Shown here: positions 1 to 64,000 of the stretch, in pieces
Layout: each line of letters begins with the position of its first letter
Numbering within the stretch: position 1 is the first letter of the stretch
Assembly (NCBI RefSeq): GCF_002224265.1
Contig: NZ_CP012881.1
Coordinates: 2,542,001-2,606,000, forward strand
From: Vibrio vulnificus NBRC 15645 = ATCC 27562
Lineage (GTDB): Bacteria > Pseudomonadota > Gammaproteobacteria > Enterobacterales > Vibrionaceae
Direction: 5' to 3'
DNA: 64,000 bases
The notes under the pieces: model-generated
Databases searched by the model: none
The model's input: only the letters and a program-made list of their open reading frames with translations
Told to the model about the DNA's origin: nothing
Position numbers and translations under genes: made by a program

Positions 1-381
1 GCTCCATCTGTCACCCCACTGCCTGTTGCCCTTTGTCATTTCGATTTAGGTGGATACAACATGGTGAAAGGGCCGGACGGGGTAAAAGTGATCGATTGGG
101 AATATGCGGCATTGGCGGATCCTCGCTTAGATTTAACTCTGACGATTCAGCTCTCCGGTGAAGATTGGTTTGAAATGGTCTGCCGTTACTGCCAACTTCG
201 CGAGATTGACGAGGTTGAGGTGTGGATTGAGGGGGTTAAAGCATGGCAACCAAGAACGACTATGATGGCCATGTTGTGGTATCTACTTGCACACAAAATC
301 TGGGGTGATGATGAATATTTGCTCACTGCCAAAAAAATGCTTCACTCATTATGCCATGAGGATCACTGTTTGCACGGTTGA
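1..381 (+). CDS. Thiamine kinase-like phosphotransferase, C-terminal part
   Basis: The reading frame is open from the first base, so the N-terminal half lies outside the window. The visible part carries the aminoglycoside-phosphotransferase/choline-kinase signature: the catalytic loop HFDLGGYN (H-x-D-x4-N) at about 37-60 and the metal-binding DWE about 10 codons later. This fold transfers ATP phosphate to small alcohols. Its position just before ycfP and ndh matches E. coli ycfN (thiK), where the product phosphorylates thiamine in salvage, so a thiamine kinase is the best guess. Unlike E. coli, no nagZ lies between this gene and ycfP; only about 180 bp separate them. The substrate cannot be decided from this fragment. 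Confidence 0.7.
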   Translation, partial: APSVTPLPVALCHFDLGGYNMVKGPDGVKVIDWEYAALADPRLDLTLTIQLSGEDWFEMVCRYCQLREIDEVEVWIEGVKAWQPRTTMMAMLWYLLAHKIWGDDEYLLTAKKMLHSLCHEDHCLHG

Positions 382-561
382 GACAAGTTCGCACTTTAAA
401 CCCTTGTAATTCGTGGTAGATTGAAAGCATTAATCAAGTCACTCCAAGATGCACTGTTTGCGCTGCGTGTTATCGCCCGTTGCCCACACTGTGTTGCTGT
501 TTGCGAAGGTATCTTGAAGTCACTTGGGATAAGTACCAAGAATAGTTAGGGAGAGGTACAC

Positions 562-1104
562 ATGATTATCTACCTTCACGGTTTCGACTCAACAAGCCCA
601 GGTAACCACGAAAAAGTATTGCAACTGCAGTTTATCGATCCAGACGTGCGTTTCATTAACTACAGCACGCTTCATCCGAAACACGATATGCAGCACTTGT
701 TAAAAGAAGTGCATAAAGCGATTGAACAATCAAATGATCCTGAACCGATTATTTGTGGCGTTGGTCTCGGCGGTTTTTGGTCCGAGCGCATCGGTTTTCT
801 TTGCGGTATCAAGCAAGTCATTTTTAACCCGAATCTTCATCCAGAAAACAACATGGCAGGCCGCATTGACCGTCCGGAAGAGTATGAAGATATTGCAACC
901 AAATGTGTCGAACAGTTTCGTATGAAGAACAAAGGTCGCTGTTTAGTGATCTTGTCACGTGATGATGAAATCCACGACAACAGCAAAACAGCACAAGCGC
1001 TGGAGAATTACTACGAAGTGGTGTGGGATGATAAAGAAACCCATAAATTCAAAAAGATATCTCAGCACTTGCAGAAGATGAAAGCATTTAAAGAAAGCAA
1101 CTGA
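562..1104 (+). CDS. ycfP: YcfP family alpha/beta-hydrolase-like protein (UPF0227)
   Basis: The 180-residue protein opens with [10 protein letters not shown] and closely resembles E. coli YcfP over its whole length. The fold is that of a small alpha/beta hydrolase: an oxyanion-type HGF motif near residue 6, and at the nucleophile elbow the sequence GVGLGG near residue 70. There the usual serine of GxSxG is replaced by glycine, so the protein is probably not a classical serine hydrolase. Its function is unknown. The start is preceded by a good ribosome site (gggagagg). It ends in a strong intrinsic terminator and precedes ndh, the order seen in E. coli. Confidence 0.9.
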
Positions 1105-1146
1105 GCGCTTTTATCAACTCATTTGAACCTCTAAATCCGACACACC

Positions 1147-1171
1147 AAGCACCTAGCGATAGGTGCTTTTT
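1147..1171 (+). terminator. Intrinsic terminator of ycfP
   Basis: Perfect hairpin AAGCACCTA-GCGA-TAGGTGCTT followed by a run of T, 43 bp after the ycfP stop codon. Confidence 0.85.
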
Positions 1172-1279
1172 CTTTATCTGCTAAATGGGCTACAAAAGCG
1201 CCGTGCGATGTCGATGCTTTGTTTTGAGGTGAGAGTAGTAGAAAACATCACCATTCCGTATGGGCAGTAAGGATTTTTG

Positions 1280-1307
1280 TTGCGGTTGTGATTTCGCGCT
1301 ATATAAT
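1280..1307 (+). promoter_or_regulatory. Predicted ndh promoter
   Basis: TTGCGG (1280-1285) and a consensus TATAAT (1302-1307) are separated by 16 bp. Transcription would start near 1314, just before the FNR box. Predicted by eye only. Confidence 0.5.
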
Positions 1308-1325
1308 GAACCACTATAAAATAAT

Positions 1326-1339
1326 TTGATAAATATCAA
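1326..1339. promoter_or_regulatory. FNR box upstream of ndh
   Basis: TTGATAAATATCAA is a perfect match to the FNR consensus TTGAT-N4-ATCAA. Its centre lies about 18 bp downstream of the predicted start of transcription, a position expected for repression. In E. coli FNR represses ndh without oxygen; the same logic is inferred here. Confidence 0.75.
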
Positions 1340-1549
1340 AAAAAATTGAGAGCGAGTAAAAAAACTTGCCCAATTCGTATTGTCGAGGCGATCTCCAATA
1401 CGCTTTTATCCAAACGTTAAATGCCCTTTGATAACCCTGAACAGAACGTTCACAAGCACAAGATTTCTCTGTAGGACGCGTTACCGGTGATAACACCGAA
1501 TGACCTGTCGTGCAGGACCCTTTTTATTATTTTGTAGAGGATTATCACT

Positions 1550-2839
1550 GTGACACGAATTATCGTTGTTGGTGGCGGTGCTGGTGGCCTAGAGTTGGCA
1601 ACCAAATTAGGTCGCACATTAGGTCGTAAAAGACGTGCTCAAATCACCCTAGTGGATCGCAAGGCGAGCCATTTATGGAAGCCATTGCTGCATGAAGTGG
1701 CGACAGGCTCTCTTGATGAAGGGGTTGATGCGCTAAGCTACCGTGCTCATGCCAAAAACCACTGTTTCGATTTCCAAATGGGCAGCCTAGAGAACATCGA
1801 CCGTGAACGTAAGGTTGTGATTCTAAGTGAATTAAAAGACGAGCACGGCGAGCTATTGATGCCAAGCCGTGAGCTCGAATACGATCTATTGGTTCTCGCG
1901 ATTGGCTCAACATCAAATGACTTCAACACCCCAGGTGTACGTGAGCACTGTATCTTCCTTGATAGCCCAGAGCAGGCGCACCGTTTCCGTCATGAAATGA
2001 ACAATCAGTTCCTTAAACTGCACGCGAAAAATGGTCACGGCACTGTCGATATTGCCATTGTTGGCGCAGGCGCTACCGGCGTTGAGCTTTCTGCGGAATT
2101 GCACAATGCCATTAAAGAGCTGCGTACTTACGGTTTTGGCGATCTCGATTCAAGTAAACTGAATGTCAATCTTGTCGAAGCGGGCGAACGAATTCTTCCT
2201 GCATTGCCACCGCGCATTTCCTCCGCTGCACACAGTGAATTGGTGAAGCTAGGGGTGAATGTGCGTACCGCAACCATGGTGACAAAGGCTGAAGCGGATG
2301 GATTGACCACTAAAGATGGAGAGAAGATCCCTGCACAAATCATGGTTTGGGCTGCAGGTATCAAAGCGCCTGATTTCATGAAAGACATTGCGGGCTTGGA
2401 AACCAACCGCATTAACCAGCTTGTAGTGAAAAATACGCTGCAAACCACGCGCGATGACGATATTTTCGTGATCGGTGATTTGGCTCAGTGTACTCAAGCG
2501 GATGGCAAGTTTGTGCCGCCACGCGCGCAAGCGGCGCACCAAATGGCGAGCCATGCCTTTAGTAACATCATCGCAAAACTCAATGGCCGTGAGCTCAAAG
2601 ATTACGTGTATAAAGATCATGGTTCATTGGTTTCACTCAGCCGCTTCTCTACCGTGGGTAGCTTAATGGGCAACTTGACCAAAGGCTCAATGATGGTGGA
2701 AGGCCGTATCGCGCGCGTTGTGTATATTTCGCTGTACCGCATGCATCAAATGGCGCTGCACGGTATTTTCAAAACGGGTTTGATGATGCTGGTTGGCCGA
2801 ATCAACCGTGTACTACGTCCAAACTTGAAACTTCACTAA
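1550..2839 (+). CDS. ndh: Type II NADH:quinone oxidoreductase
   Basis: The 429-residue flavoprotein oxidises NADH and reduces membrane quinone without pumping protons. Two dinucleotide-binding glycine motifs are visible: VVGGGAGG near residue 6 for FAD and IVGAGATG near residue 170 for NADH. The end of the FAD domain carries FVIGDLAQC near residue 305. The C-terminal 60 residues, rich in basic and hydrophobic residues with Met and Tyr, fit the amphipathic membrane-anchoring helices of the family. The start codon is GTG, 8 nt after a TAGAGG ribosome site. The gene appears monocistronic, with its own promoter, an FNR box and a terminator at 2865-2891. Confidence 0.95.
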
Positions 2840-2864
2840 TTGAAATACGAAGTAACGAACTGAC

Positions 2865-2891
2865 CAAAAAGGAGCGAACGAGCTCCTTTTT
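2865..2891 (+). terminator. Terminator after ndh
   Basis: AAAAAGGAGC-GAACGA-GCTCCTTTTTT; the A and T runs on both sides let it also serve the converging acetyltransferase gene. Confidence 0.85.
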
Positions 2892-2923
2892 TAATGGCTG
2901 ATATTTTCCCGTTCGTGTCGGCG

Positions 2924-3472
2924 TTAATGCATATCTTGGGGAATCAATGAATAGACCACACCATCTTGTGGTTTGTCGTGAAAAACAAAGCGATTACGGG
3001 CGATGGTCTCTTGTTTTGCATGACAAGATTCAATCAGTTTCTGGCTAGCTTGGTTATCAAGCGCGCACACAATTTCCAATCGGGTTAGTTTGAGTTTGGC
3101 AAAGCAAAACTCCGCCAGTGCCCACATGGCTTCTTTGGCTAGCCCTTGGCGCTGATGAACATCAGCGATCCAATAGCCGAGACTGGCCATGTTGAAGGTA
3201 TGGTAAAGCTCATTGATGGCCACCATGCCAACCAGCTCGTCACTGCCTTTGAGAAATATGCCAAACCCATACGCATCGGCTTTTACCCAGTTCAAACGTG
3301 TCATGAGAAGAAAGCTTTGCGCTTCTTTTTCGCTGTAATTCGGGTGACACCAATCGATCCATTGATGGAGAGAGGTTGAACGACGAATTAACCTCGCCAA
3401 CTCACTCGCACGCTCTGCTTCGATTAAACGTAAGGTCACTCGTTGGGTTACGATATGGAAATCGGGACTCAT
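2924..3472 (-). CDS. GNAT acetyltransferase, RimJ/RimL type
   Basis: The 182-residue protein has the layout of the RimJ/RimL branch of GNAT N-acetyltransferases. It starts with the typical TQRVTLRLIEAERASELARLI stretch (the substrate-side strand), continues with GYWIADVHQRQGLAKEA near residues 98-115, where RQGLAKE is the acetyl-CoA pyrophosphate loop (Q/R-x-x-G-x-A/G), and ends with a C-terminal strand beginning LEIVCALDNQASQKLIE. Relatives acetylate ribosomal proteins or other N-termini, but the substrate cannot be told. It is a single gene converging on ndh, with no partner. Confidence 0.85.
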   Translation of the reverse strand: MSPDFHIVTQRVTLRLIEAERASELARLIRRSTSLHQWIDWCHPNYSEKEAQSFLLMTRLNWVKADAYGFGIFLKGSDELVGMVAINELYHTFNMASLGYWIADVHQRQGLAKEAMWALAEFCFAKLKLTRLEIVCALDNQASQKLIESCHAKQETIARNRFVFHDKPQDGVVYSLIPQDMH

Positions 3473-3538
3473 GGCAATTCCGTTATAAGCATTTGAGTAA
3501 AGTATAAATGATGACTTTGTGAATTGGTTGAGAAAAAC

Positions 3539-3564
3539 AAAGCCCCCGACACAGTCGAGGGCTT
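3539..3564 (-). terminator. Terminator of the plzB-mfd-csiV block
   Basis: Read on the minus strand, an AAGCCC/GGGCTT plus CGAC/GTCG stem with one mismatch and a 3-nt loop, then TTTGTTTTT. It lies 22 bp after csiV. Confidence 0.8.
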
Positions 3565-3585
3565 ATGACCAAAGGGCGGTAGAGG

Positions 3586-4353
3586 TTATTCTACACGACG
3601 AACTTGAATCACCATTCCAAGCAGTGGATGGTCAAGGTAGTGAGTTTCACCGCTACGCATACGACGTTTTTGATCCATTCGATAGCTCTTTAAGAACTGC
3701 TCAACCGTCACCGTTGGAGTTACTTCGGTTAAGTTGCCTAGTTGGACGTTGCCATCAACTTGGCCTAACTGTTCGGCATTTTCTTCAAGCGGTGTGGCCT
3801 CTAGCGTAACTTCACGCACGCTTGGCTCTTTAAGATCCAACGCGGTTTCGATGAAAAGATAATGCTGAACATAAACCTGTAGCGTGCCGTCTAACTCGTA
3901 AAGAGGGTTGTCGATGCTCACTTCTGTAATGCCATCTAACGGTGCTTGCACAGCGGCCTGTTTCTCAGAACCGTCTGGGTTGTACTCTTTTGAGTAGTCT
4001 TTCCCTGCGCGAATACGGAAGATCGGCGCTGAACCTTTTCCTCGGTCACCTTGACGCCACGCTTTGTGCAGCAGCACTTGGAAGCCGGCATGCTTCTCTA
4101 GTGCTTCTTTCTGCGATAACAGTTGGTAGCTAGAGTAAGGCAGCATAGAAACCCCTTTGCTCTGGCGGAACTGGGCATCCTGAAAATCGCCGGCATAAGT
4201 CATGGTGATCTCTGGCAATTGATTTGGCCAGGACTCATTAGTTTGCTCTGCATCTACGGCGCGTTTAAAGATGATCACTTCAACATCAAATTGTCTCTGT
4301 GCCCAAGAAGGCATTGAAACACAGAGTAGTAACAGAGGAATGAGAAATCTCAT
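3586..4353 (-). CDS. csiV: Peptidoglycan-binding protein CsiV
   Basis: A 255-residue secreted protein with a clear signal peptide (hydrophobic MRFLIPLLLLCVSMPSWA, cleavage before QRQFD). The beginning of the mature part, QFDVEVIIFKRAVDAEQTNE, is characteristic of the family first described in V. cholerae as CsiV. That periplasmic protein binds peptidoglycan and supports the activator of the synthase PBP1A. I recognise the family by this N-terminus and by the position next to mfd in vibrios; no catalytic motif is visible. It starts 7 bp after mfd and is probably co-transcribed with it. The terminator follows directly. Confidence 0.75.
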   Translation of the reverse strand: MRFLIPLLLLCVSMPSWAQRQFDVEVIIFKRAVDAEQTNESWPNQLPEITMTYAGDFQDAQFRQSKGVSMLPYSSYQLLSQKEALEKHAGFQVLLHKAWRQGDRGKGSAPIFRIRAGKDYSKEYNPDGSEKQAAVQAPLDGITEVSIDNPLYELDGTLQVYVQHYLFIETALDLKEPSVREVTLEATPLEENAEQLGQVDGNVQLGNLTEVTPTVTVEQFLKSYRMDQKRRMRSGETHYLDHPLLGMVIQVRRVE

Positions 4354-4360
4354 GGAATAA

Positions 4361-7300
4361 CTAGCTCACTGGTAATAAATTCTGGTTAAACTCATTCAGC
4401 AAATCTTGGATAAACTGAACACGTTGGCGTCTGTCCGTCAATGTTACGCTAAACTTAAACTTAGTTGGACCTTCCATTGCAAATTTTTTCGGCTGAGATT
4501 GCAGTAGTCTAACCAAATACGCTGGGTTTATGTCAGCGTGTGGATAAAACTCGATAAATCCACCTTTGTCGTGAGCCTCGATCTTCTTCGCCTTGATTCG
4601 GTGGGCACTCAGTTTGAGCTCTGCGATGGCAAGAAGATTTTTCGCCGCTTCTGGCAGTAAGCCGAATCGGTCGATGAGCTCGACTTTGACTTCGTTTAGC
4701 TCTTCTAAATCGGCCACACTGGCCACTCGCTTGTACATCGACAAGCGTGTGTTGACGTCTGGAATATAATCGTCTGGCAGCAAGGCTGGGATACGAATTT
4801 CCACCTCAGTTTGCTCGCGAAGTAGATCATCCAGCGCGGGTTCTTTGCCTTCTTTCAATGCTTGCACGGCTTGCTCAAGCATCTCCATATACAGCGTAAA
4901 GCCAATCGATTGAATTTGACCACTTTGCTCGTCACCTAGCAACTCACCTGCACCGCGAATTTCTAAATCGTGCGTGGCGAGAGTGAAACCAGCCCCCAGA
5001 TCTTCCAAAGAAGCGATGGCATCCAGGCGTTTAATGGCATCTTTGGTCATGGATTTCGGGTGCGGCGTGAGCAAGTACGCGTACGCTTGGTGGTGCGAGC
5101 GACCCACACGCCCACGGAGCTGGTGTAACTGAGCAAGCCCGAGATTGTCTGCGCGATCCATGATGATGGTGTTGGCGGTTGGCACATCAATGCCCGTCTC
5201 GATGATGGTGGTACAGACCAATAAGTTAAAGCGCTGATGGTAGAAATCGTTCATCACACGTTCCAACTCGCGTTCTCTCATTTGACCGTGAGCGATGGTG
5301 ACGCGTGCTTCTGGCACAAGTTTAGTCAGGTCTTCTGCGACTTTCTCAATGGTTTCGACTTGGTTGTGTAAGAAGTACACTTGTCCACCACGCATGATTT
5401 CACGCAGAATCGCTTCGCGGACCACCGCATCGTCATTTTCGCGAACAAATGTTTTGATGGCTAAACGGCGAGCGGGTGGGGTGGCAATGATCGACAAATC
5501 GCGCATGCCACTCATCGCCATGTTGAGCGTACGTGGAATTGGGGTGGCCGTGAGAGTGAGAATGTCGACATCGGCTCTCATTGCTTTCACTTTCTCTTTT
5601 TGGCGCACACCAAAGCGATGCTCTTCATCGACGATCAACAATCCAAGATCACTGAACTTTAGATCAGAAGAGAGCAGTTTGTGTGTGCCCACTAAGATAT
5701 CGACCTTGCCGTTAGCCACATCTTCCATGATCTGCTTTTGCTCTTTTGCCGACTTAAAGCGCGAAAGCACTTCGACGCGAATTGGCAGGTTGGCAAAACG
5801 GTCACGGAAGTTTTCGAAATGCTGTTGAGCAAGCAAGGTGGTCGGGACCAAAACCGCCACTTGTTTGTCGTTATCGGTCGCAACAAACGCCGCGCGCATG
5901 GCGACTTCGGTTTTACCAAAACCTACATCACCACACACTAAGCGGTCCATGGCTTTGGCTTGACACATGTCAGACAGCACCGCGTTAATGGCCATCGATT
6001 GGTCATCAGTCTCTTCAAATGGGAAACCCGATTTGAAGGTCGCGTATTGGCCACGATCCAAAACAAATTTGTAACCCGGTTTGAGTTCACGTTTGGCATA
6101 AACGTCCAAAAGCTCAGCGGCAACGTCTCGCACTTTCTCAGCGGCTTTGCGACGCGCTCTGGTCCAAGCATCGCTCCCCAGTTTGTGAATCGGCGCACTC
6201 TCTTCTGCGCCGCCAGAGTATCGACTGATTAAGTTAAGGGAAGCGACGGGCACGTAGAGCTTAGCTTCGTTTTGGTACTCGAGCATCACGTATTCAGCTT
6301 TGATGCCGCCCGCTTCAAGCGTTTCCAAACCAATGTAACGGCCAATACCGTGATCGATGTGTACCACTGGTTGTCCAGGTTTGAGCTCTGCGAGATGCCG
6401 AATCACGGTATCGCTGTTGACGTTTCGCTTGTCTTTTTTGCGACGTTGGATAACGCGATCGCCAAGCAAATCGCTTTCACAAACAAAGGCGAAGTTCAGC
6501 GTGTTGTGAATAAAACCGTGCTCACTGGCGCCAATAACCAAAGTGAATTTATGGTTATGTGCAAGGGCTTCACAGAGTGAGGCACAAGCGTGTGGCTTGA
6601 GCTTAACGCCTTGTAGCAACTCACTGAGCGCTTCACGACGGCCTTCCGATTCAACGGAAAAGATGATTTTGCCTGAGAAACTTTCACTAAACTGACGCAA
6701 CTGAGCTAATGGCTCTTTATTTTGCTGTTGCACCGCGAGCGTCGGCAGTGGACTCAATGGCTGGTTGGAACGCCCGGATTTTTCATCGATGGCATCAATG
6801 CACAGCCAGGTTTGGCCAAAATTTTTCAGATGCGCATACAGTTCATCTTTTTTAAGCCAAAGTTGCTCTGGTTTAAGCAGTGGGCGCAGCGGGTCGACTT
6901 TTTTCTGATCGTAGCGGTAATCCACATCTTTTAGGAAATGATCGATGGTGGGTTCAATATCCCCCAATACCAGCAGTTGCGAGTCTCGATTGATGTAGTC
7001 AAACAGCGTTTCTGTTTGTTCAAAGAAAAGGGGCTGCCAGTATTCAATCCCCGCAGGCCAGACGCCTTTGCTCACCTGCATATAAACCGATTCTGGCTCG
7101 CGACGGGCATCAAATTGGCTGCGCCAACGGATACGAAACTCTTCTATGGACGCCTCGGTGGTTGGGAACTCGTGAGCAGGCAGTAGGCGGATCTGTTGGA
7201 TCTCTTCAATTGAACGTTGATTCTCAGGGTCGAACGTGCGAATGGTGTCGATTTCGTCATCAAAGAAATCGATACGGTAGGGGGCACGACTGCCCATCGG

Positions 7301-7822
7301 AAAGAGATCGAGAATCGAACCGCGGCTAGCGTATTCTCCGGGCCCAAACACTTGGTCAACGTGGCGGTAGCCAGAATTATCCAACTGCAAACGCAATTTT
7401 TCGAGCGAGTAACGATCACCAACATTGACCATCAAGGTATGTTGCAGCAGAAAATCGCGTGGAGATTGACGTTGTAGCAGCGTGCTTACTGGCACAATGG
7501 TAATGCCGTCGGTCTGAGAGGGAAGCTGATAGAGCGTGGCGATACGATCGGAAATGATCTCTTGATGAGGAGAGAAGTTATCGTATGGCAGCGTTTCCCA
7601 ATCGGGGAAAATCGTCACGTGAGCGGTGTAAAACTGCTCTATCTCGCTTTGCAACTTCAGCGCGGTTTGAGGGTCTGGAACAATGAGAACCGTTTGGTTG
7701 GCATGGGCATTTGCCAGTTCAGCCACAGAAAGGGCCAGTGAGGCGCCAGGCAGTTGGCCTAAGTGTTTTTTGTCTCCCGCCCCTTTGGGCGTGGAGACTT
7801 GTAAAATCGGTTGATAAGTCAT
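4361..7822 (-). CDS. mfd: Transcription-repair coupling factor
   Basis: At 1153 residues this is a full-length Mfd. It removes RNA polymerase stalled at DNA lesions and recruits UvrA. The N-terminal third is UvrB-like. An RNA polymerase interaction region follows (GQPVVHIDHGIGRY...YVMLEYQNEAKLYVPV). The translocase module has Walker A GDVGFGKTEVAMR near residue 632, DEEHRFG near 730, and TATPIPRTLNMAMSG just after it. The C-terminal TRCF domain begins around EVEIRIPALLPDDYIP. It lies between the PilZ-like gene (9 bp upstream) and csiV (7 bp downstream). Confidence 0.97.
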   Translation of the reverse strand: MTYQPILQVSTPKGAGDKKHLGQLPGASLALSVAELANAHANQTVLIVPDPQTALKLQSEIEQFYTAHVTIFPDWETLPYDNFSPHQEIISDRIATLYQLPSQTDGITIVPVSTLLQRQSPRDFLLQHTLMVNVGDRYSLEKLRLQLDNSGYRHVDQVFGPGEYASRGSILDLFPMGSRAPYRIDFFDDEIDTIRTFDPENQRSIEEIQQIRLLPAHEFPTTEASIEEFRIRWRSQFDARREPESVYMQVSKGVWPAGIEYWQPLFFEQTETLFDYINRDSQLLVLGDIEPTIDHFLKDVDYRYDQKKVDPLRPLLKPEQLWLKKDELYAHLKNFGQTWLCIDAIDEKSGRSNQPLSPLPTLAVQQQNKEPLAQLRQFSESFSGKIIFSVESEGRREALSELLQGVKLKPHACASLCEALAHNHKFTLVIGASEHGFIHNTLNFAFVCESDLLGDRVIQRRKKDKRNVNSDTVIRHLAELKPGQPVVHIDHGIGRYIGLETLEAGGIKAEYVMLEYQNEAKLYVPVASLNLISRYSGGAEESAPIHKLGSDAWTRARRKAAEKVRDVAAELLDVYAKRELKPGYKFVLDRGQYATFKSGFPFEETDDQSMAINAVLSDMCQAKAMDRLVCGDVGFGKTEVAMRAAFVATDNDKQVAVLVPTTLLAQQHFENFRDRFANLPIRVEVLSRFKSAKEQKQIMEDVANGKVDILVGTHKLLSSDLKFSDLGLLIVDEEHRFGVRQKEKVKAMRADVDILTLTATPIPRTLNMAMSGMRDLSIIATPPARRLAIKTFVRENDDAVVREAILREIMRGGQVYFLHNQVETIEKVAEDLTKLVPEARVTIAHGQMRERELERVMNDFYHQRFNLLVCTTIIETGIDVPTANTIIMDRADNLGLAQLHQLRGRVGRSHHQAYAYLLTPHPKSMTKDAIKRLDAIASLEDLGAGFTLATHDLEIRGAGELLGDEQSGQIQSIGFTLYMEMLEQAVQALKEGKEPALDDLLREQTEVEIRIPALLPDDYIPDVNTRLSMYKRVASVADLEELNEVKVELIDRFGLLPEAAKNLLAIAELKLSAHRIKAKKIEAHDKGGFIEFYPHADINPAYLVRLLQSQPKKFAMEGPTKFKFSVTLTDRRQRVQFIQDLLNEFNQNLLPVS

Positions 7823-7831
7823 AATCGAATG

Positions 7832-8401
7832 TTATTTGGTGTCTCTTTCTAGCGAACGTTGACGCAATAGACGTTGTTGTTGGTGTAAGGCCGCTTTGAT
7901 TAATAGATCTTGGTCTGAATCGCGAAGCAATATGTATTTCATGGTCACTTCATATTGTTGATCTTTGGCTTCGCAACTGGCGACTTGCGCGTAGCAATAA
8001 ATAGCCGCAGCGGGGCTTTCTAAGAACAGTTTCACGCGAGTGGAGCGGCCAATCGCCATGGTGTCGTTGGACAAAAAGGAAACCTGACTGGCACCAAAAC
8101 GGGTGGTTTTGAAACGAAGGTTTTCTTGGTCTTGCTGCGATAGCATAAAGCTCAATAGCAGATTGAGTTTCGAATTTTGCGCATCCAGCAGGTTGATGAC
8201 GTTTTTGAGATCGCTATTTTTCAGTTCAAGTCGTGCGCTTTCGGCTAATTGATCTAATTGGCTAAATTCACTCGCCACAATAAAAGGGGCGGGAATTTCC
8301 GCTTCAAAGGCCTCTAGGGAAGGCAGCAAATCGTGTTCAGGTAACAGCTCAACGTTGATCGTCAGCGTTGAATTTACGGTAAAAAACTCTTGTTCTGTCA
8401 T
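7832..8401 (-). CDS. plzB: PilZ-domain-like protein, PlzB type
   Basis: I start it at the ATG at 8401 (MTEQEFFTV, 189 residues), because AAAGGGA lies 8-9 nt upstream; an in-frame codon at 8500 would add 33 residues but has no ribosome site. The N-terminal half is acidic and helical with no recognised domain. The C-terminal half (about residues 90-175) resembles a PilZ barrel: RFKTTRFGASQVSFLS, a strand pair around RSTRVKLFLESP and a strand around QYEVTMKYILL. The D/N-x-S-x-x-G motif that binds cyclic di-GMP is not clear, so ligand binding is doubtful. V. cholerae carries its PilZ protein PlzB next to mfd, which is the main support for the name. Confidence 0.65.
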   Translation of the reverse strand: MTEQEFFTVNSTLTINVELLPEHDLLPSLEAFEAEIPAPFIVASEFSQLDQLAESARLELKNSDLKNVINLLDAQNSKLNLLLSFMLSQQDQENLRFKTTRFGASQVSFLSNDTMAIGRSTRVKLFLESPAAAIYCYAQVASCEAKDQQYEVTMKYILLRDSDQDLLIKAALHQQQRLLRQRSLERDTK

Positions 8402-8666
8402 GCTGTTATTCCCTTTTTGCCGATGGGATTCTAAATAAGAATCTACAAGCTGTTGATTATCGCCAACTGGCGACGCTTGGCAAGCGATGTTATTTCGCAC
8501 ACCGTGATTTTCGCAAATTCGTTTTTTAAACCGAGAGCCCTATACGTTCTGTAACACGTAAATGGGCAAATTTGCTGTTAAATCTCAGACATATGAAATA
8601 TTTTAGCTATATTCGTGCCAGTTTTCTGGTTACATTAGCCCGCTGAACTTATTGACGGTTTTTAGA

Positions 8667-9872
8667 ATGTTTCATCCTGTCTCTATATTTATTGGATTGA
8701 GATACCTGCGCGGACGCTCCGGTGACAGGTTTAGCCGATTTGTCTCCTATATGTCGACAGCTGGCATCACGGTTGGCGTGATGTCATTGGTCACGGTGTT
8801 ATCGGTGATGAACGGCTTTGAGGCGCAACTGAAAGAGCGCATTTTGGGTGTGTTGCCGCAAGCGGTGGTGTCGATGGATGGTGGAAAAACGCCACACACC
8901 ACGCCGCCTGAGTTTGTGCGTGCCTTGTCTCCTCACTATCAACCCACACCTTTGGTGCGCAGTGAAGCGGTGATTCAAAGCCCTTCACAACTTTCTGTGG
9001 GTTACTTGATCGGTATTGAGCCTTCGGCAGACGATCCGATTGAAAACCACCTCATTGCTGGCCGCTTAAGCCAGTTGGAAGCAGGCAAGTATCAAGTATT
9101 TCTCGGCCACTCTTTAGCACGATCATTAAATGTCTCAATGGGCGACAAAGTCCGTTTGATGGTGACCAGTGCTAGCCAGTTTACGCCATTAGGCCGTATC
9201 CCAAGCCAACGAAATTTTACCGTTGCAGGGATGTTCAATACCGGTTCGGATATCGATGGCCAGTTGATGGTGACGCACATTGAAGACGCGGGGCGTTTAT
9301 TGCGTCTTCCGTCAAATACCATTTCTGGCTGGCGACTCTATTTTGATGATCCCTTCCAAGTGACCGAGGCGGCCAATACGCCACTGCCTGACGGTTGGCA
9401 ATGGAGTGATTGGCGTGCGCAACGTGGAGAGCTTTTCCAAGCGGTAAAAATGGAAAAGAACATGATGGGCTTGATGCTTGGACTCATTGTTGCCGTGGCG
9501 GCTTTTAATATCATTTCAGCGCTGATCATGGTGGTGATGGAGAAACAATCTGAAGTCGCGATCTTAAAAACTCAGGGTATGAACAGCTTTGGCATTATGG
9601 CCATCTTTATGGTGCAAGGTGCCAGCAGCGGTATTATTGGCTCGCTCTTCGGTGGAGCCGCTGGCGTGCTTTTATCGCAAAATCTCAATACTATTCTCGA
9701 AACCGCAGGGGTTGCTTTGTTCACCTTTGGTGGTAGCTTGCCTGTGCTGATTCAACCATTTCAAATTGTTGCTGTGGTTGTGTTGGCCGTTTTATTGAGC
9801 CTGTTGGCGACGCTTTACCCTTCTTACCGCGCATCTTCTGTTAAACCTGCTGAGGCCCTCAGATATGAATAA
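8667..9872 (+). CDS. lolC: Lipoprotein-releasing ABC transporter permease LolC
   Basis: The 401-residue inner-membrane protein forms, with LolD and LolE, the complex that extracts mature lipoproteins from the inner membrane and passes them to LolA. I start it at the ATG at 8667 ([16 protein letters not shown]); a TTG five codons earlier is open but less likely. One membrane segment lies near residues 23-48, a large periplasmic domain follows, and three segments lie near the C-terminus around residues 265-390, the MacB/FtsX-like layout. The family motif [20 protein letters not shown] is visible. It overlaps lolD by 8 nt. Confidence 0.95.
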
Positions 9873-10548
9873 GCTTTTACAATGTCATCAAGTTAGCAAA
9901 ATCTATCGAGAAGGGGAGTTTGAAACGGAAGTCCTCAAAGGGGTTGATTTCGAGCTAGAGCAAGGCGAGTTGGTAGCGATTGTCGGTACATCGGGTTCAG
10001 GCAAAAGTACTCTGCTGCATATTTTAGGTGCGCTTGATGATGCCACTCAAGGTGAGGTTGCGTTTCTCGATTATCAGCTGTCTGCGTTAAGCGGTAATAA
10101 GCAAGCTCAAGTGCGCAATCAGCATCTCGGTTTTATCTATCAATTTCATCATCTACTGGCGGATTTTACCGCTGTGGAAAACGTGGCAATGCCGCTACTG
10201 ATTGGTGGGGAAAGTCCGAAGCAAGCGAAGTTAGCCGCCGAGGCATTGTTGGAAAAAGTGGGTTTGCAACATCGTATGCATCATCGTCCGTCAGAGTTGT
10301 CAGGTGGCGAACGTCAACGTGTCGCAATTGCGCGGGCATTGGTCAATAAGCCAGCATTGGTGCTGGCGGATGAGCCTACGGGCAATTTGGACCACAAAAC
10401 CGCGTTGCAGATTTACGATTTGATGCGCGAGCTCAATCGCGAATCCGGCACGGCGTTTTTAGTGGTGACACACGATAACGAGCTCGCGGCAAAAATGGAT
10501 AGAATCCTTTACATGCAAGATGGCGTTTTATCGTCAAACAATCAGTAG
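9865..10548 (+). CDS. lolD: Lipoprotein-releasing ABC transporter ATPase LolD
   Basis: The 227-residue ATPase powers LolCDE. Walker [10 protein letters not shown] is near residues 41-49, the family-typical [19 protein letters not shown] follows, then the LSGGERQR signature near 145 and Walker B with [12 protein letters not shown]. Sequence and length match LolD more closely than MacB or FtsE. It is the middle gene of lolCDE: it overlaps lolC by 8 nt and is 10 bp from lolE, so translation is probably coupled. Confidence 0.96.
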
Positions 10549-10558
10549 GAGACCATCG

Positions 10559-11803
10559 ATGATTTCTTCCTTGGCGCTCTTGATTGGTCGCCGTTTTAGC
10601 CAAGCCAAACAACGTAACAAAATGGTGTCGTTCATTTCGCTCTCCTCGACCATCGGTATTGCGGTGGGCGTGGCGGTGATCATTATTGGTCTATCGGCAA
10701 TGAATGGCTTTGAGCGCGAGTTGCAATCTCGTGTGCTGTCGGTCATTCCACACGCGGAGCTGGAAGGCGTTCGTGCACCGGTTGAAAATTGGCAATCGGT
10801 GATGGCTCAAGCAGTGGCCAATCCCAAAGTGGTGGCCGCGGCTCCATATGTCAAATTTACTGGTTTGGTCGAGCGGGGCAACAAGCTCAAAGCGGTGGAA
10901 GTGAGAGGGGTCGAACCGGATTTTGAACAAGCGGTCTCAACCATGTCTCAATTTATTGATCAGCAGGCGTGGAGCCAGTTTCTACCGGGGCAAAATCAGG
11001 TCATTGTCGGGCGAGGCGTGGCAAACGAGTTGGGGGTGGACGTCGGAGATTATGTCACCTTGTTGATTCCTCAAACCGGTGAAAGCACTCAAGTTCAAGC
11101 GCCTAAACGCGTTCGAGTCAAAGTGGCGGGTATGCTGACACTCAATGGTCAAATTGATCATAATCTGGTGTTGTTGCCGATGGCTGATGCTCAGCAATAC
11201 AATCATCTGGGAGACGGTGTCACTGGCATTGCGCTGAAAACCAATGATGTGCTTAATGCGCAAGCGATTGTGCGAGAAGTCGGGCGACAGATTGACGTTT
11301 ATGTCTACCTTCGTAGTTGGCAACAGCAGTTTGGCTTTTTGTATCGAGACATTCAATTAGTCAGAACCATCATGTACTTAGTCATGGTGCTAGTGATTGG
11401 CGTGGCGTGCTTTAACATTGTTTCCACCTTAATGATGGCGGTGAAAGATCGTGCGAGCGAAATTGCTATTTTACGCACTATGGGGGCTGGCGATGGTTTG
11501 ATTAAACGTATCTTTGTTTGGCAAGGGGTGTTTTCTGGTGTGTTTGGCAGTGTGCTTGGCAGTGTCGTCGGTGTCTTAGTGGCGCTGAATCTCACCACAC
11601 TCATTAAGGGCCTTGAGCGAGTGATTGGTCATCAGTTTTTATCCGGTGACATTTACTTTGTCGATTTTTTGCCTTCTCAACTGCGTTTAGACGATGTTTT
11701 ATTGGTGTCTGGCACGGCCATTGTTTTGAGTATTGTCGCCACTTGGTACCCGGCGGCAAGGGCTGCAAAGCTTAAACCAGCCGCCGTGCTGAGCAGTAAA
11801 TAG
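10559..11803 (+). CDS. lolE: Lipoprotein-releasing ABC transporter permease LolE
   Basis: The 414-residue second permease of LolCDE has the same layout as LolC: one N-terminal membrane helix (about residues 22-48), a periplasmic domain, and three C-terminal helices. The motif STLMMAVKDRASEIAILRTMGA matches the LolC/E coupling region that contacts the ATPase. The ATG at 10559 is chosen because AGGAG lies 6 nt upstream; an open frame to 10520 would overlap lolD in another frame and lacks a ribosome site. The operon ends in a very strong terminator. Confidence 0.95.
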   Translation: MISSLALLIGRRFSQAKQRNKMVSFISLSSTIGIAVGVAVIIIGLSAMNGFERELQSRVLSVIPHAELEGVRAPVENWQSVMAQAVANPKVVAAAPYVKFTGLVERGNKLKAVEVRGVEPDFEQAVSTMSQFIDQQAWSQFLPGQNQVIVGRGVANELGVDVGDYVTLLIPQTGESTQVQAPKRVRVKVAGMLTLNGQIDHNLVLLPMADAQQYNHLGDGVTGIALKTNDVLNAQAIVREVGRQIDVYVYLRSWQQQFGFLYRDIQLVRTIMYLVMVLVIGVACFNIVSTLMMAVKDRASEIAILRTMGAGDGLIKRIFVWQGVFSGVFGSVLGSVVGVLVALNLTTLIKGLERVIGHQFLSGDIYFVDFLPSQLRLDDVLLVSGTAIVLSIVATWYPAARAAKLKPAAVLSSK

Positions 11804-11825
11804 CCGATTACGGAATGATAGACAA

Positions 11826-11855
11826 ACAAAAGGACCATAATGGTCCTTTTGTTTT
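11826..11855 (+). terminator. Terminator of lolCDE
   Basis: Perfect 12-bp hairpin ACAAAAGGACCA-TAA-TGGTCCTTTTGT followed by T residues, 22 bp after the lolE stop codon. Confidence 0.9.
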
Positions 11856-11999
11856 AGGTGTCCGGTTAGCGATTGGCAACCTTGGTGTTTTTTTCTTGGT
11901 CCATGGAATAAATCAAACTTTGATTACCCGATGTTGCAATGGAAGTGGCGCCTATATCGGAAAACCACATTTACTCTCTGCAATGTAGGGAGAAGAGCG

Positions 12000-12509
12000 T
12001 TATCTTGTTTGACGCTTTTGCCAACTTCTCACCACGGAATAACGCCACAAACCTCGTATACCAAAGTAGCCGACGATAGCAGAAAAAACACCACAAATGG
12101 CGCAACCCAATAAAAATGGAGGACCAATGGTGCTCATTTGGTCGAGGATGAAATCCCAAGAGAGCTCAAAGTGAAATGGCTGAGGCGGCACGTTCATTAC
12201 GAAGGCGCCGAGCTTATACGCAAAGTAGAACAGCACGGGCATGGTGACTGGGTTACTTACCCACACGAGAGCGACAGACAGTGGCAAATTCACGCCAAGA
12301 AAAATGGCTAGCCCAGCAGACATGATCATCTGGCTCGGCAGAGGGACAAACGCCATAAACAAACCCACGGCAAACGCACCTGCAGCGGAGCGACGATTCA
12401 AACACCATAGATTAGGGTTGTATAAAACATTGCCGAACACTTTCAGCGCTTTTTGGCGTTTGATTACTTCATGGTCAGGCATAAAGCGTTTAATTAGCTT
12501 TCTAGGCAT
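12000..12509 (-). CDS. DUF2062 membrane protein
   Basis: A 169-residue integral membrane protein of the DUF2062 family, whose function is not known. I start it at MPRKLIKRFMPDHEVI; 18 more codons are open upstream but would run into comEC. After a basic N-terminus there is a first hydrophobic segment (SAAGAFAVGLFMAFVPLPSQ), a second (LAIFLGVNLPLSVALVWVSNP) with the conserved NP-rich turn NPVTMPVLFYFAYKLG, and a last one near residues 130-155. It faces comEC head to head with only 8 bp between the two start codons. Confidence 0.85.
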   Translation of the reverse strand: MPRKLIKRFMPDHEVIKRQKALKVFGNVLYNPNLWCLNRRSAAGAFAVGLFMAFVPLPSQMIMSAGLAIFLGVNLPLSVALVWVSNPVTMPVLFYFAYKLGAFVMNVPPQPFHFELSWDFILDQMSTIGPPFLLGCAICGVFSAIVGYFGIRGLWRYSVVRSWQKRQTR

Positions 12510-12517
12510 GGGACAAC

Positions 12518-14767
12518 ATGACTCTCTTAGGTAACAATTGGTTATTGGCTTCTTTTTCAGCAACCCTTATTTCGGCAAGCTACTGGCCGCTTATGCCTTC
12601 CTGGCCTTGGTTAATGCTAATTGTTGTTGCCATCTTTATCATTATTGTGCGTAAAACGTGTCGTTACTTGCTGGGGATGACCATCGCACTTTTGATTGCC
12701 ATTTCGGCTGGTAACCTTATGCAATGGCAAGTAAAGACCCTATTTCAGGCAGGGGAGAATATTACCATAAATGGCGCCGTTGACAGCCCTTTTAAGCAAA
12801 TAAGTCACGGTTATGAAGGTGTTGTTAGCATCACAGCAATAAATAATAGTTATTTAATGTGGCCCTTGCGACCCAAAGTGCGTTTGATCTCACCCATTCC
12901 TCTTGGTCAGGGGGATCAAATCGTAGCGCACGTTACGCTAAAACGTGTCTATGGGTTACTCAATGAAGCAGGGTTTGATGCTGAACGTTTTGCTGTCAGT
13001 CAAGGCATCGTTGGACGTGCAACTATTGATGATTCTCGCTCTTGGCGTTTCCTCTCGGTGAGCGGAGGGCGACAAGCACTGATCGAAAAAGCGCAGCAGC
13101 TCCTGGTTAATAGCAATCATACCGGTTATTTGCTTGGCTTAAGCTTTGGTATTCGCGACGACATTACCGACGAACAATGGCAGCAACTCAAGCAAAGTGG
13201 TTTGATACATCTGCTTTCCATCTCAGGCTTGCACATTGGTATGGCTTTTGGCATCGGTTACTGGCTAGGGCATTGGTTGCGTTTTGGACGGCTTACTCTC
13301 GTTTGGCTGCCGTTGGCTATTGGATTAAGTCTCAGTTGGAGCTATGCGTGGCTGGCTGGTTTTACTCTGCCAACGCAAAGAGCGATCGTCTTTGTTACGT
13401 TAGTGGCGTTGTTCTCGTTTACGTCGAGGCAAGTGGGGCGCTGGACAGTCTTGCTGTTGGCACTGGCCTTTTGCCTAGCGATGTCGCCATTTTCTGCTCT
13501 TTCTGCCAGTCTCTGGCTCTCTTTTTTTGCTGTCAGTTGCGTCTTTCTGGTGGTTGATCTCCATGAATCGTCTTCCACTTGGATTGGCAAAATGAAAAGC
13601 GTATTTTGCATCCAAGGTATGCTACTGCTCTATCTCGCACCTGTGACAGCTTATTTCTTTTCCGGTCTGAGTTTAGCCGCCTGGCTGTACAACTTTCTGT
13701 TTATCCCTTGGTTTAGCTTGGTGGTGGTGCCTGTCATATTTGTTGCACTCGTGCTGACGGCACTGGATATGATGCCTGTGGCCAGCATGCTATGGCAGTT
13801 GGCGGATTTTAGTTTATGGCCATTAACTTTCGCGATGCCTTACGCCCATTTAGGTTGGTGGGGGCTGTCTTCTTTTCAGGTGTTGTTGGTCGCGTTGTGC
13901 GCGCTCGCAGTGATGCTTCGACATGTTATTCGCTGGCAATTCTCTGCCGTTCTGATCATTTTGCTCAGCACTTCTTCACTCTTGAACCAGCCTTTTTCTC
14001 GCACCCGAATTGACATTTTGGATGTTGGCCATGGGCTCGCCGTATTGATTGAGAAAGACGGTAAAACACTGCTTTATGACACCGGAAAGTCTTGGCATGG
14101 CGGCAGTATTGCGCAGCAAGTGATCGAGCCTATTTTATTGAGTCGGGGTAGTAGAAGCCTGGATGGGGTGATCATCAGTCATCAAGATGACGATCATGCA
14201 GGTGGCTTGCCCTATTTGCAGCAAAACATGCGCCCACAGTGGGTAAGGAGTAGTCATTACTTGAGTGACTTTCCTTGTATTAAAGGTCAGGACTTTGAGT
14301 GGCAAGGGCTTAAAATGACCGTGCTTTGGCCACCAAAGCAAGTGACTCGTGCCTACAACCCACACTCCTGTGTCATTCGTATGGAGGATGAGGAAAATCA
14401 GTTGTCATTTTTGATGACTGGCGATATTGACGCTTTGGCTGAGTGGATCCTGATTCGTGAACCTGAACAGTTAAACAGCGATGTGGTATTGGTGCCGCAT
14501 CATGGCAGTCAAACTTCGTCGATTGAGCCTTTTGTGAACGCGGTCCAAGCAGACGCGGCAATCGCTTCGTTGGCAAAAGGAAATCAGTGGGGGATGCCAC
14601 AACCACAAGTGGTCGAGACTTATCGACGACATCGTACGCAGTGGTTTGATACCGGTGAGCTGGGCCAGATAACTTTGTATGTGGAACAGAGACGCTGGCA
14701 AATCGTCTCAAGACGCGACACTTTCAACGCTTGGTATAGGCAGATGCTGCGTAACCAAGTAGAATAG
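12518..14767 (+). CDS. comEC: DNA internalization channel ComEC/Rec2
   Basis: The 749-residue inner-membrane protein is the channel through which one DNA strand enters the cytoplasm during natural transformation, a process known in vibrios. Four hydrophobic segments at the N-terminus and an OB-like region are followed by the competence domain with many helices around residues 200-480; the diagnostic [15 protein letters not shown] lies near residue 232. The C-terminal metallo-beta-lactamase-like domain begins near 498 ([16 protein letters not shown]) and contains [10 protein letters not shown] near 554 and VPHHGSQTS near 660. It opens a run with msbA and lpxK, as in many gamma-proteobacteria. 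Confidence 0.95.
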
Positions 14768-14799
14768 CGGCCTACTTGAAGAAAAAGAATCATTCATTT

Positions 14800-16551
14800 A
14801 TGTCAATTAATACCGATGAATCGACTTGGCGTACCTTTAAACGCTTGTGGACTTTTATCCGACTGTACAAATCAGGATTGGCCGTTGCCGTTGTGGCATT
14901 GATCGTCAATGCGGTTTCAGATACCTACATGGTCTCTTTATTAAAACCGCTTTTAGATGAAGGGTTTGGCAGCGCTGAATCTGATTTTCTCCGCACTCTA
15001 CCTCTCCTTGTTTTTGGTTTGATGTTCATTCGAGGTATCAGTAGCTTTGTATCTACTTACTGCTTGAGTTGGGTTTCTGGCAATGTCGTAATGCAAGTAC
15101 GTCGCATGGTATTTAATCACTACATGCAGATGCCGGTTTCCTACTTTGATAAAGAAAAATCTGGCAGCTTACTCTCTCGCATCACTTACGATTCTGAGCA
15201 GGTTTCATCGGCAACGAGCCAAGCATTGGTTAGCATTGTTCGAGAAGGAACGAGTATTATCGGCCTGTTGGTTTTGATGTTTTATAACAGCTGGCAGCTT
15301 TCTTTGGTACTCATTTTAGTGGCACCTGTTGTCGCTTGGGCAATTGGCTTTGTTTCCAAGCGCTTTAGAAAAATCTCTAAAAATATGCAGACTACGATGG
15401 GCATTGTCACAAGTTCTGCTGAGCAGATGCTTAAAGGCCATAAAGTCGTATTGAGCTACGGAGGGCAAGAGGTAGAAAAATCTCGCTTTGATGTAGTCAG
15501 TAACCAAATGCGCCAACAAAGTATGAAGCTTATCACCGCCCAAGCTGCGGCTAACCCTATCATTCAAATGATCGCTTCTATTGCCATCGTCGTGGTTTTG
15601 TATTTGGCCAGTGTCGATACTATTAAAGATCAACTGACCCCAGGGACCTTTACCGTGGTTTTCTCCGCGATGTTTGGTCTAATGCGTCCACTTAAAGCGT
15701 TGACCAATGTTACATCGCAGTTCCAACGTGGTATGGCGGCGGCACAAACCCTATTTGCTTTGGTAGATTTAGAGCCAGAGAAAAATACAGGTACACACAG
15801 TGTTGCGCGAGCAAAAGGTGAGGTTAATGTCAAAGACATCTCCTTTACCTACGAAGGTGCAGAAAAACCTGCTTTGTCGCATGTCTCTTTTGATATTCCT
15901 CGAGGGAAAACGGTGGCATTGGTTGGACGTTCAGGCTCTGGTAAGAGCACCATCGCTAACTTATTTACTCGTTTCTATGATGTGGATTCAGGTGAAATTC
16001 AGCTCGATGGTGTGGATGTTCGTGACTATGAGTTGAAAAACTTACGTACACAATTTGCGCTAGTATCGCAAAACGTGCACCTATTTAACGACACCATTGC
16101 CAACAATATCGCTTACGCCGCGGCTGATAAATATAGCCGCGAAGACATTGAACGCGCTGCAGAGTTAGCACACGCAATGGAATTCATTTCGAAGATGGAA
16201 AATGGACTCGACACCATGGTCGGTGAAAACGGCGCCAGTCTATCGGGTGGACAGCGTCAGCGCGTTGCGATTGCTCGTGCCTTGTTACGTGATGCTCCAG
16301 TACTGATTCTTGACGAAGCGACCTCTGCACTGGATACCGAATCAGAACGTGCTATCCAATCGGCATTGGATGAGTTGCAAAAGAACAAAACGGTGTTAGT
16401 GATTGCTCACCGCCTTTCAACCATTGAAAAGGCCGATCAAATCTTAGTGATTGATGATGGTGCCGTTGTTGAACGAGGCTCGCACGCTGAACTTATCGAA
16501 AAAGATGGCGCTTACGCGCAATTGCATCGCATCCAGTTTGGTGAAGGGTAG
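14800..16551 (+). CDS. msbA: Lipid A flippase MsbA
   Basis: This 583-residue half-transporter flips core-lipid A across the inner membrane. I start it at the ATG at 14800 ([17 protein letters not shown]); a TTG eight codons upstream is also in frame. Six membrane helices span about residues 20-310. The ATPase domain has Walker [10 protein letters not shown] near 376, the signature LSGGQRQR near 482, Walker [13 protein letters not shown] and the switch histidine in VIAHRLST. The sequence is close to V. cholerae MsbA throughout. Its stop codon overlaps the lpxK start by one base, coupling the two lipid A genes. Confidence 0.97.
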
Positions 16552-17558
16552 TGATTGAAAAGATCTGGTTTGAGAACCATCCCATAAAATATCTTCTATG
16601 GCCACTGTTGTGGCCATTATCGCTGTTGTTTGGTGCGATTAGCCGTCGTCAGAAAGCAGCGTATCAGCGTGGTGAAAAAGCGTCTTTTCAAGCGAGTATA
16701 CCTGTCATCGTGGTCGGTAATATTACCGCTGGAGGCAATGGCAAAACTCCGGTCGTCATTTGGTTAGTTGAAAGACTGCAACAGCTTGGCTTTAAACCGG
16801 GTGTGGTCTCTCGTGGCTATGGTGCAAAAGCGCCTGCGTATCCGATGGTGGTGGATTCTGAGTGTTTAACCTCTCACTGTGGTGATGAGCCTAAACTGAT
16901 ATTTGAACGAACCGGCGCTTTGGTCGCGGTTGACCCCATTCGCCCCAATGCAGTAAAGCGCTTGATAGAACTCGGGGCCAACATCATTGTTACAGATGAT
17001 GGGCTACAGCATTACGCGCTGCAAAGAGACATCGAAGTGGTGGTTGTGGATGGTCAACGTCGATTTGGTAATCAACAGTTGATCCCGCTCGGCCCACTGC
17101 GCGAGCCAACGTCCCGTTTGCAAAACGTGGATTTTATTATCACCAATGGCGGGGATGCCCACCAAGGTGAAATCGCGATGAGCTTGATGCCAGATATGGC
17201 GGTTAATTTGATGACGGGTGAGAAAGTCGCGGTGAATGAATTGGCGTCTTTGGTCGCTTTTGCTGGTATTGGACATCCTCCACGTTTTTTTAAAACGCTA
17301 GAACAATTAGGGGCTGACATCGTGGTCAGCCAAGGTTTTGCCGATCATCAAGACTTCGACCCAGAAGCCATCGCGAAGCTGGCCGAACAGGGCAAAAATG
17401 TCATCATGACGGAAAAGGACGCGGTAAAGTGTCGTCGTTTCGCACAAAATAATTGGTGGTATTTACCCGTCTCTGCTCAGTTTTCGTCACACGATCAGCA
17501 GAGAATATTGCAAAGAATAACAGAGGTAGTAAAAGAATATGGATCATCGACTGCTTGA
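16551..17558 (+). CDS. lpxK: Tetraacyldisaccharide 4'-kinase LpxK
   Basis: The 335-residue inner-membrane kinase adds the 4'-phosphate to the lipid A precursor. It begins with GTG overlapping the msbA TAG by one base. A hydrophobic N-terminal segment ([17 protein letters not shown]) anchors it to the membrane. The P-loop is [19 protein letters not shown] near residues 52-70. The motif [20 protein letters not shown] near 145 supplies further catalytic residues. The 3' end overlaps ycaR by 20 bp. Confidence 0.96.
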
Positions 17559-17718
17559 GATTGTCGCGTGCCCAGTGTGCAAAGGTAAACTGACTTTTGA
17601 TAAAGAAAACCAAGAGTTGATTTGCAAGCTTGATCGCTTGGCTTATCCAATTAAAGAAGGTATTCCTGTTTTGCTGGAGCCGGAAGCTCGCAGCATGGGA
17701 ATGGACGAGGGGCGCTAA
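17539..17718 (+). CDS. ycaR: Trm112-like small protein YcaR (UPF0434)
   Basis: A 59-residue gene that is easy to miss because of its size. The product begins [18 protein letters not shown] and ends RSMGMDEGR. The CPVC pair near residue 11 and the C-terminal [14 protein letters not shown] match YcaR, a small zinc-ribbon-like protein of the Trm112 family whose role in bacteria is not settled. It starts 20 bp inside the end of lpxK and its TAA overlaps the kdsB ATG by one base, as in the msbA-lpxK-ycaR-kdsB order of other gamma-proteobacteria. Confidence 0.93.
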
Positions 17719-18473
17719 TGTCATTTACCGTTGTTATCCCAGCGCGTTACCAATCAACCCGTTTACCGGGCAAACCGCTGGCAGATATTGCTGGTAAGCC
17801 CATGGTTCAGTGGGTGTATGAACAAGCGATTCAGGCGGGTGCGCAAGATGTGATTATTGCCACCGATGATCAACGTGTCGCTGATGCTGTTGCTGTGTTT
17901 GGTGGTAAGGTGTGCATGACCTCGCCAAACCATGAATCTGGCACAGAGCGTTTGGCGGAAGTGGTCCAGTTAATGGGCATCGCTGACGATCACATTGTGG
18001 TGAATGTTCAAGGCGATGAGCCGTTAATCCCACCTAGCATCATTCGCCAAGTCGCAGAAAATCTGGCAGCAAGCTCTGCACCAATGGCCACATTAGGGGT
18101 GGCGATAACTTCAGAAGAAGAAGTCTTTAACCCGAATGCAGTAAAAGTGGTGACAGACAAAGAAGGCTACGCGCTTTATTTCAGTCGCGCGACGATTCCT
18201 TGGGAGCGTGACGCTTTTGCTCGTGGTGAAGTACTCACAGAGCACTCTCTGATGCGCCACATCGGTATCTACGCTTACCGTGCAGGTTTCATTAATACCT
18301 ACGTTAATTGGCAACCGAGTAGCTTAGAGAAAATAGAGTGTCTCGAGCAACTGCGAGTACTTTGGTATGGTGAAAAAATCCATGTCGAGTTAGCCAAAGA
18401 AGCACCTCCAGCGGGTGTTGATACGCCAGAGGATCTTGCGTCGGTTCGTAAGATCATCGCTGCAAAGAGCTGA
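17718..18473 (+). CDS. kdsB: 3-deoxy-manno-octulosonate cytidylyltransferase
   Basis: The 251-residue cytosolic enzyme activates KDO with CTP to CMP-KDO for the lipopolysaccharide inner core. The nucleotide-binding start [25 protein letters not shown] is diagnostic, as are [13 protein letters not shown] near residue 95 (metal-binding aspartate) and the C-terminal [14 protein letters not shown]. It is the last gene of the msbA-lpxK-ycaR-kdsB set and is followed by a terminator. Confidence 0.97.
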
Positions 18474-18501
18474 TAACGGCGAGATGCGTTAGATGAATAG
18501 A

Positions 18502-18531
18502 ATGGCTGGAGTTTGCGCTCTGGCCATTTTT
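18502..18531 (+). terminator. Terminator after kdsB
   Basis: A 10-bp stem with two G-T pairs (ATGGCTGGAG with CTCTGGCCAT, loop TTTGCG), followed by five T. Confidence 0.75.
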
Positions 18532-18643
18532 GATGTTAGTGCTCCCAAATTTTAGCGTCACCTCTGGCGCAATTGGACGGTTGGCGTCCCTGTTAGCGTC
18601 TATGCTTAAGTAAGAGCCATGATCTTGCTAAGAGCGATGATAG

Positions 18644-19432
18644 ATGACATCTAAAAATCACATCAATGTTTCCAGACGAGCAGCGTACCTCGCTCTTATC
18701 GCTTTTCTTTGCCTGAATCTGACCAGTGTTACCCCTTTCTTTTATGTCGAGCATCCTATTGATGTGCTGACTGAATCTGCCTATTTCTCGGTTCTGGTGT
18801 ATATCCGTGCGGCGATCAGCCGCTCGATTACATCGACGCGCTCCATTACGGTTGGTGTGAATCTTATCTTATTCGTCGCATTGTACGATGTATTGACCGA
18901 AGTGGACTGGCTGGCAGATTGGAGTAATCGGCACGAAGTATTGGATAACATCATTGAACAAGGGGGAATGTTGGTGGCTGTGGCGAGCATTGCCTTTGGA
19001 ATTGATAGACTGATCAAAGCCAAAGATCATGAAATCCATCGAGATTCCTTAACAGGGTTATACAATCGCCGCTATTTGGAGCGATTTAGCCAAGAACAGC
19101 TCAATTTGGTTTACATTGATCTCAATGACCTCAAAGTAGTCAATGATACACAAGGACACGATGCAGGAGACGAGCTGATCATCCAGTTTTCCCAACTACT
19201 CACCAAAGCAACCAAAGATGACGAGTATGCTTTTCGTGTTGGTGGGGATGAATTTATTTTGCTGTTGCAGCCTAAACGTACGTTGTTGGTGATGGACGCG
19301 TTACACACCATGTGCGCTAAACGAGACATCCACTTTTCTTATGGTTTGTCAGAGCTTGGCGAAGGGGATCTGACGATACGTGCCAAACTGGCAGATGAAC
19401 GAATGTATCAGATGAAGAAAGCCCACCGTTAA
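18644..19432 (+). CDS. Membrane diguanylate cyclase (GGDEF)
   Basis: A 262-residue protein with a short N-terminal membrane region and a C-terminal GGDEF domain that would make cyclic di-GMP. Hydrophobic stretches lie near residues 12-33, 44-60, 68-85 and 103-123. The GGDEF domain begins at HEIHRDSLTGLYNRRYLERF and has an intact active site, VGGDEF at residues 200-204. The inhibitory RxxD site expected five residues earlier reads KDDE, so product feedback may be absent. No other sensory domain is seen. It stands alone, convergent with spoVR; a hairpin at 19421-19438 overlaps its stop codon. Confidence 0.88.
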   Translation: MTSKNHINVSRRAAYLALIAFLCLNLTSVTPFFYVEHPIDVLTESAYFSVLVYIRAAISRSITSTRSITVGVNLILFVALYDVLTEVDWLADWSNRHEVLDNIIEQGGMLVAVASIAFGIDRLIKAKDHEIHRDSLTGLYNRRYLERFSQEQLNLVYIDLNDLKVVNDTQGHDAGDELIIQFSQLLTKATKDDEYAFRVGGDEFILLLQPKRTLLVMDALHTMCAKRDIHFSYGLSELGEGDLTIRAKLADERMYQMKKAHR

Positions 19433-19438
19433 GTGGGC
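19421..19438 (-). terminator. Terminator-like hairpin between the GGDEF gene and spoVR
   Basis: GCCCAC-CGTTAA-GTGGGC; read on the minus strand it is followed by TTTCTT. It contains the stop codon of the GGDEF gene. Confidence 0.55.
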
Positions 19439-19467
19439 CGATCGGTAAACGTTCGCTAATGGTTAAG

Positions 19468-21000
19468 TTAGATCTTACTGTCGTACTCAGTACGTTGAGG
19501 GCAGGTCGCTAAGATTTCTTTGTGGCCCGTCTCTTTTACCTCCTCCAAAATGACGTCAAATCCCCACAAGCGATATAAGTGTTTCATCACCTCGTTGTAG
19601 CTCTTATCCAGAGGAATACGATTATGCGGGACGTATTGCAGGGTTAAAGAGCGATCGCCACGCACATCGACTTTGTAGACTTGGATATTGGGTTCTAGGT
19701 TGGCTAGGTTGTATTGCGCTGCCAAGGTTTCCCGAATTTTTCGATAACCCATATCATCATGGATAGCATTGACTTCGATGAAGTTTCTTCGGTCATCATC
19801 TTGAATCGAAAACAGTTTAAAATCGCGGATGAGTTTTGGAGATAGATACTGGCTTATAAAGCTCTCATCTTTAAAGTTGCGCATGGCGAAATGCACCGCA
19901 TCGAGCCAGTCACTGCCTGCCAAATCAGGGAACCACTCTTTGTCTTCATCTGTCGGTTCTTCACAGATGCGTTTTATGTCACGGAACATCGCAAAACCTA
20001 ACGCATAGGGGTTGATACCGCTAAAGTAAGGACTGTTATAGGGTGGCTGAGCAACCACACTGGTGTGACTATGTAGAAACTCTAGGATAAATTTGTCAGA
20101 AACCAACCCTTCATCATAAAGATGGTTGAGAATGGTGTAGTGCCAAAACGTTGCCCATCCTTCGTTCATCACTTGCGTCTGCTTTTGTGGGTAAAAGTAT
20201 TGGCTTATTTTTCGAACAATACGCACGATTTCGCGTTGCCAAGGTTCGAGTAGCGGCGCGTGCTTCTCAATGAAATAAAGAATGTTTTCTTGTGGCTCAC
20301 TTGGAAAGTGAATAATGCTTTGTTCTTCCTTCGATTTGGCCTTAGGCACCGTTCTCCAAAGTTCATTGACCTGTGATTGCAGATAGGCCTCTCGCTCTTC
20401 TTGTCGGGCTTTCTCTTCAGTGATAGAGATCTTCTCTGGGCGTTTATAACGATCAACCCCATAGTTCATTAGGGCATGGCAAGAGTCGAGGAGCTTCTCT
20501 ACCTCTGTTTCACCATATTTAGTTTCACATTCAGCAATGTACTTTTTCGCAAACAGCAAATAGTCGATAATTGAGCTGGCATCGGTCCAAGTTTGGAACA
20601 GGTAGTTACCTTTGAAGAAAGAGTTGTGTCCGTAGCTGGCGTGCGCAATCACTAACGCCTGCATCGTAACGGTGTTTTCTTCCATTAAATAGGCGATACA
20701 GGGGTTGGAGTTGATGACGATTTCGTATGCGAGCCCCATTTGGCCATGTTTGTAATTTTGTTCGGTTTGAATGAACTTTTTACCGAAAGACCAGTGGTTG
20801 TAATTAATCGGCATACCGATACTTGAATACGCATCCATCATCTGCTCAGAGGTAATGACTTCGATCTGATTAGGATAGGTATCTAAGCGGTAATGCTCAG
20901 CGACACGTTTGATCTCAGTATGGTATTTTTCCAAAAGATCAAAGGTCCAATCAGGCCCATCTGGCAACATCTTGCTTTTTTTCTTTGTCTTGGTTGTCAT
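19468..21000 (-). CDS. ycgB: SpoVR family protein (YcgB)
   Basis: The 510-residue cytosolic protein begins with a basic stretch, then LPDGPDWTFDLLEKYHTEIKRVAEHYRLDTYPNQIEVITSEQMMDAYSSIGMPINYNHWSFGK-like sequence typical of SpoVR/YcgB. The central part carries the conserved NEGWATFWHYTILNHLYD segment. In Bacillus the family is linked to spore cortex formation; in gamma-proteobacteria it travels with prkA and yeaH and its biochemical role is unknown. A strong TAGGAGG ribosome site precedes the ATG, and the gene starts 9 bp after yeaH, so it is the third gene of that operon. Confidence 0.93.
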   Translation of the reverse strand: MTTKTKKKSKMLPDGPDWTFDLLEKYHTEIKRVAEHYRLDTYPNQIEVITSEQMMDAYSSIGMPINYNHWSFGKKFIQTEQNYKHGQMGLAYEIVINSNPCIAYLMEENTVTMQALVIAHASYGHNSFFKGNYLFQTWTDASSIIDYLLFAKKYIAECETKYGETEVEKLLDSCHALMNYGVDRYKRPEKISITEEKARQEEREAYLQSQVNELWRTVPKAKSKEEQSIIHFPSEPQENILYFIEKHAPLLEPWQREIVRIVRKISQYFYPQKQTQVMNEGWATFWHYTILNHLYDEGLVSDKFILEFLHSHTSVVAQPPYNSPYFSGINPYALGFAMFRDIKRICEEPTDEDKEWFPDLAGSDWLDAVHFAMRNFKDESFISQYLSPKLIRDFKLFSIQDDDRRNFIEVNAIHDDMGYRKIRETLAAQYNLANLEPNIQVYKVDVRGDRSLTLQYVPHNRIPLDKSYNEVMKHLYRLWGFDVILEEVKETGHKEILATCPQRTEYDSKI

Positions 21001-21009
21001 ACGAGCCTC

Positions 21010-22281
21010 CTATGCCGTTTCCTTGTGAAACAGCTCTCTGAATACCGGGAAGATGTCTTCAACGCTGCGAATGTTCTTCATCGCAAAATTATCAAAGCTC
21101 TCCTCAAGCTTTTCATATTCATGCCACAGCGTTTGATGTGAACGTCGGGTAATTTCGATATAGGCGTAGTATTGGCAGTTAGGTAACAACTTGTTGGTTA
21201 ACAACTCCTTGCAACGAGGTGAATCGTCAGCCCAGTTATCCCCATCAGAAGCTTGTGCAGCGTAGACATTCCACTCACCAACGGGATAGCGAGCTTTAAC
21301 AATTTCATCCATCAATTTGAGCGCACTGGAAACGATGGTGCCCCCGGTTTCTTGTGAGTAGAAAAACTCGTGTTCATCGACCTCTTTTGCTTGCGTATGG
21401 TGACGTATAAACACCACTTCCACGTTTTCATACGTACGATTAAGGAACAGATAGAGCAGCACATAAAAGCGCTTGGCAATGTCTTTGGTCGCTTGATCCA
21501 TGGAGCCTGAAACGTCCATCAGACAAAACATGACGGCTTGGCTTGAAGGAACTGGCTTGCGCTCATAGTTTTTGAAACGTAAGTCAAACGTATCGATAAA
21601 AGGCACGCTTTCAATCGCTTTACGCAGTTCTGCGATTTCTTGTTTAAGTTTCATTTCCTCCAGCTTTTGTGCTGGCTCTTGATTCTCGATGCGTTCGAGC
21701 TCCAGCTCTAGCTCGTGCAATAAACGCTTTTTGCCGGCAGACATTGCGGTGCGACGCGCAAGGGATTGCTGTAAAGAGCGCACAATAGAAATGTTGGAAG
21801 GCATCCCTGCGGTTTGATAGCCCGCTCGGTGTTTCTTCCACTCGGTAATTTTGTTCACCTGATTTTTCTTTAGATTTGGCAAAGCCAAGTCTTCAAATAA
21901 CAGGTCTAAGTACTCATCTTTTGAAATTTGGAAAACGAAATCGTCTTGCCCTTCGCCATCGGCACTGGCATCACCGTCTCCAGCGCCACCGCCTCCTTGG
22001 CCACCTTTGGGCCTTTCGATTTTATCGCCGGTAATGAACTGGTCATTGCCTGGATGGACGCGTTCTCGTAACCCCCCTTTACCTTGATGGAAAAGAGGCT
22101 CTTTGATGTCTTTGTGCGGAATAGCAACGTCCTCACCCGTTTCCGTATTGGTGATCGAGCGACGATTCACCGCGTCCGCTACCGACTCTTTTATCTGCTC
22201 TTTATAGCGTCTCATGAAGCGCTGTCGGTTGACAGCGCTCTTGTTCTTGCCATTGAGCCTACGGTCTATAAATTGCGCCAT
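21010..22281 (-). CDS. yeaH: YeaH/YhbH family protein (DUF444)
   Basis: A 423-residue protein of the DUF444 family. The N-terminus is basic ([25 protein letters not shown]). A glycine-rich, low-complexity stretch ([20 protein letters not shown]) lies near residues 94-113. The C-terminal half looks like a von Willebrand A domain with the metal-ion site MDVSGSMD near residue 254. Such proteins often work as adaptors of an AAA+ partner, which here would be PrkA, encoded 43 bp upstream; this coupling is inferred. The function in the cell is unknown. Homologues in E. coli are made in stationary phase and under nitrogen stress. Confidence 0.93.
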
Positions 22282-22324
22282 GAAATTCCCCTCTCATGTT
22301 CCACAGACCTAACTCACATCCGGG

Positions 22325-24259
22325 TTAGGACGATTTACGTACGCGCAGGTACCACTCAGAAAGCAAGCGAACTTGTTTCTCGGTGTAGCCTTTTTCCATC
22401 ATACGAGCGACAAAGTCATCGTGTTTCTTCTGGTCTTCAGAAGAGGTTTTTGCGTTAAAGGAGATAACAGGAAGAAGATCTTCGGTATTGGAGAACATTT
22501 TCTTCTCGATCACAGTGCGAAGTTTTTCATAGCTGGTCCACACAGGGTTTTGACCGTTGTTGCTGGCTTTCGCACGAAGCACAAAGTTAACGATTTCATT
22601 ACGGAAATCTTTTGGATTAGAGATGCCCGCCGTTTTCTCAATTTTCTCCAACTCACCGTTTAAGGCCGAGCGGTCGAACAGCTGACCCGTTTCTGGATCG
22701 CGGTATTCTTGATCTTGGATCCAGAAGTCTGCGTACGTGACATAGCGATCAAAGATGTTCTGACCATATTCGGAATAAGATTCAAGGTAAGCGGTTTGAA
22801 TTTCTTTACCGATGAACTCGACGTAGCGAGGCACCAAGTAACCTTTCAAGAATTCCAAGTAACGCTCAGCGGTTTCTTGCGGGAACTGCTCACGCTCAAC
22901 TTGCTGTTCAATCACATAGAATAGGTGGACAGGGTTAGCGGCCACTTCAGTTTGGTCGAAGTTAAACACGCGAGAGAGAATCTTGAACGCAAAGCGCGTT
23001 GAGAGCCCCTTCATGCCTTCGTCTACGCCCGCATAATCGCGGTACTCTTGATAGCTCTTGGCTTTTGGATCGGTATCTTTCAACGTTTCGCCATCGTATA
23101 CCCGCATTTTAGAGAAAATGGACGAGTTTTCAGGCTCTTTGAGGCGGGAAAGAATACTGAATTGAGCCAACAGATCTAGCGTACTAGGTGAGCATGGCGC
23201 TTTGGAGAGCTCAGAGTGCTCTAGTAGTTTCTGGTAAATTTTCACTTCTTCAGAAACGCGTAAGCAGTAAGGGACTTTGACGATATAGACGCGGTCTAAA
23301 AACGCTTCATTGTTTTTGTTGTTACGGAAAGTCTGCCACTCGGATTCATTGGAGTGAGCCAATATCATGCCTTCAAATGGAATCGCAGAGAGACCCTCAG
23401 TACCGTTAAAGTTGCCTTCTTGAGTCGCCGTTAAGAGTGGGTGCAGCACCTTGATGGGTGCTTTAAACATCTCAACGAACTCCATCAAACCTTGGTTTGC
23501 TTTACATAACGCACCAGAGTAGCTGTAGGCATCGGGATCGTCTTGCGAATAATGTTCCAGTTTGCGGATGTCAACTTTACCGACCAGTGATGAAATATCT
23601 TGGTTGTTGTCATCGCCCGGTTCGGTTTTTGCGATACCCACTTGATCGAGTATGGAAGGGCGAACCTTCACGACTTTAAACTGACTGATATCCCCACCAA
23701 ACTCATGCAGGCGTTTAGCGGCCCAAGGTGACATGATGGAGCGTAAATAACGTTTTTCAATGCCATATTCTTTTTGCAATATTTCGCCATCTTCATTGAC
23801 GTCAAATAGGCAGAAAGGGTGGTCGTTTACAGGGCTGCGTTTTCCGTTGGCGGTGAGCACGTAAATCGGCATTTGCTGCATTAATGCTTTGAGCTTTTCT
23901 GCCAGCGATGATTTACCACCGCCCACAGGGCCCAGCAGGTAAAGGATCTGCTTGCGTTCTTCCAGCCCTTGAGCGGCGTGTTTTAGGTAGGAGACGATCT
24001 GTTCAATCGCTTCTTCCATTCCATAGAAATCTTTAAAGGTTTTATAGCGTGAAATCACACGGTTAGAGAAAATACGGCTTAATCGTGGATGCATCGAGGT
24101 ATCGACTAACTCAGGTTCTCCGATGGCCATAAGAAGTCGTTCAGCGGCATTCGCATAGGCACTTTTGTCATCTTTACAAAGTGCAAGAAAGTCCTGTATC
24201 GACATCTCTTCATCTTTTGCAGCTTCATAGCGCGCTTGATAGTGGTCAAAAATACTCAT
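22325..24259 (-). CDS. yeaG: PrkA family serine protein kinase (YeaG)
   Basis: The 644-residue protein has an N-terminal AAA domain with Walker A GPVGGGKSSL near residues 109-118 and a C-terminal PrkA domain distantly related to eukaryotic kinases. Bacillus PrkA is reported as a serine kinase or AAA protease-like factor; E. coli YeaG helps adaptation to nitrogen starvation. An AAGGGGA ribosome site precedes the ATG. It is the first gene of prkA-yeaH-spoVR, and the 364-bp region upstream should contain the operon promoter; I found no clear sigma54 site there. Confidence 0.95.
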   Translation of the reverse strand: MSIFDHYQARYEAAKDEEMSIQDFLALCKDDKSAYANAAERLLMAIGEPELVDTSMHPRLSRIFSNRVISRYKTFKDFYGMEEAIEQIVSYLKHAAQGLEERKQILYLLGPVGGGKSSLAEKLKALMQQMPIYVLTANGKRSPVNDHPFCLFDVNEDGEILQKEYGIEKRYLRSIMSPWAAKRLHEFGGDISQFKVVKVRPSILDQVGIAKTEPGDDNNQDISSLVGKVDIRKLEHYSQDDPDAYSYSGALCKANQGLMEFVEMFKAPIKVLHPLLTATQEGNFNGTEGLSAIPFEGMILAHSNESEWQTFRNNKNNEAFLDRVYIVKVPYCLRVSEEVKIYQKLLEHSELSKAPCSPSTLDLLAQFSILSRLKEPENSSIFSKMRVYDGETLKDTDPKAKSYQEYRDYAGVDEGMKGLSTRFAFKILSRVFNFDQTEVAANPVHLFYVIEQQVEREQFPQETAERYLEFLKGYLVPRYVEFIGKEIQTAYLESYSEYGQNIFDRYVTYADFWIQDQEYRDPETGQLFDRSALNGELEKIEKTAGISNPKDFRNEIVNFVLRAKASNNGQNPVWTSYEKLRTVIEKKMFSNTEDLLPVISFNAKTSSEDQKKHDDFVARMMEKGYTEKQVRLLSEWYLRVRKSS

Positions 24260-24623
24260 GTCACATTCCCCTTCTTATTCGGTCTGCTGACGAACGTTGG
24301 CAAATATCGTCCCTTCTCATTGATAAGCCTAGACGGGGATTCTCAATTTTGCCCAATAAATTATGCATTTATTTAAGATAGGTGAGAGTTTGTTGCTTAC
24401 TGTTCTGGCGGGTTTTTTTCCTAATCAAAGAGTTTGAACCAAGGTGAGACAAGGAAAGTTAGATAATTGAAAGAATGGATATTGCTAACTTAGTATTGAA
24501 GTTTTTTGTCGTGTAAATTGGGATTTTTTTGTCTTGAGTACGCAAAAAAGGCTGACGCTGGTCAACCTTTCTATTTGAAATCAATCTGTTTGTCCGCAAA
24601 GCGTTAAACACTAAGCTCTAAAA
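24260..24623. other. Intergenic region yfbU-prkA
   Basis: AT-rich DNA with the yfbU terminator at 24547-24570 and, nearer prkA, the presumed promoter of the stress operon. No gene is seen; no sigma54 consensus (GG-N10-GC with the right flanks) could be supported. Confidence 0.5.
24547..24570 (-). terminator. Terminator of yfbU
   Basis: Minus strand: AAAGGTTGAC-CAGC-GTCAGCCTTT with one mismatch, followed by TTT. Confidence 0.7.
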
Positions 24624-25124
24624 CTAGGCATTAAAAATTTGGCGCAGTTCAGTCGCACATAAGTGGTATTGACGAGGGCACTTGCGCCACGTCGCCAACA
24701 TGCGGCGGTATTTTTCCAGCATCGGCATTTGGCTGTTGAAGTGGTGGTCGCCTTTATCGAATTGAGGGTAGAGACCTTCAGATTCTGTTAAGAATCGAAC
24801 GTAGTGAACCAATTGTGCTTCAGAGGCAATATCAAAACCGAGGAACTGAAGGCGACGCTGATCAACCTGGTTAGATTCCTCCGCATCAAGCATACGGAAA
24901 GACTCTTGCATCGCATGGTACATTTCCATCACATCGATAATTTCTTTACAAAGTGCTTCAGTGATGCAGCCGTAATCTTTGTTCAACTCACGCATTTGCA
25001 GCTCATAGCCACGCTCAACGATGGTCTGAAAACGCTGATATTTTTCTGCATTTTCAGGGTCGAGCTGAGACATCAACTTATACTGGTTGGATAGGATCAA
25101 TCGTTGTGCATTCGACATTTCCAT
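24624..25124 (-). CDS. yfbU: YfbU family protein
   Basis: The 166-residue protein is similar from end to end to E. coli YfbU, from [18 protein letters not shown] to [18 protein letters not shown]. Function is unknown; the E. coli protein has been connected with mazF-independent cell death, which I mention only as family knowledge. It is mostly helical and acidic with no membrane segment. A GAGGT ribosome site precedes the ATG. Terminated separately from prkA. Confidence 0.92.
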
Positions 25125-25250
25125 GGTGACCTCACTATATATTCTCTAATTGTGTTGTTGACGTTAGGTTAGCGGAACATCACACGATGAAACATGATCT
25201 CAACACAGTTTTAATGGGAAAAATGGAAAATTTGTTTGTTGATCTGAGCA

Positions 25251-25925
25251 CTATTTTCGGTAGTGGTTATAAATGTAATCACGGTCTGAAAAGACGCGTA
25301 GCCACTCTGGTTTAAAGACGCAGAGCACAGCCAAAGACATCCCATTGAGTAGTGCTTCAGGAAAGGCGAGCAGAGGCATAAAAATGAAATAGTTGTGCCA
25401 TATTGTTTGCCAGTCGTAATGGCCTACATAGAAATGATAAAGGGCATTAATGAGAATGTGAACGCTGCCAGTTAGGCCTGCGTTGAAAAAGCCAGCAATA
25501 AAAATAAACACAAAGATGTTTCTCGGCAAATAGTGATAGCTGAGTACAAAAACCGCGTAAGAGAACAGAATCGGGGCGAGGGAAGAGAGGAGAATCGTAC
25601 TTGGCAACTGCTGTATCGTTAGATCACCAAACGCTGTGAGTAACGCGTAGACCGGGAGTGTGAGCAAAAATGCCATTCTCCAGCCAAACATCATGGTAAG
25701 TGTCGTCAGTGCTAAAAAATGAATGTATAGCCCTTCTTTGACTCCTGCTTGAGCATTCCAAAGTAAAAACAGCAGGAACATCACCGCAAACGTCATGTGT
25801 TGGAAAGGCTTGTCTGCTACCAGCTTAGGGAGAAAAATTTTGAGGAAGTCATCTTTGCAACCAACCCCAATCACCAACAAGATTACGCCTAAGCAAAGAA
25901 AGCCAAATACATCCATGTCATTCAT
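25251..25925 (-). CDS. CbiM-like membrane protein (COG3235 type)
   Basis: A membrane protein of about 224 residues with six or seven hydrophobic segments, beginning MNDMDVFGFLCLGVILLVIG. The HFLALTTLTMMFGWRMAF and LINALYHFYVGHY regions resemble the S-component-like permeases CbiM/CbiQ of energy-coupling-factor transporters, and relatives are annotated as ECF permeases, but no ATPase gene is nearby. The ATG at 25925 is preferred because the open frame further upstream enters the pflA terminator hairpin; the ATG at 25916 is also possible. Substrate unknown. Confidence 0.7.
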   Translation of the reverse strand: MNDMDVFGFLCLGVILLVIGVGCKDDFLKIFLPKLVADKPFQHMTFAVMFLLFLLWNAQAGVKEGLYIHFLALTTLTMMFGWRMAFLLTLPVYALLTAFGDLTIQQLPSTILLSSLAPILFSYAVFVLSYHYLPRNIFVFIFIAGFFNAGLTGSVHILINALYHFYVGHYDWQTIWHNYFIFMPLLAFPEALLNGMSLAVLCVFKPEWLRVFSDRDYIYNHYRK

Positions 25926-25939
25926 ACCTGTAGATAAAA

Positions 25940-25964
25940 CAATACCCACCTAAAGTGGGTATTG
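25940..25964 (-). terminator. Terminator of pflA
   Basis: Perfect 10-bp hairpin (CAATACCCAC with GTGGGTATTG, loop of 5) followed on the minus strand by TTTTA, 18 bp after the pflA stop. Confidence 0.75.
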
Positions 25965-25981
25965 AATAACGAATACGGTGC

Positions 25982-26722
25982 TTAGTATTTCACATTGCTA
26001 TGGTATTGCGAAAGGATAGAAACAATATTATCCATCGTCTCTTTTGGTGGTGGGTTCACCCCTTCCAGTGGGTACTCTAGACCCAACGCTTCCCATTTGT
26101 GAGCGCCAAGCTTGTGGTAAGGAAGCAATTCGACCTTCTCGATGTTGTCCATGTCTTTGATGAACTCACCAAGCATATGAGCCGCTTCAGGATCATCCGT
26201 GTAACCCGGTACCACAACGTAACGAATCCACGTTGTTTGCCCAATTTTATGCAAGTAGCGAGCAAAATCGAGAGTACGACGGTTGGAAACGCCGATGAAA
26301 TCATGATGGATTTCATCTTTCATGTGCTTGATATCGAGCATCACCAAATCGGTTGCTTCTAATACTTCGTCAACAACGTCAGTGTGCTTACGGATATAAC
26401 CGTTGGTGTCCAAACAAGTGTGAATACCTTCAGCATGCGCCGCGCGGAATAGATCGCGCACGAACTCAGGTTGCAGCATCGCTTCGCCACCGGAACAAGT
26501 AATACCACCCCCAGAGGCGTTCATAAAATGACGATAAGATTTCGCTTCCTTGATGATCTCTTCGACGGTGACCTCTTTACCGTCGTGTGTGTCCCATGTA
26601 TCGCGGTTGTGGCAATACATACAACGCATCAGACAGCCCTGCATAAAAACAATAAAACGAATACCTGGTCCGTCAACCGTTCCGCAGGATTCAAAAGAGT
26701 GAATACGACCCGTTGTTGTCAT
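25982..26722 (-). CDS. pflA: Pyruvate formate-lyase activating enzyme
   Basis: The 246-residue radical S-adenosylmethionine enzyme installs the glycyl radical on PflB during anaerobic growth. The cluster-binding motif CLMRCMYC gives cysteines 30, 34 and 37, followed by the glycine-rich [18 protein letters not shown] that binds the cofactor. It is not adjacent to pflB: a chemoreceptor and an LpxR-like gene, about 3.4 kb, lie between them, whereas in E. coli pflA follows pflB directly. It therefore needs its own promoter, within the 230 bp shared with the divergent chemoreceptor gene. Confidence 0.96.
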
Positions 26723-26952
26723 GTCTAGCTCTCAATTCTTATCAAATTTCGGCTGTTATTTTATTACAAAAACTGGGGTTAAAACAGTATACAAAACACG
26801 GGAATCAGCCTCTGAGCAAGAAAAGTGACTCAGCATGATGAGAAAAACCTGATGGCAGGCTAATGACATTTGTGTTGATTGTGATTATTGTTATAAATGT
26901 AAACATAACGTTAATTATTACAATAAGAAAATGTGCTGTAGGGAATTAGACC

Positions 26953-28833
26953 ATGGATATGCTTGCGCTTTCTCAGAAACGTAAAATTCAGCTGTTTTTG
27001 AGTATTTTGACTTTGGGTTTTGTTGCTCTTGCTGCTTATACCTCTAACCAACTCACCTCATTGACCGAGCAGTATTCGCAAAGTAGTCGAGTATCGACTG
27101 GGGCAGGGCAGATCGCTCAAACCCAAGTAGAGCTTCTACAGTTAACCGGGAAACTGGGTCAACTGACTGCCACTCAAGTGAATGCTATTCAAGCGGATGT
27201 GACGCATTTGGAGCAAAACGTTCGACAAGCGGGTGAAACTCTCGTCCAGTTTGACCTCAATACACAGGCGGACAACATGCAGCAAGCGGTGAATGCGTTA
27301 GCGAAGTCGCTGGCTCCGTGGCTCAGGGTTAAATCAGAACTTGGTTTTAATGTTGATGAAGGCAAATTAGGCCAGCTAAAAGATCTAGCGAAGGTTATCG
27401 AGCAGAAGATCGAAGAAACAGGCATGGTGACGATTAACTCCGACTTTCAAGCCATGATCAAAACCCAGCAAAATTACTTGTTGCAGCCAAATGAACAGAA
27501 CATGAAATTGTTTAATCGTGCAATGGCGATGTTCGTTAACGTCTCAAACAGCTATGGCATGTTGGATATCTATGAGAAAGAGATCGAAGAGTTTAAACAA
27601 ACATTTATTCGAGTCAGTGAGCTTTCTCAGCAATTGGGAGCGCTTGAACAGCAGTTGAAAAACAATCAGCGTGAGGCGATCAACTTAATCCAACAAGCTT
27701 CAGAGCAGTTGAATGCGGTCGCGGACGATCAGCAACAGCGAGCCGCCTCTTCTGCGAGTGAAACACAATGGTCGGTATTGATCGCATTGGCGGCACTAGC
27801 GGTGTTTACCATCGTGATCTTCCTCAGCATCAGTGTGTCGCTAACCCGCTCACTTGACCGCATTAGCCAAGTGATTAAAGCCGTTTCCAATGGCGATTTG
27901 TCTCGCCGATTGACACTCAGTAGTAACGCGAACGATGAGTTTAATCAGTTGTCTCAATCGGTCAATGAAAGTTGTGAAAATCTCGGCAAACTTGTCTCTG
28001 AAGTACAAGAAAGCAGTCATTCACTGGCTGGGCATGCAGGAGAACTACGAGTCGGGCTTGATAAATTCGCGCATCATCAAGGTGAGATCCTTGGACAAAC
28101 CCAACTGCTTGCCTCAGCAACCGAAGAGGTGAGCATGACCACGCATGAGGTGTCTAATTCACTGGAATTTGTGACCCAAATTAGTCGAGCGTCAAACCAA
28201 GCGGCAGAAGATGGCGGCAAAATCATTTCAGAAGCGATTGGCTCGCTTGAACAGGTCGCACAAATTCTCAACTCAGCGGCTGGGCACATCAGTCAATTAG
28301 AAGAAGCGTCCTCCAAAATTGACTCGGTGATGGACATCATCAACGGCATCGCGGAACAGACTAACCTACTGGCACTCAACGCCGCCATAGAAGCCGCCCG
28401 AGCAGGGGAGCAAGGACGTGGTTTTGCTGTTGTGGCCGATGAAGTTCGTAGCCTCGCCGTGCGTACCGTCGATGCAGTGAGTGAAATCACTGGCACCATC
28501 CAAACCATGAAAAATGAAAGTGCCGAGGTGATTCAATACATCAGCAGCTCGGGTCAAACGATAGAAAAAGGCCAACAAAAAGGGCATGAAGCGATGGATG
28601 CCCTCAAACACATTACTGCTAAAGCGGATGAAGCCAACCATCAAACAGAGATTATTCTCTCATCGATCAAAGAACTCGCCACGACCAGTCAATCCATGGC
28701 AGACAGCATGACGCAAATCTCTCAAGCGATGCGTGAGCTGGAAAGTAACAATGGTGAGCTGCGAGACGTCAGCCAGCTTGTTGATAACAGCTCACGTCAG
28801 TTGAGTAATGAATGTCAAAAATTCACGATTTGA
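26953..28833 (+). CDS. Methyl-accepting chemotaxis protein
   Basis: A 626-residue chemoreceptor. The first membrane helix lies near residues 14-31, a mostly helical periplasmic domain spans about 32-274 (coiled-coil-like, Gln-rich, perhaps a helical bundle rather than a Cache fold), and the second helix lies near 275-297. A HAMP domain ([20 protein letters not shown]) links to the signalling domain, whose conserved tip [20 protein letters not shown] sits near residue 470. There is no C-terminal CheR-binding pentapeptide. The ligand is unknown. AGGGA precedes the ATG at good spacing. It sits between pflA and lpxR with its own promoter. Confidence 0.95.
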
Positions 28834-28849
28834 TCTGACCTTGAAAAGC

Positions 28850-28883
28850 AAAAGCGGGATAACTCAATGATCCCGCTTTTTTT
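28850..28883. terminator. Bidirectional terminator, chemoreceptor / LpxR-like gene
   Basis: AAAAGCGGGAT and ATCCCGCTTTT around a 9-nt loop, then more T; serves both converging genes. Confidence 0.85.
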
Positions 28884-28914
28884 AGTCGAACTTTTGGCGT
28901 TGTAAAACTTGTCG

Positions 28915-29895
28915 TTAGAAAAAGGCGTACAGAGAAAGCGCGCCATTACCGTAGATTCGTTCTGGTGCTTCTTTGTATTCAGGGGTCTTAGCCGACAGCG
29001 CAAAACTCAAGCCAACGCGACGGTTATACAGTGCTACACCCGCGACAGCGGTACTCTGCCAATGTTGCATGGTCACATCATATTGTTCGGATGGCTCTGG
29101 CAATCCGGAGCGCTCACCTTCTAATGTGAGGTCATTAAAACGATAACGAGTTGAAAGCCCCGTATAGACAAACCAACCGTATGGGGAATTCCCCATCATG
29201 CTAGCGTGAAAAGGATTCTCGGTTGAAATGCTCGCTGCACCAAGTGTGTTGGCTAAATCTGAACCGTAGCGAAACATCACGCCAGACGCGACATCAGTGC
29301 GGAAATTACCTGCGTTGGCCTCGAAAATATGACTCATTTCCCAGTTCGACTCAGTGAGATTTGCAGAGCGCATCAGCAGGTCATGGCGTTGATAACCCAC
29401 ACTACCAGCAACATAATCATCCACTTGATACTCCCAACCATTTGGATCCGTGGAGCCTGTAATGCTATGCACCAGCTTTTGCGCTTTTTCGGATAGCGCA
29501 TTTTCGCCCGTGGTGCCTAACGTCAGGTTGTAACGCACGGCTTGTTGTGGATGGAGAGAAAGGTAGTTGAGCTCTGCGTGAAAATAGCCTGCATAAGGAC
29601 GATCATTGGGAGTGGGGGTCGTCTGAGAAATATCAGAAGGAGTCCACATTTTGTGGCCAATGGAAAACGCCCACTTATCAATAGACCCACCTTGTTTATC
29701 CGCCAAGCTTAAACGACTGATTTGGTGTTCTGAACTTAGAGCTGGTGAGGCGTAAGCAAAGAAAATACCGTTGGTGTAATCTTGGTCTACGCCAAAAATA
29801 CCATCGTTATCGAGACTGAACGAGGTTGTTGATTTGACCGAAGCAAAAGCCATCGGTGAGAGCAGCAATAAAAATAGGGACTTGGACAACTTCAT
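28915..29895 (-). CDS. lpxR: Lipid A 3'-O-deacylase, LpxR family
   Basis: A 326-residue outer-membrane protein with a signal peptide (MKLSKSLFLLLLSPMAFA, cleavage before SVKST). The mature N-terminus has the LpxR hallmark SFSLDNDGIFGVDQDYTNGIFFAY, in which an asparagine-aspartate pair near the start is part of the known active site, followed by IGHKMWTPSD and NDRPYAGYFHAEL. Salmonella LpxR removes the 3'-acyloxyacyl chain of lipid A and Vibrio homologues exist, so a role in surface remodelling is likely. The protein ends in Phe-Phe, as barrels do. Convergent with the chemoreceptor. Confidence 0.85.
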   Translation of the reverse strand: MKLSKSLFLLLLSPMAFASVKSTTSFSLDNDGIFGVDQDYTNGIFFAYASPALSSEHQISRLSLADKQGGSIDKWAFSIGHKMWTPSDISQTTPTPNDRPYAGYFHAELNYLSLHPQQAVRYNLTLGTTGENALSEKAQKLVHSITGSTDPNGWEYQVDDYVAGSVGYQRHDLLMRSANLTESNWEMSHIFEANAGNFRTDVASGVMFRYGSDLANTLGAASISTENPFHASMMGNSPYGWFVYTGLSTRYRFNDLTLEGERSGLPEPSEQYDVTMQHWQSTAVAGVALYNRRVGLSFALSAKTPEYKEAPERIYGNGALSLYAFF

Positions 29896-30071
29896 ACTAA
29901 ATCCGTGTTTTTGGCGACATCATACAGCAAAAGCGTCTCTCTGAGCGAAAATATATCGTCAATTATAGTTGGAATAATGATTTGACCATGACTCGCTGAA
30001 GAAAATCATTTTCTATGAAGGAGTGAGCGAGGAAGAAAGTAAGGTAGGAGGTTATGCACCCCCGAAAATAA

Positions 30072-30097
30072 AAAACCGGCAACTGAGTGCCGGTTTT
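30072..30097 (-). terminator. Terminator of pflB
   Basis: AAAACCGGCA-ACTGAG-TGCCGGTTTT, 17 bp after the pflB stop, with further T on the minus strand. Confidence 0.85.
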
Positions 30098-30114
30098 GCT
30101 AACTGAGCTCTAGA

Positions 30115-32391
30115 TTATAGAGATTCAGTGAAAGTACGTGCGATAACGTCAGCTTGTTGCTCTGCAGTTAGAGAGTTAAAGCGAACTGCGTATCCAGATA
30201 CACGGATAGTTAGCTGAGGGTACTTCTCTGGGTGCTTAACTGCGTCTAGAAGCGTGTCACGGTTTAGAACGTTAACGTTCAGGTGTTGACCGCCTTCGAT
30301 GCCTGCTTCGTGGTGGAAGTAACCATCCATTAGGCCAGCAAGGTTAGCGCGTTGAGCGTTCTCATCTTTACCTAGTGCGTTAGGTACGATAGAGAAAGTG
30401 TAAGAGATACCGTCTTTCGCGTGAGCAAATGGCAGTTTACCTACTGAAGTTAGTGACGCTACAGCACCTTTTTCATCACGACCGTGCATTGGGTTTGCAC
30501 CTGGTGCAAATGGAGCACCTGCGCGACGACCGTCTGGCGTGTTACCAGTCTTCTTACCGTATACCACGTTTGATGTGATAGTTAGGATAGACTGAGTAGG
30601 AACAGCATTACGGTAAGTATTTAGCTTACGGATCTTGTTCATGAACACTTCAACAAGTTCACAAGCTATGTCATCAACGCGAGCATCGTTGTTACCGAAT
30701 TTAGGGTAGTCGCCTTCGATTTCGAAGTCGATTGCTACGCCATCTTCGTCACGAACTGGTTTCACTTTCGCGTACTTGATTGCAGAAAGTGAGTCAGCTG
30801 CGATAGACAGACCAGCGATACCACATGCCATTGTACGGTATACGTCACGGTCATGTAGAGCCATTAGTGCAGCTTCGTAGCTGTACTTGTCGTGCATGAA
30901 GTGGATTGCGTTTAGTGCAGCAACGTATTGCTTAGCTAGCCAGTCCATGAAGTGGTCTAGGTTGCTCCACACTTCGTCGAAGTTTAGTACTTCTGAAGTG
31001 ATCTTAGGCATTACTGGGCCAACTTGCATTTTTAGCTTCTCATCAACACCACCGTTGATTGCGTAAAGCATCGTTTTTGCAAGGTTTGCACGAGCGCCGA
31101 AGAACTGCATTTGCTTACCAACAACCATTGGAGATACACAACATGCGATTGCGTAGTCGTCAGAGTTCATGTCTGGACGCATTAGGTCGTCGTTTTCGTA
31201 CTGGATTGAAGAAGTATCGATAGATACTTTCGCACAGAACTTCTTGAAGCCTTCAGGTAGTTGCTCAGACCAAAGTACAGTGATGTTTGGCTCTGGAGAA
31301 GGACCCATAGTGTATAGAGAGTTTAGGAAACGGAAGTTTGAACGCGTTACTAGCGTACGACCGTCAAGACCCATACCACCCATAGATTCTGTTGCCCAGA
31401 TTGGGTCGCCAGAGAATAGATCATCGTACTCAGGAGTACGTAGGAAACGAACCATACGTAGTTTCATTACGAAGTGGTCGATCATTTCCTGAGCTTCAAC
31501 TTCAGTGATCTTACCAGCAGCGATATCACGCTCGATGTACACGTCTAGGAACGTAGAAGTACGGCCTAGAGACATTGCAGCACCGTTTTGAGACTTAACA
31601 GCCGCTAGGTAGCCGAAGTAAGTCCATTGGATAGCTTCTTGTGCAGTTTCAGCTGGGCGAGAAATATCGTAACCGTATTTCGCTGCCATCACTTTCATTT
31701 GACCTAGAGCGCGGTGTTGCTCAGCAATCTCTTCACGAAGTTGCATTGTCATTTGAAGATCTTCACCGTTCTCAAAACGCTCTTGTAGAGACTTGAATTG
31801 AGCCAGTTTGTCCTTCATTAGGAAGTCGATACCGTAAAGTGCAACACGACGGTAGTCACCGATGATACGACCACGGCCGTAAGCGTCTGGAAGACCAGTT
31901 AGAACACCAGACTTACGACAAGCTAGGATATCTGGAGTGTAGATATCGAATACGCCAGCGTTGTGTGTTTTGCGGTATTCAGAGTAGATTTTAGAGATTT
32001 GAGGGTCTAGTTCACGACCGTAAACTTTACAAGAACCCTCAACCATGCGGATACCACCGTTAGGGATGATAGCGCGTTTTAGAGGTGCGTCAGTTTGTAG
32101 ACCAACGATAGTCTCTAGATCTTTTTCAATGTAGCCTGCATCGTGAGCAGTGATGGTAGAGATTAGGTCAGTATCGAAATCAACTGGAGCGTGAGTTGAG
32201 TTCTCAATTTTGATACCTTCCATTACCTTAGCCCAAAGCTTGTTGGTTGCTTCAGTACCTTCAGAAACTAGGAAAGATTCGTCGCCTTCGTACGGAGTGT
32301 AGTTCTTCTGAATGAAATCACGAACGTTTACTTCGTTTTGCCAGTCACCTGCTGCAAAACCTTCCCAAGCTTTAGCAAATTGCTCTGCCAT
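30115..32391 (-). CDS. pflB: Formate C-acetyltransferase (pyruvate formate-lyase)
   Basis: The 758-residue glycyl-radical enzyme splits pyruvate with CoA into formate and acetyl-CoA during fermentation. The paired active-site cysteines are in IACCVSP near residues 415-417 and the radical glycine in RVSGYAVRF near 733. Length and sequence match the E. coli enzyme. The gene uses a narrower codon set than its neighbours, as expected for a highly expressed protein. Its 175-nt predicted leader is strongly structured (see 32414-32534). No focA lies upstream; a DUF3360 gene does, with a terminator between. Confidence 0.98.
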
Positions 32392-32413
32392 GACATACCT
32401 ACCTTTTTAGTAG

Positions 32414-32474
32414 AAAAAACACGTACTGTTGTGGCTGTTGAGCCAGCCATCCTCTCATTAAAGAGGAGCAGTAC
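32414..32474 (-). promoter_or_regulatory. Three-way-junction element in the pflB leader
   Basis: On the minus strand a closing stem GTACTG/CAGTAC (32469-32474 with 32423-32428) encloses two hairpins: CCTCT-AGAGG (32451-32466, 6-nt loop) and GGCTG-CAGCC (32433-32448, 6-nt loop). GTG and six T (32414-32419) follow, then the AAGGTAGGT ribosome site. It could be an attenuator or a translation-control element. Folding was done by eye. Confidence 0.5.
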
Positions 32475-32478
32475 ACTC

Positions 32479-32534
32479 TTATGAATAACAATATGTATCG
32501 ATTTGCGAACTGTTCATAAAACGATACATATTGT
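32479..32534 (-). promoter_or_regulatory. Inverted repeat / possible pseudoknot in the pflB leader
   Basis: A perfect 13-bp inverted repeat, ACAATATGTATCG at 32488-32500 and its complement at 32522-32534, encloses a 21-nt loop. Seven loop bases (32513-32519) are perfectly complementary to seven bases just 3' of the stem on the minus strand (32479-32485), which would form an H-type pseudoknot in RNA. At DNA level the arms could instead be a double operator. Confidence 0.55.
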
Positions 32535-32573
32535 CACTGAGTTTCATGTCTTGCCTTATTAACTTTCCTTCAG

Positions 32574-32613
32574 GGTATACTAAAATTTTTTTGCAAACCT
32601 TAAACTAAATCAA
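32574..32613 (-). promoter_or_regulatory. Predicted FNR-dependent pflB promoter
   Basis: On the minus strand TATACC (32574-32579) fits a -10 element, and an FNR-like box with one perfect half (TTGAT) and one half matching 3 of 5 spans 32600-32613. Its centre is about 40 bp before the predicted start near 32567, the position of class II activation. No -35 hexamer is needed in this class. Confidence 0.45.
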
Positions 32614-32638
32614 TAAAAGCTAAAAAAACTCAATAAAA

Positions 32639-32672
32639 TTTGGGTGGTGACCAGCACCACCCAAACTTTTTT
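32639..32672. terminator. Terminator of the DUF3360 gene
   Basis: Perfect 11-bp hairpin TTTGGGTGGTG-ACCAG-CACCACCCAAA; T-rich on both strands. It separates the DUF3360 gene from pflB transcription. Confidence 0.8.
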
Positions 32673-32679
32673 TGAACGC

Positions 32680-34227
32680 TTATAGCCAAGCTTTGATGCC
32701 GTACTGGCTTTCTAGCATACCAACTGCAAGCATAGCAACTAGACAGATAATAAGAACACCACCTGGAATCACTACTTTATCGACAAAAGATAGTTTAGAT
32801 GCGCGCTCTTTGTCACCAATCAGGCCATTATTATCTAGTAGCATGGTCAATGCCCAAGCTAGAACTGGGTTCACAACCGCAGAACCAAAGATACAGATAC
32901 CTGCTGCTTGCGAATCTTTTGTGCTACGAACCATCTGCATACCCGCTTCAAGTAGAGGTAAGAATACACCTACTAGTAGCGCACAACGCATTACTGGTGG
33001 CCATACCGCGACATCCATTGGGAAGCCAAGAATCGCAATCGTCATAACCAAACAGCCTAGGATGATCGCACCACCAGGGATTGGACGCTTCGCAATCGCG
33101 GCTGGGATCATGTATGTACCCCAAGACGACGTGATGTTACCACCACCAAGTGCAGTGCCCACCATTTGACGAATAGAACACATGGTCATGGTGTCATCGA
33201 CATCCATAAGCACTTTTTCTGTCTTCTTAGGATAGTTCAATTCTTGGAAAATACGGTGACCAAGGAAATCTGGAGACCACATTGCTACCGCTAGAATCGC
33301 AAATGGTAGAGAAGCGATAAAGTGTTGTAGCGTTGGTAGGCCAAGTTGCCAACCAGTCTCAGTGCTGCCCCACCAGTAAACTGGGTTCAGATTCGGTAGG
33401 CCCATTTCCGTTTCGAACTTAAGATCAAAACCTGCACCTAGCGCAAGTGCAATCACCAAGCCAGTAAACGCACACACTGGGATCGCTAGCCAACGTAGGT
33501 TCAGTTTAGCAAGAAGCGCGTAAATAACGATGTTAATGCCAAGCACAACCAAACCAATGTAGCCTAGGCTGCCAGCGGCAACGTCAGCAGATTGCAGGCC
33601 AACGGCCCATTCTTGAATGGAGGTAATTTGACTCATCGTCCCGGTAAAGCCGAGGAAGATTAACAAGCCGCCTGCGGTACCTTCGGAGGTCAGGTTCACC
33701 AGTTTAGAACCACCTTTAAAGTAGCTCAGTAGGAGACCAAACACGCCAAGTAGAAGTGCCAATGCAAGAGGGTGAGCACCAGCGAGAGCAATCGCGCCGA
33801 TAAGAGGGATCATTGGACCGTGGTTACCGGCTAAGTTGGCTCGTGGGTTGACAAAGCCAGAAGCGATAACGCAGAAGAATAACGCTGGGAACAACATTTC
33901 CACACGCGCCACTTCGATAGCAAATTCTTTACCTAAGTTGATGTGGTCCCAAGCTTGGGTTAGACCGTCTGCCCAAGACATCATTACTGCAGAGTACATC
34001 GCGATAATACCGATAGTACCAGCAAGCGCAGGAACAAGGTCCTCAAGTTCAAAACGGAAGTCACGACCAGGAAGGTTCAAACCGAAACGGCGCGGTTTCA
34101 TGATTTGCAGTTCGTGGTCTAGGTAGTCTGAGCGGCTGGCAAATTCAGAAGCTGGACGATGAAGCTCACTGTAGCTCTTCGTTTCAATATCTGAATCAGA
34201 ATGCACTTTATTCACTGCGTCTGACAT
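32680..34227 (-). CDS. DUF3360 multi-pass transporter-like protein
   Basis: A 515-residue integral membrane protein. A charged N-terminal 70 residues precede about 12-14 hydrophobic segments. The stretch GNHGPMIPLIGAIALAGAHPLALALLLGV and the later LTSEGTAGGLLIFLGFTGTM recall SulP/uracil-xanthine permease folds, and I recognise it as the DUF3360 family common in vibrios; there is no C-terminal STAS domain. The substrate is unknown. It occupies the position upstream of pflB where enterobacteria have the formate channel focA, and its promoter has an FNR/CRP-like box, so an anaerobic role such as anion or fermentation-product transport is a reasonable guess. GAGGA precedes the ATG. Confidence 0.75.
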   Translation of the reverse strand: MSDAVNKVHSDSDIETKSYSELHRPASEFASRSDYLDHELQIMKPRRFGLNLPGRDFRFELEDLVPALAGTIGIIAMYSAVMMSWADGLTQAWDHINLGKEFAIEVARVEMLFPALFFCVIASGFVNPRANLAGNHGPMIPLIGAIALAGAHPLALALLLGVFGLLLSYFKGGSKLVNLTSEGTAGGLLIFLGFTGTMSQITSIQEWAVGLQSADVAAGSLGYIGLVVLGINIVIYALLAKLNLRWLAIPVCAFTGLVIALALGAGFDLKFETEMGLPNLNPVYWWGSTETGWQLGLPTLQHFIASLPFAILAVAMWSPDFLGHRIFQELNYPKKTEKVLMDVDDTMTMCSIRQMVGTALGGGNITSSWGTYMIPAAIAKRPIPGGAIILGCLVMTIAILGFPMDVAVWPPVMRCALLVGVFLPLLEAGMQMVRSTKDSQAAGICIFGSAVVNPVLAWALTMLLDNNGLIGDKERASKLSFVDKVVIPGGVLIICLVAMLAVGMLESQYGIKAWL

Positions 34228-34692
34228 AGATTCCTCATATATTTAAAAAGTTAGTAATTCGATCTGAATTCTATAGTCCGCATCCTGCGGGTTTTTCCTG
34301 TTATAGCCGATGCTAGGTGTTAGGTTTATTGTCGCACGAATACCACGTGCCTAAGCATAGCTAAATTTCACTAATTTTGACGGCTGAGATCAGCCTCAAC
34401 TTTACGGCCGAGTCTAGCAAGTTAACCCTTTGGGGTGATTGATTTAGATCACTTTAAGAAAAGATGTGAAAGAAAACTACAGAAAGTAGCTGGCATGCGA
34501 AAAGTCCTTGGTTTTTATGTGTAATTTGCTTTCATAGCACGTCTGTTTTTAGAAAATTTAAAACAAATATGCGTCTAGGTGAACACTTCTGTTTTTATTG
34601 CGATCAGCAGTTAACATAAGTTGGCGTTATTTTTGCAAGGATGCCGCCAGTGACTTTTAATTGGCGAAACTTTGCCGTATCAGGATGAGAGA
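34228..34692. other. Divergent intergenic region, DUF3360 gene / lipoprotein gene
   Basis: 465 bp of AT-rich DNA containing the predicted FNR/CRP-type promoter for the DUF3360 gene (34411-34452). A short hairpin CCGCA-TCC-TGCGG with following T (about 34277-34296) lies near the DUF3360 start. No gene seen. The lipoprotein promoter could not be placed. Confidence 0.5.
34411..34452 (-). promoter_or_regulatory. Predicted FNR/CRP-type promoter of the DUF3360 gene
   Basis: The box TTGATTTAGATCAC (34439-34452, plus-strand reading) matches FNR at 9 of 10 fixed bases and also has a CRP half-site. On the minus strand, exactly 22 bp after the box, lies TAGACT (34411-34416), the spacing expected between a class II box and the -10 element. 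Confidence 0.5.
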
Positions 34693-36150
34693 ATGACAAA
34701 ATTAAAAATGATGCCGCTGGTGGCAATGATTTCTGCGGGGTTAGTTGGCTGTGGCGGCAGTAGTGGCGGCGGCGGCGGTGGTACTCCATCAACCTCATAT
34801 AGTTTTACGTTTGTAACGCCGGTAGAAAAGGATTTATCAGCCAATGGAAGCTGTACAGTTTTTGCTAAGTATCAGAAAAGCTCGGTTGATAAAGTTCTTA
34901 ATTATAATGTCGTTGGTACGTCATTAGATAATAAGATTATTGGCTTTTACTCGAACTCTGCTGGTGAACAACAAGGGGACTTGGTGAGCACCAAAAATGG
35001 TAAGTTATCCTTGGTATTGCAAAGTATTCCTGATGGCGGTTTTTTTACAGTGCAGGAGGCTAACGGTACAGTAATTAATGCAATTACGTTTTCTAAAGAG
35101 GTGTTGGCTTCTGACGATTCGCTGAGAAATGTCTATTTGTCTGTTGAATCCATCGTCAATGATTCTACCTGCGTCACAGGTAATAACGATGCAATTATTA
35201 CCAAGAGCTCGCTTCAATATTTGAATGCTGATGATGCGACGGGTAATCCGGATGTTACTTATTACTATGATTCACAAATTGAAACTGTTACGGGTACTAA
35301 CCCACAGTTGACTGGTGGAAAAACGCTCAAAGCGATCTTTGGAGAACAAACGATGATCGCTCAATATAGAACAACGAACCGTAGTCAATTATTCCAATAT
35401 GGTTTTGAAGATTGGAATCAAGGCATGATGAAGTTTGCCGGGTCATCTTCTACTCCTTCAATTGGTTCTTCGTTGATCAACTTTAGTGACATCGAGATTT
35501 ACTCTAATTACAAGTCGTTCCAATATCTTTTGTCTACGATCAGTAAGGGAAGTACTTTCTATCATCCAACAGCGACAAATGGCGATACTTGGTCATTTAA
35601 GGTAAATGGAACGATCGCGACTGCAGGGTGGGATGCCACATATTTTGATGAAATAAGCTCGGCTTGGGAGCTTGTTGTAGATGATAATTCATTGTTTATG
35701 CTATCAAATACGAACGATGCGAAACCTTCTGTGGCAAATCAAACCATCGATATTACCAGTAGTATCGGCTTGTCTAATGAAAATGGTTTACAGAGAATCA
35801 GCTACCAGCAAGGTGCTACATCTGGCTCTACTCCTTATGTATTAAGGCATACCTTATATACACTAATTACACCTTCGTTGAGAGTACCGAATCTCAATTA
35901 CGATAGCGTTCCAGCAAGTGTCGCTGATGGTCTTGTTATTTCATCTACCTCTAACCTAACGCAAGACTATATGTTAGCGGAAAATCTTGATTCGTTATCT
36001 TTGAAAGAGTTTATGACTCGTTTTGGTAATGGTGATGGGCTAGATACTTCTAAAGATGTCATGGGTATTGCAGCAAATCTGAAAGAAGTTCGTGCTGCGT
36101 ACAATAATTCATCAACAACACGCTCATTGCTTTTAAGTAGAGATAATTAA
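34693..36150 (+). CDS. Large lipoprotein of unknown function
   Basis: A 485-residue lipoprotein that I do not recognise. The ATG at 34693 is preferred because AGGA lies upstream. The signal peptide MTKLKMMPLVAMISAGLVGC ends in a lipobox LVGC, followed by a Gly/Ser spacer (GGSSGGGGGG). The rest is beta-rich, Ser/Thr/Asn-rich and has no catalytic motif; the mature chain has only two further cysteines, near residues 50 and 160, which could pair. Codon use is more AT-rich than in the neighbours, which may point to transfer or to rapid evolution of a surface protein. It stands alone with its own terminator. Confidence 0.75.
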   Translation: MTKLKMMPLVAMISAGLVGCGGSSGGGGGGTPSTSYSFTFVTPVEKDLSANGSCTVFAKYQKSSVDKVLNYNVVGTSLDNKIIGFYSNSAGEQQGDLVSTKNGKLSLVLQSIPDGGFFTVQEANGTVINAITFSKEVLASDDSLRNVYLSVESIVNDSTCVTGNNDAIITKSSLQYLNADDATGNPDVTYYYDSQIETVTGTNPQLTGGKTLKAIFGEQTMIAQYRTTNRSQLFQYGFEDWNQGMMKFAGSSSTPSIGSSLINFSDIEIYSNYKSFQYLLSTISKGSTFYHPTATNGDTWSFKVNGTIATAGWDATYFDEISSAWELVVDDNSLFMLSNTNDAKPSVANQTIDITSSIGLSNENGLQRISYQQGATSGSTPYVLRHTLYTLITPSLRVPNLNYDSVPASVADGLVISSTSNLTQDYMLAENLDSLSLKEFMTRFGNGDGLDTSKDVMGIAANLKEVRAAYNNSSTTRSLLLSRDN

Positions 36151-36166
36151 CATTTTTGTATCTTAT

Positions 36167-36192
36167 AAAGCCTCCCCTCGGAGGCTTTTTTT
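36167..36192 (+). terminator. Terminator of the lipoprotein gene
   Basis: AAAGCCTCC-CCTC-GGAGGCTTT followed by more T, 17 bp after the stop. Confidence 0.9.
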
Positions 36193-36380
36193 ATGCCTTC
36201 TATGCATCGTTAAAAGAATATATTGCTAAATTGTGAATATAAATCTACTTTTCGTTTTTAACTATGCCAAAAATGCAGGTTAATAATTTGTTGCAACTCA
36301 ATTGATAGGATGCTAGTTTGTATCCATTCAAGGGGCCGGAGTGCCTTGGCAGTGACAAAAAACACAGGGAGTACAAGCGC

Positions 36381-37151
36381 ATGCATGACGTACCAGCGCT
36401 GGATATCAAACAACTGCACAAAACGTTTGGTCAGAATGAAGTGCTAAAAGGCATTTCACTTGCTGCACACAAAGGGGACGTTATTTCCATCATTGGCTCT
36501 TCCGGCTCCGGTAAGAGTACCTTCCTTAGATGCATCAATTTACTAGAAACGCCGACCGCAGGTGAAATTTGGGTTAATGGCGAATTAATCCAGATGAAAA
36601 ACAATCGTGCGGGTGAGGCGGTTCCAGCCAATGAAAAGCAAGTCCAGCGTATCCGTTCGCGCTTGGCGATGGTTTTTCAGGGCTTTAACCTCTGGTCTCA
36701 CATGACGGTGCTACAAAATGTGATTGAAGCGCCCGTTCATGTTCTGGGTGTGCCCAAAGCCGAGGCGATTGAAAAAGCAGAAATGCTGTTGAAAAAAGTC
36801 GGCTTGTATGAGCGTAAAGATTACTACCCAGGTCACTTATCTGGCGGTCAGCAACAGCGTGCTGCGATTGCTCGCGCCCTTGCGGTGGACCCTGAAGTGA
36901 TGCTGTTTGACGAGCCGACATCGGCGCTCGATCCAGAGTTGGTCGGTGAAGTGTTGGGGGTAATGCGTGATTTGGCGGATGAAGGCCGAACCATGTTAGT
37001 GGTGACGCATGAAATGGCGTTTGCTCGTGATGTCTCTAACCACGTGATGTTCCTACATCAAGGATTGGTCGAAGAACAAGGCGCGCCGTCAAAGCTGTTC
37101 AGCAATCCAGATTCAGAGCGCTTAAAGCAGTTTATTTCATCGATTTATTAA
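36381..37151 (+). CDS. Basic amino acid ABC transporter ATPase (HisP/ArtP-like)
   Basis: A 256-residue ATPase of the polar amino acid uptake family, beginning MHDVPALDIKQLHKTFG. Walker A GSSGSGKST is near residues 39-47, the signature LSGGQQQR near 153 and Walker B MLFDEPTSALDPELVGEVL near 173; the insertion EAVPANEKQVQRIRSRLAMVFQGFNLW is typical of HisP. The ATG at 36381 has AGGGAG 9 nt upstream; the frame is open 21 codons further back but without a ribosome site. It is the first gene of an ATPase-binding protein-permease-permease set. Confidence 0.92.
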   Translation: MHDVPALDIKQLHKTFGQNEVLKGISLAAHKGDVISIIGSSGSGKSTFLRCINLLETPTAGEIWVNGELIQMKNNRAGEAVPANEKQVQRIRSRLAMVFQGFNLWSHMTVLQNVIEAPVHVLGVPKAEAIEKAEMLLKKVGLYERKDYYPGHLSGGQQQRAAIARALAVDPEVMLFDEPTSALDPELVGEVLGVMRDLADEGRTMLVVTHEMAFARDVSNHVMFLHQGLVEEQGAPSKLFSNPDSERLKQFISSIY

Positions 37152-37175
37152 AAGGGTGATGGGCATTCTATCGTA

Positions 37176-37273
37176 CTAGAACCTAGAACCTAGAACCTAG
37201 AACCTAGAACCTAGAACCTAGAACCTAGAACCTAGAACCTAGAACCTAAAACCTAGAACCTAGAACCTAGAAC
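37176..37273. repeat. Tandem heptamer array, 14 x CTAGAAC
   Basis: Fourteen adjacent copies of CTAGAAC start at 37176; only the copy at 37246 differs (CTAAAAC), and a partial copy follows. The array begins 24 bp after the ATPase gene stop and ends about 52 bp before the binding-protein start. The unit length is not a multiple of three and the array is non-coding. It contains the otherwise rare tetranucleotide CTAG in nearly every unit. Confidence 0.97.
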
Positions 37274-37325
37274 CTAACAACAAAACACAACATCGCAATA
37301 CAAAAACAATCACAGGAGTATGGAT

Positions 37326-38096
37326 ATGAAGAAGTGGTTACTTGCAGCAACATTGGCCGCAACCGCAGTGTCGGGTATCGCTCAGGCGAAGGAATGGAAA
37401 ACGGTTCGCTTTGGCATTGAAGGGGCGTACCCTCCATTTAGCTGGACAGAAGCCGATGGTTCACTAAAAGGCTTTGACGTCGATATGGCGAATGCCTTGT
37501 GTGAAGAGATGAAAGTGCAATGTAAGATCGTCGCGCAAGATTGGGATGGCATTATCCCGTCACTATTGGCTCGTAAGTACGATGCAATCATTGCCGCTAT
37601 GTCTATCACGGAAGAGCGTAAGCAAAAAGTCGATTTCACTGGTAAATACGCGCTGATCCCGAACAAGTTCATCGCTAAGAAAGGCGCAGGCTTGGATTTT
37701 GACAAGCTGAGCGGCGTAAAAATCGGTGTTCAACGTGCAACCACGCACGACAAATACCTAACCGATAACTATGGCAAGAACGTTGATATCGTACGCTATG
37801 GTTCATTTGATGAAGCGTATCTTGACCTAGCCAATGGTCGTATTGCCGCAGTATTGGGTGATGCATCAGCATTGGAAGAAGGTGTACTGAATAAAGCGGG
37901 TGGTGAAGGCTACGAGTTTGTTGGACCATCGCTAACAGATCCAAAATGGTTTGGCGAAGGTTTTGGTATTGCGGTTCGTAAGCAAGATAAAGAACTCACC
38001 AAACAGCTGGATGCCGCCATTCTGTCACTGCGTGAAAAAGGTGTTTATCAGCAAATCGCGGCGAAATACTTCAAGTATGACGTCTATGGCGACTAA
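37326..38096 (+). CDS. Basic amino acid ABC transporter periplasmic binding protein
   Basis: A 256-residue member of the HisJ/ArgT/ArtJ family. The signal peptide MKKWLLAATLAATAVSGIAQA is cut before KEWKT. The ligand-site sequences YPPFSW, GFDVDMANALC, DWDGIIPSLLARKYDAIIAAMSIT and GVQRATTHDKYL are those of lysine/arginine/ornithine/histidine binders, but the exact ligand cannot be read off. The second of two close ATGs is chosen, because AGGAG at 37314-37318 is only one base from the first (37320) and 7 from the second. Heptamer repeats lie on both sides and a strong hairpin follows. Confidence 0.92.
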   Translation: MKKWLLAATLAATAVSGIAQAKEWKTVRFGIEGAYPPFSWTEADGSLKGFDVDMANALCEEMKVQCKIVAQDWDGIIPSLLARKYDAIIAAMSITEERKQKVDFTGKYALIPNKFIAKKGAGLDFDKLSGVKIGVQRATTHDKYLTDNYGKNVDIVRYGSFDEAYLDLANGRIAAVLGDASALEEGVLNKAGGEGYEFVGPSLTDPKWFGEGFGIAVRKQDKELTKQLDAAILSLREKGVYQQIAAKYFKYDVYGD

Positions 38097-38114
38097 TCAC
38101 CGCTGAACTCTCGC

Positions 38115-38155
38115 CCTAATTGCCGGTTCGTTCCTGGATGTACCCGGCAATTAGG
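38115..38155 (+). promoter_or_regulatory. Intercistronic hairpin after the binding-protein gene
   Basis: A perfect 12-bp inverted repeat (CCTAATTGCCGG and its complement, 17-nt loop) between the binding protein and the permeases, without a T run. Such hairpins stabilise the upstream message and lower downstream expression in other binding-protein operons. Confidence 0.65.
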
Positions 38156-38178
38156 ATTCTAGATTCTAGGGATTAGGA
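38156..38178. repeat. Short inverted-orientation heptamer repeat
   Basis: Two copies of ATTCTAG followed by GGATTAGG. The stretch TTCTAGATTCTAGG (38157-38170) matches, at 13 of 14 positions, the reverse complement of two units of the array at 37176-37273. Confidence 0.75.
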
Positions 38179-38186
38179 ACTGACCT

Positions 38187-38927
38187 ATGCTGGATTTACA
38201 AGGATATGAAGCCTCTATCTTTAAAGGGGCCGTGTTAACCATCGAAGTAGCACTACTTTCCCTTGTGCTCGCCATGCTACTTGGCATGTTGGGCGCGCTT
38301 GCCAAAATGGCGCCTTATCGCTGGGCGCGTGCTATTGCCACTCTTTACACCACCATCATCAGGGGGATCCCTGATCTGGTGTTGATGATGCTGATTTTCT
38401 TCGGTGGCCAGATTTTTCTCAATAATTCGCTTTACGCGGTGAATGAATGGCTCAACGAGTGGTTTACATCGAGCGACCCAAATCACGAGTGGGTTTCCTA
38501 TTTACCGGACTATGTCGATGTGAGCCCCTTTATTGCTGGTGTGTTGACCATAGGTTTTATCTTCGGTGCCTACATGGCGGAAACCTTCCGTGGTGCCATC
38601 ATGGCGGTCGATAAGGGGGAGCTTGAGGCGGCAAAAGCGTATGGTATGAGCGCGACGCTGGCATTCCGCCGCATATTGCTTCCACAAATGGTTCGTCATG
38701 CGTTACCCGGTTTTGGTAATAACTGGTTGGTTTTGCTAAAAACCACAGCTCTGGTTTCCATCATCGGTTTAGAAGACATGGTTCGAGTGGGGTCGTTAGC
38801 GGCAGGTTCAACCAAAATGCCATTTACCTTCTATATGGCGGTGGCGCTGATTTTCCTTTTCTTTACCAGCGTTTCTACGGGCTGTTTGAAAGTCCTAGAA
38901 CGTAAATTCAGTATTCATACGAGGTAG
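38187..38927 (+). CDS. Amino acid ABC transporter permease (HisQ/ArtQ-like)
   Basis: A 246-residue inner-membrane permease with about five helices. The N-terminal helices (FKGAVLTIEVALLSLVLAMLLGML) are followed by the ATPase-contact loop EAAKAYGMSATLAFRRILLPQMVRHALPGFGNN, the EAA motif of this family. Together with the next gene it forms the heterodimeric channel for the binding protein. It ends directly against the next permease gene. Confidence 0.9.
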   Translation: MLDLQGYEASIFKGAVLTIEVALLSLVLAMLLGMLGALAKMAPYRWARAIATLYTTIIRGIPDLVLMMLIFFGGQIFLNNSLYAVNEWLNEWFTSSDPNHEWVSYLPDYVDVSPFIAGVLTIGFIFGAYMAETFRGAIMAVDKGELEAAKAYGMSATLAFRRILLPQMVRHALPGFGNNWLVLLKTTALVSIIGLEDMVRVGSLAAGSTKMPFTFYMAVALIFLFFTSVSTGCLKVLERKFSIHTR

Positions 38928-38933
38928 GTGACG

Positions 38934-39611
38934 ATGGACTTTTCATTAATCGTAGAAAGTTTTCCTATCTATCTCGAAGGCCTTTGGACAACCGCTTGGT
39001 TGGTGGCAATTTCACTGGTGATTGGTTTGGGCGTTGCCATTCCGCTTGCCATTGCGAGAAACAGTCGTAACTACTTTGTGAGCTTACCGGCTTGGGGATA
39101 CATCTATTTTTTCCGAGGCACACCTCTGTTGGTTCAACTCTATTTGATTTATTACGGGATGGATCAGTTTTTCCCCGTGAAAGATACGCTTTGGGAAAAT
39201 GCTTGGTTCTGCGCTTTGGTGGCGTTTGTTTTGAATACCTCTGCGTATACCGCCGAAATCATTCGTGGCGCGATCAACGGTTTGCCAAAAGGGGAAGTGG
39301 AAGCGGCAAAAGCCTATGGCATGAGCCATTGGATGACATATCGCCGTGTTGTATTGCCAAGTGCGTTGCGTAGAGCTCTCCCAGCCTACAGCAACGAAGT
39401 CATTTTTATGCTTCACGGCAGTGCGGTCGCCGGTATTGTGACGATTCTCGATCTTACTGGGGCTGCTCGATTGGTGAACTCGCGTTATTACGCTCCTTTT
39501 GAATCGTTTCTAACCGCAGGCCTGTTCTACATGTCGCTGACGTTTTTGATCCTTTGGGTATTCAAAAATGCGGAGAAACGCTTCCTCGCTTACCTCAGGC
39601 CATTGAGCTAA
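38934..39611 (+). CDS. Amino acid ABC transporter permease (HisM/ArtM-like)
   Basis: A 225-residue permease paired with the preceding one. The EAA loop reads EVEAAKAYGMSHWMTYRRVVLPSALRRALPAYSNE, and the sequence RNSRNYFVSLPAWGYIYFFRGTPLLVQLYLIYYGM is typical of HisM. I prefer the ATG at 38934, 9 nt after GAGG; a GTG at 38928 adjoining the upstream stop is also in frame. Last gene of the operon. Confidence 0.9.
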   Translation: MDFSLIVESFPIYLEGLWTTAWLVAISLVIGLGVAIPLAIARNSRNYFVSLPAWGYIYFFRGTPLLVQLYLIYYGMDQFFPVKDTLWENAWFCALVAFVLNTSAYTAEIIRGAINGLPKGEVEAAKAYGMSHWMTYRRVVLPSALRRALPAYSNEVIFMLHGSAVAGIVTILDLTGAARLVNSRYYAPFESFLTAGLFYMSLTFLILWVFKNAEKRFLAYLRPLS

Positions 39612-39636
39612 TTTTAGATTGTTCAACAAACTTATG

Positions 39637-39659
39637 AACGGCACCTATAGGGTGCCGTT
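39637..39659 (+). terminator. Terminator-like hairpin after the amino acid transporter
   Basis: Perfect 9-bp stem AACGGCACC-TATAG-GGTGCCGTT; the T run afterwards is weak. Confidence 0.6.
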
Positions 39660-39759
39660 ATGTTAGGTTAGTTCAAAATCAATCATCGCGATGAGCTCGT
39701 TGGTTGTTGTTCTGAAGTCATTAATTACACTAAGAAAAACAAAAAGAACGAGCGAGAAA

Positions 39760-39834
39760 ATGAACAAGATCTTTTACTCCAGCTTGCTGGCGCTTGCGGT
39801 GAGCGCTTGCGGTGAGCGCATGCGGTGGTGGTAG
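39760..39834 (+). other. Lipoprotein signal peptide separated from its protein by a frameshift
   Basis: ATG at 39760 encodes MNKIFYSSLLALAVSAC, a complete lipoprotein signal with lipobox, then runs into TAG at 39832-39834 after 24 codons. Removing one of two 13-bp repeats at 39791-39816 joins it in frame to the metalloprotease: ...AVSACGGGSGGGGS.... So this is the original start of the next gene. Confidence 0.85.
39791..39816 (+). repeat. Exact 13-bp tandem duplication causing a frameshift
   Basis: CGCTTGCGGTGAG occurs twice in direct succession, followed by a third imperfect copy (CGCATGCGGTGGT). Because 13 is not a multiple of three, the extra copy shifts the reading frame within the lipoprotein signal. 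Confidence 0.95.
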
Positions 39835-42493
39835 TGGTGGCGGTGGTTCAACAGCACAAGTCAAAACGGATGTAGAGCGGGCGCTTGAAAGCGGAAATGC
39901 CTTGCTGGTGTCCGATCCAAATGAATTTATTCAAGCCAGTCAGCGCTACGTGGCCGATTATCAGCAGCAAAACGACGCGATGCGAACGCAGTTAGCAGCC
40001 AATGCGTCGTCGCTTGAGTGGGATCCCACTCATGATGCGGCCATCATTGAGGCTACCTACGGGTTTAACCAGCCTATTTTACAGACTAACAAAGCGATGT
40101 CTGATGGTTATAAAGACCAAGAGTTAACCATTGGTGTGGCTGGCTTGAGAACCAATGATCAGCGATATGCCGTCTTAGGTAGCAACCCATTTCGCACTGC
40201 TCAACGTTTCCCGACATCTGTGAACAGTGACATGGAGAGTTGGCTGGATAACCTTCTGACATGGCTAAATGCTGGCTCATTGAAGCAAGGGGCGAACGTG
40301 GTGATCGCGCAGATGGATCAATCGCGTTATTTTCCCGATGAGCAAGCAACAAGAAATTGGTTAAGTAAACGATATGGTGAAGCGGTTAGCTACAACGATG
40401 CCAACCAGTGTGATGGTGAAAAGCTGCTGGCTTGTGTCACGGTAAAGCCTGATTTGCTGATTCTATCGCAACATATGAACAGTGGAGATTCCGTGGCGAA
40501 TGTCAAAAGCGCCGTTGAAAAAGCGCAATCAATGGGCATTCCTATCCTTTATTTGCATTGGGATGGTGGCATGACGGAATTAGGCAATGCACTTTTTGAC
40601 CTCTTTCATGTTAAGTATGTCGGTGATAACTATTGGCGAAAGCTCGGCATTAGCCAATGGAATGCCTTATCGCTGAACGGCATCATTCCGCAAGACATCG
40701 TCATTCAGCAAGCGTTACTCAATCGTTTTTTAACGGATAGCTTTACGGTGGACTTGACGCAATGTGACGACAAATCTTGCCAAGAGAGCGCCAAGATGGA
40801 CAGCGAGTTCTACTTTGCGGCAAACGCGATTCGCAACCATTTATTGTCTTTGGATCGAAGCCAAGTCGATCTGTTTAAAACCGCAGATTATCAGTATGAA
40901 AAACTGATGGTACTGCTGGCAGATCGTTATCGTCAGGATGTGGTGTTTCCAATGGATAAATCGACCACGGCATCGCTTGAGTTCCTAAAATCCTATTTTG
41001 CCGATTATGTCCAATATCATTCTCGCGCGATCAACCCAAAACAGCCGAATATGGGTAATTTTAGCCGCAGCGAATTTGGTTCCGATATCGCGCGGATCAG
41101 TAAAACGGTTCAGTTGCAATCGAAACGCAACTTTCGCTCAGCCGGTGTGTACGCTTTACCGGGTGAAACGTTCCAAATCACGCGTCGAGATAACAGCGCG
41201 GTTAAGGTGTCGATTGCGATTAACTCACTTCGAAGTGGGGCAACCCACGAGTTTTCAAAAGAGGGTTATAGCCGCCCTAAGCACCTCACCTCAACCACTT
41301 ATGAGATTAAGAGCGGTGAAACGATTCGTTTAACCTCCCCTTACGGCGGGCCGATTCAAGTCCATTTTGATGGCAACGATCTCCCCGTTAAGCTGCAGTT
41401 TACAAACGTGGCGCAACATCCCGTATGGCGAAGTGCTGAGGATAATGAACCGTTTGCCGCGCAACTGAATCAAGACCAGTTTGATTGGGCAGAGCTCATC
41501 ACACCGGGGTTTGAAGTGCATTCAAAACGCGACAAAATGCTTCAGTCGATCTCAGCGCCAGAGTGGGCGGGAAGTGCTGCTGCCATGGCACAGGCGACAG
41601 AGCGATACATGCACAATTTCCCGCACGCGTTAGCTGGCTTTAAAGGCCCGGGTATTACGGTGTTTGAGCAAGTGCAAACCTATGGTGAAAACAAAGGTTG
41701 GCAGGTGGAAAGCATCGATATGGTCAAACACATGAATGCCGATCAAGCCACCTGTGGTTATGGTTGCTCTGGTAATCCTTACGATGCCTATTGGGCATTT
41801 AGCCCAGTGGGGCACGGCGATTTGCATGAGCTTGGCCATGGGTTAGAAAAAGGCCGTTTTCGTTTTGCTGGTTGGGAAGGGCATTCCACCACCAACTACT
41901 ACTCTTATTACAGCAAGTCTCAGTATTTTATAGACACAGGCAAGGAGTCTCAGTGTCAATCTCTAGACTTCAAAGAACAATATGAGTTGTTGCAGCAGAG
42001 CCGTCAGCAGGCGGATCCCAATGCGTTTATGGCCGCTCAGAATAAAACCGGCTGGAGTTGGGGGGCGCGCATTTATATTCAGATGATGATGGCAGCGCAG
42101 CAACAAGGTATCTTGCAAGATGGCTGGCATCTATTAGGTCGCTTGCACTTGATAGAGCGTGAGTTCAATCGCTTGAAAGGAAGTGCCGAGTTATGGGGCA
42201 CGAGAAATGAGTCGATTGGCTTTGGGCAATATTCGTTGGAGGAGGCGAATAGTATGACCAATAACGATTGGCTACTGGTCGCGCTGAGTTACATTACCGA
42301 GCGAGACATGCGGGCGTATCTTGATATGTGGGGGTTTACCTTCAGTGATAAAGCGAAGCAGCAAGTGATTACTCACAATCATCCCGCGATGCCACTGAAC
42401 TATTTCGTTTCATCCAAGACGGGTTACTGCACGACAGACTTTGCTAAGCAATTTGTGCCAGTCGATGGCGTAACCGCTTGGCCGTCGAATTAG
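39812..42493 (+). CDS. ImpA-family metalloprotease lipoprotein (N-terminus out of frame)
   Basis: The 893-codon open frame encodes a large secreted zinc metalloprotease. The zinc site HELGH is at 41825-41839 (codons 672-676 of the frame), with a candidate third ligand in GWEGH about 13 residues later. Overall it resembles the ImpA/M60-like proteases that cleave host glycoproteins such as mucins in Pseudomonas and Vibrio; the substrate here is inferred. The frame as read starts at GTG (MSACGGG) with no ribosome site and no signal peptide, because a 13-bp duplication separated it from the true start at 39760. With one copy removed, the lipoprotein would have 906 residues. It may be a recent inactivation, a phase-variable state or a sequence error. 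Confidence 0.8.
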   Translation: MSACGGGSGGGGSTAQVKTDVERALESGNALLVSDPNEFIQASQRYVADYQQQNDAMRTQLAANASSLEWDPTHDAAIIEATYGFNQPILQTNKAMSDGYKDQELTIGVAGLRTNDQRYAVLGSNPFRTAQRFPTSVNSDMESWLDNLLTWLNAGSLKQGANVVIAQMDQSRYFPDEQATRNWLSKRYGEAVSYNDANQCDGEKLLACVTVKPDLLILSQHMNSGDSVANVKSAVEKAQSMGIPILYLHWDGGMTELGNALFDLFHVKYVGDNYWRKLGISQWNALSLNGIIPQDIVIQQALLNRFLTDSFTVDLTQCDDKSCQESAKMDSEFYFAANAIRNHLLSLDRSQVDLFKTADYQYEKLMVLLADRYRQDVVFPMDKSTTASLEFLKSYFADYVQYHSRAINPKQPNMGNFSRSEFGSDIARISKTVQLQSKRNFRSAGVYALPGETFQITRRDNSAVKVSIAINSLRSGATHEFSKEGYSRPKHLTSTTYEIKSGETIRLTSPYGGPIQVHFDGNDLPVKLQFTNVAQHPVWRSAEDNEPFAAQLNQDQFDWAELITPGFEVHSKRDKMLQSISAPEWAGSAAAMAQATERYMHNFPHALAGFKGPGITVFEQVQTYGENKGWQVESIDMVKHMNADQATCGYGCSGNPYDAYWAFSPVGHGDLHELGHGLEKGRFRFAGWEGHSTTNYYSYYSKSQYFIDTGKESQCQSLDFKEQYELLQQSRQQADPNAFMAAQNKTGWSWGARIYIQMMMAAQQQGILQDGWHLLGRLHLIEREFNRLKGSAELWGTRNESIGFGQYSLEEANSMTNNDWLLVALSYITERDMRAYLDMWGFTFSDKAKQQVITHNHPAMPLNYFVSSKTGYCTTDFAKQFVPVDGVTAWPSN

Positions 42494-42502
42494 CCAGTAG
42501 TG

Positions 42503-42538
42503 AAACTCAGAGAGGAGCCTAGGCTCCTCTCTGAGTTT
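42503..42538. terminator. Bidirectional terminator, metalloprotease / xthA
   Basis: A perfect 36-bp palindrome with 18-bp arms (AAACTCAGAGAGGAGCCT and its complement) between the two converging genes. Confidence 0.9.
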
Positions 42539-42559
42539 AAATCGATGAACGAATACGGG

Positions 42560-43366
42560 TTACTCAAAAGTTGCCCAAATAGGCGCATGGTCTGAGGGTT
42601 TTTCAATGCCGCGCAGCTCGTAATCGATGTCGGATTCTCGGCACTTGGCGGCCAAAGATGGCGTAGCAAGAATCACGTCAATGCGCAGGCCACGATTATC
42701 GTCAAAGCCTTTTGAGCGATAATCAAACCACGAAAACTTATCATCCACACTTGGATGCAATTTGCGGAACGTATCTTCTAAACCCCAGTCCAGCAAAGTT
42801 TGTAACCACTCACGTTCTTCGGGCTGGAAAGAACATTTGCCCGTTTTCAACCAGCGTTTACGATTCACTTCTCCAATGCCGATGTCGGCATCGATCGGGC
42901 TGATATTGATGTCACCCATCACAACCACTTGCTCACCATTGTCTCTGTGAGTGGTTAGGTACCCCATCAGATCTTGGTAAAACTGGCGTTTATAAGGGAA
43001 CTTTGTTTCGTGCGCTATGTTGTCCCCTTGCGGGAAATAGCCGTTCAACACCGTCACTTTTTCACCCTTCTCATCAAGAAAGGTTCCGATGATCATGCGC
43101 TTTTGATGTTCTTCATTATCGGTTGGGAATCCTTTTTGGATTTCGATAGGCTCTTGTTTGCACAGCAGAGCAACACCGTAATGTGCCTTCTGACCGTGGA
43201 AATAGACTTTATAGCCCATTGCTTCGACGTCTTCGACGGGGAAGGCTTCGTCGTGGACTTTGATTTCTTGCAGACCAATAACATCAGGTTGATGTTTGTC
43301 GATCAATGCTTGAAGTTGATGAAGGCGAGCTCGTAACCCATTGATGTTGAAGCTGACTATTTTCAT
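42560..43366 (-). CDS. xthA: Exodeoxyribonuclease III
   Basis: A 268-residue AP endonuclease and 3'-exonuclease of base excision repair. The start [18 protein letters not shown] is diagnostic, with the metal-binding glutamate in [11 protein letters not shown] near residue 34. Further catalytic residues are in [15 protein letters not shown] near 150 and [10 protein letters not shown] at the end. Length is that of E. coli ExoIII. AGGA precedes the ATG. Single gene. Confidence 0.97.
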
Positions 43367-43581
43367 TCTTGATCCTGATTCGTGTTGTTTGACTTGATGT
43401 TACCACTCAACTCAATGACTTCAAGAAGAGATAAGTAATCACAGCGATTGATCACATTGATGATTCGATAGTGCGCTACAACTTCGTAACATTTCTAATT
43501 GATATCGAGGTGAATTATGCTTTAATGGAAAGCAAATAAAACGAAAGTTTAGCTCTATTTGTTTGCGAATAAGGATGTACT

Positions 43582-45699
43582 ATGCGAACTCTTTCTGTTC
43601 AGTGGAAGATTACCCTGCTGTCGGGTTTTTGCTTGCTAATCACTTCTCTCTCTTTAATTGGCTTTTCTGTCTACAACGCGATTGCAAATCAACAGACATT
43701 GAAGCAACAAAGCACTGCGTCTGTCACCTCCAAATCAGAGCAATTAGTGAAAACTCGTGCATTACTCAATGCTACTGAGGTCTCTGAGTTTCTGAATGAG
43801 TCGCTATATCGTGCTGAAATGTTAGCGGCGAGTGCTTTGTTTTATAAGACCAATAGTGAAGAGAATTTTGGTGAGAGCGAAGTATTGCGCACAGCACTGG
43901 ATGAAATGGTTCGTAAATCGGTCGTGAATTTCAAAACCATGCAAGGGGCTTATTTGGTTTTTAAACCCAATATGCTCGATGGTGAAGACGCCAATTATGT
44001 GAATGCAGAGTATGTGGGGTCGAATGAACGTGGCCAGTTTGCTCCTTACTGGACCACGGCCAATAATGGCGAGAATGTCGTTGCCAATGTCCTTTCGGAA
44101 GCAATTTTGAAATCGGATGAAAACGGCGAGCGTTTTTTGTGTCCTCTGAACTCAGGGCAAGCGTGTATTACTTCCCCTCGCAAAATGACACAAGATGGTG
44201 GCAGCTTTTTGACCACCTCTTTGTCGGTTCCTATCCTCGTTGATGGTGACCCAATCGGCTTTATGGGTATTGATGTACGACTCGATTCTTTACTGCAAAT
44301 CGCAAACGATTCCGATAGCAGCCTTTTTAATGGGCAGGGACACATTAGCATTGTGAGTTTAGACGGCACTTTGATCGCCAGTGACGATCGCTCCAAAAGT
44401 ATTGGTAGTGCTTTTGCCAGCTCCTACGTTTCCGCGAACACATTAACGGATTGGCTTTACAGTGGGGGAGAGCAAGTTTCATGGAGTGACGATGGCGAGT
44501 GGCTACTTGTCTTTGCTCCGGTCGTCGTTGCCAACCAAACTTGGGGCGTGATCTTCGAAATGCCAAAATCGGCCGTACTCAAAGATGTCGAGACATTGGA
44601 TCAAATCATCAGTGACAAGGTTTCATCGGGCATTCAATTTGAGTTGCTGGTGGGGCTTGTCTTGGTGGTGCTAGGGCTATTTACCATCGCCTTTTCCGCC
44701 GCCAAGCTAGTGAAGCCAATTAAGGTCGTGGTGGACAGTTTACGTGACATAGAATCTGGTGAAGGGGATCTCACTCAGCGTCTAGTGGTGGGCAGCAAAG
44801 ATGAGATTGGCCAACTGGCAGAAAGTTTTAATGCTTTTTTAGATAAACTTCAGCGAACCATTGCCAATGTGGCAAAAACGTCTCAACAGCTTGCCGAACA
44901 AACAGTGGGGGCCAAACGAGCAGCAGTGGAAACCCGAACTAGCAGTGAATCGCAATTTAAAGAAGTCGATATGGTGGCTACGGCGGCTGAAGAGATGACA
45001 CAAACCGCAAGTTTGGTTGTGCAAAATGCGGAAGTGGCGGTGGAGGCAGCGAATCGAGCCAGTCGATTCGCGAATAGTGGCCGTGAAGTCATTGAGCGCT
45101 CTGAACACGAGATGCTGAAGCTGGTGGAACAAATGACTCAAGCCGTCCCTGTGGTGGAAGAGTTAGCCCGCAATAATGGCAATATTACAGAGATCCTGAC
45201 GGTCATTGAGGGCATTTCAGAGCAAACCAATCTTTTGGCGCTTAATGCGGCGATAGAAGCGGCGCGCGCTGGCGAACAAGGCCGTGGCTTTGCAGTGGTT
45301 GCAGATGAAGTTAGAAAATTGGCGAGCAGCACTCAGGATTCTGTAGCAGAAATTCGTACTGTGATTGCTCAAGTACAAAATGGCACCACAGCTGTGGTGG
45401 ATGCCATCAAGCAAGGTAACGTGTTCGCTCAGCATACCGCGACAGAAGTACAAAATGCAGTTGAGCAATTGCAAAGTGTCTTTGAGTCTATCTCGGCAAT
45501 CAATGATATGAACAGCCAGATTGTAAAAGCGGCTGAAGAACAGATGGCGGTGTCTGCGGAAGTGAATCAGAGCGTGGTCAACATTCGCGATCTCAGCGGC
45601 CAGATTTTATCGCAAGCGCAAGAGTCACAATCGGCTGGCGAAACGATTGAAGCACTATCAGCAGAGCAGCAACAATTGATGGGTCAGTTTAAAGTTTGA
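43582..45699 (+). CDS. Methyl-accepting chemotaxis protein with Cache sensor
   Basis: A 705-residue chemoreceptor. The first helix ([22 protein letters not shown]) lies near residues 9-32. The periplasmic part to about 345 has the signs of a double-Cache domain: PYWTTANNG near 155, then a region ending in [17 protein letters not shown] near 220. The second helix is near 350-375, followed by a HAMP domain ([12 protein letters not shown]) and the signalling tip [20 protein letters not shown] near 545. Double-Cache receptors of vibrios often sense amino acids or carboxylates; the ligand here is unknown. AAGGA lies 7-8 nt before the ATG. Confidence 0.95.
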
Positions 45700-45726
45700 T
45701 GAAGGGAAGAAGGCTTCTAATTCGCC

Positions 45727-45753
45727 AGTGCCAGTCATCTCGTGACTGGCACT
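45727..45753. terminator. Hairpin between chemoreceptor gene and ybaM
   Basis: Perfect 11-bp stem AGTGCCAGTCA-TCTCG-TGACTGGCACT between converging genes; T runs are short. Confidence 0.65.
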
Positions 45754-45761
45754 AACGTGGT

Positions 45762-45929
45762 TTAAGCTTGACGATTGAGCTTCGACTCCAAATCTTGCTG
45801 GACAATCTTCAGTGCCGCTAGGGCCGTTGCAGCATCAACGTCATTGCTTTCCAATAGATAGATCAAATCGACCGCCAGTTTAATTTCATCCGGTGCTTGT
45901 TCCAGTGGTGGAGGGGAAAGGTCATTCAT
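45762..45929 (-). CDS. ybaM: YbaM family small protein (DUF2496)
   Basis: A 55-residue protein, [22 protein letters not shown], matching E. coli YbaM in its core APDxxKLAVDLIxLLE and in length. Function unknown. The start is the ATG overlapping the priC stop by one base (TAATG), so it is translationally coupled to priC; this adjacency also exists in E. coli. Confidence 0.88.
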
Positions 45930-46474
45930 TACTGATTTTTCTCTCTGTATGTGATCTGATTTTCTATCTTTAGCATTGCAGCTTGGCAACGCTCTAATCG
46001 CTGTTCTGTTGCTAATAACGCCTGTTGAGCTTGCGTACGAAGAAATGCAGGTGCGGTATCGAGTTCTTTCTGCTTTTCCAACACCATCTCTTTTAGTCTA
46101 CGCGTCCACTCTTGATGCTGTGCCAACTCTTGATACAACACATTGATTGGTTTGCGATAATGACTAGCATGTTTGATTTCATTCTTGCGAATGGTGGTTG
46201 TGGAGAGCTCACGTTGAATCGCAGAGAACTGAGCAACCAACTGTTCTGTGAGATATTCAGCACGTTGGGTTGTGAGTCTCTGATCTTTTTGTTCTCTTAG
46301 CAACGCATCCAAAGTCGCTTTGGTCTCTTTAACGCAGGGCACTAAGAGGCGCGCTCGGCAAGCAAACAATCGCTCATCAAACAAAGGGGTGTGATGTTCG
46401 CCTCTTTGTCTGTCTAACTGCGCGGCCTGAATAGCAAGCTCATCAAGCCGCAGCGCAATATCTTGTAGTTTCAT
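45929..46474 (-). CDS. priC: Primosomal replication protein PriC (N'')
   Basis: A 181-residue helical, basic protein that helps reload DnaB at stalled replication forks. PriC proteins diverge strongly; I recognise this one from its [21 protein letters not shown] start, the [17 protein letters not shown] segment and the linked ybaM. The ATG at 46474 overlaps the end of the TSUP gene by 4 bp (ATGA), so I prefer it to the start five codons upstream. Confidence 0.85.
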
Positions 46475-47253
46475 AGCGTGACAAACCAAGCTTCATAGGC
46501 CAGTTTCATGGCAAGAATACTGACGACAGTAACAAAAACCGGACGAATAAACTTTGCGCCAAATCGAATCGCAGAGTGAGCACCCACAAATGCCCCCGCC
46601 ATCAGGCAAACGCCCATGATTAATCCAAGCCCCCAGTTGATGTGCCCTAAGAAGGCGAACATGACCAACGACGTTATGTTACTGGTAAAGTTCATGGCTT
46701 TTGCGAGGCCAGAAGCCAGCAGGATATTGAGTTTATAGAGTGCCATTGAGCTGACGGTCCAGAAAGCACCGGTGCCTGGTCCCGCGACACCATCATAAAA
46801 TCCTAGTGTGGCACCTTGCACAAATTGCTTTTTGTTCAGCATTGGGCACGGCTCGGGAGTAGTGCTGTCGTGCTCTGTTTCGGGCGTTTTATGCCAAATG
46901 GTATAGATGGCAGCGGCTAAAATGATCAGTGGCAGTATTTTCTCTAACCACTCGGTACTGATGGCATCGACAAAGAGTGTGCCCAATGTGGCACCTACCA
47001 AAGTGGCTGCAAATGCGCGGAGCCAGCACTGAGGCTTAAACAGGCGTTTGCGATAGTAAGTAAATGCGGCAGTAGAAGAAGCAAACGTCGCGGCAAGTTT
47101 GTTTGTTCCTAGTGCAATATGTGGCGGTAAGCCCAGTGAAAGAAGGGCTGGAACGGTGAGCATTCCCCCTCCGCCTGCAACGGCATCGATAAATCCAGCG
47201 ATGAAAGCAACCAAAGCAAGGACAACAAGCATGGTTGGTTCTAATAATTCCAT
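46471..47253 (-). CDS. TSUP (TauE/SafE) family membrane transporter
   Basis: A 260-residue permease with about eight hydrophobic segments in two homologous halves. The first half starts VVLALVAFIAGFIDAVAGGGGMLTVPALLSLGLPPHIALGTNKLAATFAS, the signature of the family; the second repeats it at ATLGFYDGVAGPGTGAFWTVS. Members export sulfite, sulfoacetate or other organosulfur anions; closest type is YfcA. It is the first gene of a coupled trio with priC and ybaM, a grouping that may only reflect shared transcription. Confidence 0.9.
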   Translation of the reverse strand: MELLEPTMLVVLALVAFIAGFIDAVAGGGGMLTVPALLSLGLPPHIALGTNKLAATFASSTAAFTYYRKRLFKPQCWLRAFAATLVGATLGTLFVDAISTEWLEKILPLIILAAAIYTIWHKTPETEHDSTTPEPCPMLNKKQFVQGATLGFYDGVAGPGTGAFWTVSSMALYKLNILLASGLAKAMNFTSNITSLVMFAFLGHINWGLGLIMGVCLMAGAFVGAHSAIRFGAKFIRPVFVTVVSILAMKLAYEAWFVTL

Positions 47254-47298
47254 AGGGTTAACGTTCTTCTAGTTATTAATTGTGTAATGCAGCAAGTT

Positions 47299-49374
47299 CT
47301 ATTTTTCAATGATTCGTTTAAAAGGAGGCAGGGAGTCCAGAATCGCTTTGCCATACCGCTTCGAAATCAACCTCTTGTCGAGGATGGTGACTGTACCAGA
47401 ATCTCGCTCTTTGCGCAGTAATCGTCCTACCGATTGAATCATCTTCTTACTCGCTTCTGGGACAGTGATCTGCATAAATGGATTACCTCCACGAGACTCA
47501 ATATATTCTGAATGCGCTTGTTCAACTGGTGAGGTTGGGACAGCAAAAGGTATTTTTGTGATCACCAAGTTTTCCAGAAGCTCTCCGGGTAAATCCAGCC
47601 CCTCTGAAAAGCTACCTGTACCAAAAAGAATGCTCGTTTTGCCTTTTTCTACTAGTTCTTTATGTTTTTTTAGAATTTCAGTGCGTGATGTTTCGCCTTG
47701 CTTTTGCAAAGCCCATCCTCTTTTTACCAATTCTGTTGCTAAACCTTCCGCAACTTGGTTCATTTGCCAATAAGAAGAGAATAAAACCAAGTTTGCCTGT
47801 TTGTCTTTTAAATACTTAGGCAAAATCTCGATAAGATATTCCGTAAACTGCGGTGCTTGTGGTTCGTATTTGAGGGCAGGCAGATGCAACTCTGCTTGGT
47901 TTTGATAATCGAAAGGTGAGGCCAAAGCAAGAAATTGGACTCCCGATTCCTCACGCATATCAATGCCTGCTTGATGACAGAAATATTGAAATGAGTTCAG
48001 TGCTCTCATGGTTGCAGAAACCAACAATGCGCCGACGCAGCGACTCCAGATTTGTTGGTCCAGCTGCCAGCCTACCTCTAAAGGAGAGACACTGACGATA
48101 ACGTCACCTTCGCGATCCGGATGTTTTTCAAGCCAGCGAGCCAGAGGCGCACCTTTTTCACGGGTCGGCTCAGCCATCAACCGCCACACTTGTGAAAGAT
48201 TTTCAGTTCGTTGAATATAGAAACCCAATTCCGCCAAAGCGGGCTCGGCAGTTTTTGCAGAAAGTTCACCATCTTTAACACGTTCGGCGACGAGATCGGC
48301 AATTTTAGCGACCGCCTGATGGGCTTTCTGGCTGAAAATTTTGAGCTCTTTTGCCTGCTCTTCTAGCCAAGAAGGGAGTTGGCCATGCTCAAATCGATAG
48401 GTGCCTTCCTCAAAACTCGCTGGGTCGAACTGTTTTGCGAGCTGTAGTAAAGAAGGAATCACCACTTGCACGGATTCTTGAAGTTCATTGCGAAAGCGAC
48501 TAACGCGTTTTTCATCCGCCAAGGCTGCAAACTTGCTGCTGTTTTGGTTTAAGCGTTCGAGCCATGCTGCTGCACCTTTTAGGCTTGAAGCAGCAGAGGC
48601 ATGATCTCGTGCAACGTGGGGAAGATGATGCGCTTCATCAAAAACGTAAATGGTGTTTTCTGGTTCAGACAGAATAACACCGCCGCCTAAGTCTGCATCA
48701 GCCATGACCAAACTGTGATTGGCAATAATGACATCGTGCTTGTCGAGCTCTGAGCGTGCTTTTTGAAAAGGGCAGTGGCGATGGATAGGTAAATTGTTAT
48801 TGCAGCTATGTTTGTCGCTGACAATCAATTGCCAGAGGCTGTCGTCAATAGGCTTAGGCCAACTGTCTCTATCACCATCCCATTTCCCCTTGGCTAAGCT
48901 TTGATACATCGTGGTTAACAGCTCAATGTCTTTCTTTTTGGGTTTTGTTTCAAACATCGCTAGCTGTCCACCGTCGATGCCACTGGCGCTAGCGAGTTTT
49001 TCGGCACAGCAATAGCGTTGTCTGCCTTTCGCTAAAACAAAAGAAAAGTTTAAGTCTGAAATTCTTCTGTACAAAGGCAGGTCTTTATTCAGCAATTGCT
49101 CTTGTAGAGCAACTGTTGCAGTTGAAATCACCACTTTACGGTTGTTAAGTACTGCCACTGGAATTGCGGCCATAAGGTAGGAAAGTGATTTCCCGATTCC
49201 CGTCCCTGCTTCTGCAACAAGAATGCGATTTTTTTTGTGATAGGAACCGCAAAGTGTTTTTGCCATCTCCGCAACGAGATAGTTTTGCGCTCGGCGAGGA
49301 ATAAAGTTTTCAAGCTGGTTTTGCAGGTTTTGATAGCTGGTGCGAATAGAACTTTGAATTTTACTGGTTAGCAT
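47299..49374 (-). CDS. dinG: ATP-dependent DNA helicase DinG
   Basis: A 691-residue XPD-like 5'-3' helicase that resolves R-loops, G-quadruplexes and replication-transcription conflicts. Walker A is AEAGTGIGKS near residue 56 and the DEAH box lies in VFDEAHHLPHV. Between them are cysteines of the iron-sulfur cluster (RYCCAEK and CNNNLPIHRHC). The C-terminal half has VSATMRAL and SVGRLLRKERDSG. The ATG at 49374 (MLTSKIQSSIRTSYQNLQ) fits the family length; two ATG/other codons upstream are possible. Confidence 0.95.
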   Translation of the reverse strand: MLTSKIQSSIRTSYQNLQNQLENFIPRRAQNYLVAEMAKTLCGSYHKKNRILVAEAGTGIGKSLSYLMAAIPVAVLNNRKVVISTATVALQEQLLNKDLPLYRRISDLNFSFVLAKGRQRYCCAEKLASASGIDGGQLAMFETKPKKKDIELLTTMYQSLAKGKWDGDRDSWPKPIDDSLWQLIVSDKHSCNNNLPIHRHCPFQKARSELDKHDVIIANHSLVMADADLGGGVILSEPENTIYVFDEAHHLPHVARDHASAASSLKGAAAWLERLNQNSSKFAALADEKRVSRFRNELQESVQVVIPSLLQLAKQFDPASFEEGTYRFEHGQLPSWLEEQAKELKIFSQKAHQAVAKIADLVAERVKDGELSAKTAEPALAELGFYIQRTENLSQVWRLMAEPTREKGAPLARWLEKHPDREGDVIVSVSPLEVGWQLDQQIWSRCVGALLVSATMRALNSFQYFCHQAGIDMREESGVQFLALASPFDYQNQAELHLPALKYEPQAPQFTEYLIEILPKYLKDKQANLVLFSSYWQMNQVAEGLATELVKRGWALQKQGETSRTEILKKHKELVEKGKTSILFGTGSFSEGLDLPGELLENLVITKIPFAVPTSPVEQAHSEYIESRGGNPFMQITVPEASKKMIQSVGRLLRKERDSGTVTILDKRLISKRYGKAILDSLPPFKRIIEK

Positions 49375-49888
49375 ACTGTGACCCATGTTCAGACCCACGG
49401 ATTCTAGCACACATCTCTAAGCGAGGCGTATCTCACGAAATTGGATCCTTTTAATTTAAACCTAGATCTCCTTCACAAAAAAAAACTGAACCTTCATAAG
49501 GTTAGATTTAATTCATCAAATAAAAAATATAAACCGCCGCCATAGGGTGTTGTTAAGAATTTTATTCTGTAAATGCTCTTTTTTTGTTCCTTTTTAGGTT
49601 CTTTATTCCGAATATTTGCTTGTAACGATTTGTGTAAATTAGGCCTATTTTGCTTAGAAGTTACTCGAAAAAAAGTATGTAAACAATGTAAGTTGTTGTT
49701 TTTGATGGGTTTGATGTTTTTTTATATTTGTTTTTTAGGAAATTTGACAGTCAGAATAATCTTTTGCAATCTAACAATCGAAATTTACAGGTGCTGATGA
49801 GCTTTCTCAGGATAGGTAAATCAGTATCAAAAAAACAAAAGGGAACCGGGCAAGGAACTCCCAAACTAAGAAAAGGCAGTGGATTATT
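49375..49888. other. AT-rich intergenic region before the porin gene
   Basis: About 510 bp between divergent dinG and the porin gene. The central part is very AT-rich with long T runs. A 74-codon open frame at 49573-49797 is hydrophobic by composition only and lacks a ribosome site, so I do not call it. Porin promoters often need long upstream regions for regulators; I could not place a specific site. Confidence 0.5.
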
Positions 49889-50812
49889 ATGAAAAAGACT
49901 CTAGTAGCTCTAGCAGTTATGGCATTTGCGGGTTCTGCGAATGCAGGTTTTGAACTGTACAAGAAAGACGCAGTATCTGTAACAATGGGCGGCGATATCG
50001 AAGTTCGTTACGTTAAAGATAAAGCGAAAGACTCTGAAATGAAGCAACAGATTCACGATGCAGACGTTAGCTTTGACGTTCGTTACGCAGTAAACGACGA
50101 AGTACAATTCGGTGGTTTCTGGGAATTCCAAGACACTGGTTCAACTAACGGTGATGCATATGTAGCTGCTTACGCTGGCGCGCACACTTTCAAAGTTGGT
50201 CGTCTATGTTCAGTTCTTGATGATGCAGGTATTGGTTCTGACTACGTATTTGGTCTAGATGCTTTCTTTAACGGTACAGATCAATTCTGTGGCGAAGAGA
50301 CAATGCGTTACGACTTCGATTCTGCTGATTTCTATGCATCTGCAGCAATTCGCCAGTTCCGTAACTCAGACAAAGTAAACCCTGATTCACGCCTATTCGA
50401 CGGTCGAATTGGTTACCGTGGTTTGAAAGACTTCGATTTCACAGCGTTTGTTGGTTCAGCTGATATCGCTGATAAAGGTAAAGCGACTCACGATGAGACT
50501 CTATGGTCACTACAAGCTCGTTACAACGGCGTAGAAAACCTAGGTCTTGCTGCGGCTTACTACGCGACTGAAAACGATGGCGTAGATGCTGATAACATCG
50601 CTCTAGCTGCAACTTACAAGCTAGACGTAGTTAAACTAGCTGCGGGTGTTAACTTTGCAGATTCTGACGCAGCAAACAGCGACGTAACAAGCTGGTATGT
50701 AAACGCTGGTTACCCTCTAGCACCAAGCGCAACTCTTTACGCTGAAGTTGGTGGTAATGACGCAGATAATACAGAAACTGCTTATGCAGTTGGTGTTAAA
50801 GCATCATTCTAA
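49889..50812 (+). CDS. Outer-membrane porin
   Basis: A 307-residue general porin. The signal peptide MKKTLVALAVMAFAGSANA is cut before GFELYKK. Alternating strands start with AVSVTMGGDIEVRYVKD, and the VGRLCSVLDDAGIGSDYVFG region is close to the loop-3 region of OmpU-type porins; the C-terminus ends in phenylalanine (YAVGVKASF). Two cysteines, near residues 107 and 134, flank the presumed constriction loop and could form a disulfide. Strongly biased codons suggest high expression. Its exact porin class is not certain. Confidence 0.88.
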   Translation: MKKTLVALAVMAFAGSANAGFELYKKDAVSVTMGGDIEVRYVKDKAKDSEMKQQIHDADVSFDVRYAVNDEVQFGGFWEFQDTGSTNGDAYVAAYAGAHTFKVGRLCSVLDDAGIGSDYVFGLDAFFNGTDQFCGEETMRYDFDSADFYASAAIRQFRNSDKVNPDSRLFDGRIGYRGLKDFDFTAFVGSADIADKGKATHDETLWSLQARYNGVENLGLAAAYYATENDGVDADNIALAATYKLDVVKLAAGVNFADSDAANSDVTSWYVNAGYPLAPSATLYAEVGGNDADNTETAYAVGVKASF

Positions 50813-50834
50813 TCCACACGGATTTATTTATACT

Positions 50835-50864
50835 AAACACCCTCGCATGAGGGTGTTTTTTTTT
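50835..50864 (+). terminator. Terminator of the porin gene
   Basis: AAACACCCTC-GCAT-GAGGGTGTTT with a run of eight more T bases, 22 bp after the stop. Confidence 0.93.
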
Positions 50865-50883
50865 GTAATAACCGGAGATAGTT

Positions 50884-51504
50884 ATGCTCAGAGTACTAGG
50901 TTTAGCAGGCATGCTGATGTCGTTCAATATTCACGCTGCGATGATCTCGCCAGTTTCTGGTGTGAAGATTCTATTTGCTAATGGAACGGAAGTGGATGAG
51001 CCTTTAGAGCCGATGAAAGTGGATGCAAAAAACGTTCAACTTGTTGTTCGCTATGCGGCAGAGCTTGGTTCAGGTAGCAACCAAAAGGTTTTTGACTCCG
51101 CTCCTTTCGTTATAACCATTGACGATCTCGGTGAAGATATTAAGTTGTATCCACCGAAAGTATTTAGTTATGAGCAAGCAAATCGTGAGTTCAACACATC
51201 ACCTAAATGGCGTATTGAAGGCGTAAGTGGTAAAGAAATTTCCTACAGCCAAGAAAAGCTAAAAGGGAATGATGGATTTATGCCGTACTATGGCATGGAA
51301 GCTCTAATCGCCAAGCACAATGAAGAGCGAGGAATCGTATTTGGCGCTGGTGTTGTAAACCCAGAGGTAGTAACAACGGATAAGATGGCTAAAGATACTG
51401 CGACTAAAAATTCAGGTGCACTAACACAACTCCAACACTGGTACAAACAAGCATCAACTGAAGAGCGCAAAGCTTTCCGTAAGTGGATGGTCGATCAAGA
51501 GTAA
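50884..51504 (+). CDS. DUF2057 family secreted protein (UPF0319, YccT-like)
   Basis: A 206-residue protein with a signal peptide (LRVLGLAGMLMSFNIHA, cut before AMISP). The mature part begins with a beta-rich domain typical of DUF2057/YccT (SPVSGVKILFANGTEVDEP, VQLVVRYAAELGSG, FDSAPFVITIDDL). The C-terminus is helical and basic and resembles the end seen in Vibrio members. E. coli YccT has been linked to curli control; no function is known for vibrios. An ACCGGAG-type ribosome site lies close before the ATG, and the porin terminator is just upstream. Confidence 0.85.
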   Translation: MLRVLGLAGMLMSFNIHAAMISPVSGVKILFANGTEVDEPLEPMKVDAKNVQLVVRYAAELGSGSNQKVFDSAPFVITIDDLGEDIKLYPPKVFSYEQANREFNTSPKWRIEGVSGKEISYSQEKLKGNDGFMPYYGMEALIAKHNEERGIVFGAGVVNPEVVTTDKMAKDTATKNSGALTQLQHWYKQASTEERKAFRKWMVDQE

Positions 51505-51524
51505 TTGTGTTTACGTTACGGCTT

Positions 51525-51548
51525 AAGTTAGGGCATTAGCCCTAACTT
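51525..51548. terminator. Bidirectional terminator overlapping the rluE stop
   Basis: Perfect 10-bp hairpin AAGTTAGGGC-ATTA-GCCCTAACTT between converging genes; the rluE stop codon (51542-51544) is inside it. Confidence 0.75.
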
Positions 51549-52246
51549 GGTAAGGAAATTTCCTTCCACTCGCCGGGTTGAAGATCTTGTAACGTCATTC
51601 CTCCCATTGAGTAACGTACTAGCCTCAACGTCGGGAAGCCAATATGGGCCGTCATGCGTCGCACTTGACGATTTCTTCCTTCAATAATCGTAATGGCTAG
51701 CCAAGTGGTGGGGATTGCAGCACGAAATCGGACAGGGGGGGTTCTTTCCCACAGCTGAGGATCTTGGATGATCTCTACTTTAGCGGGCAACGTCAGCCCA
51801 TCTTTCAGCTCAACACCACGGCGAAGAGGTTCGAGCTGTTCCTCGGTTGGAGCGCCTTCTACTTGTACCCAGTAGGTTTTAGGCGATTTGGATTTTGGCT
51901 GAGTGAGTTTGGCTTGCAGTATGCCATCATTGGTTAACACCATCAGGCCTTCACTGTCACGATCTAATCTTCCCGCTGCGTATACTCCTTTGACAGGAAT
52001 AAAGTCTGCTAACGTTTTTCTACCTTCACCATCGGTAAATTGGCTGAGCGTGTCATATGGCTTATTGAAGATAATGATTTTACGTTCTGCCAACGACAAA
52101 GATTTTTTGCTCTGTTCATTGTTCTTCCGTTTTACACCATGTCTTTTGGGCGAGCCAACAGATTGAGCTTGTCCGCTTTGTTTAAATCGCTTGGTCGCTG
52201 TTTGCTTGTTCGAGCGTGGAGAAGTGCTGCTAGAACGGAATGACAT
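51542..52246 (-). CDS. rluE: 23S rRNA pseudouridine synthase RluE
   Basis: A 234-residue enzyme that converts a uridine of 23S rRNA (2457 in E. coli) to pseudouridine. A basic, Ser/Lys-rich N-terminal tail of about 55 residues precedes the catalytic domain. [17 protein letters not shown] and [18 protein letters not shown], with the catalytic aspartate, are typical of the RsuA/RluB/E/F group; [14 protein letters not shown] follows. There is no S4 domain, as in RluE. It is divergent from icd, the arrangement also known from E. coli. Confidence 0.92.
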
Positions 52247-52537
52247 GTTAAGTACCTTGCAAAAATGTAAATGAAGTGTGTGTATAAGTTTTAACTTTCG
52301 ACGGAATCGGATATGATCTGCGCGCCTTATACTAACAATAGCGCACAGAATAATAGACTATTTTGCGTAATTTGTTTAATTATAAACGTGCACTCATGGA
52401 TTTAGAGAAACTAACTCAAAGAGTAACAACAAAGAGTGCCAAACGGCGGTTTGCACTAGGGGAGATACTGATACTCAGTGAAAGTGCAAAGCGCGTCAAT
52501 TCCACTCATCTCAGCTTGCTGAGGTGTTCAAAAATAG

Positions 52538-54772
<2,235 letters not shown>

Positions 54773-54782
54773 TGCAAAAAAC

Positions 54783-54807
54783 AAAACCCGCCGAAAGGCG
54801 GGTTTTT
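54783..54807 (+). terminator. Terminator of icd
   Basis: AAAACCCGCC-GAAA-GGCGGGTTTTT, 10 bp after the stop codon. Confidence 0.93.
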
Positions 54808-54858
54808 CAATAAGAGCTAAAGCGTTGCTTAAAAGTGAATTTTGTCGCAATACCAGTC

Positions 54859-55080
54859 TTACTTCGTTGCTTGTACTTCGAGTGGAACGACGCTGCTAGC
54901 GTGGCACCCTTTCGGACCTTTCTCAATCTCATACGTGACTTGTTGGCCCGCTTTCAGTGTACGATAACCGTCCATCTGAATCGTTGAGTAGTGGGCGAAG
55001 ATGTCGCCTTCCTCTTGATCTGAACAGATAAAACCAAATCCTTTGGCGTTATTGAACCACTTTACTGTACCTGTAGCCAT
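54859..55080 (-). CDS. cspD: Cold-shock-like protein CspD
   Basis: A 73-residue single cold-shock domain, MATGTVKWFNNAKGFGFI, with the RNP-like motifs KGFGFI and DIFAHYS. The C-terminal tail (HASSVVPLEVQ) and the adjacent clpS-clpA identify it as CspD, which binds single-stranded DNA and inhibits replication in slow-growing E. coli. The ATG at 55080 has GAGGG upstream; the three-codon extension is unlikely. Divergent from clpS. Confidence 0.92.
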   Translation of the reverse strand: MATGTVKWFNNAKGFGFICSDQEEGDIFAHYSTIQMDGYRTLKAGQQVTYEIEKGPKGCHASSVVPLEVQATK

Positions 55081-55620
55081 GCTATACATCCCTCATGCAT
55101 TTTGTTACTGATGTTGTTAGCCAATCTTTAGCCTGTGTAACAGACTGATGGCAAATTTGCTTTTAAGCTAAATTTAAGAATTTCGTGTGATGGATTTTTG
55201 GCAGTTAAACTTTTTTGCAAGTTTCGCGTTTTGCGAAGCGAAGCACTAAGTGAAGAAAAATTCATCAACACCAACCAATGTAGTCAATGATTTTGGCTAG
55301 TCAATAGTAAAAATGTATTAATAACAACATAATCGCAAACAGATCACTTTTGGGTTTAACATTTTTGCAAAAGTTTCTTTGTTGAGTGATTGAGCTTTTC
55401 CCTAAAATGAGTTGACGTCTGATGGCAAAAGCATCAAACAGTTGCAGATAAATAGCCTTGTCTCATCTTTTTATTTGCAGCCTGCTGTGGCGTGAATTAG
55501 TCTCTAAGTAAGGGAAATTACACGCGAAGGCTAACTGACTACACCGAACTTGGTGCTTATGGTAAAGTGTTTGCAGGTATCTGACTCTTTGTTGAAAGTC
55601 CCAAGTGTTTAATAGAAGCC
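55081..55620. other. Divergent intergenic region cspD-clpS
   Basis: 540 bp with no gene that I can support. It must contain both promoters and probably a cspD leader. A small hairpin GTTTCGC-GTTTT-GCGAAGC is near 55217-55235 and CACCGAACTTGGTG near 55545. It is longer than the corresponding E. coli region and could hide a small RNA, but I see no terminator that would mark one. Confidence 0.45.
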
Positions 55621-55941
55621 ATGAGTAAAAATTTTGAATGGATCACTCCAGATTCGGATTTACTGGAGAAAGAAATAACCCAGATTCAACCGCCCAAGAA
55701 GTACAACGTGGTGCTAAACAACGATGATTACACCCCGATGGATTTCGTGATTGATGTTCTTGAGCGTTTTTTTTCGCATGATTTAGATAAAGCTACGCAG
55801 ATCATGCTGAAAGTTCACTACGAAGGAAAAGCAATTTGTGGCACGTATAGTGCAGAGATTGCTGAAACGAAAGTAGCGCAGGTAACGATGTATTCAAGGG
55901 AAAATGAACATCCGTTGCTGTGTACGATGGAGCAAGCGTAA
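55621..55941 (+). CDS. clpS: ClpS adaptor of ClpAP
   Basis: A 106-residue adaptor that delivers proteins with N-terminal Leu, Phe, Tyr or Trp to ClpAP. A flexible N-terminal part of about 25 residues is followed by [28 protein letters not shown], the conserved core with the NDD-YTPM pocket residues, and by the histidine in [10 protein letters not shown]. It is 47 bp before clpA and surely co-transcribed. Confidence 0.97.
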
Positions 55942-55988
55942 AGATAAGACTTGCTCGAGCAACCAAGTTGTTCTCACAGGAGGTACTT

Positions 55989-58262
55989 ATGCTTAATAAA
56001 GAATTAGAGTCGAGCCTGAATGGCGCTTTCGCTCGTGCTCGTGACAAACGACATGAGTTCATGACTGTTGAACACCTCCTACTCGCGTTGTTGGAAAACA
56101 ATGCTGCGAAGGAAGCTCTTTTGGCGTGCAAAGCCGATCTCAATGCTCTGCGATATGAACTGGATGTGTTCATTGATCAGACAACTCCTCTTATTCCAGA
56201 CAATGATGAAACTCGGGAAACTCAGCCTACGTTGAGCTTTCAGCGAGTGCTTCAACGAGCTGTGTTTCATGTTCAGTCTTCCGGTCGCAGTGAAGTCACT
56301 GGTGCAAATGTGCTGGTTGCTATCTTTAGTGAACAAGAATCGCACGCGGCTTATCTATTGAAGAAAAATGATATTTCACGATTGGATATCGTGAATTACA
56401 TTTCTCACGGTATCACGAAAGCATCTGGCGCGAGTGATGACTCTTCTTCGTCAGACTCCTTCGGCAGCGATTCGAGTAGTGAAGAGAGTAGCTCAGAAGA
56501 ACGCTTAGAAAGTTTTGCTACCAACCTCAATCAAGTTGCGAAAGATGGCCATATTGACCCTCTAATTGGCCGAGATAAAGAGTTGGAACGTACGATACAA
56601 GTACTTTGTCGTCGCCGTAAAAACAACCCACTTCTCGTTGGTGAAGCGGGGGTTGGTAAGACAGCCATTGCAGAAGGATTGGCGTGGAGAATTGTCGAGG
56701 GCTCGGTACCAGACGTTATTAAAGACAGCGTCATCTATTCCCTAGATATTGGCTCATTGCTGGCGGGAACCAAATACCGTGGCGATTTCGAGAAGCGTTT
56801 TAAGACCATTCTTAAGCAGCTAGAGAAAGAAAAAGACGCCATCTTATTTATTGATGAAATTCACACCATCATTGGTGCTGGTGCGGCTTCTGGTGGCCAG
56901 GTTGATGCCGCAAACTTGATTAAACCGTTATTAAGTGGCGGAAAGCTACGCTGTATCGGCTCTACTACCTATCAAGAATACAGCAACATTTTTGAGAAAG
57001 AGCGTGCTTTGTCTCGCCGTTTCCAAAAAATCGACGTTGTCGAGCCTTCGTTAGATGACACAACGAAGATTTTGATGGGGTTGAAATCTAAATACGAAGC
57101 GCACCATGATGTCCGCTATACCAACAAAGCGCTGAGAGCTGCGGTTGAACTATCTGCGAAGTACATTAATGAACGTCATTTGCCTGACAAGGCGATAGAC
57201 GTGATTGATGAAGCGGGTGCACGTAGTCGCCTGACGCCAGCGAGTCGTCGTAAGAAAACGGTTGGAGTGGCAGATATTGAAGCCATGGTGGCTAAAATGG
57301 CTCGTATCCCAGAAAAATCGGTATCCTCTTCGGATAAAGATATTCTCAAGAGCCTTGATGACAAGATGAAAATGTTGGTGTTTGGGCAAGATGCGGCGAT
57401 TGACGTACTTTGTGAAGCCATCAAGCTCAGCCGTGCGGGATTAGGCGCAGAAAACAAACCTGTGGGCTCTTTCTTGTTTGCTGGCCCTACTGGTGTTGGT
57501 AAAACTGAGGTCACCGTTCAGCTGTCGAAGATACTTGGGATTGAGTTATTACGCTTTGATATGTCCGAGTATGGTGAGAGACATTCAGTGAGCCGTTTGA
57601 TTGGTGCGCCTCCAGGTTATGTTGGCTACGATCAAGGTGGTTTGCTCACGGATGCGGTGATCAAACATCCTCATGCCGTTGTGCTGCTGGATGAAATTGA
57701 AAAAGCGCACCCAGATATCTTCAACCTATTATTGCAGGTGATGGATAACGGCACGCTTACCGATAACAATGGTCGTAAAGCGGATTTCCGTAATGTCATC
57801 TTAGTCATGACCACCAATGCTGGTGTCGCAGAGACTGAGAAGAAATCGATTGGTTTGATTCAGCAGGATCATAGCCATGATGCGATGGCGGAAATTAAGA
57901 AAGTCTTCACTCCAGAGTTTCGTAATCGTCTCGATAACATCATTTGGTTTAATAGCCTTGATGAAGCGATTATTCATCAGGTGGTGGACAAGTTTATCGT
58001 CGAGCTACAAGTGCAGTTGGACGCGCGTGGCGTTTCTTTGGAAGTGTCTGAAGATGCTCGTCACTGGTTGGCAAACAAAGGTTACGATAAAGCCATGGGT
58101 GCCCGACCAATGAGCCGAGTTATTCAAGATAAACTGAAAAAACCGTTGGCAAATGAGCTGCTGTTTGGTTCGTTAATCGATGGTGGTACGGTGAAAGTCA
58201 CGTTAGAGAAAGATGATTTGAAGTTTGAGTATCTGACAACGCGTGAAGAAGCGGTTCATTAA
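55989..58262 (+). CDS. clpA: ATP-dependent Clp protease ATPase subunit ClpA
   Basis: A 757-residue unfoldase. The ATG at 55989 follows an AGGAGGT ribosome site; a longer frame overlapping clpS is not used. N-terminal domain (residues 1-142) with two Clp-N repeats, a serine- and acid-rich linker at about 145-170, then two AAA+ modules: Walker [10 protein letters not shown] near 220 and GPTGVGKTE near 500. The ClpP-binding loop is KKSIGLI near residue 618. It pairs with ClpS upstream; ClpP is not in the window. Confidence 0.97.
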
Positions 58263-58270
58263 AAGTAAAT

Positions 58271-58298
58271 AATAAAGCGAGCTAAGGCTCGCTTTATT
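58271..58298 (+). terminator. Terminator of clpSA
   Basis: AATAAAGCGAGC-TAAG-GCTCGCTTTATT, 8 bp after the clpA stop. Confidence 0.85.
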
Positions 58299-58354
58299 AT
58301 TGATAGCGTACACAAACGCGCGACGCAGTCGTTTCTGTACGCGACATGATTCTA

Positions 58355-58397
58355 GTCAAACAAAAAGCGGAGCATAGCGCTCCGCTTTTTGTTTGAC
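58355..58397 (-). terminator. Terminator of infA
   Basis: A perfect 19-bp stem with a 5-nt loop, containing AAAAAGCGGAGC and its complement; T-rich on the minus strand. 15 bp after the infA stop. Confidence 0.93.
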
Positions 58398-58412
58398 TGC
58401 GATAATCAGAGA

Positions 58413-58631
<219 letters not shown>

Positions 58632-58710
58632 TTAATCCTCTTAGAAACTTGGCGAATCTTGACGGTTACATAAGCCGTCAAAATGTAAAAAAGTAAAGTT
58701 GGGGCGTATT

Positions 58711-59409
58711 CTACCCTTGCCAACGCTGATTTACTAGTTTTTGGTGGCGATGAAAGCGAACTTTATAGTTCATCGCTGGGCACTCGTCAATCTGATAACC
58801 CAAATAGAGCCATTGTTTATTCTCTTCTTGGCAGTATTCCAATTGAAATAACACGGCCAGAGTCCCCAGAGATAGCTCATGTTCTGGTTCAAAAAAGGTG
58901 TAAAAAGCACTGGCGCAATGTTCCATGATGTCTGTCACTGCGACAGCGATTAAGCGCTGTCCTTCATAGATGTGGAGAAACTGCGTGGTTAGCCATTGAT
59001 TACGAGAAAAATGAGCAAAGTCATCTTTTTTCGGGGGGTACATGGTTCCGTTACGATGTCGAGCAACAATGTATCGACTATAGAGATCGAACCAGTTTTC
59101 ATCCATATTTCGCTTCATCGACCAGCTAAGGGGGCGTGCTTTGGCCAGCAAACGCTTTTGGCTGCGTGAAAGTTCAATGTCGGGTACTGATATGCGAATG
59201 GGTTGGCATGAGTGGCAGCTATCACAATGAGGCTTGTAGATGGTATTGCCACTGCGACGAAATCCATTGGCCAACAGAACTTCATAATTGTCAGCTGTGT
59301 GCATATCCGCCTCAAGTGCCACGGCGACTCGTTCTTTTCTCTCGGGCAAATAACTGCAAGGATGATTGTCTGTGAGCCCTATTTTAATTTGGTGGATATC
59401 TGAACTCAT
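58711..59409 (-). CDS. bpt: Aspartate/glutamate leucyltransferase Bpt
   Basis: A 232-residue enzyme with the fold of eukaryotic arginyl-tRNA-protein transferase. In bacteria, as shown for V. vulnificus Bpt, it attaches leucine to N-terminal Asp or Glu, creating a ClpS substrate. The cysteine-rich stretch YKPHCDSCHSCQPIRI lies near residues 63-78 and is typical of the family, followed by YRYIVARHRNGTMYP-like sequence and, near the end, YLGYQIDECPAMNYKVRFHR. The true start is the ATG at 59409, overlapping the aat stop by 4 bp (ATGA); the frame continues upstream only because aat DNA is open there. Confidence 0.95.
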   Translation of the reverse strand: MSSDIHQIKIGLTDNHPCSYLPERKERVAVALEADMHTADNYEVLLANGFRRSGNTIYKPHCDSCHSCQPIRISVPDIELSRSQKRLLAKARPLSWSMKRNMDENWFDLYSRYIVARHRNGTMYPPKKDDFAHFSRNQWLTTQFLHIYEGQRLIAVAVTDIMEHCASAFYTFFEPEHELSLGTLAVLFQLEYCQEENKQWLYLGYQIDECPAMNYKVRFHRHQKLVNQRWQG

Positions 59410-60119
59410 GCATTGTGCCTCTTCAACCATTGGGGTGAGAAACAACCCGACGTTACTCTCTGTTGTTTTAAGCATAGCAGCCGTTGGAGAAATTCCTCTC
59501 TCGGCAACGTAAAAGCCCCTAATGAGTGCAAATGAGAATTCATCACCTGGCAATCGATCAGTTTTCCACCATGCTCGCTGAAATGACGGCAAAAATACCA
59601 TAACGCAATTTTAGATGCGTTGGTTTCGAGGCTAAACATCGATTCGCCACAAAACAGTTCTCCTATGCTAAGACCATAGAAACCACCAATGAGTTTTTGA
59701 TCTTGCCAAACCTCAACCGAGTGACAGATTCCTTGCAACGCTAATGAGGTGTAGGCCGCTTGCATCTCATCATTCAACCAAGTTTCTTCCGCGGGGCGTG
59801 TGTTGCCACACAGCTTAATGACTTCTGGCGTCGTATGATTAATGCTGACTTGGTATTGAGCTTTTCTCTGGAACTTTTTAAGGCTTTTAGAGGGTGAGAA
59901 GGTGTTCGGATCAAAAACAGCTCGCGTTGATGGACTCCACCACAAAATCGGTTCTCCCGGCCCGTACCACGGAAAAATACCATGGTGATATGCCGCGATC
60001 AGTCTTTCTGGTGTGAGGTCACCACCAAAGGCCAACAAGCCATTGGGATCGGCCAATGCCTTTTCTGCAGGAGGAAAGTCTAAACTTTTACTATCAAGTT
60101 CTGTCAGATAGATCGCCAT
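59406..60119 (-). CDS. aat: Leucyl/phenylalanyl-tRNA-protein transferase
   Basis: A 237-residue enzyme that adds Leu or Phe to proteins with N-terminal Arg or Lys, marking them for ClpS-ClpAP. ALADPNGLLAFGGDLTPERLIAAYHHGIFPWY is the family signature near residues 22-53, followed by PILWWSPSTRAVF and a conserved GGFYGLSIGELFCGESMFS near 145-163. It is translationally coupled with bpt. Its start codon is 36 bp from that of the divergent glycine-zipper gene, so both promoters must overlap or lie inside coding DNA. Confidence 0.97.
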   Translation of the reverse strand: MAIYLTELDSKSLDFPPAEKALADPNGLLAFGGDLTPERLIAAYHHGIFPWYGPGEPILWWSPSTRAVFDPNTFSPSKSLKKFQRKAQYQVSINHTTPEVIKLCGNTRPAEETWLNDEMQAAYTSLALQGICHSVEVWQDQKLIGGFYGLSIGELFCGESMFSLETNASKIALWYFCRHFSEHGGKLIDCQVMNSHLHSLGAFTLPREEFLQRLLCLKQQRVTSGCFSPQWLKRHNA

Positions 60120-60155
60120 GTGAGAATATCTATAGTCCGGTTTGAGGAGATGTTT

Positions 60156-60611
60156 ATGAAAAAATGGTTGTATTGCCTGCTGTTTATGCCGTTTCTAGTG
60201 CACGCAAACTATGAGAGGAATGTAGCAAAGCCAGTGAATAAAGTCATTTATGGCGAAGTAGAATCAGTTCGATACATTTCTCAACAGGAGATTATGCGCT
60301 CTCAAGCCGAAGGATGGAAAACATTGCTCGGTGCCACGATGGGGGGGGTAGTTGGCAATCAGTTTGGAGGAGGGGCAGGAAAAGAGGTTGCAACAGCCAT
60401 TGGCGCAGTAGCGGGAGCGGTGATAGTACAAAACCAAGGTCAAAGTGAATACCGCATTGAATATCAACTGGTTGAATTGTTGATTAAGACGGAAAAGGGG
60501 CAGTTGATTAATGTTATTCAGGATGTGGATAAGAACATGTTATTCAACCGAGCGGATAAGGTTCGGATGCTTTATTTTGATGATGGGGTTAGGGTTGATT
60601 TAGCACTGTAG
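60156..60611 (+). CDS. Glycine-zipper 2TM (17-kDa antigen-like) envelope protein
   Basis: A 151-residue protein with a signal peptide (MKKWLYCLLFMPFLVHA, cut before NYERN; no lipobox). Near residues 68-102 it has a double glycine zipper, TLLGATMGGVVGNQFGGG and TAIGAVAGAVIV, as in Rickettsia 17-kDa antigen, SlyB and PcoA-like envelope proteins; a soluble C-terminal part follows. The ATG at 60156 is chosen, with AGGAG 7 nt upstream; an ATG at 60150 is too close to it. Function unknown. Confidence 0.85.
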   Translation: MKKWLYCLLFMPFLVHANYERNVAKPVNKVIYGEVESVRYISQQEIMRSQAEGWKTLLGATMGGVVGNQFGGGAGKEVATAIGAVAGAVIVQNQGQSEYRIEYQLVELLIKTEKGQLINVIQDVDKNMLFNRADKVRMLYFDDGVRVDLAL

Positions 60612-60735
60612 ATTTGAGTAATTATTCACTCATTTTCACTGGTTTTATCGGTTTTTTTTCGTTAGTCTGAAGTCACGAAGAATAAGTTGAAGTCCTCACT
60701 TTAAGGAAAACGGGACTCAAGGATTAACTCAATTA

Positions 60736-62022
60736 ATGGAAAGCCTTACGTTACAACCGATTAAAAAAGTCAATGGTGAAGTGAACCTGCCTGGTTCAAA
60801 AAGTGTTTCTAACCGCGCCTTGTTATTGGCTGCCCTTGCTAAAGGCACAACGCGACTCACTAACTTGTTAGATAGTGATGATATCCGTCATATGCTTAAT
60901 GCGCTAACGAAGCTTGGCGTGCATTATGAGCTCTCTGCCGACAAAACTGTTTGTGTTGTGGAAGGCTTAGGCCGACCGTTTACAGCGGCTGAAGCTCAGG
61001 AGTTGTTTTTAGGCAACGCCGGTACAGCGATGCGCCCACTTGCCGCAGCGCTTTGTTTGGGCAAAGGGGAATTTGTACTGACGGGTGAACCACGAATGAA
61101 AGAGCGCCCTATTGGGCACTTAGTGGACGCCTTAAGAGAAGCGGGTGCCCAAATCGAGTATCTTGAAAACGAAAACTACCCACCGTTGAAAATCAACGCA
61201 ACAGGCTTACAGGCGGGAACTGTCAATATTGACGGTTCTATTTCTAGCCAGTTCTTAACTGCATTTTTAATGGCGGCACCGTTAGCACAAGGTGAAGTGA
61301 AAATTCATATTGTCGGTGAACTCGTTTCAAAACCTTACATCGATATTACACTGCACATCATGAAGCAATTTGGTGTGGATGTGGTCAATAACGCCTACCA
61401 AGAATTTATTATTCCAGCTGGTCAAAGCTATGTTTCCCCTGGTCAATTCTTGGTGGAAGGGGATGCCTCGTCGGCGTCTTATTTTCTTGCTGCTGCCGCC
61501 ATTAAAGGTGGCGAGATCAAGGTAACGGGAATCGGCAAAAATAGCATTCAGGGAGACATCCATTTTGCTGATGCTCTTGAGAAAATGGGTGCCGAAATTG
61601 AGTGGGGAGAAGACTATGTCATCTCTCGCGTTGGTCGCCTAAAAGGCATCGACATGGATTACAATCATATCCCTGACGCGGCAATGACCATTGCTACCAC
61701 GGCTCTTTTCGCCCAAGGCACAACAGCCATTCGCAACGTGTACAACTGGCGAGTAAAAGAAACCGATCGATTATCCGCTATGGCAACGGAGTTACGTAAA
61801 GTGGGCGCGGAGGTGGAAGAGGGGGAGGATTACCTCATCGTTAATCCGCCACAACAACTCACGCATGCCGCCATTGATACTTATGATGATCACCGTATCG
61901 CGATGTGTTTTTCCTTGGTAGCGCTGAGCGACACTCCTGTGACCATTAACGATCCGAAGTGCACGTCAAAAACATTTCCGGATTACTTTGACAAGCTGGC
62001 TTCACTGAGTGAGTTAGCGTAA
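60736..62022 (+). CDS. aroA: 3-phosphoshikimate 1-carboxyvinyltransferase
   Basis: The 428-residue EPSP synthase joins phosphoenolpyruvate and shikimate-3-phosphate in aromatic amino acid synthesis. [18 protein letters not shown] near residue 20, [16 protein letters not shown] near 92 and [12 protein letters not shown] near 114 are the substrate-binding motifs; the glyphosate-site glycine is in GNAGTA. The C-terminal half has [13 protein letters not shown] and [10 protein letters not shown]. The ribosome site is weak (AAGG 13 nt upstream). A terminator follows directly. Confidence 0.98.
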
Positions 62023-62027
62023 GAATA

Positions 62028-62059
62028 AAAGCCTTGGTGAAATGCCAAGGCTTTCTTTT
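62028..62059 (+). terminator. Terminator of aroA
   Basis: AAAGCCTTGG-TGAAATG-CCAAGGCTTT followed by CTTTTC, right after the stop codon. Confidence 0.88.
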
Positions 62060-62131
62060 CTCCGTTCAGCGTGAAGTTGTCGCGGTGTTGGTTGCGCACG
62101 CTTGTTGAAATGTAAGTCCGAGCAGGTACAT

Positions 62132-62159
62132 AGTAAATCTATGCTGATGGAGATTTACT
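62132..62159. repeat. Small inverted repeat between aroA and yciN
   Basis: AGTAAATCT and AGATTTACT, perfect 9-bp arms around a 10-nt loop, about 62 bp after yciN on the minus strand. No T run, so a terminator role is uncertain. Confidence 0.5.
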
Positions 62160-62221
62160 CGCTTACCGGCTAACATCAACGTCAACTTGTTTATGGGAAT
62201 ATTGGCGTATCAGTGGGGAGA

Positions 62222-62470
62222 TTATTTGTTGAGAGTAAACTCTTTCGACAAATGGTGCGCGAGATACTTAAACATGTTGAAAACCGACGTGGTATTGGCT
62301 GTTGGTAGTCCGTTATGGTCTAAGAAATATTCGCCTTTAAACACCAGTACGCCATCTTTTTCGTCGACGCTGGTTGCTCTCATTCCCTCTATGTAATCGT
62401 CATGCTCTTGGATGATGTGGTTGGCAATTAATAGCAGTTCAAATTCAGAAATGGATTTCTTGTCACTCAT
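62222..62470 (-). CDS. yciN: YciN family protein (DUF2498)
   Basis: An 82-residue protein matching E. coli YciN throughout: ELLLIANHIIQEHDDYIEGM, then DGVLVFKGEYFLDHNGLPTA and VFNMFKYLAHHLS. The function is unknown. In E. coli yciN is also next to topA, which supports the call. AAGG lies about 10 nt before the ATG. Confidence 0.9.
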   Translation of the reverse strand: MSDKKSISEFELLLIANHIIQEHDDYIEGMRATSVDEKDGVLVFKGEYFLDHNGLPTANTTSVFNMFKYLAHHLSKEFTLNK

Positions 62471-62884
62471 TTTCTTAGCGCCTTTACTATGATTTACGAG
62501 CGATAGTCTAGAGTCTTGACGGGCGAATTCAATCGCTATTAAAGAATCCGAGGCAAAAAGCAGACGGTTGCTTGATGCTGATCAGTAAACGTTTTGTGAC
62601 ATGCAACAGAAAAATTAGGTTTTTATTAGCAACAAAATTCATCCGTTGCTTAGTATACGGCGGTCTACAGTTTCCGCATTTTGTCGACATGAGCAAAAAT
62701 CGTTGTCTATTGTTTAGCGATGAATTGTCGAGCAAACAAATTCGAAATGTAAAAAAGCAGTTGATCTTCTTTTCATCTCGCACAATAGTAAAAAAAGAAG
62801 CAATGAAATAGTACAACGTACCGATTACTTTTCTCGTGAAAACGAAAAGTAATGTGATCATTTTTTAAGGACGTTAGAGTCAAT
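62471..62884. other. Divergent intergenic region yciN-topA
   Basis: 414 bp of AT-rich DNA that must hold the topA promoters. A perfect hairpin at 62824-62853 lies shortly before topA. The 79-codon open frame at 62572-62811 lacks a ribosome site and is not called. Confidence 0.5.
62824..62853 (+). promoter_or_regulatory. Hairpin in the topA leader
   Basis: ATTACTTTTC and GAAAAGTAAT, 10-bp arms around a 10-nt loop, with six T seven bases later (62860-62866) and the topA ATG 31 bp away. Possible attenuator or supercoiling-sensitive cruciform. Confidence 0.4.
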
Positions 62885-64000
62885 ATGGGTAAATCGCTCG
62901 TTATAGTGGAGTCGCCAGCTAAGGCTAAAACGATCAATAAGTATCTTGGAAAAGACTTTGTGGTTAAGTCGAGTGTTGGTCATGTACGCGACTTGCCTAC
63001 AGCAGGTCAGAGTACAGGCGAAAAAGCGGCTGCCATTTCTACTAAGGGTATGAGCGTAGAAGAAAAGGCTCGTATCAAGCAAGAGAAAGATCGTAATGCA
63101 CTGATCAAGAAAATGGGTATCGACCCATATCATGATTGGGCTGCAAATTATCAAATTCTGCCAGGCAAAGAAAAAGTTGTCAGCGAATTACAAAAGCTAG
63201 CTAAAGACGCTGATTTTGTTTATCTCGCAACCGATTTGGACCGCGAGGGGGAAGCTATTGCGTGGCACCTTCGTGAGATCATCGGTGGCGATGAAGCACG
63301 CTATAAACGAGTCGTTTTTAACGAAATTACTAAGAATGCAATTCAGCAAGCATTCCAAAAACCTGGCCATCTCAATATGGATGGGGTTAACGCACAACAA
63401 GCGCGTCGATTCATGGACCGCGTTGTGGGCTTTATGGTGTCCCCATTACTGTGGAAGAAAGTGGCTCGCGGTTTGTCTGCAGGTCGTGTGCAATCGGTCG
63501 CTGTGAAGCTTTTGGTGGAACGTGAACGAGAGATCAAAGCGTTTGTACCGGAAGAATTTTGGGACATTCACGCCAACACACTGACGCAAGAAACGATGCC
63601 ATTTAAGCTTTTGGTTGCTCAAAAGTCTGGTGACGCGTTCCGCCCAGTCAATGAAGCGGAAACCAACGCCGCTCTGGCGGTTCTGCAAAAAGCACAGTTT
63701 GAAGTTTGTAAGCGGGAAGATCGTCCAACAAAGAGCAAGCCTTCAGCGCCGTTTATTACGTCAACGCTCCAACAAGCGGCAAGTACTCGCTTAGGCTATG
63801 GCGTTAAGAAAACGATGATGTTGGCTCAGCGTTTGTACGAAGCAGGTTACATCACCTATATGCGTACTGACTCGACCAATTTAAGCCAAGAAGCGGTAGA
63901 AGCAGTTCGTGGGTACATCAGTGATGAATTTGGCTCTCGCTACTTGCCAAAAGCACCATTGGTTTATGGTAGCAAGCAAGGGGCACAAGAAGCGCACGAA
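62885..64000 (+). CDS. topA: DNA topoisomerase I, N-terminal 372 codons
   Basis: The gene runs off the window end. [23 protein letters not shown] is the Toprim start, with [15 protein letters not shown] near residues 115-129 carrying the metal-binding acidic residues. The catalytic tyrosine is Tyr325 in TYMRTDSTN (codon at 63857-63859). The enzyme relaxes negative supercoils. The C-terminal zinc ribbons are outside the window. Confidence 0.97.

Follow-up and report, generated by a model that had tools for sequence, protein, structure and literature searches.

A conserved structured leader RNA precedes pflB in Vibrio vulnificus and many other Vibrionaceae

The pflB gene of Vibrio vulnificus is preceded by a leader RNA that is widespread in Vibrionaceae and is not listed in Rfam. 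In the 64,000-nucleotide stretch of DNA analyzed here (the window), a perfect 13-bp inverted repeat, ACAATATGTATCG/CGATACATATTGT, is located on the minus strand at 32488–32500 and 32522–32534, exactly where an earlier note on this DNA had placed it. The repeat forms the core of P1, a 17-bp hairpin in the 5′ leader of pflB. On the 3′ side of P1 the leader continues with a three-way junction, in which helix P2 closes P3 and P4, followed by a U-run and then by P5, a small hairpin that overlaps the Shine-Dalgarno (SD) region. The junction, the U-run and the SD hairpin are conserved together with P1 and lie between P1 and the start codon. We hold with high confidence that the element is a cis-acting structured leader RNA. 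As the best explanation overall, we consider it probable that P1 is the first hairpin of a conserved structured leader that acts in cis on pflB, a gene with its own promoter and a leader of ~175 nt. The structured pflB leader RNA suggested in the earlier note is upheld insofar as the structure exceeds chance and has no Rfam match, but the note had missed the junction, the U-run and the SD hairpin.

Pyruvate formate-lyase is encoded by pflB on the minus strand at 30115–32391 (TIGR01255, 1332.8 bits against a cut-off of 994.2). With the start codon at 32391, the repeat falls 88–143 nt before the pflB start, in agreement with the earlier note. The upstream neighbor is a DUF3360 gene (PF11840, 32680–34227, minus strand), and an LpxR-family outer membrane protein gene (PF09982, 28915–29895, minus strand) lies downstream of pflB. 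A sequence scan lists a terminator-like site at 32635–32669 (minus strand), between the DUF3360 gene and the pflB unit. The promoter region contains a conserved box, TTGATTTAGTTTAA, at 32600–32613 (minus strand), which we take to be FNR-like on the basis of 8 of 10 positions matching the FNR consensus. Of 109 classified loci, near-duplicates counted, 77 have a form of this box no more than 900 nt before pflB. It is possibly an anaerobic activator site of pflB, its center being ~37–40 bp before the expected transcript start. A possible −10 region, TAGTAT/TATACC, was assigned by eye from the sequence and its conserved context at 32574–32582 (minus strand). The transcript start predicted from it, also read by eye, would be at ~32567–32570, which would place P1 inside the transcript. 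A promoter at ~32567–32570 is absent from the output of the consensus promoter scan.

For the comparative analysis, 80 named loci and 30 more of the same genus were collected, giving 110 loci. A pflB start was obtained for 100 of the 110, yielding 94 distinct leaders, of which 69 were aligned (alignment A1). Where named, the A1 rows are from Vibrio and Aliivibrio, mostly Vibrio, with one labeled Vibrionales. The other 25 leaders (Photobacterium, Enterovibrio, Grimontia, Ferrimonas, enterobacterial and some Vibrio loci) were omitted by eye as divergent or without the leader, and several of these later match the covariance model R1. In all 69 aligned loci the leader element is directly before pflB. 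Since shuffled alignments ignore kinship, a tree built from 1500 nt of pflB was used to place the changes.

The 5′ arm of P1 spans 17 nt at 32522–32538, containing the 32522–32534 arm of the repeat, and the 3′ arm is at 32484–32500, both on the minus strand. In the V. vulnificus sequence the 17 pairs are extendable to ~24. The hairpin is not a product of chance, since the window has 5 loci with perfect arms of at least 13 nt spaced by 3–60 nt and 20 dinucleotide shuffles have none. Across the 69 aligned leaders, standard pairs make up 92.3% of 1171 cells, with changes on both sides at 7 of the 17 pairs. The number of double-change cells is 57, compared to 16.2 in shuffled alignments, and none of 500 shuffles reached this value; further pair types, one of five shuffle measures, were matched by 57 of the 500. 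When the changes are placed on the pflB tree, P1 shows ~29 double (compensatory) events against 0–4 in six slid controls, in which the 3′ arm was moved by 1 to 3 columns. The same tree gives 52 loss events, and one pair in the middle of the stem is open in 32 of the 69 rows. The median length of the longest unbroken stretch of pairs is 11, and 10 of 69 rows have a stretch of at least 22. In 68 of the 69 rows the pair probability of P1 is >0.5. G-U pairs occupy 128 of 1173 cells and occur in 66 of 69 rows, and the loop length varies from 16 to 35 nt, so a paired RNA accounts for P1 better than a DNA palindrome does. We conclude that P1 is a genuine RNA helix, whose pairing is kept by compensatory changes in leaders of the Vibrio type.

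The earlier note had described P1 and a second helix as an H-type pseudoknot and had considered chance to be a poor explanation for both helices together. The loop-to-flank complement on which this reading was based does exist: in V. vulnificus the loop bases TTATGAA (32513–32519) are exactly complementary to TTCATAA at 32485–32479. The second helix is not maintained in relatives. Over its 7 pairs and 69 rows, 59.3% of cells are paired against 58.7% after shuffling, and there are 6 double-change cells against 7.7; on the pflB tree, 2 double events are far outnumbered by 76 losses. A loop-to-flank complement of at least 7 nt is found in 3 of 69 leaders, with ~1.9 of 69 expected from shuffled loops, and one of at least 6 nt in 8 of 69, with ~6.4 expected, so these complements are about as long as those of shuffled loops. 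Two of the bases also overlap the extension of P1 itself. An H-type pseudoknot formed by P1 and the 7-bp loop-to-flank helix is thus extremely unlikely, and the helix was rejected. Of the two helices, the hairpin withstands the comparison with chance, while the seven-base match stays near the shuffled level. An alignment and covariation check of pflB upstream regions, of the kind that the note had proposed, gives the same division, as P1 covaries and the second helix does not.

The junction is closed by P2, whose 5′ strand GTGTACTG (32469–32476) and 3′ strand CAGTACGT (32421–32428), both on the minus strand, are assigned from covariation and the tree. In A1, 92.9% of P2 cells are paired, with 10 double events on the tree; the pair probability is >0.5 in just 46 of 69 rows. 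Within P2, the 5′ strand of P3 (32461–32467, minus strand) pairs in the predicted fold with its 3′ strand at 32450–32456 (minus strand; predicted fold, covariation and tree). Over the five P3 pairs scored, 71.3% of cells are paired, and the tree gives 22 double events and 46 losses. Hairpin P4 (32432–32449, minus strand; covariation on the tree) has 15 double events and 18 losses over the five pairs scored. Its apical loop at 32438–32443, GCTCAA (GCUCAA in the RNA), is present in 55 of 69 rows. Pairing of this loop with the first pflB codons is uninformative, the codons being near-identical whether or not a row has the CTCAA loop. A U-run shared by relatives (TTTTTT, 32414–32419, minus strand) follows; a run of at least 5 T is found shortly 3′ of P2, within a few bases, in 64 of 69 rows. 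P5 (CTACT/GGTAG, 32399–32413, minus strand) covers the SD region, with 98.9% of its cells paired and a pair probability >0.5 in 58 of 69 rows. It is nearly invariant, and therefore covariation is uninformative for it.

Taken over P2–P5, there are 113 double-change cells against 45.6 in shuffled alignments, a value that none of 500 shuffles reached. On the pflB tree, P2–P4 show 47 double events, compared to 5–15 in four slid controls. RNAalifold applied to A1 predicts P1, P2 and P5 and does not predict P3 and P4; these two helices were drawn from the window's own sequence and then scored separately. In Vibrio-type leaders, compensatory changes have preserved the pairing of the three-way junction P2–P4. 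The bases of the junction appear variable in the 23 rows inspected. For the V. vulnificus leader, all helices are predicted at high probability from 25 to 42 °C.

The covariance model R1 comprises 145 positions and was built from 26 rows of an alignment, A3. When R1 was searched directly in 90 of the 110 loci, 81 matched at E < 0.001. The model-fitted alignment A6, obtained from the search of these 90 loci, holds 75 matches and shows double changes at 29 of 40 pairs in 74 distinct rows, in a fit that itself favors the structure. R1 gives one match each in 35 of 37 same-genus genomes, V. vulnificus included, and no match in 24 genomes of other families of the order (E ≤ 0.001). Across the family, one match each was found in 101 of 150 genomes, covering 7 of 13 genera (E ≤ 0.01). 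These genome searches used stricter filters, by which weak cases may be missed, and their counts are of matches to the covariance model. With R2, a model of the junction only, no second copy was found in the V. vulnificus genome even at E ≤ 10. The conserved structured leader sequence is single-copy where found.

The presence of the leader differs with the arrangement of pflB and focA, the latter identified from a short protein motif within 900 nt upstream. R1 matches 81 of 86 scored loci in which this search gave no focA motif, and none of the four scored focA-type loci (L070, L079, L088 and L099; three Vibrionaceae and one Serratia). The non-matching loci without the focA motif are L082, L085, L092, L094 and L100. 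One of them, L085 from Vibrio sinus, has the promoter box upstream of pflB and no R1 match; it offers a natural comparison, and by this case the leader is dispensable. A T-rich stretch and CTACT...AGGTAG are found before pflB in six Vibrionaceae focA-type loci (L070, L079, L088, L093, L096 and L097), of which none of the three scored with R1 matches. Because they are kept in these loci, the U-rich stretch and P5 appear to belong to a broader region around the start of pflB translation, and P1–P4 to be the part that goes with a free-standing pflB. In five of the enterobacterial loci inspected, L104–L107 and L110, AAGGTAGGTG is kept and CTACT is not.

Divergent leaders were seen in six Enterovibrio and Grimontia loci (L069, L076, L084, L089, L091 and L095), in which a long hairpin of unrelated sequence replaces P1. 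It is followed by two adjacent hairpins; the first of them is P4-like and has the GCTCAA loop in half of the loci (L069, L076 and L084). A GUAC-type stem closes the hairpin pair in the lowest-energy fold of four of the six loci; in the other two, L069 and L076, the partner of the first GUAC is the start region.

The main rival explanation is an attenuator or riboswitch, in which P2 with its branches and the U-run would make up an intrinsic terminator whose formation is governed by a ligand or factor via P1 or the P4 loop. The proximity of the T-run to P2 noted above is in keeping with such a terminator, as a three-way junction with a frequently conserved loop is with a riboswitch. The T-rich stretch before CTACT is nevertheless also present in all six Vibrionaceae focA-type loci, and since it occurs there without an R1 match in the three scored, the U-run occurs independently of the stem. 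The terminator scan, which covers loops of 3–8 nt only, does not list the P2/U-run stem, and no conserved alternative pairing was noticed in an incidental view of the leaders. The variable appearance of the junction bases in the 23 rows and the single match of the junction model in the V. vulnificus genome do not favor a riboswitch. We consider this explanation unlikely, at a level that still deserves attention. A target for a base-pairing small RNA, reached via the P4 loop or P2, is improbable: the GCUCAA loop is well kept in the aligned rows, but FnrS (RF01796) is not found in the V. vulnificus genome and the other candidates show no clear signal. In a weak test that ignores accessibility, 16 of 200 shuffles were as good as or better than Spot 42 (the strand resembling the known RNA), and 78 to 172 of 200 were as good as or better than RyhB and GcvB on either strand. 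Spot 42 is therefore the nearest of the small RNAs, without a clear pairing excess, and the tuning by a small RNA raised in the earlier note gains little from this comparison.

The alternative that the note itself had named, a DNA-binding regulator, would make the P1 arms half-sites of an operator for a dimeric or tetrameric transcription regulator. The arms are indeed palindromic and the promoter box is 60–75 bp away, but an arm spacing of 16 to 35 nt, the G-U pairs present in 66 of 69 rows and the covariation of the neighboring helices leave this reading with very little probability. Leader peptide attenuation can hardly be credited either. It would require translation of a 22-codon ORF that spans P1 in V. 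vulnificus, has a plausible SD sequence and ends between P1 and P2. Counting ATG starts only, there is no upstream ORF of at least 7 codons in 32 of 69 rows and no single ORF common to the other 37, some close relatives sharing one; no conserved short ORF is thus found across the 69 rows, P1 loop lengths do not come in multiples of three, and the candidate is disfavored. An RNA thermometer is disfavored as well, as the weakest pair of P1, P2 and P5 is predicted to stay at 0.93 or above from 25 to 42 °C. At 15 °C the predicted pairing of P2 and P5 falls to ~0.6, which is the opposite direction to a thermometer. The folding predictions accordingly carry no sign of the temperature tuning that had been suggested.

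Rfam 15 gives no match in the window at the gathering threshold, and at E ≤ 5 the leader is matched by microRNA and snoRNA models alone, far below their gathering scores. The pfl motif RF01750 has no match either in the window at the gathering threshold or in the leader at E ≤ 5. No description of a Vibrio pflB leader RNA was found in titles and abstract openings among the literature matches listed. The accessible portions of PMC9732341, PMC6554313, PMC2864571, PMC8632094, PMC8577284, PMC5371410 and PMC11109978 do not mention a Vibrio pflB leader. The earlier note, which knew of no described leader RNA of this kind, agrees with these results. As far as Rfam and the literature matches listed show, the RNA family is new; as a kind of thing it is ordinary.

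The 5′ UTR of E. coli ompA is a long structured leader that sets mRNA stability or translation. PMC5371410 describes the adhE leader as processed by RNase III. Like these two leaders, the pflB leader has stable hairpins ahead of a single-stranded stretch and a ribosome site; unlike them, its fold consists of P1 and a three-way junction, and it is known here from sequence alone. The pfl motif RF01750 is associated with genes of purine and formyl-THF metabolism in four phyla (PMC2864571) and later became the ZTP/ZMP riboswitch (PMC7337938). It is likewise a leader RNA able to precede a pfl gene, whereas the Vibrionaceae leader was seen before pflB and has no Rfam match. The manA-II motif (PMC11109978) shares a three-stem junction, and the genes it precedes include one for a glycyl-radical-enzyme activator. 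By its description, it differs in being reported from Leptotrichia and in having two hairpins after it, of which the second is apparently a terminator. For E. coli pflB, PMC5371410 places an RNase III site between pflB and pflA, 3′ of pflB, although one passage says upstream. Post-transcriptional control of pflB through double-stranded RNA, here inferred, would be common to both systems. The E. coli site is not in the leader, in contrast, and the enterobacterial loci that were classified, a set without L109, carry an upstream focA motif.

On the mechanism we are more tentative: the leader might set the lifetime of pflB mRNA and its ribosome loading, which we regard as possible rather than probable. 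Acting in cis, P1 could serve as a 5′ guard that slows the entry of 5′-end-dependent RNases, or it could be an RNase III processing site. The latter idea is weakened by the shortness of the unbroken stretches of pairs in P1, given above. For E. coli, PMC5371410 reports that cleavage by RNase III stabilizes or opens the pflB and adhE mRNAs; because the E. coli site is described between pflB and pflA, this precedent is an analogy only. P2–P4 would pack the remainder of the leader compactly, so that the U-rich stretch and P5 over the SD stay exposed for ribosomes to land on. A trans-acting RNA or protein may dock at the GCUCAA loop of P4.

A further-reaching and rather doubtful idea is that the leader belongs to a Vibrionaceae-specific class of regulatory RNA, which would sense a fermentation signal and switch pflB after transcription begins. 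The signal would be pyruvate, formate, acetyl-CoA, redox state or an anaerobic small RNA acting on the GCUCAA loop. If true, a sensing RNA would replace control that focA-pflB operons obtain differently. Model R1 is ready for use, and focA-pflB versus single pflB provides a natural comparison. Pyruvate formate-lyase is a main carbon gate of fermentation. A leader kept by compensatory changes at pflB genes separate from focA suggests that this gate is also controlled post-transcriptionally, in a way not described among the literature matches listed.
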